35,842 nt of DNA from Candidatus Faecimonas gallistercoris (GTDB lineage: Bacteria > Bacillota_I > Bacilli_A > RF39 > UBA660). The stretch is from positions 1 to 35,842 of the forward strand of contig DVGU01000034.1 of NCBI GenBank assembly GCA_018712565.1, read 5' to 3'. Below, piece by piece: positions 1 to 35,842 of the stretch; within the stretch, counting starts at the first letter, position 1; every line of letters begins with the position of its first letter. The notes under the pieces were generated by a model, which worked only from the letters and a program-made list of their open reading frames with translations, was not told the DNA's origin and ran no database searches. Both the position numbers and the translations under genes were made by a program.

Positions 1-200
1 TCTTCAATGTTTTCACCTAGAATTTCACTAACTGGAGTTTCAAAAACTTCTGATATAGATATAAGCATTTCAGCATCTGGAACAGATAATCCTGATTCCC
101 ATTTAGATATTGTTTGTCTAACAACATTTAATTTAACACTTAATTCTTCTTGTGAAAGACCTTTGTTCTTTCTTAGAGTTTTTAAATTATCCTTTAACAT
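1..200 (-). CDS. XRE-family helix-turn-helix regulator, partial (3' end outside window)
   Basis: The first 66 residues of a DNA-binding regulator are visible; the rest lies left of the window. The ATG at 198-200 is preceded by an AAAGGAGG ribosome site about 8 bases away, so the start is secure. The N-terminus (MLKDNLKTLRKNKGLSQEEL) followed by VVRQTISKWESGLSVPD is a classical Cro/C1 helix-turn-helix. The same QTIS-WE-G-PD pattern recurs in the next gene upstream (293-913), so the two are related paralogues. Whether it also has a membrane domain cannot be seen. A terminator at 235-262 separates it from the gene upstream, so it is probably transcribed on its own. Confidence 0.85.
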   Translation of the reverse strand, partial: MLKDNLKTLRKNKGLSQEELSVKLNVVRQTISKWESGLSVPDAEMLISISEVFETPVSEILGENIE

Positions 201-234
201 AAATTTCCTCCTTTCGTTAATTCAATTCTATGAT

Positions 235-262
235 AAAAAACGCATTGCTACAAGCAATGTAT
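235..262 (-). terminator. Rho-independent terminator after the XRE membrane regulator
   Basis: Read on the minus strand, a 7-bp stem (CATTGCT/AGCAATG, 243-249 with 253-259) closes a 3-base loop and is followed by CG and a run of six T (235-240). It ends transcription of the 293-913 gene. Confidence 0.75.
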
Positions 263-292
263 TTTAACATTTCAATAAATTAAAATCTTTAA

Positions 293-913
293 TTAACATT
301 TATCTATTTTTTTAAAGATAAACATACAGATAAGAACAAATATTGCGATAATACCAATTCGTGCTATAAATACTTGCCAAGATACTGTTGTAAAATTCTC
401 TATAAGCGGAAATATAAAGAATAATGATACAATTACAAGCATAACAATAATAGTTTTTAATATATTTTTATTTGATGTTTTCTGATTTAAAAGTTTACCA
501 ACATACACATTAGAAAATAAATAAGTTAAAACACCAACTATAAATACAATCAATACTCCTATATTTAAATATAGATTATCAATTTTAGGAATGTCCACAA
601 ATGTTTGAATTAAATATATTCCTCCAAAGAAAATAATGGCAAATAATATTGTGAAAACAATAGACTTATTACTTTTTACAGTATCCATTTTCTCTTGCAT
701 ATTATTAACAAGTTTTTTATCTTCTTTTAACATCTTATCGAGCGAAATATTAAATATATCACTCATTTTGATAATACTTACAATATCTGGATAACTTTTC
801 CCATTTTCCCAACTAGATATAGTTTGTCTTGAAACTCCTAATTGTTCTGCTAAACTTTCCTGACTAATGTTATTATTTTGTCTAGCATCTTTTATACATT
901 TACTAATTTCCAT
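293..913 (-). CDS. XRE-family regulator with C-terminal membrane domain
   Basis: A 206-residue protein. Residues ~1-65 form an XRE helix-turn-helix (LAEQLGVSRQTISSWENGKS). After a charged linker at ~66-85 come about four to five hydrophobic segments from ~87 to 203. Membrane-tethered XRE regulators of this shape are common in Bacillota and usually control a neighbouring transport or resistance gene; no such target is evident here. The ATG is preceded by an AGGAGGAAG-type ribosome site. The gene ends at a hairpin terminator (235-262). It lies downstream of the cassette-like array in the same direction, but no array repeat was found at its own 5' side, so I treat it as outside the array. Confidence 0.82.
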   Translation of the reverse strand: MEISKCIKDARQNNNISQESLAEQLGVSRQTISSWENGKSYPDIVSIIKMSDIFNISLDKMLKEDKKLVNNMQEKMDTVKSNKSIVFTILFAIIFFGGIYLIQTFVDIPKIDNLYLNIGVLIVFIVGVLTYLFSNVYVGKLLNQKTSNKNILKTIIVMLVIVSLFFIFPLIENFTTVSWQVFIARIGIIAIFVLICMFIFKKIDKC

Positions 914-1025
914 ACTCTTCCTCCTAACAAGACAAATTCTATCATTTTATCATTTTATTTTCTATCAAAATTCCTTTACATTGTTTATTTTCGATGTAAA
1001 AATATCTTTACAAATTGGAATTATC

Positions 1026-1397
1026 TTAATTATTTTCTACTATGAATCTAACACTTCCACTTGTTTTTTTACCAGTAACAGTAACAGTATATGTACCACT
1101 TTCCTCAATATCAATATCAAAGTCATCGGAAACAGAAATGTTTTCTTTTTCATAGACTGGTTCTTCATTTTCTTTTTGAACTTTTATTGATAATTGCCCA
1201 TCATTAATTACAACATTAGCACTTATTTTATCGCCAGCTTCAACATATAAATCTTGTGAATCAGTAGTATTAAATGCAGTATATTCCATTATAAATTGGC
1301 TATCATTCCCTGTTCTACTCCCATTGAAGGTAGGTGAACACCCTGTTAAGGAAATAATAAATATTGCACTCATAAAAATATAAGATAGTTTTTTCAA
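1026..1397 (-). CDS. Small secreted lipoprotein, unknown function
   Basis: A 123-residue protein with a type II signal peptide: MKKL, a hydrophobic stretch, then the lipobox LTGC with the lipidated cysteine at residue 20. The mature part is rich in beta-type sequence and ends in a segment (SGTYTVTVTGKKTSGSVRF) typical of small all-beta extracytoplasmic domains. The start codon is TTG (1395-1397), supported by an AAGGAGG site seven bases upstream; no ATG fits. It is the last member of the minus-strand cassette-like run, with a decayed repeat copy just upstream (1411-1451). Surface location is confident; function is unknown. Confidence 0.75.
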   Translation of the reverse strand: MKKLSYIFMSAIFIISLTGCSPTFNGSRTGNDSQFIMEYTAFNTTDSQDLYVEAGDKISANVVINDGQLSIKVQKENEEPVYEKENISVSDDFDIDIEESGTYTVTVTGKKTSGSVRFIVENN

Positions 1398-1410
1398 TGT
1401 GATACCTCCT

Positions 1411-1451
1411 TAATTATTCTATATTTGTAGATTCATTTCATAAAATGTAAT
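1411..1451. repeat. Degenerate copy of the array palindrome (weak)
   Basis: Between the lipoprotein and the gene remnant lies a stretch of the same length and base pattern as the clear copies at 3257-3295, 4018-4052 and 4830-4864: a TTAATTATTCTAT-like left arm and an AAAATGTAATCT right arm. Only part of each arm matches, so this is a probable decayed copy. Confidence 0.35.
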
Positions 1452-1640
1452 CTATTTTATAAATAATCTTAAAATCTTACTTTTTGGATAAATTTTAAAC
1501 TTCATTTTATTAGTTTTATCTTTTAAATCATTATATTTTTTTCATCATATCCGTGCTTATCTATTACCTCTATATCAACTTTATTTTTATTATAATCAAA
1601 CATTAACGAATCAAAATCTTTAACATATACATTGTAATTT
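1452..1640 (-). pseudogene. Frameshifted gene remnant inside the cassette-like array
   Basis: Minus-strand reading directly after the HEAT-like gene gives an open stretch with protein-like composition (VKDFDSLMFDYN then VDIEVIDKHGYDEK), without a proper start codon. It stops early, but a one-base slip in the A-run near 1533-1540 restores a frame (YNDLKDKTNKMKFKIYPKSK) that runs to a TAG at 1452-1454. An AAATTACAATGT repeat-like arm sits at its 5' edge (1629-1640). I read it as the 3' end of a cassette gene that has lost its start and acquired an indel. The parent family is not recognised. A sequencing indel is an alternative for the shift but does not explain the missing start. Confidence 0.45.
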
Positions 1641-1641
1641 G

Positions 1642-2262
1642 TTACTGTTTTATAAATTTACTAGCCAATTTATAAACTTGTAAAACTTCTCTTGAATTTG
1701 TATCCCACGTATCAAGTTCCTTTTTTACAAGTTCTGGATATTTTTTACTTATATCTCTAATTGCATTTCCTATTGATTTTCTTACATATTCACTCATATC
1801 ATTTTTTTGACTTGATAGTAATTTAATTGCTACATTTGGATTTTCTCTAAAATAAGGTCTATTAGTCCAAATTCTTAGTCCTTCAGATACTGCTCTACGA
1901 ACATTAGCATTATCACTTTTAAACCAAGTTTTAATTATTGGTAAAGCACTTTCATATCCAATTATTGAGCAATAATTGTCAAATGCCATAGCAAACACTT
2001 CTTGAACTTTCCAATTATCGTGTTTGCTTACAGTATTATAGAGAAAATCTAATGCCTCATTTTTTATATTAGCAACATACCCTAGTAGTAAAACTCCTAC
2101 TTCTTGTATTTGAAAATTATCAGATTTATAAAGTTCTAAAGCCAACTCATAACACTCATCTATTGAGTGATCTTTGAAATATTTTTCTGCCTCTTTTTTT
2201 ACAATTTTAAGACTATCTTTTTCTGGTATCAAGTTTTCTAAATAATTTATATATTCATTCAT
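1642..2262 (-). CDS. HEAT-repeat protein of the DNA alkylation repair (AlkC/AlkD-like) superfamily
   Basis: A 206-residue all-helical protein with consecutive HEAT-like helix pairs from ~residue 35 to the end. Segments such as NWKVQEVFAMAFD, NVRRAVSEGLRIWT and EYVRKSIGNAIRDISKKYPE are typical of bacterial HEAT-repeat DNA alkylation repair proteins, which grip DNA bearing alkylated bases. AlkD-type enzymes are about 230 residues, so this is near full length. Whether the catalytic Asp/Trp set is conserved cannot be judged by eye, so it may be a non-catalytic relative. The ATG has a GGGAG site seven bases upstream. It is one unit of the cassette-like run, bounded by a repeat arm at 2280-2290 and another at about 1629-1640. 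Confidence 0.7.
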   Translation of the reverse strand: MNEYINYLENLIPEKDSLKIVKKEAEKYFKDHSIDECYELALELYKSDNFQIQEVGVLLLGYVANIKNEALDFLYNTVSKHDNWKVQEVFAMAFDNYCSIIGYESALPIIKTWFKSDNANVRRAVSEGLRIWTNRPYFRENPNVAIKLLSSQKNDMSEYVRKSIGNAIRDISKKYPELVKKELDTWDTNSREVLQVYKLASKFIKQ

Positions 2263-2279
2263 AATAAATCTCCCTTACG

Positions 2280-2290
2280 AATTACTATTT
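2280..2290. repeat. Array palindrome half-site
   Basis: AATTACTATTT, the left arm of the array repeat, lies between the HEAT-like gene and the membrane protein gene and touches the latter's stop codon. The right arm is absent, so this junction has only half of the element. Confidence 0.55.
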
Positions 2291-3003
2291 TAATAACCTT
2301 TATTTATTGTTTCATTATCTACTAAAACTAATATATTTCTATTTTCATCTAAAATTACCATTCTATTTACACCAAGTGTTTCATTATTAAACGGATTTTC
2401 ATAATCATATTCAAAGCCTATACTATATTTTGCATTATCTGTAGTTATATCACAACTAAATCTATAAGTTTTTCTATGCTGTCCATTATCCCAATGTGTT
2501 TCTGAACCATTTGATTGTGATTTGAAATTTGTAATATTTTCATTTGAAATATCTATTAGTTTATTTATTCCTTCGTCTAAATTTTTAACATTATTTATCA
2601 TATCATTTGAGAAAATATTTTTTATATTTTCATAATCTTTTGTTTCAATTTTATTCATTATATACTCACAAATAATCTCTGTTTTTTTATCATCTGACAT
2701 AAATAGTTGTTCAATAGGATTATCTGATAATATTATTTTGCCATCTTCTTGTCTTATATTTATACTCTCATCATTATCTATATTTATTTCATTAAAACTC
2801 TTTATCAAATTATTTATTGTAAAGAAATTAACAATTCCAAGTAATATTGTTACAATTGACAAAATTATAAAAGTCTTTTTAAATTTCTTTTTAACTGCTC
2901 TGATAATTCCAAATACTATCGTAAGTACAAGTAATATAATACTAATGATACAAACAACTAATGTCAATATTCCTGATATTCCAAATGTTAATATATCCAT
3001 CAT
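2290..3003 (-). CDS. Membrane-anchored protein of unknown function (cassette gene)
   Basis: A 237-residue protein when started at the ATG at 3001-3003, which follows a GGGGTG ribosome site; an in-frame TTG at 3019-3021 is upstream of that site and less likely. Two hydrophobic helices occupy roughly residues 5-60, followed by an extracytoplasmic domain. That domain has acidic segments and a C-terminal stretch of beta type (THWDNGQHRKTYRFSCDI and KYSIGFEYDYENPF). The fold resembles small secreted NTF2/cystatin-like domains, but I cannot assign a family. Repeat elements flank it at 2280-2290 and 3020-3057. Confidence 0.62.
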   Translation of the reverse strand: MMDILTFGISGILTLVVCIISIILLVLTIVFGIIRAVKKKFKKTFIILSIVTILLGIVNFFTINNLIKSFNEINIDNDESINIRQEDGKIILSDNPIEQLFMSDDKKTEIICEYIMNKIETKDYENIKNIFSNDMINNVKNLDEGINKLIDISNENITNFKSQSNGSETHWDNGQHRKTYRFSCDITTDNAKYSIGFEYDYENPFNNETLGVNRMVILDENRNILVLVDNETINKGY

Positions 3004-3019
3004 TAAAAACACCCCTACC

Positions 3020-3057
3020 AATTACTGTTTTTATAACTAATCACTAAATTGTAATTT
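3020..3057. repeat. Array palindrome copy 1
   Basis: Left arm AATTACTGTTT and right arm AAATTGTAATTT with a 15-base centre ending in ACT. The outer 6-7 bp of the arms are perfectly complementary. It fills the gap between two genes and ends at the next gene's stop codon. Confidence 0.72.
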
Positions 3058-3240
3058 TTAATGCTTTCTTGTTTTTAATTTATCAATAATATAAAAAATA
3101 ATATCTAAAAATATTCCAAGCATTATACCAAATACAATCTCTTCATTCTTTTCTCCCTGTGCTATTTTTAATATCCTACATAAAAATACTGCAATAATTG
3201 GAATAACTATATAAAATAAATATTTTAAATATTTTTTCAT
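3058..3240 (-). CDS. Small two-helix membrane protein (cassette gene)
   Basis: A 60-residue protein with a basic start (MKKYLKYL), hydrophobic helices at about residues 6-24 and 34-52, a short charged loop between them (KIAQGEKNEE) and a basic tail (KLKTRKH). Small double-spanning membrane proteins of this type are often toxin, immunity or accessory proteins, but nothing in the sequence selects one. An AAGGAG site six bases before the ATG supports translation. Array repeats lie on both sides (3020-3057, 3257-3295). Confidence 0.6.
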   Translation of the reverse strand: MKKYLKYLFYIVIPIIAVFLCRILKIAQGEKNEEIVFGIMLGIFLDIIFYIIDKLKTRKH

Positions 3241-3256
3241 AAATACTCCTTCCTAC

Positions 3257-3295
3257 AAATTACTATTTATTAAACAAATCACTAAATTGTAATTT
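3257..3295. repeat. Array palindrome copy 2
   Basis: Full 12-base arms, AAATTACTATTT and AAATTGTAATTT, with a 15-base centre ending in ACT. The arms pair over 7 bp, then a T-T mismatch, then 4 bp. The same mismatch position recurs in copies 3 and 4. Confidence 0.78.
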
Positions 3296-3298
3296 GTG

Positions 3299-3994
3299 TT
3301 AATCCTTAACGATTTTATTTATATAAATTGCATAACTAATTGATACAACTATTAAAAATATTGGAACAATATATGTTAATATGGTGTTTTCAACATTAAA
3401 TATTGCTAGAGAATTAGTGACTGAGTGTGTTATTATACAAGGAATTAATGACTTGCTTTTATAAAATATAATAACAAATAAGTATCCAATAGCAGTTGCA
3501 TAACATACTTGCATTAATGTTGGAATAATATCTGCACCATTAAACAAATTAATTATATGTCCAATACCAAATGTTAAAGCACCTACTATTATGGCACTTT
3601 TAATATTATCTTTTTCCATCATTTTAAACAAAAATCCTCTAAATATTATTTCTTCAATAAATCCAACATTTATCATAGTTAATATATAAAATATAATTTC
3701 ATTTGTCCTATTATTAATATTAATTCCATTCCACAAGTTTACAGTTGCTATTAAGATTAATGGAATGAAGAATAAATATTTTTTTGAATTTCTAACTTTT
3801 GTAAGACCATAGTATTTTGTTCTTTTTAAAATAATCATAAGCACAATTAAAAAAATAGAAAAAATAGTATTAATAATTGCACTTCTATAATCAGTTAATC
3901 CAAAATTTTGCATACAATATGAATTGATAATCACATACAATAAAATTAATAATATACAAAATAAAGTTTCGTTTTTTTCAAATATTTGCTTCAT
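3299..3994 (-). CDS. CPBP-family intramembrane metal-type protease (ABI/CAAX-like)
   Basis: A 231-residue polytopic membrane protein with about seven hydrophobic helices. It carries the family's motifs: EEIIFRG (E114, E115, R119), a histidine in TFGIGHI (H146), and HSVTNS with H190 and N194. These residues form the active site in Rce1/CPBP proteases. Bacterial members often process or protect against peptides such as bacteriocins, and are common in accessory regions. A TTGGAG site seven bases upstream fixes the ATG. It sits between array repeats 3257-3295 and 4018-4052. Family assignment is strong; the substrate is unknown. Confidence 0.88.
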   Translation of the reverse strand: MKQIFEKNETLFCILLILLYVIINSYCMQNFGLTDYRSAIINTIFSIFLIVLMIILKRTKYYGLTKVRNSKKYLFFIPLILIATVNLWNGININNRTNEIIFYILTMINVGFIEEIIFRGFLFKMMEKDNIKSAIIVGALTFGIGHIINLFNGADIIPTLMQVCYATAIGYLFVIIFYKSKSLIPCIITHSVTNSLAIFNVENTILTYIVPIFLIVVSISYAIYINKIVKD

Positions 3995-4017
3995 AGTTTT
4001 ACTCCAATCTTTTATAT

Positions 4018-4052
4018 AAATTACTATTTTGTAAACGACTAAATTGTAATTT
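4018..4052. repeat. Array palindrome copy 3
   Basis: AAATTACTATTT, an 11-base centre (TGTAAACGACT), then AAATTGTAATTT. The arms are identical to copies 2 and 4, while the centre is four bases shorter than in copy 2. Confidence 0.8.
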
Positions 4053-4056
4053 GAAT

Positions 4057-4812
4057 TTATTTTTTTAATACTTTATTTAATGTTTTAATATGTTCTTTGG
4101 GATTAATTAGTGCATCTTCACAATGACCTTTTCCTTTTAAACAAATAGTAGTAGTATTTTGATAGTTTTTCTTCAAATAATGTGCAACTTTACGAAATAA
4201 AATCTCATTTATTTTACTACCATAAAAATAATAGATCTCTGTATTTGGTGTGTTAATATCGCTAGGTAAGTTAAATTTTCCAACTTCTTGAACACAATTA
4301 ATTATTGTTTTATCTGATAGATGATCAAACAATTCTAAAAACACATCTACTTTATCTTCACTAATAATAGTACCAATGGCTTGTTTTATAGTTCGTTCAT
4401 CTCTATTTTGAGTTTTATGAGTAATATTCAAATACCATTTTGTAAAATAATTTGTCATAAATTTATTCCAAGATAAAAGAGGAGAACTCTCTAATATTAG
4501 TTTTTCTATTTCTATATTTTTATTTTTCCAAATACAACTTGCTAAAATTCCACCCATACTCATACCATAAATTGCAAAAACTTTATTACCATATTTAGTA
4601 ATATAGTATTCTTCTAATTCTTTAGCACAAATATCAAATGATACAAAATCATCATTCTCATTGATATTATGACCTGCCAGAATTGGAACAATTACACAGT
4701 AGTCATTTTTATAGTAATCAATGTAATCATTCCATAATTGATATGGACTTTGAAAACCGTGAATCAAAATAATTTTATCATTTTTTGGATTACCATATTC
4801 TAATATTTCCAT
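4057..4812 (-). CDS. Alpha/beta-fold hydrolase
   Basis: A 251-residue soluble protein with the alpha/beta hydrolase signature: the oxyanion-hole segment LIHGFQS at ~16-22, the nucleophile elbow GMSMGG with S85, and a late histidine in GKGHCED (~H230). This is an esterase/lipase-like serine hydrolase of near-standard length. The substrate is unknown. No signal peptide is present, so it is cytoplasmic. The ribosome site is weak (GTGAG). As a cassette gene it is bounded by repeats at 4018-4052 and 4830-4864 and is unrelated to its neighbours. Confidence 0.85.
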   Translation of the reverse strand: MEILEYGNPKNDKIILIHGFQSPYQLWNDYIDYYKNDYCVIVPILAGHNINENDDFVSFDICAKELEEYYITKYGNKVFAIYGMSMGGILASCIWKNKNIEIEKLILESSPLLSWNKFMTNYFTKWYLNITHKTQNRDERTIKQAIGTIISEDKVDVFLELFDHLSDKTIINCVQEVGKFNLPSDINTPNTEIYYFYGSKINEILFRKVAHYLKKNYQNTTTICLKGKGHCEDALINPKEHIKTLNKVLKK

Positions 4813-4829
4813 CTCAACAGCTCACTTTC

Positions 4830-4864
4830 AAATTACTATTTTACAAACTACTAAATTGTAATTT
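4830..4864. repeat. Array palindrome copy 4
   Basis: AAATTACTATTT, an 11-base centre (TACAAACTACT), then AAATTGTAATTT. The last two bases overlap the stop codon of the 4863-5453 gene, so the element abuts coding sequence directly. Confidence 0.8.
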
Positions 4865-5453
4865 ATTCCTCTCTACCACTAATAATTTTTTGATTAAACT
4901 TTTCTAGAAATTCTTTTGAAGTAGACCAAGAATCTGTTACATCATCAAAATTAACTAGTTTTGATAATGCCATTGTACAAATATACTCATAAGATCCTTG
5001 ATCTGGACTTTTATATATGATTAAGTACAATGGTTTTATAGCATCCTTTCCCATATTGATAACTTCGTTAAATTGTCTACTATCTAATGTATATTGATAC
5101 CATCCTGCACTTAAATAAAAATTAATATCTTCTTTTTCTTTTTGAGCAATTTCTACACTTAAAGATTGTAATAGTTTCGCAATTTTTTCTAAATTATTTT
5201 TATCTACATTTTGAAATAATAACTCTTCATTAACACCATCTTTTGTTATTTCATTCCATTCTATATTTTCCCCATTATTGACTGGATTAATAGGAGTAGG
5301 ACTAACATTTTCAACATTTAAATTAAAGTTTTCTCCATTTGTAACGATATTTTCAATTACCTTATATGCAACAAATATTCCAATAGGTATCATTAATATG
5401 ATACTTAAAATTACAATTATTGTTTTCTTATTCTTGGCCATATTACTATTCAT
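4863..5453 (-). CDS. Membrane-anchored protein with helical extracytoplasmic domain, unknown function
   Basis: A 196-residue protein. After a short basic start there is one transmembrane helix (about residues 12-30), then a polar Asn/Pro linker and a helical domain from ~65 on. The helical part (YLIIYKSPDQGSYEYICTMALSKL) resembles a single HEAT-type helix pair, but no family is recognised. The ATG at 5451-5453 is preceded four bases upstream by AAAGG. A second in-frame ATG four codons later has no ribosome site. A degenerate repeat-like stretch (about 5440-5475) overlaps its start and the gap to the next gene. Confidence 0.6.
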   Translation of the reverse strand: MNSNMAKNKKTIIVILSIILMIPIGIFVAYKVIENIVTNGENFNLNVENVSPTPINPVNNGENIEWNEITKDGVNEELLFQNVDKNNLEKIAKLLQSLSVEIAQKEKEDINFYLSAGWYQYTLDSRQFNEVINMGKDAIKPLYLIIYKSPDQGSYEYICTMALSKLVNFDDVTDSWSTSKEFLEKFNQKIISGREE

Positions 5454-5473
5454 TTAACCTTTCATTTTATAAT

Positions 5474-5674
5474 TTACCATTTCCCTTTTTTTAGTCTCCC
5501 AATAACTAAAATTATTCCAAACACTAAGACAATTAAAATCAACGAAATCCAGATTGGAGATAATACCCATATCCAAGACCAACTAATATTATTTGTTAAT
5601 TTTAATACAACAAACATTAATGTTAATACACTTATAAAACCCATTCCACTATTTCTAACATTTTTATCTTTCAT
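5474..5674 (-). CDS. Small two-helix membrane protein, first gene of the cassette-like array
   Basis: A 66-residue protein with two hydrophobic helices (about 12-28 and 32-58) and a basic C-terminus (GRLKKGKW). The segment between the helices is tryptophan-rich (SWSWIWVL). No family is recognised. It has a strong GGAGGAG ribosome site and lies closest to the extended -10 promoter at 5725-5733, with one repeat half-site (5696-5707) between promoter and gene. It is therefore probably the best-expressed member of the run. Confidence 0.6.
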   Translation of the reverse strand: MKDKNVRNSGMGFISVLTLMFVVLKLTNNISWSWIWVLSPIWISLILIVLVFGIILVIGRLKKGKW

Positions 5675-5695
5675 AGAGAATCTCCTCCAAACTAT

Positions 5696-5707
5696 AAATT
5701 ACTATTT
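5696..5707. repeat. Array half-site at the promoter-proximal end
   Basis: AAATTACTATTT, identical to the left arm of the full palindromes, sits alone between the promoter and the first array gene. No right arm is present. In an integron-like reading this would be the attachment position at the head of the array. Confidence 0.6.
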
Positions 5708-5724
5708 ATCGCTCTGTTAAAATA

Positions 5725-5733
5725 ATTATACCA
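5725..5733 (-). promoter_or_regulatory. Extended -10 promoter driving the cassette-like array
   Basis: On the minus strand TGGTATAAT combines a perfect -10 with the extended TGN element; no good -35 is seen 17 bases upstream. It lies immediately behind the terminator of the upstream regulator gene, so the array starts a new transcription unit here. Confidence 0.6.
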
Positions 5734-5734
5734 T

Positions 5735-5764
5735 AAAAAAATCGAATCTTATATAGTGATCCGA
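5735..5764 (-). terminator. Terminator of the 5776-6204 regulator gene
   Basis: Minus strand: a 7-bp stem TCGGATC/GATTCGA (5758-5764 with 5742-5748, one G-U pair), a nine-base loop, then a run of seven T (5735-5741). Confidence 0.7.
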
Positions 5765-5775
5765 CTGGTTATTAA

Positions 5776-6204
5776 TTATTTACCACACATTTTATCTAAA
5801 TCAGCATCATATAGTTCTGATAATAAAATTAATCTATCAATAGGAATTTTAATAATACCATTAAAATATCTTTGACAACTAGCACGAGTGCATTTCAAAT
5901 AAGTACCAATTTCTTCATAGGTATTCTTATTATTGATTTTTAATTCATTGATATTTTTTAACAAAACATCATAATTCATTTTATTTATTTTATCTTTATA
6001 TTCGATATTATTATCTATACCTAAAATACAAGATAATCTAACTTTATAATAAGCAGATAATTTATCTGCAATATCTAATGGTAATAGAACAGTTCCTTGC
6101 TCCCAGTTATTGTATGTTGTTCTACTAACCCCTAAATACTTTGCAATATCATCTTGTGTTAATTCTTTTTCATTTCTTAATAGTTTTAAATTTTTTAAAT
6201 ACAT
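5776..6204 (-). CDS. XRE-family regulator with two helix-turn-helix segments
   Basis: A 142-residue cytoplasmic protein. The first XRE domain covers residues ~3-62 (LTQDDIAKYLGVSRTTYNNWEQG). A second, more diverged helical segment at ~75-140 (TYEEIGTYLKCTRASCQRYFNG) again has the helix-turn-helix pattern, so it may bind DNA with two domains. The start has an AGGTGGTG site just upstream. An inverted repeat CACCTAC/GTAGGTG (6212-6244) overlaps the ribosome site and may be its operator. It is read toward, but terminated before, the cassette-like array. Confidence 0.8.
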   Translation of the reverse strand: MYLKNLKLLRNEKELTQDDIAKYLGVSRTTYNNWEQGTVLLPLDIADKLSAYYKVRLSCILGIDNNIEYKDKINKMNYDVLLKNINELKINNKNTYEEIGTYLKCTRASCQRYFNGIIKIPIDRLILLSELYDADLDKMCGK

Positions 6205-6211
6205 TATTCAC

Positions 6212-6244
6212 CACCTACAATAATTTTCTCATTAATAGTAGGTG
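6212..6244. promoter_or_regulatory. Inverted repeat overlapping the ribosome site of the double-HTH regulator
   Basis: CACCTAC (6212-6218) and GTAGGTG (6238-6244) form a perfect 7-bp inverted repeat 19 bases apart. It could be an operator or an RNA hairpin that hides the ribosome site. Confidence 0.4.
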
Positions 6245-6312
6245 TTTTATCTTTTTGACTGAAATGTGTAACAAATTTATCAGTTTGACCAGTTTCTGTG
6301 TTATAATTAAAT

Positions 6313-6346
6313 AGGAAATAGCAAACCGTTACAAATGCTATTTCCT
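6313..6346 (-). terminator. Hairpin overlapping the stop codon of the 6338-6598 regulator
   Basis: An 11-bp perfect inverted repeat, AGGAAATAGCA (6313-6323) and TGCTATTTCCT (6336-6346). On the minus strand it is followed by the weak T-rich tail ATTTAATT, so it is a plausible but not ideal rho-independent terminator. The stop codon lies inside the stem. Confidence 0.55.
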
Positions 6347-6598
6347 ACGATTAGTTAAATTAACTCGGTCTGGTAAATTGTTAAAATCATCTCGTTCTAA
6401 AAACAATTCAAAAGGTTTAATATCTAGAGTTTTAGCAATTCGTTCTATTTTTTCAAGTGATGGACTATGTTGACCTCGTTCTAATCTGCCAACATAATTC
6501 GGACTTACTTGTAAAAGTTCTGCTAATTTCTCTTGAGTGTAATTTTTTCTATAACGATGATATTTTACATTTTTACCCAATATTGTTTTGAGTTTCAT
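6338..6598 (-). CDS. XRE-family (Cro/C1-type) single-domain regulator
   Basis: An 86-residue protein starting at the ATG at 6596-6598, which has an AGGTGA ribosome site; the frame is open further upstream but has no site there. The helix-turn-helix is YTQEKLAELLQVSPNYVGRLERG (residues ~18-40), followed by HSPSLEKIERIAKTLDIKP. This is the compact repressor type found in phages and integrative elements. A 9-bp inverted repeat overlaps its start (6597-6627) and a 16-bp palindrome lies in the divergent intergenic region (6661-6676), both good operator candidates for autoregulation and control of the plus-strand operon at 6751. Confidence 0.85.
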   Translation of the reverse strand: MKLKTILGKNVKYHRYRKNYTQEKLAELLQVSPNYVGRLERGQHSPSLEKIERIAKTLDIKPFELFLERDDFNNLPDRVNLTNRRK

Positions 6599-6627
6599 CG
6601 TATCACCTACTATTAATATGATACGAT
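6597..6627. promoter_or_regulatory. Candidate repressor operator over the start of the XRE gene
   Basis: ATCGTATCA (6597-6605) and TGATACGAT (6619-6627) form a perfect 9-bp inverted repeat with centres 22 bases apart, about two helical turns. It covers the start codon and ribosome site, as expected for an autoregulatory site of a dimeric repressor. Confidence 0.55.
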
Positions 6628-6660
6628 TTAATTTAGAATATAACCACAACCTAGACTGTA

Positions 6661-6676
6661 TAGTTAAATTTAACTA
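6661..6676. promoter_or_regulatory. 16-bp perfect palindrome between divergent genes
   Basis: TAGTTAAATTTAACTA reads the same on both strands. It lies between the minus-strand regulator and the plus-strand operon, so it is a candidate operator for a switch between them. A partial match (TTAGTTAAATTAACT) occurs inside the end of the regulator gene. Confidence 0.5.
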
Positions 6677-6708
6677 ATCACCCCATAAACAAATTTAAGA
6701 AAGGAGTG

Positions 6709-6738
6709 ATGAGTAAATACTTTAATAGGTTGTTTTAA
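6709..6738 (+). CDS. Possible nine-residue leader peptide
   Basis: ATG at 6709 begins a nine-codon frame (MSKYFNRLF) ending in TAA, just before the 6751 gene. An AAGGAG sequence lies only two bases before this ATG, closer than usual. It is the best ribosome site in the leader, since the 6751 gene has only a weak one. It could therefore be translated and coupled to the next gene, or the AAGGAG may be fortuitous. Confidence 0.22.
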   Translation: MSKYFNRLF

Positions 6739-6750
6739 AGTAGATCAAAT

Positions 6751-7053
6751 ATGAGAGATATACCTAAATTGATGATACAGCAACTTGAATCTTTTATTAG
6801 TGATTCTAAAATAATAGATAAGTATTATAAAATGGGACATAAAATAACTTGGAATTTAGAAGATTCTACTCTAATAGTAAAATATAAAAGAAAAAAGTTT
6901 GTTATTAGTATCATTAAAAAAGATAAGCAGTATTATTGGCATTTAGAACCATACAAGAAATCTTATTTTGAAACAGAAGTAGATTTTGAACATTGCAAAT
7001 TAAATTATGTATTATTTGCAATTTCTGAAAGTAGAAAGAAGGGAAAAATGTAA
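6751..7053 (+). CDS. Hypothetical protein, first gene of a three-gene operon
   Basis: A 100-residue soluble, basic protein with alternating strand-like segments (HKITWNLEDSTLIVKYKRKKFVISIIKK) and a C-terminal helix. No family is recognised; the compact alpha/beta look fits small proteins of mobile elements. Its stop overlaps the start of the next gene (TAATG at 7051-7055). The ribosome site at its own ATG is weak, which may mean translation depends on the short leader frame upstream. The position divergent from an XRE repressor suggests repressor-controlled expression. Confidence 0.6.
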   Translation: MRDIPKLMIQQLESFISDSKIIDKYYKMGHKITWNLEDSTLIVKYKRKKFVISIIKKDKQYYWHLEPYKKSYFETEVDFEHCKLNYVLFAISESRKKGKM

Positions 7054-7199
7054 TGAAAGAAAATAACAAAAAAGTAGTAAGTGTTGATAGTAATGATAAG
7101 ACAGACTGCTTCGCATGGCGATCTAAAGTAAAATGCGATGCCTTAAAAACTAAAACTTGTAAAGACTGTGCATTTTATAAAAAGAAAGGAAATCGATGA
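7053..7199 (+). CDS. Small cysteine-rich (probable zinc-binding) protein
   Basis: A 48-residue protein whose start overlaps the previous stop (TAATG) and whose stop overlaps the next start (ATGA), so it is clearly part of the operon. Four cysteines (C19, C28, C36, C39) lie in the pattern C-FAW, C-DAL, C-KDC-AFYK. I recall short proteins of this pattern, with a C..C-FYK ending, from conjugative and integrative elements of Bacillota, where they presumably fold around a zinc ion. A pull toward element biology is therefore reasonable, but no function is known. Confidence 0.65.
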   Translation: MKENNKKVVSVDSNDKTDCFAWRSKVKCDALKTKTCKDCAFYKKKGNR

Positions 7200-7939
7200 A
7201 ATTAGAAACAAAAAGAGCATTATTGATGTATAAATTATTAAGTTCTAGAGATTTTTGCCCAGAAACTTACAAAATATTAAAGTTTTGTGATCTTGATGAT
7301 GCTATTAATAATATTAATGAAGATTCCTTTTATTTTGATATTAAAGTAATTAATAATCAAATAAGTGCTGAACATTTTTTGAATTTATTAGATTATTTAA
7401 TACAAACTTTAAAATTGTATCTTTATAATACCAAAGGAATTATTTCTGCTTTAGAAACAATAGTTAGATGTAACAAAGATTTAGTAAATGAATATCTAAT
7501 ACTTCCGAATAAGTTAAGTAATGAAGAAGATAAAAAAATAATAAACGAATATATATATAAAATATTTATTTCTAATTTTATATATAATGGAAAATCTATC
7601 GATATGGTTATCGACTTTCTAAACGATAATAATATTACTATAAAAGAAATTAATTCTTACACTTTTGAAGAATTAAAAGCCATTACCGATTTATTATCCG
7701 ATTTAGTTTTTTGCCAAATGGGTGCTGGTAAGGTTTATTATTTATTTTATAATATTACAGATGAATTAGAAACTTGGCTAAATACACCTAGAGTTAAAAA
7801 TTCTAAAAAGCATAATGAAGAAGAACATAGACAGATATTTTTAAAAAGTTATAAGAACAATTATAAGGATATGATCAAGGCTTTTAATGTTAGGAAGAAA
7901 TATTTAAAATATTTTAGAAAACCAATAAACAACTGCTAG
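7196..7939 (+). CDS. Hypothetical helical protein, last gene of the operon
   Basis: A 247-residue protein, mostly helical, with no signal peptide or clear membrane helix. The N-terminus is acidic (CDLDDAINNINEDS), the middle is hydrophobic and helical, and the C-terminus is strongly basic (KNNYKDMIKAFNVRKKYLKYFRK). I recognise no domain or catalytic motif. The start ATG overlaps the stop of the small cysteine-rich gene, with an AAGGAAA-type site upstream, implying translational coupling. A strong terminator (7928-7957) includes its stop codon and closes the operon. Confidence 0.6.
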   Translation: MKLETKRALLMYKLLSSRDFCPETYKILKFCDLDDAINNINEDSFYFDIKVINNQISAEHFLNLLDYLIQTLKLYLYNTKGIISALETIVRCNKDLVNEYLILPNKLSNEEDKKIINEYIYKIFISNFIYNGKSIDMVIDFLNDNNITIKEINSYTFEELKAITDLLSDLVFCQMGAGKVYYLFYNITDELETWLNTPRVKNSKKHNEEEHRQIFLKSYKNNYKDMIKAFNVRKKYLKYFRKPINNC

Positions 7940-7957
7940 TACAGAGTTGTTTTTTTG
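7928..7957 (+). terminator. Terminator of the 6751-7939 operon
   Basis: Plus strand: stem AACAACT/AGTTGTT (7928-7934 with 7945-7951), a ten-base loop containing the stop codon, then a run of eight T. Confidence 0.8.
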
Positions 7958-7964
7958 TGCCAAC

Positions 7965-7987
7965 AAAAAAGAAGATTTAATCTTCTT
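7965..7987 (-). terminator. Terminator of the 7977-8255 gene
   Basis: Minus strand: stem AAGAAGA/TCTTCTT around a five-base loop, followed by a run of six T (7965-7970). It overlaps the stop codon and faces the terminator of the convergent operon. Confidence 0.65.
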
Positions 7988-8255
7988 CAAATTCTAGTTT
8001 TTCATAATCAATTATGTTTTTATTATATTTAAATTTAATCAAAAATGTAGCATTATTGATAATGTTTTCTTTTTCTTGTTTAGTTAATTGAATTTTTCTA
8101 TTTAATAAGTTGAATACATCATTTCCAGTTATTCCATTATACTTATTATTAGAAAACTCATAATTTAAATATACTAATTCAGATAACAATAAAGTATTAT
8201 AGTAAAGAATAGTTTTCCTTTCCTTAACTCGATAATCATAATCAATTAAACTCAT
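7977..8255 (-). CDS. Hypothetical protein of the left island
   Basis: A 92-residue protein starting at the ATG at 8253-8255, which has a GGAGG site six bases upstream. A longer frame reaching 8336 overlaps the next gene and lacks such a site. It is rich in Tyr, Asn and Lys, has no membrane segment, and ends in an acidic tail (YEKLEFEED). The segment ITGNDVFNLLNRKIQLTKQE looks helical. No family is recognised. It follows the DUF5655-like gene by about 55 bases on the same strand and is probably co-transcribed with it. Confidence 0.6.
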   Translation of the reverse strand: MSLIDYDYRVKERKTILYYNTLLLSELVYLNYEFSNNKYNGITGNDVFNLLNRKIQLTKQEKENIINNATFLIKFKYNKNIIDYEKLEFEED

Positions 8256-8310
8256 AATAATCCTCCATTGCTTGAATAGTACCTCTCTAAAAAGGCTTGT
8301 CAAATCATTA

Positions 8311-9030
8311 TTAAATATAAATTTTATAATATTCATTTTTTAAATCAATAGGATTAATTTTGTTTAACTTATAACTTTCTTGTATAAATGGTAGTATTAT
8401 ATCAATATCAGATAATTCTTTAACTTTGTAAGAAAGACATAATGGTTCGTATGTTTTTCGAGTTATAACATTTAAAATATGGTTATCATCATTTACACTT
8501 AATAATTTTAAATAAACTCCATACCCAGTTTTACTTATCATTACAAAGTTTCTATTATCCTTAAATACTAATCCTTTATTAGTGTAATGGCAAGTTATTG
8601 ATTTAGATATTGAAGTAATTTTATTTTTTAAATTATCAAACAGTATATCATTTAAATTTTTGGGTGGATCTACTAAAAAATCAAAAGTTTGCCTCATTAT
8701 TTTAACTACATAATTGCAAGTAATATTATCTTCTACAATCATAGAATAACAGATGCTTCCATTTTCATATCCTTTACGATCAAACAATTTATTATCTGTA
8801 TCAAATTGTTTAGCAACTTTATGAAATGAAACTAAAAGATTACTTTGATTAATTTGTATTTCCATTATTTTTCTATTAAACTTATAAACTACATTTTTAA
8901 CTAAATAATTTCTAATTATATTATCACTAATAGATAATATTTGCGAATCCAACTCATTAAATAAATTAATTGATATTTCTTTTTTGTTATAAATTATATT
9001 TTCATAGGTATTGGTATCAATATTAAACAA
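8311..9030 (-). CDS. DUF5655-like protein, 5'-truncated at an island/core junction
   Basis: The first possible start is a TTG at 9028-9030, giving 239 residues, but the frame stays open and protein-like up to 9237 with no ATG, GTG or TTG. The true start has therefore probably been lost. The C-terminal ~110 residues (DILFDNLKNKITSIS..., GYGVYLKLLSV, ELSDIDIILPFIQESYKL) resemble the DUF5655 'predicted transport protein' domain seen in mobile-element and restriction neighbourhoods. Upstream, the open frame overlaps the broken 3' end of the PBP gene in another frame. It is likely a non-functional or altered remnant; an unusual start cannot be excluded. Confidence 0.55.
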   Translation of the reverse strand: MFNIDTNTYENIIYNKKEISINLFNELDSQILSISDNIIRNYLVKNVVYKFNRKIMEIQINQSNLLVSFHKVAKQFDTDNKLFDRKGYENGSICYSMIVEDNITCNYVVKIMRQTFDFLVDPPKNLNDILFDNLKNKITSISKSITCHYTNKGLVFKDNRNFVMISKTGYGVYLKLLSVNDDNHILNVITRKTYEPLCLSYKVKELSDIDIILPFIQESYKLNKINPIDLKNEYYKIYI

Positions 9031-9188
9031 TTTATTATTAATTTTTTTGCTGGCATCTTTTAAAGTCGGTAGTGTTATATTACTTTCATTATTGATTTTT
9101 ATTTCTTCATTATTTTGATAAATTACATTATCATAAATTAAATGAAATGAAGAACAAACATCAATTTGGGTAGAAGTTTTTTGATTAT

Positions 9189-10283
9189 TTAAAGGGCTTT
9201 CTTGAAATTTATATGTGTTGCTGTATTGACACCAAGATTACAAGAATTTTGTAATACTTGAAGAAATGTTTGTTCTCCATGACCTCCTGCTTTCCAACAT
9301 CTAAGTGTGGAGCCATCTACATTAACACTTCCTGCATCATAAAAGTGGTCTTTATTAAGATCTACTACTTTTTCTTCTACAGCTGCGGCTGTTGTGATTA
9401 TTTTAAAAGTAGATCCTGGTTCATAGGAGGCCCAGATAGGTAAATTTCTACTTAATACCTCCTGGGAATACTCTTGATAGTTATTCGGATCATAATCTGG
9501 ACGAGATGCCATACCTAAAATTTCACCGTTATTAGGGTCCATAACAACAGCTAAGGCCATATCAGGAGAAAACATATCTACTATATTATCTAACTCTCGT
9601 TCTAATGATTTTTGGATATTAATATCTATTGTTAAAGAGATATTCATACCATCCTGTGGCTCAACATAAATATCAGATAAATTTAGTTTGTTTCCTTTAG
9701 CATCTGAGAAATATTTAATTGCTCCACTTTTTCCTGTTAAATACTTATCATATTGTAGTTCTAATCCAGATAATCCTTGATTATCGATTCCAACATATCC
9801 TAGGCTATGAGATAACATGTTTTTGTAGGGATAATTTCTCTTTGATTCTTTTACTAAATAGACTCCATCTAATTTTAAGTTAGAAATTTTCTCTGCAATA
9901 TCATATGACAATCTTCTTCCCTCTGGGTGAACACGCTCAATTGATGTTTTCTTATACACATGTTCTTTCATATCACTATAGCTAACATTTAATATTTCTG
10001 CTAATAACTTTGTTGTTTTCTTCTTATTTTTTATTTGGTTTGGTATTAGAACTAAAGATGTCGTTGTTAGATTATCTGCAAGTACAACACCATTTCTATC
10101 TAATATTAGACCTCTATCTGCTTCTAGTGGAAGATCTCTACTCCATAATTCAGATGCATATTTATTTAATTTTTTATAATCTATTATTTGGACATAGAAA
10201 ACTCTTAATATAATAAAAATAAAAAGAAGTAATAAAAGTAAAAATACTATTTTGATTCGTTCATCTATTTTTTTTAAAAACAT
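9189..10283 (-). pseudogene. SpoVD/PBP2-like class B penicillin-binding protein, truncated in the transpeptidase domain
   Basis: 364 residues remain: an N-terminal anchor (~11-33), the dimerisation domain, and the start of the transpeptidase domain with the acylation motif STFK (S291, K294) and SCN (347-349). A complete protein would continue another ~200 residues with KTG and often PASTA. Here the family sequence ends just after NSCNLG, and 13 unrelated residues follow before the stop. Without KTG it cannot be an active transpeptidase. Promoter (10302-10330) and ribosome site (AGAGGTG) are intact, so it may still be expressed. The break coincides with the 5' end of the DUF5655-like remnant. 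A complete paralogue lies at 21047-23206. Confidence 0.85.
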
Positions 10284-10301
10284 AGTTCACCTCTACTAGT
10301 T

Positions 10302-10330
10302 ATTATGTTTTTTTGATAAAAAAATGACAA
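10302..10330 (-). promoter_or_regulatory. Promoter of the truncated PBP gene
   Basis: Minus strand: TTGTCA, a 17-base spacer, CATAAT; each box has one mismatch to consensus. The spacer itself is an A/T inverted repeat (TTTTTTTATCAAAAAAA). Confidence 0.6.
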
Positions 10331-10364
10331 AATAAATTTGTTATATATCTTCAATTACTTCTTA

Positions 10365-11180
10365 TTATCCAACTCTATCTTTACAAAATTTTTCTATATT
10401 CCTTATTTTCATAGAGTTAGGAATAATATAACTATCAATTAAATTCGTTTGTCCTCTAAAGCATGCTACCATATTATAGTATTTACCTGTATACCAGGCA
10501 TTGTAGTTATTATCGATTTTTTTAATTTTTAGAAAATTTTCAACATTCAAAGGATAATCAACATCATCTAGATTATATTTTTTACCATTATATAAAAGTT
10601 CAATATTTTCTATACCATAGTAGTAATAATTTGATTCTAAATGAGTCTTTACAAATACTGGTTGATAATTATTATTTAGTTTTACACTTATTTTTTTTGT
10701 ATCTTTTTTCTTTTCTATTTTTAGTTTTTTCACTATATAATCAATTTTATCTTCTTTTATATTTATTATTTCGTAAAAAGTATACTTCTTTTTACCTATT
10801 TTTATGATTGTTTTAGAAAAGTCACAGTAAGAATAGTAATTATAACCATTATGATAAAATATATTTTTCTTTATATTATTACATTCTTTTTGTTCTAGAA
10901 TCATTATTTTATTATTTATGTAAATACTAAGTCCTTGAATCAAAATAATAATTAATACTATTATAAAAAGTAGGTAGGCATATTTTTTAGATTGGATTAA
11001 AAACTTTTTTTTATAAAAAATTATAGCGACAATTAAAAGTATTATTATCTTACTTATTGTATAAATCATATTATCCATTTGTAATAGTTGCGTTATTAAA
11101 ATAAATAAATTTAATATAAAATTTAATATAAGTAAAAGCATTAAAATAGACTTTAAATTTATCTTTATTCTATGTTTCAT
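10365..11180 (-). CDS. Multi-helix membrane protein with extracytoplasmic domain, unknown
   Basis: A 271-residue protein, very rich in Ile, Lys, Asn and Tyr. About three hydrophobic helices fill residues ~8-92, then a polar domain follows (~93-271) containing four cysteines (in KECNNI, SYCDF, ACFRG and FCKD) that could form disulphides outside the cell. No family is recognised. Its start lies 11 bases inside the end of the upstream gene (11170-11886), so the pair is translationally coupled. The base composition is even more AT-rich than that of neighbouring core genes, which fits acquired DNA. Confidence 0.6.
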   Translation of the reverse strand: MKHRIKINLKSILMLLLILNFILNLFILITQLLQMDNMIYTISKIIILLIVAIIFYKKKFLIQSKKYAYLLFIIVLIIILIQGLSIYINNKIMILEQKECNNIKKNIFYHNGYNYYSYCDFSKTIIKIGKKKYTFYEIINIKEDKIDYIVKKLKIEKKKDTKKISVKLNNNYQPVFVKTHLESNYYYYGIENIELLYNGKKYNLDDVDYPLNVENFLKIKKIDNNYNAWYTGKYYNMVACFRGQTNLIDSYIIPNSMKIRNIEKFCKDRVG

Positions 11181-11886
11181 TTATATCACCCGAATACCAT
11201 CTAAATTGAAGTAGTTCATTCGCTATAACATTTTCTAACTGATTATAGAAGTTTTCTACACTAGAATAACTATAAGAAGAGATGCCACCACTTGCAATAA
11301 AATTTTCTTCTTCGAAATTTTTTTCTACATAATCATAGGGTTCTCCAACGCCTTCATTATTTATAATATAATAAAATTTTTTATGATTATTTTCATAATC
11401 TTCACATGATAATACATAATAATCTTTTATTTCTACAAACGTGTTTATTTCTTCAGGAAAAATCTCTTCTATTTTATTATTAACTAAACTTCTTATTTCT
11501 TCTTCCTCAATACCTTTTAATACTGGTATATAAGACCACGATGTTTTTTTATCGATATTTGAAGAAGTATTATATAAGCGATTCTTATCATAATAATAAA
11601 TATCTAATCCAATTTTTTTATTATTAACGGAAATATATATTTCTGTTACTCTTTTAAAATTAAAATAAGAAATCATACCACCTTTATTTATAATTTTGAT
11701 AGTATCATTTTCATCTTCTTCTAAAAAGAAAATAGGAGCTGTTGCGGATTTTTGAATCTTATTTTGAATATTTGAACTATAAAATGAAGAAAAAATAGTT
11801 AGTATCGTTAGTAATATTGTAGAAATAACTGTAACATAAGAGGAGTTGTTTTCTATATATAATTTTATTTTTTTTAATATTTTCAT
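11170..11886 (-). CDS. Single-pass membrane protein, unknown, coupled to the next gene
   Basis: A 238-residue protein with one N-terminal transmembrane helix (~16-36, VTVISTILLTILTIF) and a large polar domain with mixed strands and helices. The helix is followed by a short basic/polar linker (SSNIQNKIQKSATAP) and IINKGG, a layout seen in bacterial proteins with a small Ig-like or beta-sandwich domain. I cannot name a family. The ribosome site is GGAGA, seven bases before the ATG. It overlaps the downstream membrane gene and is divergent from the 12100 gene. Confidence 0.6.
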   Translation of the reverse strand: MKILKKIKLYIENNSSYVTVISTILLTILTIFSSFYSSNIQNKIQKSATAPIFFLEEDENDTIKIINKGGMISYFNFKRVTEIYISVNNKKIGLDIYYYDKNRLYNTSSNIDKKTSWSYIPVLKGIEEEEIRSLVNNKIEEIFPEEINTFVEIKDYYVLSCEDYENNHKKFYYIINNEGVGEPYDYVEKNFEEENFIASGGISSYSYSSVENFYNQLENVIANELLQFRWYSGDINET

Positions 11887-12046
11887 AAACCATTCTCCAA
11901 TATCATTATCAATATCTCATATTTATTTCATTATATCAGATAAGGAAAATATTGTCTTTTATATATTATTTATTATATTACTTCTTCTATTGTTTTTAGT
12001 TTCCTATTATTTTAACATTACTTTACATTTCATTTTAACTTGATTG

Positions 12047-12076
12047 TTGGCAAGAATTACATCTATATGCTATTAT
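12047..12076 (+). promoter_or_regulatory. Promoter of the 12100-13104 gene
   Basis: TTGGCA (12047-12052), an 18-base spacer, TATTAT (12071-12076). It lies 24 bases before the first possible start codon. Confidence 0.55.
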
Positions 12077-12099
12077 GTTTTTAAGATTTATGATTTTTT

Positions 12100-13104
12100 A
12101 TGGGTGATATGATGAGGAAAGTTGGGTTTTTATTATTTTTTTTAGGTGTTGTAGCGATTGGGGTTGGAGTTTGTTATTCTATTTTTTTTAAATCAAGTAA
12201 TGAGGTTTTACTTAATGATTTTCAAATAGATGATACTACTAAAGTATCAGATGTTGATAATAATACCAAAAATAGAATTTTAGAATATTTAAATACAAAA
12301 TATCATAAAGATTTTCAAGTCATTGGTCTTGTTAGAGAGTTTTGCTTAGAAGCTAGTGGTAGTAGTCTTACTTATACTAATACTTGTACCGATAATAATA
12401 TTCATGACTATATTTATCAAATTAAAGATTCTAATAATGTTTCTTTTTATGTGAAAGAGGTTTTTTATAATGATAAGTATGTTACTGTAAAAAACTCTTC
12501 TAATTCTTATGATATTAGTAGTCAACAACTAGGTTTTTATGATAGTTATATTAGTCAATTAGTGGTAAATAAATTAGAAAAAAAATTAATTTCCTTATAT
12601 GAAGAATTATTTTCTACTACTGTTGATGTTCAAGTTTATGATGGTTTAGGGGTTGATAATATTACATCTATTAATTCTTATCAATATTTAGGAGGTAGTA
12701 GTCAAAAGATTACAGATACATCTATTTCTTTCAAAGAATTTATCTCCTCATTAGATACATTGGATAATTCAGTTAGTATTAGAGTTAAATTAGATCAAGA
12801 TATTACGAAAAATAATTTTCAAAGTATCGTATCTAAATTAGTTAATAATAAACAATTATTACCGAGTGATACTTCTCTTACTTTGGATACACTTTTATTG
12901 GAGTTTAATAATAAAAATCGATATATAGAAAAATTTTCTGGGTGGATTGAATTAAAATCTGGTACAGATATATTTGATTCTTTTAATCTTTCAGTTTATG
13001 ATAAAACAATTAGTACGTTTAGTAATAGTGAAACTGATGATGATGAAATTCGTTATGATGATTTTATGAAATTAAATCCAAGTGACTTTTCTTTTACAAA
13101 ATAA
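12100..13104 (+). CDS. Membrane-anchored extracytoplasmic protein, unknown
   Basis: Up to 334 residues. A single hydrophobic helix (~9-28) anchors a long Ser/Asn/Asp-rich outer domain with many predicted strands and no catalytic motif I can recognise. Three in-frame starts exist (12100, 12109, 12112). GGGTG lies five bases before the last one, so the real protein may begin at MRKVGFLL, four residues shorter. It is monocistronic: a promoter is upstream and a strong shared terminator (13094-13137) lies between it and the convergent MYG1-like gene. Two of its cysteines (CLEASG and TCTDN) may form a disulphide. Confidence 0.65.
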   Translation: MGDMMRKVGFLLFFLGVVAIGVGVCYSIFFKSSNEVLLNDFQIDDTTKVSDVDNNTKNRILEYLNTKYHKDFQVIGLVREFCLEASGSSLTYTNTCTDNNIHDYIYQIKDSNNVSFYVKEVFYNDKYVTVKNSSNSYDISSQQLGFYDSYISQLVVNKLEKKLISLYEELFSTTVDVQVYDGLGVDNITSINSYQYLGGSSQKITDTSISFKEFISSLDTLDNSVSIRVKLDQDITKNNFQSIVSKLVNNKQLLPSDTSLTLDTLLLEFNNKNRYIEKFSGWIELKSGTDIFDSFNLSVYDKTISTFSNSETDDDEIRYDDFMKLNPSDFSFTK

Positions 13105-13137
13105 AACATCTATTTATTCAGATGTTTTATTTTGTAA
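13094..13137. terminator. Bidirectional terminator between convergent genes
   Basis: An 18-bp perfect inverted repeat (13094-13111 with 13120-13137; core AAAACATCT/AGATGTTTT) with an eight-base loop. A-rich and T-rich flanks on both sides let it end transcription from both the 12100 gene and the MYG1-like gene, whose stop codon lies inside it. Confidence 0.8.
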
Positions 13138-14025
13138 TAAATATTCTAATACTTGATAAGCAGCTTCTTTTGTCTTACAAGTCATTAGGAAACGACCTAT
13201 ATGACAAAATTCTACATCTTTAATTCCTGTTACTTCTTCTAACTGTTTTTTTTCTAGTCCTGCCCAGGGTTCTGGGAATGATTGTCTATCTGTTTTATCT
13301 TCTAGAGATTTTCTTATTGTTTTAATACCATATCCTCCTCTATTGGATGGATACATTACAAATTTTATGTTTTGTCCTTGATCACTTTTAAGAATAGTTT
13401 CTTCATATGGTAAGTACTCTTCTAATTCTAAATATTCTTTATCATTTGTTTTTAGCTTTCCTTCAACGATTTTTTTAGCTTGTACCTTACCGATTACATT
13501 ATATAAAGTTTCTTGCCAAATTTGTTTTGCTAATTCTACTGCTTTTATGAATTGTTCTTCTTCCTTTTGATTACTACCATAACTTGGATTAAATAATTTA
13601 ATAACATCACTAATTGTTTTTACTTTATAAGAGGCTGTTATTTCTGGAAACATTCCATTATCGATAGCGTCAATTGCTTCTATTAATTCTTTTTCCATAC
13701 CTAAAAATACTTCATCGATATCTTTTATGTTTTCTTGTTTTAGGTATTTTTTTCCATACTCTTTAAATAATAATCCTAAGGAAGAATACTTGATACCGTT
13801 TTCTCTTACTTTGGCATTTTCTTGATGATGATCAAATTTTTTTCTGCCGATATCGTAAATAATAGTTCCCTTTTTTATTTTTGTTCTATCTAATTCACTT
13901 ACTCTTATCACTTTAATATCTTTTTTATATAAATCTAAGAAGGCTGTTGCGAACACTTCATCAGCATGCATAGTTCCATTATGGGTTATATATTTTGCTT
14001 CTTTTATATCTGTTACTAATCTCAT
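13114..14025 (-). CDS. MYG1/UPF0160-family metal-dependent exonuclease-like protein
   Basis: A 303-residue cytoplasmic protein matching the MYG1 (UPF0160) family, DHH-type phosphoesterase relatives; eukaryotic MYG1 is an exoribonuclease. Visible signatures are HNGTMHADEV at residues 15-24 (H15, H20, D22) and YDIGRKKFDHHQE at ~57-69 (D58, D65, H66, H67), the metal-binding motifs. The C-terminal part (KEYLELEEYLPYEE, FVMYPSNRGGYGIKTI, FCHIGRFLMTCKTKE) is also typical. Length is normal for bacterial members. An AGAGGT site precedes the ATG. The bacterial role is not established. Confidence 0.88.
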   Translation of the reverse strand: MRLVTDIKEAKYITHNGTMHADEVFATAFLDLYKKDIKVIRVSELDRTKIKKGTIIYDIGRKKFDHHQENAKVRENGIKYSSLGLLFKEYGKKYLKQENIKDIDEVFLGMEKELIEAIDAIDNGMFPEITASYKVKTISDVIKLFNPSYGSNQKEEEQFIKAVELAKQIWQETLYNVIGKVQAKKIVEGKLKTNDKEYLELEEYLPYEETILKSDQGQNIKFVMYPSNRGGYGIKTIRKSLEDKTDRQSFPEPWAGLEKKQLEEVTGIKDVEFCHIGRFLMTCKTKEAAYQVLEYLLQNKTSE

Positions 14026-14088
14026 AAGTACCTCTTTTCTGTTCTTATTATAACAAATTAATATAATTAAATAAACTAATTTTTTCGA

Positions 14089-14116
14089 AAGAAAAAAGAA
14101 CAGGTGACTGTTCTTT
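14089..14116 (-). terminator. Terminator of the 895-residue coiled-coil protein gene
   Basis: Minus strand: 9-bp stem AAAGAACAG/CTGTTCTTT around a four-base loop, continuing into a T-run. It overlaps the stop codon. Confidence 0.75.
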
Positions 14117-16802
14117 AAGCTGCTTTTGTATTTGCTTGTTCTTGTGCTTGTTGTTTAGAGGCATATTCACTTACCATTTTAGTTATATCGTTTTCATAAG
14201 AATTATTATTATTGTATGTTTGTGTAGCCTTAGCACATTGATAAGCTAGAGCAGCTGTTCCAGCAGCTCCTAATAGTGTTGTTTGTAAATCGCTTGGTAA
14301 ACTTTGAAGAGCTTGTACTTGTTCTATGGATAATCCAGCTAGGGTATCACCCATATCTGTTACATCTGCCATGGCTTTATACATATCAGGAATTGCTTGT
14401 GGATTTTGAACTAAATAATTCATAGCATTTCCAACTTCACTCAATTCAAATTGAGGATGAGATTGCATATACGTATTAAAGCTTGATTCAGCATTTTTAA
14501 TAGTACTGGTTAAAGTATTATTTGCTTTTGTAGCCATATCTGCAAAGGCTGCTGTTACATCACTTTGACTTAAATCTCCTACAGAGTACTTGGCAGTAAT
14601 ATCTTCAATTTGTTGTTGAGCAGCTTCAAAAGAATTTTTGGCAGTTTCATGAGCGATATTATCTGCACTTCTATAGATATCACTACCTGTCCAACCATGT
14701 CCAGCATTTACTGATAGATTACTAGCATTCCTTTCACCTATATTTAGGGTATTTATTGAATCACTATTTGCCTGAGCTTGCATACCTTGATTAAATACAT
14801 CACGTTTTCCAGCAATATCTCTTCCTGTTTGATGTATTTGATCAATCGTTTGTTGATTGGCTGCATTTACTTTGTTAGCGTGATCTTGTTGTTGGTCTAA
14901 AATTTGATCTGCTTTTATATTATGTGTATAAAATGCATTTCCCATTGCAATTGAACCTAAAATTGATGAAGTTGTTACAAATACATTTCTTATAAATGGA
15001 TCATCTCTATAATCCAACTCACCTACCAAAGGCGAATATTGCATTCTACCTTCTGCTTTTGGTCCCCAGAATCCTTCTTTTACTTTTGTCTCATTACTTT
15101 TTAATACTTCGTAATCTATAAAGTTTTTTAGAGCATTTTCATCATCATGTGCTTTTACTGCATCTACTTCTTGGCGCTCTAGAGTAGCTTTTTTACTTTG
15201 AAGTTCTTGTGCATAATCATCCCAGTCATAGCTCTTGGCGAATCTTTTTCCTGGAAGAGACATTTTAGTTCTAGATGCTTTCATATCTTCACTAAAGCCA
15301 TGACTACCACCAGAATACCATTTATTTCCTTCTTTGTAATTTTCTCTGATTTTGCCTATTAATTCGGCTTTACCAGATAATAAGTTGTCTTTCTGGGCTT
15401 GAAGAATTATCCTATCTTCTTCTTTTAATCCTTTTTTAGAAAGTTCTTTATCTATTGTTTGAATGACTTGATAGTCATTAAAAACTTTTTGATATCCCTT
15501 GGCTATTTCTAGATTTATTTTACCGACTTTTTCATTGGCAAATCTTTGCATTCTGTCATTTAATAGAATGTTTAACGCTGTTGGAAAACGGTCTTGAAGT
15601 ACTTGTCCACCTTTATATTCATTCCAAATTACCATTAACCTATCTTCATCTAAGTTGTCAATTCTTTCTTTTAATATTTTCATGGTGTCTTCTTGGTCAT
15701 TTGCTTTATTTCTCCATTTGCTCCAATATTTTTTTATTGTAGCAATTGGTGCTTTTTTTAGGCTAGAGAAAAATTGTGTAATATTATAAAGTTTTTCTTT
15801 TTCACTTAATTCTCTTTTAAAGTTTTTAGTTACTGATATATTAGATGCTTCGTACCTTTCTCCTGCCTTTTTTTGTATATACAAATCTTTTGTCAAGTCT
15901 TGCATAATCTCTTGTAGCGTCCAATCTTTCTTTGGTAATCTTGGAATTTCTTTTTCGTCTTCCTTTGGCTTAGGTAGTCTTGGGATTTCTTTTTCATCCT
16001 CTTTTGGCTTAGGTAATCTTGGAATATCTTTTTCGTCTTCTTTAGGCTTTGGTAGCCTTGGAATGTTTTTGTCATCTTCCCTTGGCTTTGGTAATCTTGG
16101 AATATTTTCATTATTTTGTCTTAGATTTGGTTCATTAGGATTTTCTTTGGTAGGGTTTTTATCTTCCACTCTCTTAGGTGAAAATACACCTAGTTTACTA
16201 AGATTATCGTAATAGTCTGCTAGAAAATTTATATATTCTTGATCTGTTTCATCTGGTTTTCTATTTCTTGGTTTTGCAATTGCTGTTCCATCAAAAAAGC
16301 GAATATTGCCATTTTCATCTAAGTCATAAATATCTAAATTTGGCTTTTGTTGATTGTTTGTTTGTTTTGGGTTTTGTTGTTGTGTAGGATTCTTTGGTCT
16401 AGAATTTGAATTTTGGTTCTTGTTTATATCATTTAATACTATATTTCTTATTTCTTCTTGTAATTCTTCTGGTAAGACTTTTCTAGATGATTTTATTTCT
16501 TCTTCTAATCGTTCTCTTTCTTCAAAGTTTTTCCGATCTGTTTCTTCTCTTGCATAGTCATCTAGAATATTTAATCTTTTTATATTTCGAAGCATATTAT
16601 CATAAGCTCGATTAAGTCTTTGGTTTTCTTCTAAGCTTTTTTGGGCATTTTCAATATAATGATTAATTTTTTCTAGTTCACTATTATATGTTTCTTCAGT
16701 CATATTATCTCTTGCTTGATTTAGATTTCTTATTTCATCATTCAAATGTGCAATTTCATTTTGACTTTCTTCTATTTGTTTCCTTATTTCTTCAATATTC
16801 AT
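14115..16802 (-). CDS. Large coiled-coil protein with tandem proline-rich repeats, unknown
   Basis: 895 residues. Residues ~1-125 are a heptad-like, Glu/Asn-rich coiled coil. Residues ~130-230 are low-complexity Gln/Asn/Pro. Residues 233-291 hold four 13-residue repeats (IPRLPKPKEDEK type) plus a partial fifth. Residues ~300-600 are highly charged and helical. One moderately hydrophobic stretch lies near 604-625 (VTTSSILGSIAMGNAF), and the C-terminal ~270 residues are Ala/Gln/Asn-rich helices. There is no signal peptide and no enzyme motif. The architecture suggests a cytoskeletal, scaffold or surface-associated structural protein. It shares a transcription direction with the DUF1292 gene 18 bases upstream. 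Confidence 0.65.
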   Translation of the reverse strand: MNIEEIRKQIEESQNEIAHLNDEIRNLNQARDNMTEETYNSELEKINHYIENAQKSLEENQRLNRAYDNMLRNIKRLNILDDYAREETDRKNFEERERLEEEIKSSRKVLPEELQEEIRNIVLNDINKNQNSNSRPKNPTQQQNPKQTNNQQKPNLDIYDLDENGNIRFFDGTAIAKPRNRKPDETDQEYINFLADYYDNLSKLGVFSPKRVEDKNPTKENPNEPNLRQNNENIPRLPKPREDDKNIPRLPKPKEDEKDIPRLPKPKEDEKEIPRLPKPKEDEKEIPRLPKKDWTLQEIMQDLTKDLYIQKKAGERYEASNISVTKNFKRELSEKEKLYNITQFFSSLKKAPIATIKKYWSKWRNKANDQEDTMKILKERIDNLDEDRLMVIWNEYKGGQVLQDRFPTALNILLNDRMQRFANEKVGKINLEIAKGYQKVFNDYQVIQTIDKELSKKGLKEEDRIILQAQKDNLLSGKAELIGKIRENYKEGNKWYSGGSHGFSEDMKASRTKMSLPGKRFAKSYDWDDYAQELQSKKATLERQEVDAVKAHDDENALKNFIDYEVLKSNETKVKEGFWGPKAEGRMQYSPLVGELDYRDDPFIRNVFVTTSSILGSIAMGNAFYTHNIKADQILDQQQDHANKVNAANQQTIDQIHQTGRDIAGKRDVFNQGMQAQANSDSINTLNIGERNASNLSVNAGHGWTGSDIYRSADNIAHETAKNSFEAAQQQIEDITAKYSVGDLSQSDVTAAFADMATKANNTLTSTIKNAESSFNTYMQSHPQFELSEVGNAMNYLVQNPQAIPDMYKAMADVTDMGDTLAGLSIEQVQALQSLPSDLQTTLLGAAGTAALAYQCAKATQTYNNNNSYENDITKMVSEYASKQQAQEQANTKAA
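15930..16106 (-). repeat. 39-bp in-frame tandem repeat
   Basis: Four 39-bp units and a partial fifth encode 13-residue units IPRLPKP(K/R)ED(E/D)K with a variable N, D or E between. Copies differ by synonymous and a few conservative changes, so this is an expanded but ageing array that could still vary in copy number. Confidence 0.85.
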
Positions 16803-16820
16803 ATTTTTTCACCCTCACCA

Positions 16821-17087
16821 TTAATCATTTGCTATCTTTTCTAATACCTTTTGTACCATTTCTAATTCTTTTTGATCTGTAATATTTTCAAGTTCTCCTG
16901 TTCCAATCATTGTATCATAATAACCTACATAAATATTTTCTCTTCCATTTTTTGCTATACTATGATCTGAATAACCAATATATACTCTATTTAATTCTTC
17001 GTTTTCAAAGGTAAATAATATATCACAGTCTACTTCTTTTCCATTTTTTACGATTGTTATTTTTCCTAAATCATCTACTTGTTCCAT
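16821..17087 (-). CDS. DUF1292-family protein
   Basis: An 88-residue acidic protein of the DUF1292 family, which includes Bacillus YrzB and is widespread in Bacillota. The pattern is a nucleotide-sized beta-rich core (GKEVDCDILFTFENEELNRVY, then IYVGYYD) followed by an acidic C-terminal helix (DQKELEMVQKVLEKIAND). Function is unknown across the family. The ATG has a GGGAGG site. It lies 18 bases before the 895-residue protein gene and is probably co-transcribed with it. Confidence 0.72.
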   Translation of the reverse strand: MEQVDDLGKITIVKNGKEVDCDILFTFENEELNRVYIGYSDHSIAKNGRENIYVGYYDTMIGTGELENITDQKELEMVQKVLEKIAND

Positions 17088-17128
17088 TGTAATCCTCCCT
17101 ATTCTTTCTAATTATATCATATAATATT

Positions 17129-17683
17129 TTATTTGTCTTCCGTAATCTTTACGTTTACATATTCATCTTTACTTGGTATTTTACGTTGTACTAATTTTAG
17201 GGTATATACTATTTTTTCTTTCTTATCTTTTTCTAGACGTAAATTTTTAATTTTCTTTTTTCCGTCTAATAATTCATAATTCTTTTCACTACTATATAAC
17301 TCTACATCTATTTTACTAGTTTTTTTCATCGATACTTTTATTTGGTACTTTATTGCTTCTTCATTTATTTTATCATCGATATAGTTTGTTAGTTGAATTC
17401 GATATTCTTTACTTTGATTTTTTTCTATACCATTCATATTTACTTTAATATCGATACCATCTGCTAATTCTTCCTTGGTAAGAGGAACTTTAATATCATA
17501 CCTTTCATTTTTATGCTCAGCATTCTGGGTAATTAATATGATAGCAAGTACGAAGACCACTACACATAATGCTAAAAATATTACTAGTAGTGCTTTTGTA
17601 CTATTATCTTTCTTGATAGACTTGCTGTTTTTTTTCGTGTTCTTTTTATTCGTATTTACTTTTCTTTTTTTTGCTTGTGCCAT
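17129..17683 (-). CDS. Membrane-anchored protein with basic N-terminus, unknown
   Basis: A 184-residue protein. Residues 1-28 are almost entirely Lys/Asn/Thr/Ser, followed by a transmembrane helix at ~31-53, so the basic tail is cytoplasmic and may touch nucleic acid or the membrane surface. The outer domain (~55-184) is beta-rich and charged (KEYRIQLTNYI, KIDVELYSSEK). No family is recognised. AGGAGGT precedes the ATG. It lies 11 bases after the guanine deaminase-like gene in the same direction, suggesting one transcript from 19478 leftward. Confidence 0.6.
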   Translation of the reverse strand: MAQAKKRKVNTNKKNTKKNSKSIKKDNSTKALLVIFLALCVVVFVLAIILITQNAEHKNERYDIKVPLTKEELADGIDIKVNMNGIEKNQSKEYRIQLTNYIDDKINEEAIKYQIKVSMKKTSKIDVELYSSEKNYELLDGKKKIKNLRLEKDKKEKIVYTLKLVQRKIPSKDEYVNVKITEDK

Positions 17684-17694
17684 TGTTTTACCTC

Positions 17695-18138
17695 CTAATA
17701 TACTTCTCCATCATATTTTTTAAATAAATCTTTACAGTTTTTGTTATTTATTTCTATTTTTTCTAATAACTGATTATTTCCTGATAGATATTCATATATG
17801 TCGTCGTCTTTGAAGCCTGCTTTAGAAGCATCTTTTCTGTTGCTTCCATAATATACTTTTTTTATATTTGCCCAGATAATTGCCGATAAACACATGGGGC
17901 ATGGCTCACAGGTGCTATAAATTATACAATCACTAAGATTTTTGGTATTTAGTTTCTTGCAAGCCATTCTTATAGCTAATATTTCGGCATGAGCGGTTGG
18001 ATCATTTGTTTTTAGTACCTGATTATGTGCCTTGGCGATTATAGTTTTATTTTTATCTATAATGACAGCTCCAAATGGTCCTCCTTCTTGATTATTCATT
18101 CCTATCATAGCTTCTTTTTCTGCTTCCTCTAGATACAT
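17695..18138 (-). CDS. guaD: Guanine deaminase (cytidine-deaminase-like zinc enzyme)
   Basis: A 147-residue protein of the CDA/dCMP deaminase fold. The zinc site is complete: H50-A-E52 and the CEPCPMC motif with C80 and C83. The context resembles Bacillus subtilis GuaD closely (GGPFGAVI, NDPTAHAEILAIR, CEPCPMCLSAIIWA, DASKAGFKDD), and length matches. Expected reaction: guanine to xanthine plus ammonia, in purine salvage. A related base or nucleoside deaminase is the main alternative; tRNA adenosine deaminase is less likely because of the GGPFGA context. The ATG has an AGGAGG site 6-7 bases upstream. Confidence 0.8.
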   Translation of the reverse strand: MYLEEAEKEAMIGMNNQEGGPFGAVIIDKNKTIIAKAHNQVLKTNDPTAHAEILAIRMACKKLNTKNLSDCIIYSTCEPCPMCLSAIIWANIKKVYYGSNRKDASKAGFKDDDIYEYLSGNNQLLEKIEINNKNCKDLFKKYDGEVY

Positions 18139-18152
18139 AAAAAGTCCTCCTT

Positions 18153-19478
18153 TTAACTCATTAATTGAGTAAGTACCGTTGTAATTTTTTGATTCATTAA
18201 TTCTTGCTGATTTGAAGTTAAGGTACTAGCCAAGGCAGAATTAGATACATCTTCTGTTATTGTCGTATCATTTGTCGAATGCATTTTCATTGTAACTGTT
18301 CCATCCAAAATTGTCGTCTGTTTGGCAGCAATATTTAAAGATATTGTAGCAGTACTATCGTATGATGTAGATTTCTTTAAATTAGTCATTTGATAATTAT
18401 AGCCAATATCTATATTCATATCTTCGGTTATAATTTTTGCTATTACATCATAATTGGTATCGGTTTTACTAATAGAGATACTTCCTAGATCATTATTTTT
18501 ATCATCGGTTATTTTTACTTCTGTCTTTTCATCTTGGGTTGTTATTTCTAATTTTGTTAGAGATTCTCCTTCATGAATTTCAACTACATTTTGATTATTT
18601 TCTTTTGAATATATGATACTATTTTTATCATCTGTTTTTAATTCATATTTCATTACTCGTGGTAACAGTTTATTTACATATATATTAAATTTTATCGTTT
18701 TCATACCAGATACATCTTTTTTTGTAATTGTCTTTTTTGAAAAATCTTTATTTAAGCTAGTCATTATTTGATTGGCCTTGGTATCATTTTTTAAGTCTTT
18801 TAATATGTTATTTGCTAATTCAACAAAGTTATCTTCCGTTAAAGTCATGGTTATTACTTTATATTGGTCTTGATAACTTTCTGATAAATATTCTTCTTTT
18901 ATGTTATTAGATAGCGACTCTTGTATTTTTTCTATCATATATTTTGTATTATCTATCGTGGTAGTGGAAGAGTTTAAAGACTCAAAATAATTGTTGTTAC
19001 CATTATTAATATAGGAGTTGGTAATGCCATCTATATAATAATATTCTGTTGCATTATTTACCAAATATTTTGTATTGATTAGTGGCTGTCCAGATAATTT
19101 ACTATCATAATTTACAAAGAGATTTTTGTTCTTTTTATCTTGTACTATGGTAATGTTATTTTCTGTATTTGTTAGATTTTTTAATAAATTAGCAATGGAT
19201 GCATACGTTGGATCCATGGTAGATAGCGATTGAAAGTAGTCACTTTGTAAATCAAATTTAATAGTTCCTGTTGTCTTAAAATTTTCTTCTAAACCTGTTT
19301 TATCTTCTTGATTTATTAAGTTTGTTACATTTTCACTCATTTCTTTTATTACTGAAGTTGTAATGTATTTCGGTGAAGTAAGATAAGTTAACACTCCTCC
19401 ACCAACTAATAATAAAATACCTAAAATAACTAATATTATTATGGGCTTTTTACTCTTTTTTTTAGTCTCTTCTTCCAT
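18153..19478 (-). CDS. Membrane-anchored extracytoplasmic protein, unknown
   Basis: A 441-residue protein with a short charged cytoplasmic start (MEEETKKKSKKP), one transmembrane helix (~13-31, IIILVILGILLLVGGG) and a long Thr/Asn/Ser-rich outer domain of beta character. Its overall design (repeated KMHSTNDT/TITTQDEKTEV-type strands, no cysteine pairs, no enzyme motif) resembles cell-envelope proteins of unknown function in Bacillota. A promoter lies at 19503-19531 and a GGAG site about ten bases before the ATG. It appears to be the first gene of a transcript that continues into the deaminase and downstream genes. Confidence 0.65.
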   Translation of the reverse strand: MEEETKKKSKKPIIILVILGILLLVGGGVLTYLTSPKYITTSVIKEMSENVTNLINQEDKTGLEENFKTTGTIKFDLQSDYFQSLSTMDPTYASIANLLKNLTNTENNITIVQDKKNKNLFVNYDSKLSGQPLINTKYLVNNATEYYYIDGITNSYINNGNNNYFESLNSSTTTIDNTKYMIEKIQESLSNNIKEEYLSESYQDQYKVITMTLTEDNFVELANNILKDLKNDTKANQIMTSLNKDFSKKTITKKDVSGMKTIKFNIYVNKLLPRVMKYELKTDDKNSIIYSKENNQNVVEIHEGESLTKLEITTQDEKTEVKITDDKNNDLGSISISKTDTNYDVIAKIITEDMNIDIGYNYQMTNLKKSTSYDSTATISLNIAAKQTTILDGTVTMKMHSTNDTTITEDVSNSALASTLTSNQQELMNQKITTVLTQLMS

Positions 19479-19502
19479 ATTATACTCACTCCTATTATCT
19501 TC

Positions 19503-19531
19503 ATTATAGCAAAGATGGTATTTCTTGTCGA
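19503..19531 (-). promoter_or_regulatory. Promoter of the 18153-19478 gene
   Basis: Minus strand: TCGACA (19526-19531), a 17-base spacer, TATAAT (19503-19508). One mismatch at -35 and a perfect -10. Confidence 0.75.
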
Positions 19532-19575
19532 TAGAAATGTCTTTTTTTGTCGTAGATTATTTTTGCTTTATAACA

Positions 19576-19609
19576 AGAAAAAACAAGATTTTGATTCAAT
19601 AATCTTGTT
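19576..19609 (-). terminator. Terminator closing the mraZ-initiated division operon
   Basis: Minus strand: 9-bp stem AACAAGATT/AATCTTGTT (19601-19609 with 19582-19590), then a run of six T. It lies directly after the 19613 gene and before the next promoter. Confidence 0.8.
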
Positions 19610-19612
19610 CAT

Positions 19613-20143
19613 TTATTCCATACATGAAGATAGTACGCTAATTTGGTAAGGAACTGTTTTTTTCATTGGTTGTCCACTACTAGAATATTCTGCTGTAACT
19701 GTTAATTTAATTTCTTCTCCAGGATTTAATTCTTGATTGATAATATCATTATGATTTATGATTACTGGTAATATAGAATTTGCTTGGTTATTATTATTTA
19801 AGTAGTCTGGACTTTCAGCTAGACCATCTATTTTAGCTTTTAAATTTCCATTATTTTTGATGGTTATAATATAAGTTAGAGTGTCTTTAGGATTGGCTAA
19901 GTAAAAGATCAGTTCGGCTGTTTTTCCATTGTTTATAATACTATTTTCTCCTGTTGGTAATGTAGTACCACCTTTAATTGCTGTTCCTTCTTGAATTCTG
20001 ACAATAGAGACATCATAGGTTTTTTCTATTTTTTCATTTTCATTTAACTTCATTGCTATTAAAGCAAATCCTATACTTAGTAGGACTATTGTAATACATA
20101 AGATGATAATAATTATATTTTTGTTTTTTATTATTTTTTTCAT
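19613..20143 (-). CDS. Membrane-anchored protein with Ig-like outer domain, last gene of the division operon
   Basis: A 176-residue protein from the ATG at 20141-20143, which has a GGGAG site six bases upstream and overlaps the previous stop (ATGA). After a Lys/Asn start, one transmembrane helix (~9-30) leads to a beta-rich outer domain (YDVSIVRIQEG, TYIITIKNNGNLKAKI, EIKLTVTAEYSSSG). The latter looks like an immunoglobulin-like or DUF11-type sandwich, as in TasA/CalY-related proteins; this is a fold-level guess. Function is unknown. Its place in the dcw operon suggests an envelope role. Confidence 0.62.
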   Translation of the reverse strand: MKKIIKNKNIIIIILCITIVLLSIGFALIAMKLNENEKIEKTYDVSIVRIQEGTAIKGGTTLPTGENSIINNGKTAELIFYLANPKDTLTYIITIKNNGNLKAKIDGLAESPDYLNNNNQANSILPVIINHNDIINQELNPGEEIKLTVTAEYSSSGQPMKKTVPYQISVLSSCME

Positions 20144-21036
20144 GAGCAACTCCCTTTTCTTTTTTCTTCTTGTGAACCATTATAGCAAAAGATATATTCT
20201 CTGTTTTTAGATGGTATCCCAATTTCTGCATATACTTTATAATTTTTAATATAATACCAGCTACTTGTTGTTGGATATATTTCATTATTATTATCCCCTG
20301 GAATATATTGAATTGGCATATCTTCATTATTTCTATTTTGGTTTTTCACTTTAGCATTTATCATATAAGTATTTATTTTTTGATATATTGTATCAGCATA
20401 CATAGCTGCTTGGTCTTCAGTTATTTCTTTTTCTGATGATGTTTGTTCATTTGAAGTTGTTGTGGTATCTTTTATATCATCCATCAACTCTCTAGAGATA
20501 AAATATAGTTCCCAGAGAATTTCTGAATCTTGTGTTGCTGATATATTTTCTTGTTCTGCTTTGATTTGTAAAGTTGATTTTTCTTCAATTATTTGTGATG
20601 TAGTTTGGTTTTCATTTAGAGTTGATTGTACTAGTGATACTACTTTTTTAAATACTGTATCATCCTTATAATTTATTAAAGTGATGGTTTGATTTTCTAT
20701 TAAGTGATTATCGATTAACTTTTCAATTATTTCTGGTATAGCTTTATTTATGTTTTTTCCTTCGATATTTTGATTTACTAAGACCGCAGTTTTTTGATTT
20801 TCTATAAAGATAAAAGATAGGTTATTTTTTTCATTAATGACTAGAAAAAATTCTGGGCCATTTGCTACTTTTACTTCTATTGCGGTTGCATATTCTTTAT
20901 TTGAAAACATTTTTTCACTGCTTCCTAGACTTGCTTGATATTCAGGCCAGGCTTTAAATATAAATAATATTATTACTACAATGAAAATTGCTATTATTTC
21001 TAAAATATATAATCTTTTTTCTATTTTTGTACTCAT
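20140..21036 (-). CDS. Membrane-anchored protein of unknown function in the division operon
   Basis: A 298-residue protein with one transmembrane helix (~8-28) near a short cytoplasmic start, and an acidic, Thr/Gln/Glu-rich outer region with a low-complexity patch (DTTTTSNEQTSSEKEITEDQ). The last part has aromatic residues (SSWYYIKNYKVYAEI) and a CYNG...SCS tail that may form a disulphide. It starts ten bases after pbp2 with an AGGTG site and overlaps the next gene by four bases. I do not recognise a family; it is not a standard dcw gene such as mraY or murD. Confidence 0.6.
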   Translation of the reverse strand: MSTKIEKRLYILEIIAIFIVVIILFIFKAWPEYQASLGSSEKMFSNKEYATAIEVKVANGPEFFLVINEKNNLSFIFIENQKTAVLVNQNIEGKNINKAIPEIIEKLIDNHLIENQTITLINYKDDTVFKKVVSLVQSTLNENQTTSQIIEEKSTLQIKAEQENISATQDSEILWELYFISRELMDDIKDTTTTSNEQTSSEKEITEDQAAMYADTIYQKINTYMINAKVKNQNRNNEDMPIQYIPGDNNNEIYPTTSSWYYIKNYKVYAEIGIPSKNREYIFCYNGSQEEKRKGSCS

Positions 21037-21046
21037 ATTTCACCTA

Positions 21047-23206
21047 CTAACCTGTAAATTTAGGTTTTAATTCTAGAGTAATTTCCATATTTTCTGTTAT
21101 TTTTGTTCCTTCTTTTATATTTTGACTAGTTACATACCCTACTCCATTTAATTTAACCTTTACTCCTAAAAGATTTAGTAAGCTATTAGCAACTTTTGAT
21201 GATAATCCTGTTACATTTGGTATTTTTAGTTCTTGATCATTGGTAATTAAATATATAGTATCTTGGTTGGTAATTTTATCTTTTTTTTCTGGATATTGTT
21301 TTACTACTTTAGTACCATTTCCTATCACTGTATATTTTATTTTTTCGGAGTTCAATGTTGTTTTTACTGTTTCTAAGTTTTGATTTATAAAGCTTGGAAT
21401 ATTATATTCTGTTACTTCTACGGTTGATGATGTGGTGTTATCATCATTATAATATTTTGCAGCATTATTTACGATTTCTTTAATGGCATTTGATAGAGGT
21501 TTTTGACTACCCCCAGATGGTCTTTTTACAGAAGCATAAATAATTAGTTTAGGCTTACTCTTAGGATAGATACCTGCAAAAGAGGAGATGATATCTTCTT
21601 TTCCTGATAGATATCCTCTACCATTTTCATCAGCTATCTGAGCTGTTCCTGTTTTTCCTATTAATTCTTTACTTGGTATTCTGAAACCACTACCGGTATT
21701 TCCTATTCCATTAACACAATCATCCATTAATTGAATCATTTTTTGAACGGTTTCTGTTGATGCTACCCGTTCTATTTCTGTTCTTTTATTTTTTAATATT
21801 ACTTCATTGGTGTCTGGATCAATGATTTTCTTTACTACGAAAGGTTCTAGAAGCATTCCATCATTTGTTAAAGCTGTCATCGCTTTTACATTTTGAATTG
21901 GCGTTGTGGTAATTCCTTGTCCAAATCCAGCGTTGTAAATTTCAGTTTCGTATTTAAATTCTAAGTTTCCTGCTTCTTCATTCGGTAAGGTTATTCCTGT
22001 TTTTCTTCCAAATCCAAGTTTTTTAAAATATTGGCGTAACATAGTACTACTCATATGTCGATTAATCAAATTAATAACTCCTACATTACTACTCATGGCA
22101 TAACCTTTATCGAAGGTGATAGTTCCCCATCCATTCCGATTCCAGTCACCAATTTCTGTTCCGTCTTCCGTGGTATAAACTCCAGAATGATAAGTTTCTT
22201 GGCCGTTATATACTCCATTTTCCATTGCTGCCATGTAAGTGAATGTTTTCATTGTGGATCCTGGTTCGTATGGTGAGGCTATGGTTGGATCTAGATAGTT
22301 TGTAATATTTCTTATATTGGGATCAAATGATGGAGAAGTTGCTGTTGCTATTAAAGCTCCTGTATTTGCATCCATAATTGTGATATTAAACCATTCCCAA
22401 TCATAATCAATATCTGCATTATTAATGGCTTGCTCTACAAAAAATTGAATATTAGAATCAATTGTTAAATAGATGTCTTTTCCTTGTGTCGCTTCTTTTC
22501 TTCTTTCAGGAGAATCCACAATTTTATATCCTTGTAGGTCCTTTTGATATTGGACATATCCATCTTCTCCCTTTAATATTTTATCATAATACTCTTCGAT
22601 TCCCATCTCACCAGACAAAGTTTCTTCTCCAGTTTTTTCATCCGTTTCGGTTTTTGCATAACCCACGGTATATGAGGCAAAATCTCCTTTTGGATAATAT
22701 CTTCTAAAACTTTCTATAAAATCAATTCCTGGTAAATCTAGAACGTCAATTTTATTTTTGGTTAATTCTGATAGATTACTTCCCTTAGAACCAAATTCTG
22801 TTTGATATACTCCTTCTTTAGATAAATATTTTAATACATCTTCTTCACTCATGCCTAAAATAGGTGCTAATGCCTTAGCTGTTTTCTCCTTATCTACTAC
22901 GTGCTGGGGATTATTTTTATCCGTTGTTCTTTTTGCATCTAGATAAGCGATAATCTTGTATGATGAAACATTTTGAGCTAAGACATCTCCATCTGATGTA
23001 TAAATACTACCTCGTTTGGCAGATAAAATTTCTGTTGCAGTTGTTCTTTTACTAGCTAACTCTTTTAAATTAATACCATCAATCTTAGATGAAATTCCTA
23101 GTTGAATTACTCTTCCTATCATACATGCAAACAAAAAAAGAGAAGCAAAAATTACTATCTTGGAATATCTGATATTATTTTTTTTTCTCTTTTTTGCTTT
23201 TTTCAT
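21047..23206 (-). CDS. pbpB: Class B penicillin-binding protein 2 (FtsI/PbpB-type) with PASTA domains
   Basis: A 719-residue septal peptidoglycan transpeptidase. In order: a basic cytoplasmic tail, an anchor helix (~15-35), the pedestal/dimerisation domain, and the transpeptidase domain with STMK (S317 acylated by substrate or beta-lactam, K320), SSN (372-374) and KTG (518-520). Two PASTA-type modules follow from ~610 to 719. All catalytic motifs are present, unlike in the truncated paralogue at 9189. It acts with FtsL and FtsW at the division site, cross-linking new wall. It lies 11 bases after ftsL in the mraZ-rsmH-ftsL-pbp order standard for Bacillota. Confidence 0.93.
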   Translation of the reverse strand: MKKAKKRKKNNIRYSKIVIFASLFLFACMIGRVIQLGISSKIDGINLKELASKRTTATEILSAKRGSIYTSDGDVLAQNVSSYKIIAYLDAKRTTDKNNPQHVVDKEKTAKALAPILGMSEEDVLKYLSKEGVYQTEFGSKGSNLSELTKNKIDVLDLPGIDFIESFRRYYPKGDFASYTVGYAKTETDEKTGEETLSGEMGIEEYYDKILKGEDGYVQYQKDLQGYKIVDSPERRKEATQGKDIYLTIDSNIQFFVEQAINNADIDYDWEWFNITIMDANTGALIATATSPSFDPNIRNITNYLDPTIASPYEPGSTMKTFTYMAAMENGVYNGQETYHSGVYTTEDGTEIGDWNRNGWGTITFDKGYAMSSNVGVINLINRHMSSTMLRQYFKKLGFGRKTGITLPNEEAGNLEFKYETEIYNAGFGQGITTTPIQNVKAMTALTNDGMLLEPFVVKKIIDPDTNEVILKNKRTEIERVASTETVQKMIQLMDDCVNGIGNTGSGFRIPSKELIGKTGTAQIADENGRGYLSGKEDIISSFAGIYPKSKPKLIIYASVKRPSGGSQKPLSNAIKEIVNNAAKYYNDDNTTSSTVEVTEYNIPSFINQNLETVKTTLNSEKIKYTVIGNGTKVVKQYPEKKDKITNQDTIYLITNDQELKIPNVTGLSSKVANSLLNLLGVKVKLNGVGYVTSQNIKEGTKITENMEITLELKPKFTG

Positions 23207-23217
23207 CTACTCACATC

Positions 23218-23517
23218 CTATTTATCTTCTGTTACAGTTTTTATATTATTATTATTATAACTTAATCCTTGTTCTTCTGCAACTTCTTGAATTTTTGTAA
23301 GGGATGCTAATTCATCGATTGTCATTGCCAAACTTTCATTTGTCTTTTCCTGTTCTTCTATTTTTTGTTTTTGTTTTTCGACCTCATAATTAATATTTGC
23401 TAAGGTAGCTTTAGAAAAAACTATGGATACAGGAGAAATTACTAATAAGAATACCGCTAATGTATATATTAGTTTTTCAAACTTTGATAATTTTAATCTT
23501 TTTTTTACTTTTCTCAT
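23218..23517 (-). CDS. ftsL: Cell division protein FtsL
   Basis: A 99-residue bitopic membrane protein: a basic N-terminus (MRKVKKRLKLSK), a transmembrane helix at ~16-36, then an extracellular leucine-zipper-like coiled coil (~38-75, KQKQKIEEQEKTNESLAM). This is the FtsL plan; FtsL joins DivIC and DivIB in the divisome and positions the septal synthase. The sequence is poorly conserved, as usual, so the call rests on size, topology and the position between rsmH and pbp2. An AAAAGGAG site precedes the ATG. Confidence 0.85.
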   Translation of the reverse strand: MRKVKKRLKLSKFEKLIYTLAVFLLVISPVSIVFSKATLANINYEVEKQKQKIEEQEKTNESLAMTIDELASLTKIQEVAEEQGLSYNNNNIKTVTEDK

Positions 23518-23535
23518 TTTTTGCTCCTTTTTATT

Positions 23536-24465
23536 CTATTTTATTTTTTCTATAACACGAAGTTTGGCACTTCTAGCACGACTATTCTTTTTTAATTCAT
23601 TGTCACTGGGAAGAATCGCCTTATTTACTACTAATTTAAAATCGGGTAAGTATTCTTCAGGAATATTAGGTAATCCCTTTACTTTATCATCAATCTTACA
23701 TTTGCTTTTAAAATATTTTTTTACAATTCTATCTTCTAATGAATGAAAGGTAATTACTACAACTCTTCCTCCTACTTTTAGTAAGGATAATGCTTGTTCT
23801 AAGGCAGGTTGTAATACATCTAATTCATGATTTACTTCAATTCTGATTGCTTGGAAGATTTGTCGTGCAGGATGTTTTTCTTTTCTAAATTTCATTGGTA
23901 CTGCACTTTTTATAATCTCTACTAATTCTAGGGTTGTTTCTATTTGCTTTTTTTCTCTATACTCTACAATCTTTTTTGCAATATTTCTTGAAAATTTATC
24001 TTCTCCATATTTATAAAAAATTTCGGATAATTCTTTTTGTGTATAGGTGTTTACTACTTCATAAGCAGATAACTTGCTTTCTTTATCCATTCGCATATCT
24101 AGTTTTGCATCCTCATGATAAGAAAAGCCACGAGAAGCATCGTCTAGTTGAGGAGAAGAAACTCCTAAATCAAAAAGTATACCATCTACTTCATGGATAT
24201 CTCTTTTTTCTAACTCATTTTTTAAATTCACAAAATTACTTTTAATAATAGTGAAGTTAGTACCAATCGTCTTTAGGCGATTAGTACTATGCCGAATTGC
24301 TTCACTATCTTGGTCAAAGGCGAATAAGGCCCCTCTTTTTATTCGTTGCAAGATATAACTGCTGTGTCCACCATAGCCTAATGTACAATCTACAATAATA
24401 TTATCCTCTTTTAAATTTAAGGCTTTAATAGATTCTTCTAATAATACACTAATATGTTTTTCCAC
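23536..24465 (-). CDS. rsmH: 16S rRNA (cytosine(1402)-N(4))-methyltransferase RsmH (MraW)
   Basis: A 309-residue S-adenosylmethionine-dependent enzyme that methylates N4 of C1402 in the ribosomal decoding centre. The SAM-binding motif VDCTLGYGGHSS is at 24-35, followed by AFDQDSEAI, the family motifs GILFDLGVSSPQLDD and RGFSYHEDAKLDMRMD, and VITFHSLEDRIVK near the C-terminus. Full length. The start codon is GTG (24463-24465), sharing its first base with the last base of the mraZ stop, so translation is coupled to mraZ. Confidence 0.95.
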   Translation of the reverse strand: MEKHISVLLEESIKALNLKEDNIIVDCTLGYGGHSSYILQRIKRGALFAFDQDSEAIRHSTNRLKTIGTNFTIIKSNFVNLKNELEKRDIHEVDGILFDLGVSSPQLDDASRGFSYHEDAKLDMRMDKESKLSAYEVVNTYTQKELSEIFYKYGEDKFSRNIAKKIVEYREKKQIETTLELVEIIKSAVPMKFRKEKHPARQIFQAIRIEVNHELDVLQPALEQALSLLKVGGRVVVITFHSLEDRIVKKYFKSKCKIDDKVKGLPNIPEEYLPDFKLVVNKAILPSDNELKKNSRARSAKLRVIEKIK

Positions 24466-24902
24466 TATAAATTCACACTTTCATTAAATAAATTTTCGGC
24501 TATATCGGACATGTTGATAGAAGCAGAATCAAAGAAATTATCCCAAGCATCTTTAGACCATATTTCTAATCTATCGCCAGTACCGATTATAACACAATCT
24601 TTTTTTATACTAGCATAATTAATTAGTGGGGAGGTAATATTAATACGGCCTTGCTTGTCAAATTCTGCTACAGTAGCACCGGATAAGAAGAAACGGGTAA
24701 AATTTCTTGCATCCTTCTTAGTAAATGGTAAGGATTCTAGTTTATGGACGATTTGTTCCCATCTTTCTTCTGGATAGACAAATAGACAATTTTCAATTCC
24801 TCGCGTAATAATAAACTTATCACCTAGTTCTGTTCTAAACTTTGCAGGAATAATTAATCTTCCTTTATCATCAATAGAGTGATGATATTCTCCCATAAAC
24901 AT
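24465..24902 (-). CDS. mraZ: Transcriptional regulator MraZ
   Basis: A 145-residue protein with two AbrB-like beta swapped-hairpin modules: [21 protein letters not shown] near the start and the second DKQGRINI at about residues 79-86. MraZ binds repeats ahead of its own operon and regulates division and wall genes. The start at 24900-24902 is chosen because GGGGGA precedes it and it gives the usual MFMGEY beginning; the frame remains open 33 bases upstream from a GTG with no ribosome site. Its target boxes (24912-24935) and promoter (24947-24975) lie immediately upstream. Confidence 0.93.
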
Positions 24903-24911
24903 AAAAATCCC

Positions 24912-24935
24912 CCACTTTTCACCACCAGTTACCAC
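24912..24935 (-). promoter_or_regulatory. MraZ operator: three GTGG boxes at 10-bp spacing
   Basis: On the minus strand GTGG occurs at 24935-24932, 24925-24922 and 24915-24912, exactly 10 bp apart, followed by T, T and G. MraZ of other bacteria binds such short direct repeats on one helix face (TGGGN in E. coli, AAAGTG-type in Mycoplasma). Placement between promoter and start fits repression. Confidence 0.7.
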
Positions 24936-24946
24936 TGATTAACTAT

Positions 24947-24975
24947 ATATTACCTAAAATAAGATTGTTTGTAAA
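24947..24975 (-). promoter_or_regulatory. Promoter of the mraZ operon
   Basis: Minus strand: TTTACA (24970-24975), a 17-base spacer, TAATAT (24947-24952), about a dozen bases before the first MraZ box. Confidence 0.72.
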
Positions 24976-25016
24976 TATACTAAAGAAAATTTTTTTCGAC
25001 ATTTACATATTTTTAC

Positions 25017-25041
25017 AAAAAAAATAAACCCTCCGAGGATT
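25017..25041 (-). terminator. Terminator of the GNAT gene
   Basis: Minus strand: stem AAATCCT/AGGGTTT with a CGG loop, then TATTTTTTT. It lies between the GNAT stop codon and the mraZ promoter. Confidence 0.65.
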
Positions 25042-25556
25042 TACTTTCTTGTTTTTTGATAAATGATATTTCCACCACTGTGATATTCTAAACTCCATTC
25101 TTTATTTTCTATAAACCCTGATTTTCTAGCTACATTTTTACTAAGAATATTGGCTGGATCAATAGATAATATTACTCCCTCTATATTTTCTGAACTAGTT
25201 AGTAGTAAATCGCTTGTTCGTTGTAACGTTGTTTGCATATAACCTTTTCTTCTGGCATTTTTATGCAAAGCATAAGTAATACTAACATTTTTTAAGTTAT
25301 CATGGATAAATATGTCGGAAATTTCTAAAAATCCAATAGGATATTTGTTTTGGTATATGATATAGGGACTATCTATTAATTTTTGATGCTGTAGATGTTT
25401 TCCACTATTGAACGATTGAGGGCGTGGCCATAGATAACCATATTCTCCACAAACTGTTCTATCTTGACATAATTCTTCTATTAATAACATATCTGGTGGA
25501 TTATTAGGATTTAATTTTTTTATACCTAAATTTTCGGTTAATAATATTTTTTGCAT
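25041..25556 (-). CDS. GNAT-family N-acetyltransferase
   Basis: A 171-residue cytoplasmic protein with the GNAT fold. Signs are the strand YPIGFLEISDIFIHDN, then SITYALHKNARRKGYMQTTL at the acetyl-CoA pyrophosphate-binding position (R-R-K-G-Y-M, the Q/RxxGxG/A variant), and the late NVARKSGFIENKE segment typical of RimJ-like members. It would transfer an acetyl group from acetyl-CoA to an amine; the acceptor is unknown. The ribosome site is AAGGAAA. It is monocistronic or follows the upstream gene after 45 bases, and it ends with its own terminator. Confidence 0.8.
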   Translation of the reverse strand: MQKILLTENLGIKKLNPNNPPDMLLIEELCQDRTVCGEYGYLWPRPQSFNSGKHLQHQKLIDSPYIIYQNKYPIGFLEISDIFIHDNLKNVSITYALHKNARRKGYMQTTLQRTSDLLLTSSENIEGVILSIDPANILSKNVARKSGFIENKEWSLEYHSGGNIIYQKTRK

Positions 25557-25601
25557 ATTTCCTTATTTTTCCTTTCAATTTTCATTTTCTTACCATCAAA
25601 T

Positions 25602-26858
25602 TCAATACTTAATTTTTTGACTTTTTATATAGTGATTTGTTTTTCTTCTAAGAGACTGCACAATGTGAAGTGTTTGATTTATTTTTTCTCTTGTATTCTC
25701 TATATATAGAACTTCTGATTGACTAAATTTATTTTGTTTTATTACTTCTATTTTTTCTTCGTCCGTATATTCATTCCAGTCAATTACATATTGTCTTATT
25801 ATTTGGCGATGTGAATATATTTCACTTTTTGGATCAAGTAATTGTTTATCTTTAAATTCTAAAGGTACTAATAGACTTTCTTCTATTTCTTCCCTGGTTA
25901 AGTTGTATTTTTCTATTTTTTTTATTTTTTCTTGATAATTTGTTTCTAGTCCTACTTCATATATTTGATAGGTTCTGATAGTAGTTGCATATTTTAAAAA
26001 GGTTTGAGTCACTATATTATATTCTTTTTCCGATATACCATATACATCTATTATAAATTGTTTATTTCTAGATAATTCTTCTTCTAGTTCATTTTTACTT
26101 TTTTTAATATCTATTGCTTGTATTAAATCACTATAAATTCTTTCTGTTATATGATTATTATCTTTTTTATATTGAGATAATATAGCTTTTTTTATACTCT
26201 CTTCTATAGGGTTTTTATGTTGATTGATATATTTTGAAATAGTATAGAGGTTTAGATTAAATTCTTGTAAAAATACTAGCAATAACATTAATTTTCTTTT
26301 ATACGATTTATCAACATTCTTTTTTTGTCGTTTTTGATATATCCAAATCATTCCTTGATTGGTCCACCATAGAATTTCTTCTGGACTTAATCTTTTATGA
26401 GTTCCAATACTTTTTCCTTCTTGCATTTCTTTATATATAGTTCTTAAAGAATTTATTTTATGTCCAATATTTACTAATCCTATACCTTTTATAAAAATTA
26501 CCTCATTTTGAGGAATATTTAAATATTTCTCTTCTGGATGTTTTTTCTTCCATTGTAATGCTGCCATGTGAAATACTTCCTTTTGCCATTTTACATAGTC
26601 CCAAATCATTCCATGCTTAGTATACCAAATAAATTGGTCTTTTGTTAGACTGGTAGACTTACTGCTATATTCTTTGTTTTGTATTTTCTTAAAACCGGTT
26701 CGCATATTATTTATCTTTCTTCCAATATTAACTTTACCGAAGCCTTCCACTTCGATTACTTCTTTTGTTGGAATATTTAAATAGAATTGTTCTGGATGAA
26801 GACTTTTCCATTTTAGTATTGCTTTTTTATATATCTCTTCTGGTATTTTACAACTCAT
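25602..26858 (-). CDS. Protein with two helicase-associated-like (HA) domains, unknown
   Basis: A 418-residue basic protein. Residues ~9-90 and ~96-176 are two copies of one domain: each has W(K)xxHPE, LNIP, a short beta turn ending VNIGxKIN, an R-T-x-(F/Y)K(K/E) helix, and a closing helix with G-M-IW. This resembles the helicase-associated domain, a winged DNA-binding module. The remaining ~240 residues are helical and Lys/Glu-rich, with helix patterns like an extended sigma-type or nucleic-acid-binding region, unassigned. It is likely a DNA-binding protein. No helicase motor is present. The ribosome site is AGGGG. Confidence 0.6.
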   Translation of the reverse strand: MSCKIPEEIYKKAILKWKSLHPEQFYLNIPTKEVIEVEGFGKVNIGRKINNMRTGFKKIQNKEYSSKSTSLTKDQFIWYTKHGMIWDYVKWQKEVFHMAALQWKKKHPEEKYLNIPQNEVIFIKGIGLVNIGHKINSLRTIYKEMQEGKSIGTHKRLSPEEILWWTNQGMIWIYQKRQKKNVDKSYKRKLMLLLVFLQEFNLNLYTISKYINQHKNPIEESIKKAILSQYKKDNNHITERIYSDLIQAIDIKKSKNELEEELSRNKQFIIDVYGISEKEYNIVTQTFLKYATTIRTYQIYEVGLETNYQEKIKKIEKYNLTREEIEESLLVPLEFKDKQLLDPKSEIYSHRQIIRQYVIDWNEYTDEEKIEVIKQNKFSQSEVLYIENTREKINQTLHIVQSLRRKTNHYIKSQKIKY

Positions 26859-26909
26859 ATGTAATCCCCTTTTTTGTTAATGTTTCTTATTATAACTTAT
26901 TTTCTTATA

Positions 26910-26935
26910 AAAGAAAAGAATTACTTTTGTAATCC
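26910..26935 (-). terminator. Terminator of the thrS operon
   Basis: Minus strand: 7-bp stem GGATTAC/GTAATTC (one G-U pair) around AAAA, then TTTTCTTTT. Confidence 0.7.
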
Positions 26936-26947
26936 TTATCTAGTTTT

Positions 26948-28711
26948 TTATTTTCTTATTTCCTTTTTGTTTATTTCTTCTTGTATTAGTTTTATGAATT
27001 CTTCTTGTGAGATAGTTGTTGTTTCTTTTTGACCGTGTAATCTGTAACTAATCGTATTGTCTTGTTTTTCTTTATCTCCAAGGATTAAAGTATATGGAAC
27101 TTTTTTTGTTTGAGATTCTCTTAGACGATATCCTAGTTTTTCGTTTCTATCATCTAGTTCAGCACGAATTCCTGCCTCTTTTAATTTTTCTGTTACTGAA
27201 CTAGCATAATCTCCTTGAAATTCAGATGATACTGGAATTACTTCTACTTGTGTTGGCGCAAGCCATGTTGGGAATGCTCCTTTTGTCTCTTCGATTAAGA
27301 AAGCGGTAAAGCGATCGAACGTTCCGAATATTGCTCGATGGATTACTACTGGTGTTTGTTTTTCTCCATTAGAATCTACATAGGTAAGTTCAAATCTTCT
27401 TGGTAGTAAGAAGTCTAACTGGCAAGTAGAAAGAGTCACTTCTGGTCCTACTGCTGGTTTTACTTCTACGTCTAATTTTGGTCCATAGAATGCGGCCTCA
27501 CCTTCTGCTTCAAAATAATCAACTTTTAGTTCATTTAAAACTTCTCTTAATTTATTTTCTGCAGTATCCCACATTTCATCATCATCGAAATATTTCTCTT
27601 TATCATTTTTATCTCTTAGAGATAATCTAAATTTATAATCTTTAATACCAAAATCTTTATAGACATCTAAAATTAAGCTAACTACTCTCTTAAACTCATC
27701 TCCTATTTGGTCTGGTCTTACAAATAGATGAGCATCATTTTGACACATACAACGAACTCTTTCTAGTCCTTTTACAGCACCACTTGCTTCATATCTAAAA
27801 TCTGTTGCGAATTCACCGATACGAATTGGTAAATCACGATATGAATGCATTTTATTTTTATATACTAACATATGATGTGGGCAATTCATTGGACGAAGAA
27901 CAAATTCTTCCTCATCTACTTTCATCATTGGAAACATATTTTCTTTATAATGATCCCAGTGCCCTGATGTTTTATATAAATCAACAGTACCAACGCATGG
28001 TGTATAGACATGATTGTATCCCATGTCACGTTCTTTTTTATAAATATAGTTTTCTAACTCATGTCTAATTAATGCTCCATTTGGTAACCATAAAGGCATG
28101 CCAGAACCTACTAATTCATGTGTCATAAATAATTCTTGCTCTTTTCCTATTTTTCTATGATCTCTTTGTTTTGCTTCCTCTAATTCTTGTAAGTAGGCAT
28201 CTAAATCTTCTTGTGTTTCAAAACATACTCCATAGATTCTTTGAAGCATTTTATTATTTGCATCACCTTTCCAGTAAGCTCCACTATGTTTGATTAGTTT
28301 AAAATATTTTAATTTCTTTACTGTGTCTACATGTGGTCCTCTACAAAGGTCTGTAAAATCTCCCTGGCTGTAGCAAGAAATCCTCTCTTCGTTTTCATCC
28401 ATTCTAGAAATTAAATCTAGTTTATAGGGATCATCTTTAAACATTTCTTTTGCTTCTTCTTTTGATAACTCATGTCTGATGATTCTTTTTCCATCTTTTG
28501 ATATTTTTTTCATTTCTCGTTCAATTTTAGGAAGGTCTTCATCAGTTAATGTCTTATCTCCTAAATCAATATCATAATAAAAACCTTCTTCAATTACTGG
28601 TCCTACCCAGAACTTTGCCTCTTTATATAGATGTTTTACAGCTTGTGCTAAAAGGTGTGCACAAGAGTGATTCATTATGCTTAATTTTTCATTTTCTTTT
28701 ATATTTATCAT
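26948..28711 (-). CDS. thrS: Threonyl-tRNA synthetase without the TGS domain
   Basis: A 587-residue class II aminoacyl-tRNA synthetase charging tRNA-Thr. The protein begins almost directly at the editing domain ([16 protein letters not shown]; the H-x3-H zinc-like site), skipping the ~60-residue N-terminal TGS domain of the 640-residue Bacillus enzyme. The catalytic core follows with [29 protein letters not shown], the GPKLDVEV segment and the anticodon-binding C-terminus ([31 protein letters not shown]). Missing TGS is known in some small genomes. It lies 12 bases after an unknown gene, both behind a T-box leader (29302-29521). Confidence 0.95.
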
Positions 28712-28723
28712 GTTATTTCTCCT

Positions 28724-29221
28724 TTATTTTTTATTTTTACCCCCGTGGATTGCAAAAGAGCGTTTAAATATTTTTACTCTACCCTTGCTTTCAGTAACCG
28801 TATGATGTTGATATTCTTCTGTAGGGTCTTTATATATATCTACTACTCTTTCCCAATAGTCATACTCTAAACCTTGTTCTGCTAATAATTCTTCTCTTTT
28901 CTTCCTTAATTCTTCTTTGTTTTGCTTGTTTGTCATTAGTTGACTTTCTGACTTGTGTAAAGGATTTCGATAAGCCATAATTTGAGCTTTTTTCTGGCCA
29001 CGTGATGATTCTGCTCGCACTAAAACAACATTTCCCATTAATATATCTTCCACTTTCAGATTTTTTATGTTTTTTGTTGCTGGAAGCAAAATACCTTTTT
29101 CTTCTGCAAACATACACATTCCTTTGTGTGATAGATTTTTTTTGCCAGTATAGTCTACGTCTAGATATCTTTTTAAGAATTGTCTTGTTGTTATTGTTAA
29201 AGATGAACTAATTTTTTTCAT
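28724..29221 (-). CDS. Hypothetical protein co-transcribed with thrS under the T-box
   Basis: A 165-residue basic soluble protein. The N-terminal ~70 residues look like a small alpha/beta domain (TTRQFLKRYLDVDYTGKKNL, GILLPATKNIKNLK). The middle is a charged helix (NKEELRKKREELLAEQ), and the C-terminus is short and basic (GRVKIFKRSFAIHGGKNKK). No family is recognised. It is the first gene after the thr T-box and has a GGGAGG site, so its expression is predicted to rise when charged tRNA-Thr is scarce. That is unusual for an unknown gene and hints at a role linked to translation or threonine. Confidence 0.68.
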   Translation of the reverse strand: MKKISSSLTITTRQFLKRYLDVDYTGKKNLSHKGMCMFAEEKGILLPATKNIKNLKVEDILMGNVVLVRAESSRGQKKAQIMAYRNPLHKSESQLMTNKQNKEELRKKREELLAEQGLEYDYWERVVDIYKDPTEEYQHHTVTESKGRVKIFKRSFAIHGGKNKK

Positions 29222-29301
29222 TTTTTCCTCCCTGATTTTTTCATTTATTATAACTAAACTTTTTTAGTTATTATTTTATACAAATATATAATATTATAGC
29301 T

Positions 29302-29521
29302 ATAAAGAAAAAGCACACCTATATTTTATTAGGAGTGCTTTTAATTACACGGTACCATCCTTGTTTTCACTTGATTTTTATAACGGGAATCCCGGGATTA
29401 CTTTTATAATCCTACTCAAAAGGGAGTAATAAATTAGTTTTTTCTTCATTCTCACCAACCATGAAGTCTCTTTTAAAAAAATCTAATTTATCATGTCCTT
29501 TGTCAATGTATTTTTTGCTAC
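29302..29521 (-). promoter_or_regulatory. T-box leader (threonine type) with intrinsic terminator
   Basis: On the minus strand the leader carries the T-box core TGGTACCGTG (29346-29355), which base-pairs with the uncharged tRNA acceptor end, and then a terminator with an 11-bp stem (29311-29321 and 29330-29340) and a T-rich tail. A Stem I base pairs ATAAATTAG with CTAATTTAT (29483-29491 and 29429-29437). An ACT at 29436-29438 in the specifier region fits a threonine codon, tentatively, as it overlaps that stem. Uncharged tRNA-Thr should favour the antiterminator and let transcription proceed into the unknown gene and thrS. The T-box core is certain; the specifier assignment rests on the downstream thrS. 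Confidence 0.88.
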
Positions 29522-29527
29522 AGGCTT

Positions 29528-29556
29528 ATCATACCACTTTTTTTTCTCTTATGCAA
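29528..29556 (-). promoter_or_regulatory. Promoter of the T-box/thrS transcript
   Basis: Minus strand: TTGCAT (29551-29556), a 17-base spacer, TATGAT (29528-29533), with an extended TGG just before the -10. Confidence 0.65.
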
Positions 29557-29590
29557 ATACAATTTATGATAAAATGGATATGGTGATTGT

Positions 29591-30487
29591 ATGGATAATT
29601 ATTTTCATTTAGAGAAAGCTAGAATAGCTAGATTACAACGTAATTTTTGTGGGAGTCACTCTATTTATAATTTTATGATTGATAATCAGAAATATTACCT
29701 GAAAGAAGTTCCAATTAGAGAGTTGGTTATGGAGATGTTTTCTCGACAAATTGCTTGTTATCTTGGTCTTCCATATTTAGATGAACAGGTTGTTATATTT
29801 AATGATTCTTATGCACTTCTTAGTAAGAGTTATTTAGATGATGGAGAAGTTAGTTATTCTTTAGCTAGCATTATGGAAGAGTATTTTTATGAATCGCATG
29901 ATGAAGATGAAGTTTATGATTATATGGATATGTGTCGTTTAAATAACTTGGAGGATATTAAAAATGCTTTAGATGAGAAATACTCTTCTGAGGTTGCTTT
30001 TCGTCTTATGAGTGGGATTCGTGATATTTTTATGTTTGATTTATTACTTGGTGAGAGTGATCGGGGGTTAAAGAATATTGAAATTATCGAGGGAAATGCT
30101 GCTGTTCGACTTGCTCCTATTTATGATACTTCTAGTATTTATAGTGATAATGGTACTAAACTTGGTGTAGATTGTTATGATATTGGTTGTAGTGATTTAG
30201 AAAAAATGAATAAGTTTATGATAAAATCAGATAGTTATTTTCAGGATAGATTTCATGACTTTTTAGATAAGTTGAAGTCTATTGAGGGAATAGATTTTGT
30301 TAGAGCTGTTGAAGGCGAGTCTATATTTTATAAATTAGATAGTAATTTAGATATAAGTTCTACTGTTACTATTACGCCTGTTAATAATACTGGAATATAT
30401 ATTAATGATGAATTAAAGAATGAATTGGTAGAAAACTTTGATGATAAATTACAATATCTCACTAAAAGGAATGGTATATCTAGGTAA
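29591..30487 (+). CDS. HipA-like kinase-fold protein, orphan
   Basis: A 298-residue protein whose C-terminal half carries the HipA-type kinase signature: DLLLGESDRGLKNIEII (D157, R158, N162; compare the N-x-DR-x-x-KN loop) followed by LAPIYDTSSIY (D179 for metal binding). The start has a candidate nucleotide-anchoring lysine in YYLKEV (K38) and a helix glutamate. HipA toxins phosphorylate glutamyl-tRNA synthetase, but many relatives act on other targets. There is no HipB-like HTH partner next to it. The histidine of the usual DRH is replaced by G (DRG). It is divergent from the T-box promoter. A GGTGATT site precedes the ATG. Confidence 0.72.
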   Translation: MDNYFHLEKARIARLQRNFCGSHSIYNFMIDNQKYYLKEVPIRELVMEMFSRQIACYLGLPYLDEQVVIFNDSYALLSKSYLDDGEVSYSLASIMEEYFYESHDEDEVYDYMDMCRLNNLEDIKNALDEKYSSEVAFRLMSGIRDIFMFDLLLGESDRGLKNIEIIEGNAAVRLAPIYDTSSIYSDNGTKLGVDCYDIGCSDLEKMNKFMIKSDSYFQDRFHDFLDKLKSIEGIDFVRAVEGESIFYKLDSNLDISSTVTITPVNNTGIYINDELKNELVENFDDKLQYLTKRNGISR

Positions 30488-30504
30488 TATACCATTCCTT
30501 TTTT
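30464..30504. terminator. Strong shared terminator between convergent genes
   Basis: A 15-bp perfect inverted repeat (30465-30479 with 30487-30501; core GGAATGGTATAT) with a seven-base loop holding the HipA-like stop codon, and T-runs of six on the plus side and four on the minus side. Confidence 0.85.
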
Positions 30505-31303
30505 AACGACTGGTCCAACTTGTTGGAACATTCATTACTGATTGTAGTCCTAAGAATCCTTGATAATATCTTGCTCTTCCGTAACTAAAGAAACCATTTA
30601 ATGAAGAACAATTATTATCATTAGCATTAAAAATACTGCAATCTAGAACTGCTAGATGAAGATGTATTCCAGTTGCGATTCCTGTTTCGCCCATAAAACC
30701 TAAATAGTCATTAATCGTTACTGGTTTTCCTACATATAAATTTGGGGCATAACTAGCTAGGTGTACATATTGTGATGAATAATTTTTTCCGTTAATATTG
30801 TGATTTACAGTTACGATATTTGCTCCAGCAGAGTCTCTATAGATTCCTGATATTACTCCGTTAGCGATAGGGTATATTGGCTCGTTTGAACCTCTTGGAC
30901 TAGTAATATCTAGAGCAAAATGTGAGGCACTAACATAGCTTGTTATTCTTCCTATTTCTGTTGGTAAATACCATATTCTTTTTGGTGCTTGTAAGGTTGC
31001 GACTGTATTCTTTTTTGATGGAAGAGCTACTTCGACGGGTGACTCTTTTTGTGTATAGGTTCCATTTTTCATTTCTTTATATATTTGAAAAACACTATTT
31101 GTTTTATCTTTTGATTCTGTTTCTTTTTTTTCTGCTACATTTACCATAGCCATATCTTTTGTATTAATAATTTCGTATTGTAGTTGATAATTTTGTGGTT
31201 TTATATTATTTTTATAATAAGTCAACATAAAAGCTATTAATAATATTGTTATTGATAGTCTTTTTAAATTTTCTTTTGTTTTTATTCTTTTTAATAACCT
31301 CAT
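30503..31303 (-). CDS. M23-family (LytM/peptidase M23) membrane-anchored metallopeptidase
   Basis: A 266-residue cell-wall hydrolase or its regulator. After a basic N-terminus and one transmembrane helix (~16-30) and a ~80-residue linker, the M23 domain covers ~115-235. The zinc site is complete: H128 and D132 in HFALD, and H216 in GIHLH, with H214 and H181 (YVHLA) as the catalytic histidines. This is the set needed for cleaving peptidoglycan cross-bridges, so the domain should be active. A good promoter (31329-31357) and a GAGGGGG site lead the gene. It follows dnaI on the same strand. Confidence 0.9.
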   Translation of the reverse strand: MRLLKRIKTKENLKRLSITILLIAFMLTYYKNNIKPQNYQLQYEIINTKDMAMVNVAEKKETESKDKTNSVFQIYKEMKNGTYTQKESPVEVALPSKKNTVATLQAPKRIWYLPTEIGRITSYVSASHFALDITSPRGSNEPIYPIANGVISGIYRDSAGANIVTVNHNINGKNYSSQYVHLASYAPNLYVGKPVTINDYLGFMGETGIATGIHLHLAVLDCSIFNANDNNCSSLNGFFSYGRARYYQGFLGLQSVMNVPTSWTSR

Positions 31304-31328
31304 TTTATCCCCCTCAAAAAACGAGTTT

Positions 31329-31357
31329 ATAATACCACTTTTTTTATAATTTGTAAA
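31329..31357 (-). promoter_or_regulatory. Promoter of the M23 peptidase gene
   Basis: Minus strand: TTTACA (31352-31357), a 17-base spacer, TATTAT (31329-31334) with an extended TGG. Confidence 0.7.
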
Positions 31358-31372
31358 GTAAAAAATTAGAAG

Positions 31373-32281
31373 TTAATTTCTTCTATTTTTAGCAATTAGT
31401 TCCATAGTTGTTGTTAATTGTTTAATTCTTTCGATAATTCTTCTTGCTTTTACTTTATCTACGCCTGAGGCGGTTGTTGCTAGAGAGGTTTCTAATTCTT
31501 CTAAGGTTAAGTTTGAAGTAAAAAAGGTTGCTAAGTGATTTTGCATTCTATATTGAAGAATGGGTCCTAATACTTCATCTCTTGACCAATTGCTTTCGTT
31601 TTCTGCTCCGATATCATCTAATAATAAGATGGGAGTTTTTTTAATAAAATCAAACTTTTCTTTATAATCAGTTTGAAAGGATGACTTTAAGTTTCTTAAA
31701 AATTCTGGATAGTAAACTAAGGCACATTGTGTATTTTTTTTGGCCATTTCATTTAATAAAGCAGCAATTAAATAGGTCTTTCCACTCCCAAACGACCCTG
31801 TTAAATATAGTCCTTTTGGATTTTCCTTGGCTTGATATTTATTTATAAATTCTTTAAAGTATTTAATAATAGGAATCCTGGATTTATCATCTGTATATAC
31901 ATTCTTTAGTGATGCTTCTTTTATTTCAATAGGCATATCAAATAATTCTAAGTTTTCCTTGTAAGCATTTTCTTGCATGGCAATTTGGTTCCATTTACAG
32001 GCAATGTAGGAAAAATTAATGATTTTTTTGTCTTTTTTTGGTGTGTAGCAATATCCTTCTATTTTGTTTTTACAGCATGCTAGACTTTTGCATTTTTTAC
32101 AATTTTCATATTCTTGATATGCATCTTCTAGGCTTGATGTATATTTTATTAACACCTCTTCTTCTATCGGTAGTTTTTCTACATATTTTCTGAATTTTTC
32201 GTTACTACAAGCATCTTGATACGAGTGTAATAAATTTAATTGGTCAATATCTTGTGATATTATTTTGTTTATATTTTTCAT
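31373..32281 (-). CDS. dnaI: Primosomal protein DnaI (helicase loader)
   Basis: A 302-residue AAA+ ATPase that loads the replicative helicase DnaC/DnaB at origins and restart sites. The N-terminal domain has a cysteine cluster (C61, C64, C69, C70, C78, C95) forming the zinc-binding helicase-contact region. The C-terminal domain has Walker A TGSFGSGKT (161-169) and Walker B ILLLDDIG (218-225), then an arginine-rich end. Length matches Bacillus DnaI (311). The nearby thrS reproduces the Bacillus dnaI-thrS neighbourhood, with intervening genes different. It is in line with comEA and comEC. Confidence 0.92.
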   Translation of the reverse strand: MKNINKIISQDIDQLNLLHSYQDACSNEKFRKYVEKLPIEEEVLIKYTSSLEDAYQEYENCKKCKSLACCKNKIEGYCYTPKKDKKIINFSYIACKWNQIAMQENAYKENLELFDMPIEIKEASLKNVYTDDKSRIPIIKYFKEFINKYQAKENPKGLYLTGSFGSGKTYLIAALLNEMAKKNTQCALVYYPEFLRNLKSSFQTDYKEKFDFIKKTPILLLDDIGAENESNWSRDEVLGPILQYRMQNHLATFFTSNLTLEELETSLATTASGVDKVKARRIIERIKQLTTTMELIAKNRRN

Positions 32282-32328
32282 CTAATCACCTTTACTTCTT
32301 TTATTGTATCTTTTTTTTTCTTTCTTGT

Positions 32329-34398
32329 CTATCTTTCTTTTTTGTCTTCTATTACTTCTTTTGTTTCAGGAATTATAGTAATTGTACCTGATGAACTTGT
32401 TGCTAAAAAAGGGATTCTTTCTTGTTGTAGTCTTGTTAATACTTCTTCATTAGGATGATTATATCTATTATTCTTTCCTACTGATATTATTGCTAATTTA
32501 GGTGAAGTTGCTTTTAAGAATGATAAACTGCTACTAGTATTTGAACCATGATGTCCTATTTTTAATACATCTGTTTTTAAGTGATAGTGTTGTTGTAGGT
32601 ACTCTTCTGTTTCTGCTGTTGCATCTCCCATAAGTAAAATACTTAAATTAGGATGTGTTACATAATATACAGAACTACTTGTATTTTCGTCATTCCACTC
32701 TTTATTCATTTGATACAATGTGTAATTGCCTATGGAAAACATTTCATCTTGATTGGCTTTTTTTATATTTTTTTCATTTTTTATTAATTCTTGTTCTAAT
32801 TCTTTTTCTTCTCCTAAATTTAAATAGATGTTATTTATTTTAAAATTATCTTTTAAATAGACTATTTCCCCCATATGATCTTGATCTGCATGTGTTAAAA
32901 ATACAGTATTTATTTTTTTTATTCCTAAACTTTTTAACAATGGTATGGTTATGTATTTTGTGATAGAGGTAGATTTTTCATCTCTATTATAACTTACTTT
33001 TCCTCCTGTATCTATTAGAGCGGTATATCCTTTTGAATATAGCAAGATTGAATCTCCCTGACCTACATCTATTATTTTAATGAAGTCTTTTTGAAAATAA
33101 GTTGGTAGGATATAATGAAGTATGAAACATAATACGTAGATTATCATTAATTTATTACTTTTAGTCTTTAATATTAAAAATAATAAAATTAAATATATAA
33201 AATAAATTACTATTAACACTTTAGCAAATATAAGTTTTCCTATGGAAATATTGGCTAGAAAAAGAGATGTGTTTTCTAATATTTGTATCAAGAGATTATA
33301 TATTGGTTCTATGATAGGAAAAACAAAGGTTAGCATACTTGCTGGGAATAAAATAATATTAACATAAGGAATATAAAATAAATTATATAAAATGCTTAAT
33401 ATATTGATTTGATTAAAATAATATAGGCTAATTGGAATACTTAGTAAAAATGAAATTATTGAACTTTTTACTAGTGTTTTGAAATAGTTATTTTCTGCTT
33501 TCATAAATAGTAATAGTCCAATACTAATTACATAAGAATACCAAAAGGCAATTTCAGTAATATAAAACGGATTTATTAATAGTGTCATGATGATAGAAAT
33601 TATAATTAGTTGTTTTCTTTCTAATGATAGTTTCCATACTTTATTAATAGAAAAAAGAAAAAAGAATAAAATACTTCTTATCATTGATGCTGTATACTCT
33701 ATTATAGATAAATAACATAATAAGACTATAAATACTATTTTATACTTAGTTTTTTCTTTTATATTTACTTTTTTTAATATTTTTAATAGGAAGGATGCAT
33801 ATAGATAAAACTGCATCCCACTTATAGCAAACAAATGACTGATGCCATTTTCTTGATAACTAGTTTTTACTTCTTCTTTTATATCCTGAGTATCTCCTAG
33901 GAGGAATGATTTTATATAGGGATTGGTAGTTCTTTTTTGTATTTTATCTTTTACTTGGTATTTTATATTTAGTGAATTATCTTTTTTTATTATTTCTTTT
34001 ATTTTCATTATATAATATATTTTTTGCCCCTTTAGATATTGTTTATAGTTAAAAAGATTCTTGGTCGTTGGTGTACTTGGTTCTTGGATGGTTCCTTTTA
34101 TAATTATTTTATTTCCTAATTTTATATTTTTTAAATATTGTATTTTTTCTGATTGGTTTTTGAAATAGTATGTTCCCTGTATTTTTTCTTGTCCTTTTAC
34201 TATTATAGTTGCTTTGTTGTTTTCTAATTTATTATTTATTAGAATTCCTTCTACCTGGCTTGTATTTTCGTTATATTTTGATTGAATGGGAATATTGATT
34301 CTTATTAAGGTAATTAGTATTGCTAAAGCTAGTAAAGAGTAGTATGTAATATTAGACTGTAATTTGTTCTTTGATTTTTTCGTATGTAGAGTCTCCAA
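32329..34398 (-). CDS. comEC: DNA uptake channel protein ComEC/Rec2
   Basis: A 689-residue polytopic membrane protein for transport of single-stranded DNA during natural transformation. In order: transmembrane helices and an OB-like DUF4131 segment (~1-150), the Competence membrane domain (~165-425), and a metallo-beta-lactamase domain with IDVGQGDSILL, LIDTGG, the metal site HADQDHMG, and KIGHHGS. All key motifs are kept. The start is TTG (34396-34398), nested 47 bases within comEA, with AAAGG nine bases before it, giving translational coupling. Somewhat shorter than typical (~750). Other late competence genes are not in the window. Confidence 0.9.
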   Translation of the reverse strand: METLHTKKSKNKLQSNITYYSLLALAILITLIRINIPIQSKYNENTSQVEGILINNKLENNKATIIVKGQEKIQGTYYFKNQSEKIQYLKNIKLGNKIIIKGTIQEPSTPTTKNLFNYKQYLKGQKIYYIMKIKEIIKKDNSLNIKYQVKDKIQKRTTNPYIKSFLLGDTQDIKEEVKTSYQENGISHLFAISGMQFYLYASFLLKILKKVNIKEKTKYKIVFIVLLCYLSIIEYTASMIRSILFFFLFSINKVWKLSLERKQLIIISIIMTLLINPFYITEIAFWYSYVISIGLLLFMKAENNYFKTLVKSSIISFLLSIPISLYYFNQINILSILYNLFYIPYVNIILFPASMLTFVFPIIEPIYNLLIQILENTSLFLANISIGKLIFAKVLIVIYFIYLILLFLILKTKSNKLMIIYVLCFILHYILPTYFQKDFIKIIDVGQGDSILLYSKGYTALIDTGGKVSYNRDEKSTSITKYITIPLLKSLGIKKINTVFLTHADQDHMGEIVYLKDNFKINNIYLNLGEEKELEQELIKNEKNIKKANQDEMFSIGNYTLYQMNKEWNDENTSSSVYYVTHPNLSILLMGDATAETEEYLQQHYHLKTDVLKIGHHGSNTSSSLSFLKATSPKLAIISVGKNNRYNHPNEEVLTRLQQERIPFLATSSSGTITIIPETKEVIEDKKER

Positions 34399-35041
34399 TA
34401 CCAGATACCTTTTTTAAATCTTCAATGGTTTGAAACGGAGTTTTTTTTCGATATTCGATAATGGCTTCTGCTTTGGTCTCTCCTATTCCTGATAAGGTCA
34501 TTAATTCTTCCTTGGTAGCAGTATTAATATTTATTGTAGTATTTGCGTTATTTTCTTCTGGTGTTGATGTTGAATCTATACAAGCATTATTTTCTACTTG
34601 CCCCTCTTCATTATTTTTACATTTTTCTTGTAAGTACTGTTCTTGTTGTTTTGTTTGAAGCCAATTTTCTACTTCCCATTTACTATAGATAATAATTACC
34701 ATTTCGTCTGCTATTTTCTTACTTAAATTAATCACCGTGGTATCTGCATTCTCTGTTAATCCTCCAGCTTTTTCAATCACATCAATTACTCTAGCATCTT
34801 TTTTTAGTTTATATATTCCTGGTACTTGTATTTCTCCTTTAATATCTATCATATATTCTTCTTGGTTTTTATTTTGTATCTGTTTATTTGTATTTTCCTT
34901 TTTTAATGATATGGTGTCTACTGTTTTTTTCTTAGGTCGTGTTTGATATTTATAAATACCAAACCCGATTATACTTCCTATTATAATTATTATTCCAACT
35001 ATAATTCGTATTTGTTTTCTGTATCGATAATGAAACGTCAT
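34352..35041 (-). CDS. comEA: DNA receptor ComEA
   Basis: A 229-residue protein. One transmembrane helix (~11-29) anchors it. Residues ~62-120 form a SLBB-type domain (IKGEIQVPGIYKL, VIDVIEKAGGLTENAD). After an Asn/Thr/Glu-rich linker, the helix-hairpin-helix pair (INTATKEELMTLSGIG, IEDLKKVSGIGDSTYEKI) at ~168-226 binds double-stranded DNA at the cell surface. The gene overlaps comEC. A GAGGGGG site four bases before the ATG is strong. The product delivers DNA to ComEC. Confidence 0.93.
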   Translation of the reverse strand: MTFHYRYRKQIRIIVGIIIIIGSIIGFGIYKYQTRPKKKTVDTISLKKENTNKQIQNKNQEEYMIDIKGEIQVPGIYKLKKDARVIDVIEKAGGLTENADTTVINLSKKIADEMVIIIYSKWEVENWLQTKQQEQYLQEKCKNNEEGQVENNACIDSTSTPEENNANTTININTATKEELMTLSGIGETKAEAIIEYRKKTPFQTIEDLKKVSGIGDSTYEKIKEQITV

Positions 35042-35123
35042 AATACCCCCTCATTTTTATTACTAGCACAAAAGAGTTAAGTAAACTTACTTTTTTCGAC
35101 TGTCACATTCCAAGGTTCCTGCT

Positions 35124-35210
35124 TCATAGACTAGGTATTCCTACTTCGTGATTGCTTGTTGCTACCATAGTTTTGTTTACTATTTGGATAAAGTCTAAAC
35201 TTATAAACTT
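35124..35210 (-). pseudogene. Probable C-terminal remnant of a TnpB (IS200/IS605-type) gene
   Basis: Minus-strand reading gives an open C-terminal peptide ending IVNKTMVATSNHEVGIPSL and TGA, followed by a GAAGCAGGAACC-like stretch. Short tails of the type EVGIPSL followed by GAAGCAGGAACC are what I recall at the right end of IS200/IS605-family tnpB genes, where the reRNA scaffold also lies. No catalytic part of TnpB remains. This rests on pattern memory and needs a nucleotide search. Its presence would mark an old insertion next to the oriT-like region. Confidence 0.35.
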
Positions 35211-35301
35211 TATATATAATAATCCCTCCTGATGTACTCACTATATTATACTCTGTTTTTTCGCCTTTCCCTTATTAAACACTTTAATTTCTTAAAAAAG
35301 A

Positions 35302-35346
35302 CACTATATTACTACATATCATAAATACATACATAGTAATATAGTG
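35302..35346. repeat. 13-bp perfect inverted repeat next to the oriT-like region
   Basis: CACTATATTACTA (35302-35314) and TAGTAATATAGTG (35334-35346) with a 19-base spacer. On the minus strand it is followed by TCTTTTTTAAG, so it can also act as a terminator. It is about 34 bases from the oriT inverted repeat. Confidence 0.6.
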
Positions 35347-35351
35347 CTTAA

Positions 35352-35446
35352 ATGGGGGGTCAAAAGGGTTCTCCCTTTGCACACATCGTTATTGGCTCTA
35401 CCAATATCGTAGTGTGTTACTATCTTGTCTAAAAGATAGTTTTTTT
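35352..35446 (+). other. MOBV (pMV158-type) origin of transfer, candidate
   Basis: A 16-base imperfect inverted repeat (35380-35395 with 35401-35416, loop CTCTA) begins GCACACA and ends TAGTGTG. TTA follows directly, matching the pMV158 MobM nick motif TAGTGTG/TTA, so nicking would fall between 35416 and 35417. A GGGGGGTC tract and a small hairpin (AAAGGG/CCCTTT) precede it, a layout I recall for Bacillota mobilisable elements. A third hairpin (ACTATCTT/AAGATAGT, 35419-35440) with a T-run follows. No relaxase gene is in the window. Confidence 0.7.
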
Positions 35447-35491
35447 GAAATCATTACTAGATATAAAACATTTTAAATTTTTGCGAATAAT

Positions 35492-35842
35492 CTATCGTGT
35501 TTTTCCTTTTGATTCCTTATTCATTTCATACGAATATAATCTATCAAGTTGTTCATCGTTTATGTGAATTACTTTTCCACCAACCGGATTAATCTTGATT
35601 CCACTAAAAACTATCCATATTGCATCTATTGGTGTACTTGGCATATTTGCATATCCATCTGTAAAAATTATCTTATTTTCAACTCTTCTTGTAAATGCGT
35701 TAACAGCCACATCAAAGTTAGTTCCACCACCACCATAAAATTCCAAATTGTCAATATCGGATACATCTTTAATTTCAGTAAAACCATAAAATTGTGTATC
35801 AAAACATCCAACTTTAACTTTAGATGTTTGTAATATATTTTT
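35492..35842 (-). CDS. VWA-like domain protein, partial (5' end outside window)
   Basis: The last 116 residues of a larger protein are visible; the frame is open to the window edge. The sequence (GCFDTQFYGF, then FYGGGGTNFDVAV, KIIFTDGYANMPS, WIVFSG and a C-terminal KVIHIND) matches the C-terminal part of the VWA-like domain found with metallopeptidase-like N-termini (DUF2201 type): the GGGT-N and TDG positions correspond to metal-site loops. Such proteins typically pair with a MoxR-type AAA ATPase, which would lie beyond the edge. The gene ends about 45 bases from the oriT-like region, so it may be cargo of, or simply next to, a mobilisable element. Confidence 0.72.
   Translation of the reverse strand, partial: KNILQTSKVKVGCFDTQFYGFTEIKDVSDIDNLEFYGGGGTNFDVAVNAFTRRVENKIIFTDGYANMPSTPIDAIWIVFSGIKINPVGGKVIHINDEQLDRLYSYEMNKESKGKTR

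Follow-up and report, generated by a model that had tools for sequence, protein, structure and literature searches.

A MOBV-type transfer origin beside comEA marks one end of a probably truncated integrative mobilisable element in Candidatus Faecimonas gallistercoris

What does a relaxase nick motif signify when it lies next to core competence genes? The stretch of DNA analysed here (the window, 35,842 nucleotides) is the entire contig C7 of a 1.29 Mb assembly of Candidatus Faecimonas gallistercoris (74 contigs, 89% complete). Near its right edge the first-pass annotation had noticed an inverted repeat running from GCACACA to TAGTGTG and then TTA, and had proposed that the window ends inside an integrated mobilisable element or that an origin alone had been captured. 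The setting was described correctly. comEA (34352–35041, − strand; Pfam SLBB and HHH_3), which has comEC and a dnaI-like gene after it just as genus mates do, is chromosomal flank and starts about 0.31 kb from the motif (0.3 kb had been given); a partial VWA-like gene ends at 35492, 45 bases beyond the limit of 35446 drawn for the motif. Our reading is that 35293–35842 is very probably the oriT end of an integrative mobilisable element (IME) with a MOBV relaxase, truncated so that the recombinase half is gone.

On the + strand, 35379–35419 reads GCACACATCGTTATTGGCTCTACCAATATCGTAGTGTGTTA. This is the sole match in the window to GCACAC-(25 nt)-TAGTGTGTTA, and the pattern GCACAC-N24-34-TAGTGTGTTA has one match in the window against none in 100 dinucleotide shuffles. 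The likeness to the pMV158 relaxase motif is borne out by comparison: the nick site of MobM, tabulated as 5′-TAGTGTG/TTA-3′ (PMC5090054), is present exactly, beside a hairpin with a GCACAC arm, and the predicted nick (G/T) falls between 35416 and 35417. Folded as single-stranded DNA, the core (35376–35425) reaches −9.9 kcal/mol (z −5.25 against shuffles) and the whole region (35349–35450) −19.4 (z −6.66), with three stem-loops. The first (AAAGGG-TTCT-CCCTTT, 35363–35378, + strand) is helix 1 of A3, with 94.5% of cells paired and compensatory change in four of four pairs. The core itself (35379–35419, + strand; GCACAC, central hairpin, TAGTGTG/TTA) is marked by fold, covariation and nick motif. 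The third (ACTATC...GATAGT, 35419–35440, + strand), followed by a T run, is helix 4 of A3, 91.8% paired with compensatory change in all six pairs. The nick hairpin singled out at first is thus real, but the origin holds three stem-loops and not one. Similarly, the origin does lie within 35352–35446 as first drawn, whereas the element-derived block begins further left, at 35293, and includes an AT-rich inverted repeat (35302–35346, + strand; 18-nt arms, 9-nt spacing; z −7.36) that is also seen in the copies on C64, C38 and L156.

A covariance model (R1) was built from the window oriT and searched in 193 genomes of the same family and in an order sample of 385. It finds five copies in this genome, the window copy scoring 102.7 bits. 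From 35293 to the contig end the block shares 96% identity with the end of contig C64; parts of it are 90% identical to C38:9207–9357 and 82% identical to C48:2524–2649, and a fifth copy was detected by the model at C48:10320–10396. We note that the core of the copy at C48:2524–2649, which adjoins a queuosine salvage gene, is damaged (GCTCAA / TAGCGGG); it is probably a dead origin. Relatives occur in 61 of the 193 same-family genomes (56 of 148 genera) and in 118 of the 385 genomes of the order sample, where all of the matches listed belong to the same family. When 54 copies were aligned, 96.4% of stem cells paired and 18 of 23 pairs showed compensatory changes, values somewhat favoured by fitting the alignment to the model but reached by no shuffle; sliding the partners abolishes the pairing. 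The compensatory changes extend to the arm beside the nick (CATAC/GTATG in L045). Judged from sequence, such a pattern is expected of a relaxase target that is under selection in its single-stranded DNA form. The oriT family is large, clearly conserved and widespread in small-genome gut Bacilli.

The oriT is also genetically linked to MOBV relaxases. Three MOBV relaxases are encoded in the genome, on C38, where one occupies 15745–17028, and on C48 (PF01076, E ~1e-30; NCBIfam MobV above cut-off); all three carry the invariant HxDExxPHxH motif and one matches MobM structures (4lvi and others). The most similar relaxases are found in Candidatus Onthousia and further uncultured Bacilli, for the most part of animal guts. 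At most loci with enough sequence the MOBV gene lies to the right of oriT on the opposite strand. Viewed from the relaxase side in the named genomes, an oriT is found 3′ of the gene on the opposite strand at 48 of 80 loci, and at 29 of the 32 that offer at least 8 kb of room; the median distance is 3.1 kb (maximum 8.4 kb), with cargo genes between. Across the 193 genomes, 52 have both oriT and MOBV, 9 oriT only, 39 MOBV only and 93 neither (Fisher p = 1.8e-13, a value that overstates independence because the genomes are related). The nine with an oriT and no MOBV match (G039, G072, G103, G117, G126, G131, G136, G147 and G159) contain either origin-only elements or gaps from incomplete assembly. 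The outcome that would have told against the first proposal, a motif with neither conservation nor a relaxase, did not occur. The window motif is a MOBV-type oriT, and its cutting by a relaxase is predicted.

The oriT belongs to a family of IMEs. Integrase, relaxase and oriT are found together on C38, C48, L050 and others, the lack of full conjugation machinery being judged from the genes seen inside the elements. Three layouts were observed: (i) serine recombinase, ssb-like gene, HTH genes, membrane protein, oriT, cargo and MOBV; (ii) oriT, cargo, MOBV, tyrosine integrase and an excisionase-like gene; and (iii) oriT, cargo, MOBV and serine recombinase. In complete members of layout (i) the AT-rich inverted repeat sits between the membrane protein gene and oriT, and MOBV reads towards oriT. 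The elements of C64 and G187:C46 have this layout and are 99.3% identical over 5.4 kb in different genera (loci L011 and L115), which indicates recent transfer unless one of the bins is contaminated. It seems that the C64 element has split a rhuM-like gene, of which one part on C38 and one on C64, compared separately, correspond to residues 6–213 and 222–303 of one relative. Elsewhere, the same lipoprotein-like gene, following cdaA/ybbR-like genes, adjoins the relaxase end in three genomes, at L043 (8175–8483), L010 (3469–3789) and L046 (262–600), a likely integration hot spot. The proposal that the right edge of the window lies inside an integrated mobilisable element holds, since blocks of the window type also stand next to MOBV relaxases and serine recombinases at other sites in the genome.

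The window block ends within its cargo. The VWA-like gene (35492–35842, − strand) comprises the last 116 codons of a DUF2201 metallopeptidase/VWA gene, inside which the contig stops. Complete relatives encode about 515 aa. The fragment scores 26.8 bits with Pfam DUF2201 (cut-off 26.4) and is 95.7% identical to residues 404–519 of the G187 protein. It is the first cargo gene, the same gene as in L156 and G187. The remainder was sought in the same genome and none was found beyond two contig ends, C7 and C64 both stopping at the same base in the gene. Locus L156 has the unit undivided, with relaxase, HTH, small genes, reverse transcriptase, ATPase-like gene, a 133-aa gene, DUF2201/VWA gene and oriT. 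Over 550 bp it matches the window block at 93.5% identity. By comparison with L156 the window copy's own relaxase is expected some 7–8 kb to the right, and the contig ends before it. The idea of an origin captured alone is therefore only partly sustained: cargo came along with the origin, but the recombinase half is missing, so a stranded origin able to act on chromosomal DNA is possible.

Two cargo regions merit a remark. At L156 (3764–8681) the cargo consists of the reverse transcriptase, the ATPase-like gene, the small protein and the DUF2201 metallopeptidase/VWA gene; PADLOC gave no match for the VWA, small and ATPase-like relatives, and this type of cargo might be an undescribed defence or conflict system. 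At L009 (C48, 4766–10396) an isoleucyl-tRNA synthetase-like gene (6422–9544) looks like IME cargo because it lies between the MOBV relaxase and oriT. No other full match of this kind was found in the genome, and matches in 13 genus mates are only ~34% identical to it. No T-box or other leader RNA before it was matched in Rfam. The gene could encode a replacement or an inhibitor-insensitive enzyme.

The left boundary of the window block reveals the truncation. Similarity to C64, C38 and G187:C46 starts at 35293; these copies share further sequence leftward, which the window copy lacks. To the left of oriT, C64, C38, G187 and L043 have the accessory module and, where the contig reaches, the recombinase module. 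With this left module absent at 35293, the window copy lacks a recombinase and one of the two attachment ends; no att repeat can be identified for it because the left att end is lost and the right one lies beyond the contig. Between 35293 and the comEA leader there is instead a remnant of about 230 bases (35062–35292, − strand, ends uncertain by a few bases) of an IS605-type TnpB element, its left end touching the IME and its right end the leader. The remnant shares its ends with tnpB-bearing copies and retains the tnpB start and right end, the middle being deleted. Genus mates carry many related copies or pieces of it, frequently where contigs end; in one copy (L015:1576–2502) the tnpB frame is open to the end of the locus (Pfam OrfB_IS605 and HTH_OrfB_IS605). 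About a dozen genus mates show the ancestral neighbourhood, in which comEA comes right after a DHH-family gene, only a short gap lies between them and neither insertion is present. In the present assembly ftsW and a DHH gene of more divergent sequence are located on another contig, C52, where the DHH gene is followed by a group II intron-like reverse-transcriptase unit that an IS30-like transposase gene divides in two; no IME end was found in the first 450 bases of C52.

It could be argued that nothing has been lost, and that 35293 is the true left end of a natural form of the element, as in the tyrosine-integrase relatives, where oriT is outermost. In these and in one serine type (L044, L048, L116, L097, L049) nothing element-like was indeed recognised left of oriT. 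The window block, however, is 93–96% identical to the other type, of which C64 and G187 continue leftward into the recombinase module. The boundary moreover coincides with the end of the IS, and in L156, where an IS with a DDE transposase lies near the same spot left of oriT, similar leftward sequence resumes beyond it. We consider a natural left end quite improbable.

The join of comEA, IS and oriT, like the window end, is known from a fragmented metagenome assembly and is close to a contig edge. The last 550 bases might come from another locus, wrongly joined to the comEA contig, and C7 and C64 do stop at the same VWA base, the mark of an assembler halted by a repeat. Two observations make a chimeric join unlikely. 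The IS end and the IME have only about 8 bases in common at the junction, too few for a k-mer join, and the block differs by at least 4% from every other copy in this genome, the difference from C64 (~4%) running throughout. We therefore regard an artefact as very improbable. That comEA or the VWA gene has in the hairpins its transcription terminator or an RNA element is hardly credible, in spite of the T run after stem-loop 3, given that no Rfam family scores above threshold in window or region, that the unit tracks MOBV relaxases across many genera with different cargo, and that it is absent beside comEA in genus mates.

Returning to the truncated IME, the simplest order of events that the arrangement suggests has three steps. 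The IME would first have inserted in the gap between comEA and the DHH gene, an IS would then have entered near the inverted repeat of the IME, and the DNA from the comEA side to this IS would finally have been deleted, for instance when two IS copies recombined. The IS605/TnpB element standing today between comEA and oriT was probably involved in the deletion that removed the recombinase half. Since the recombinase end is missing, self-excision of the window copy is not expected.

The oriT itself is intact. By analogy with MobM, a relaxase would bind to the hairpin and nick the + strand within TAGTGTG/TTA, at 35416/35417; as in pMV158 and IMESag-rpsI, the + strand to the right of the nick, cargo first, would then pass into a recipient through the secretion channel of a helper. 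It is possible, going by the motifs, that the other MOBV relaxases of the genome act on the window oriT in trans, since the oriTs linked to them share most of the core and that of C38 nearly all. We also consider, as a doubtful extension, that truncation has left an intact oriT fixed in the chromosome between comEA and its neighbour, from which relaxases of other elements in the same cell could start Hfr-like transfer of chromosomal DNA. If so, comEA and comEC would be the last to enter.

A transfer-origin family defined by covariation makes direct searches of uncultured gut Bacilli possible and marks mobilisable elements that would otherwise go unrecognised. What such elements carry can be located by a simple rule, since the cargo bay lies between oriT and relaxase. 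The window copy also sets apart two things that are often confused, the presence of an origin and the ability of that origin still to leave the chromosome.

A search of the literature on such elements in RF39-like Bacilli found nothing relevant; comparison with better-known systems is informative. The closest plasmid relaxases (~37% identity) are those of small MOBV plasmids of Priestia, which share GCACAC-hairpin-AGTGTGTTC upstream of mobV but are not integrated, have oriT directly upstream of mobV and are missed by the covariance model. The Tn4451 family and other serine-recombinase IMEs of Firmicutes combine a large serine recombinase with a MobV relaxase and have no conjugation channel of their own (PMC5704250). 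The present family likewise has a large serine recombinase and a MobV relaxase; it differs in its accessory genes (ssb-like, HTH, membrane protein) and apparently in an oriT far from the relaxase, and the window copy differs further in having no recombinase. In IMESag-rpsI the oriT is followed by the mob gene, whereas here 0.5–8 kb, occupied by cargo, separate it from the 3′ end of a relaxase gene that runs on the opposite strand. The origin of pMV158 (MobM, MOBV1) has the same nick site and an adjoining hairpin, which differs in sequence, and the structural match of the genome's relaxase to MobM agrees with this kinship.
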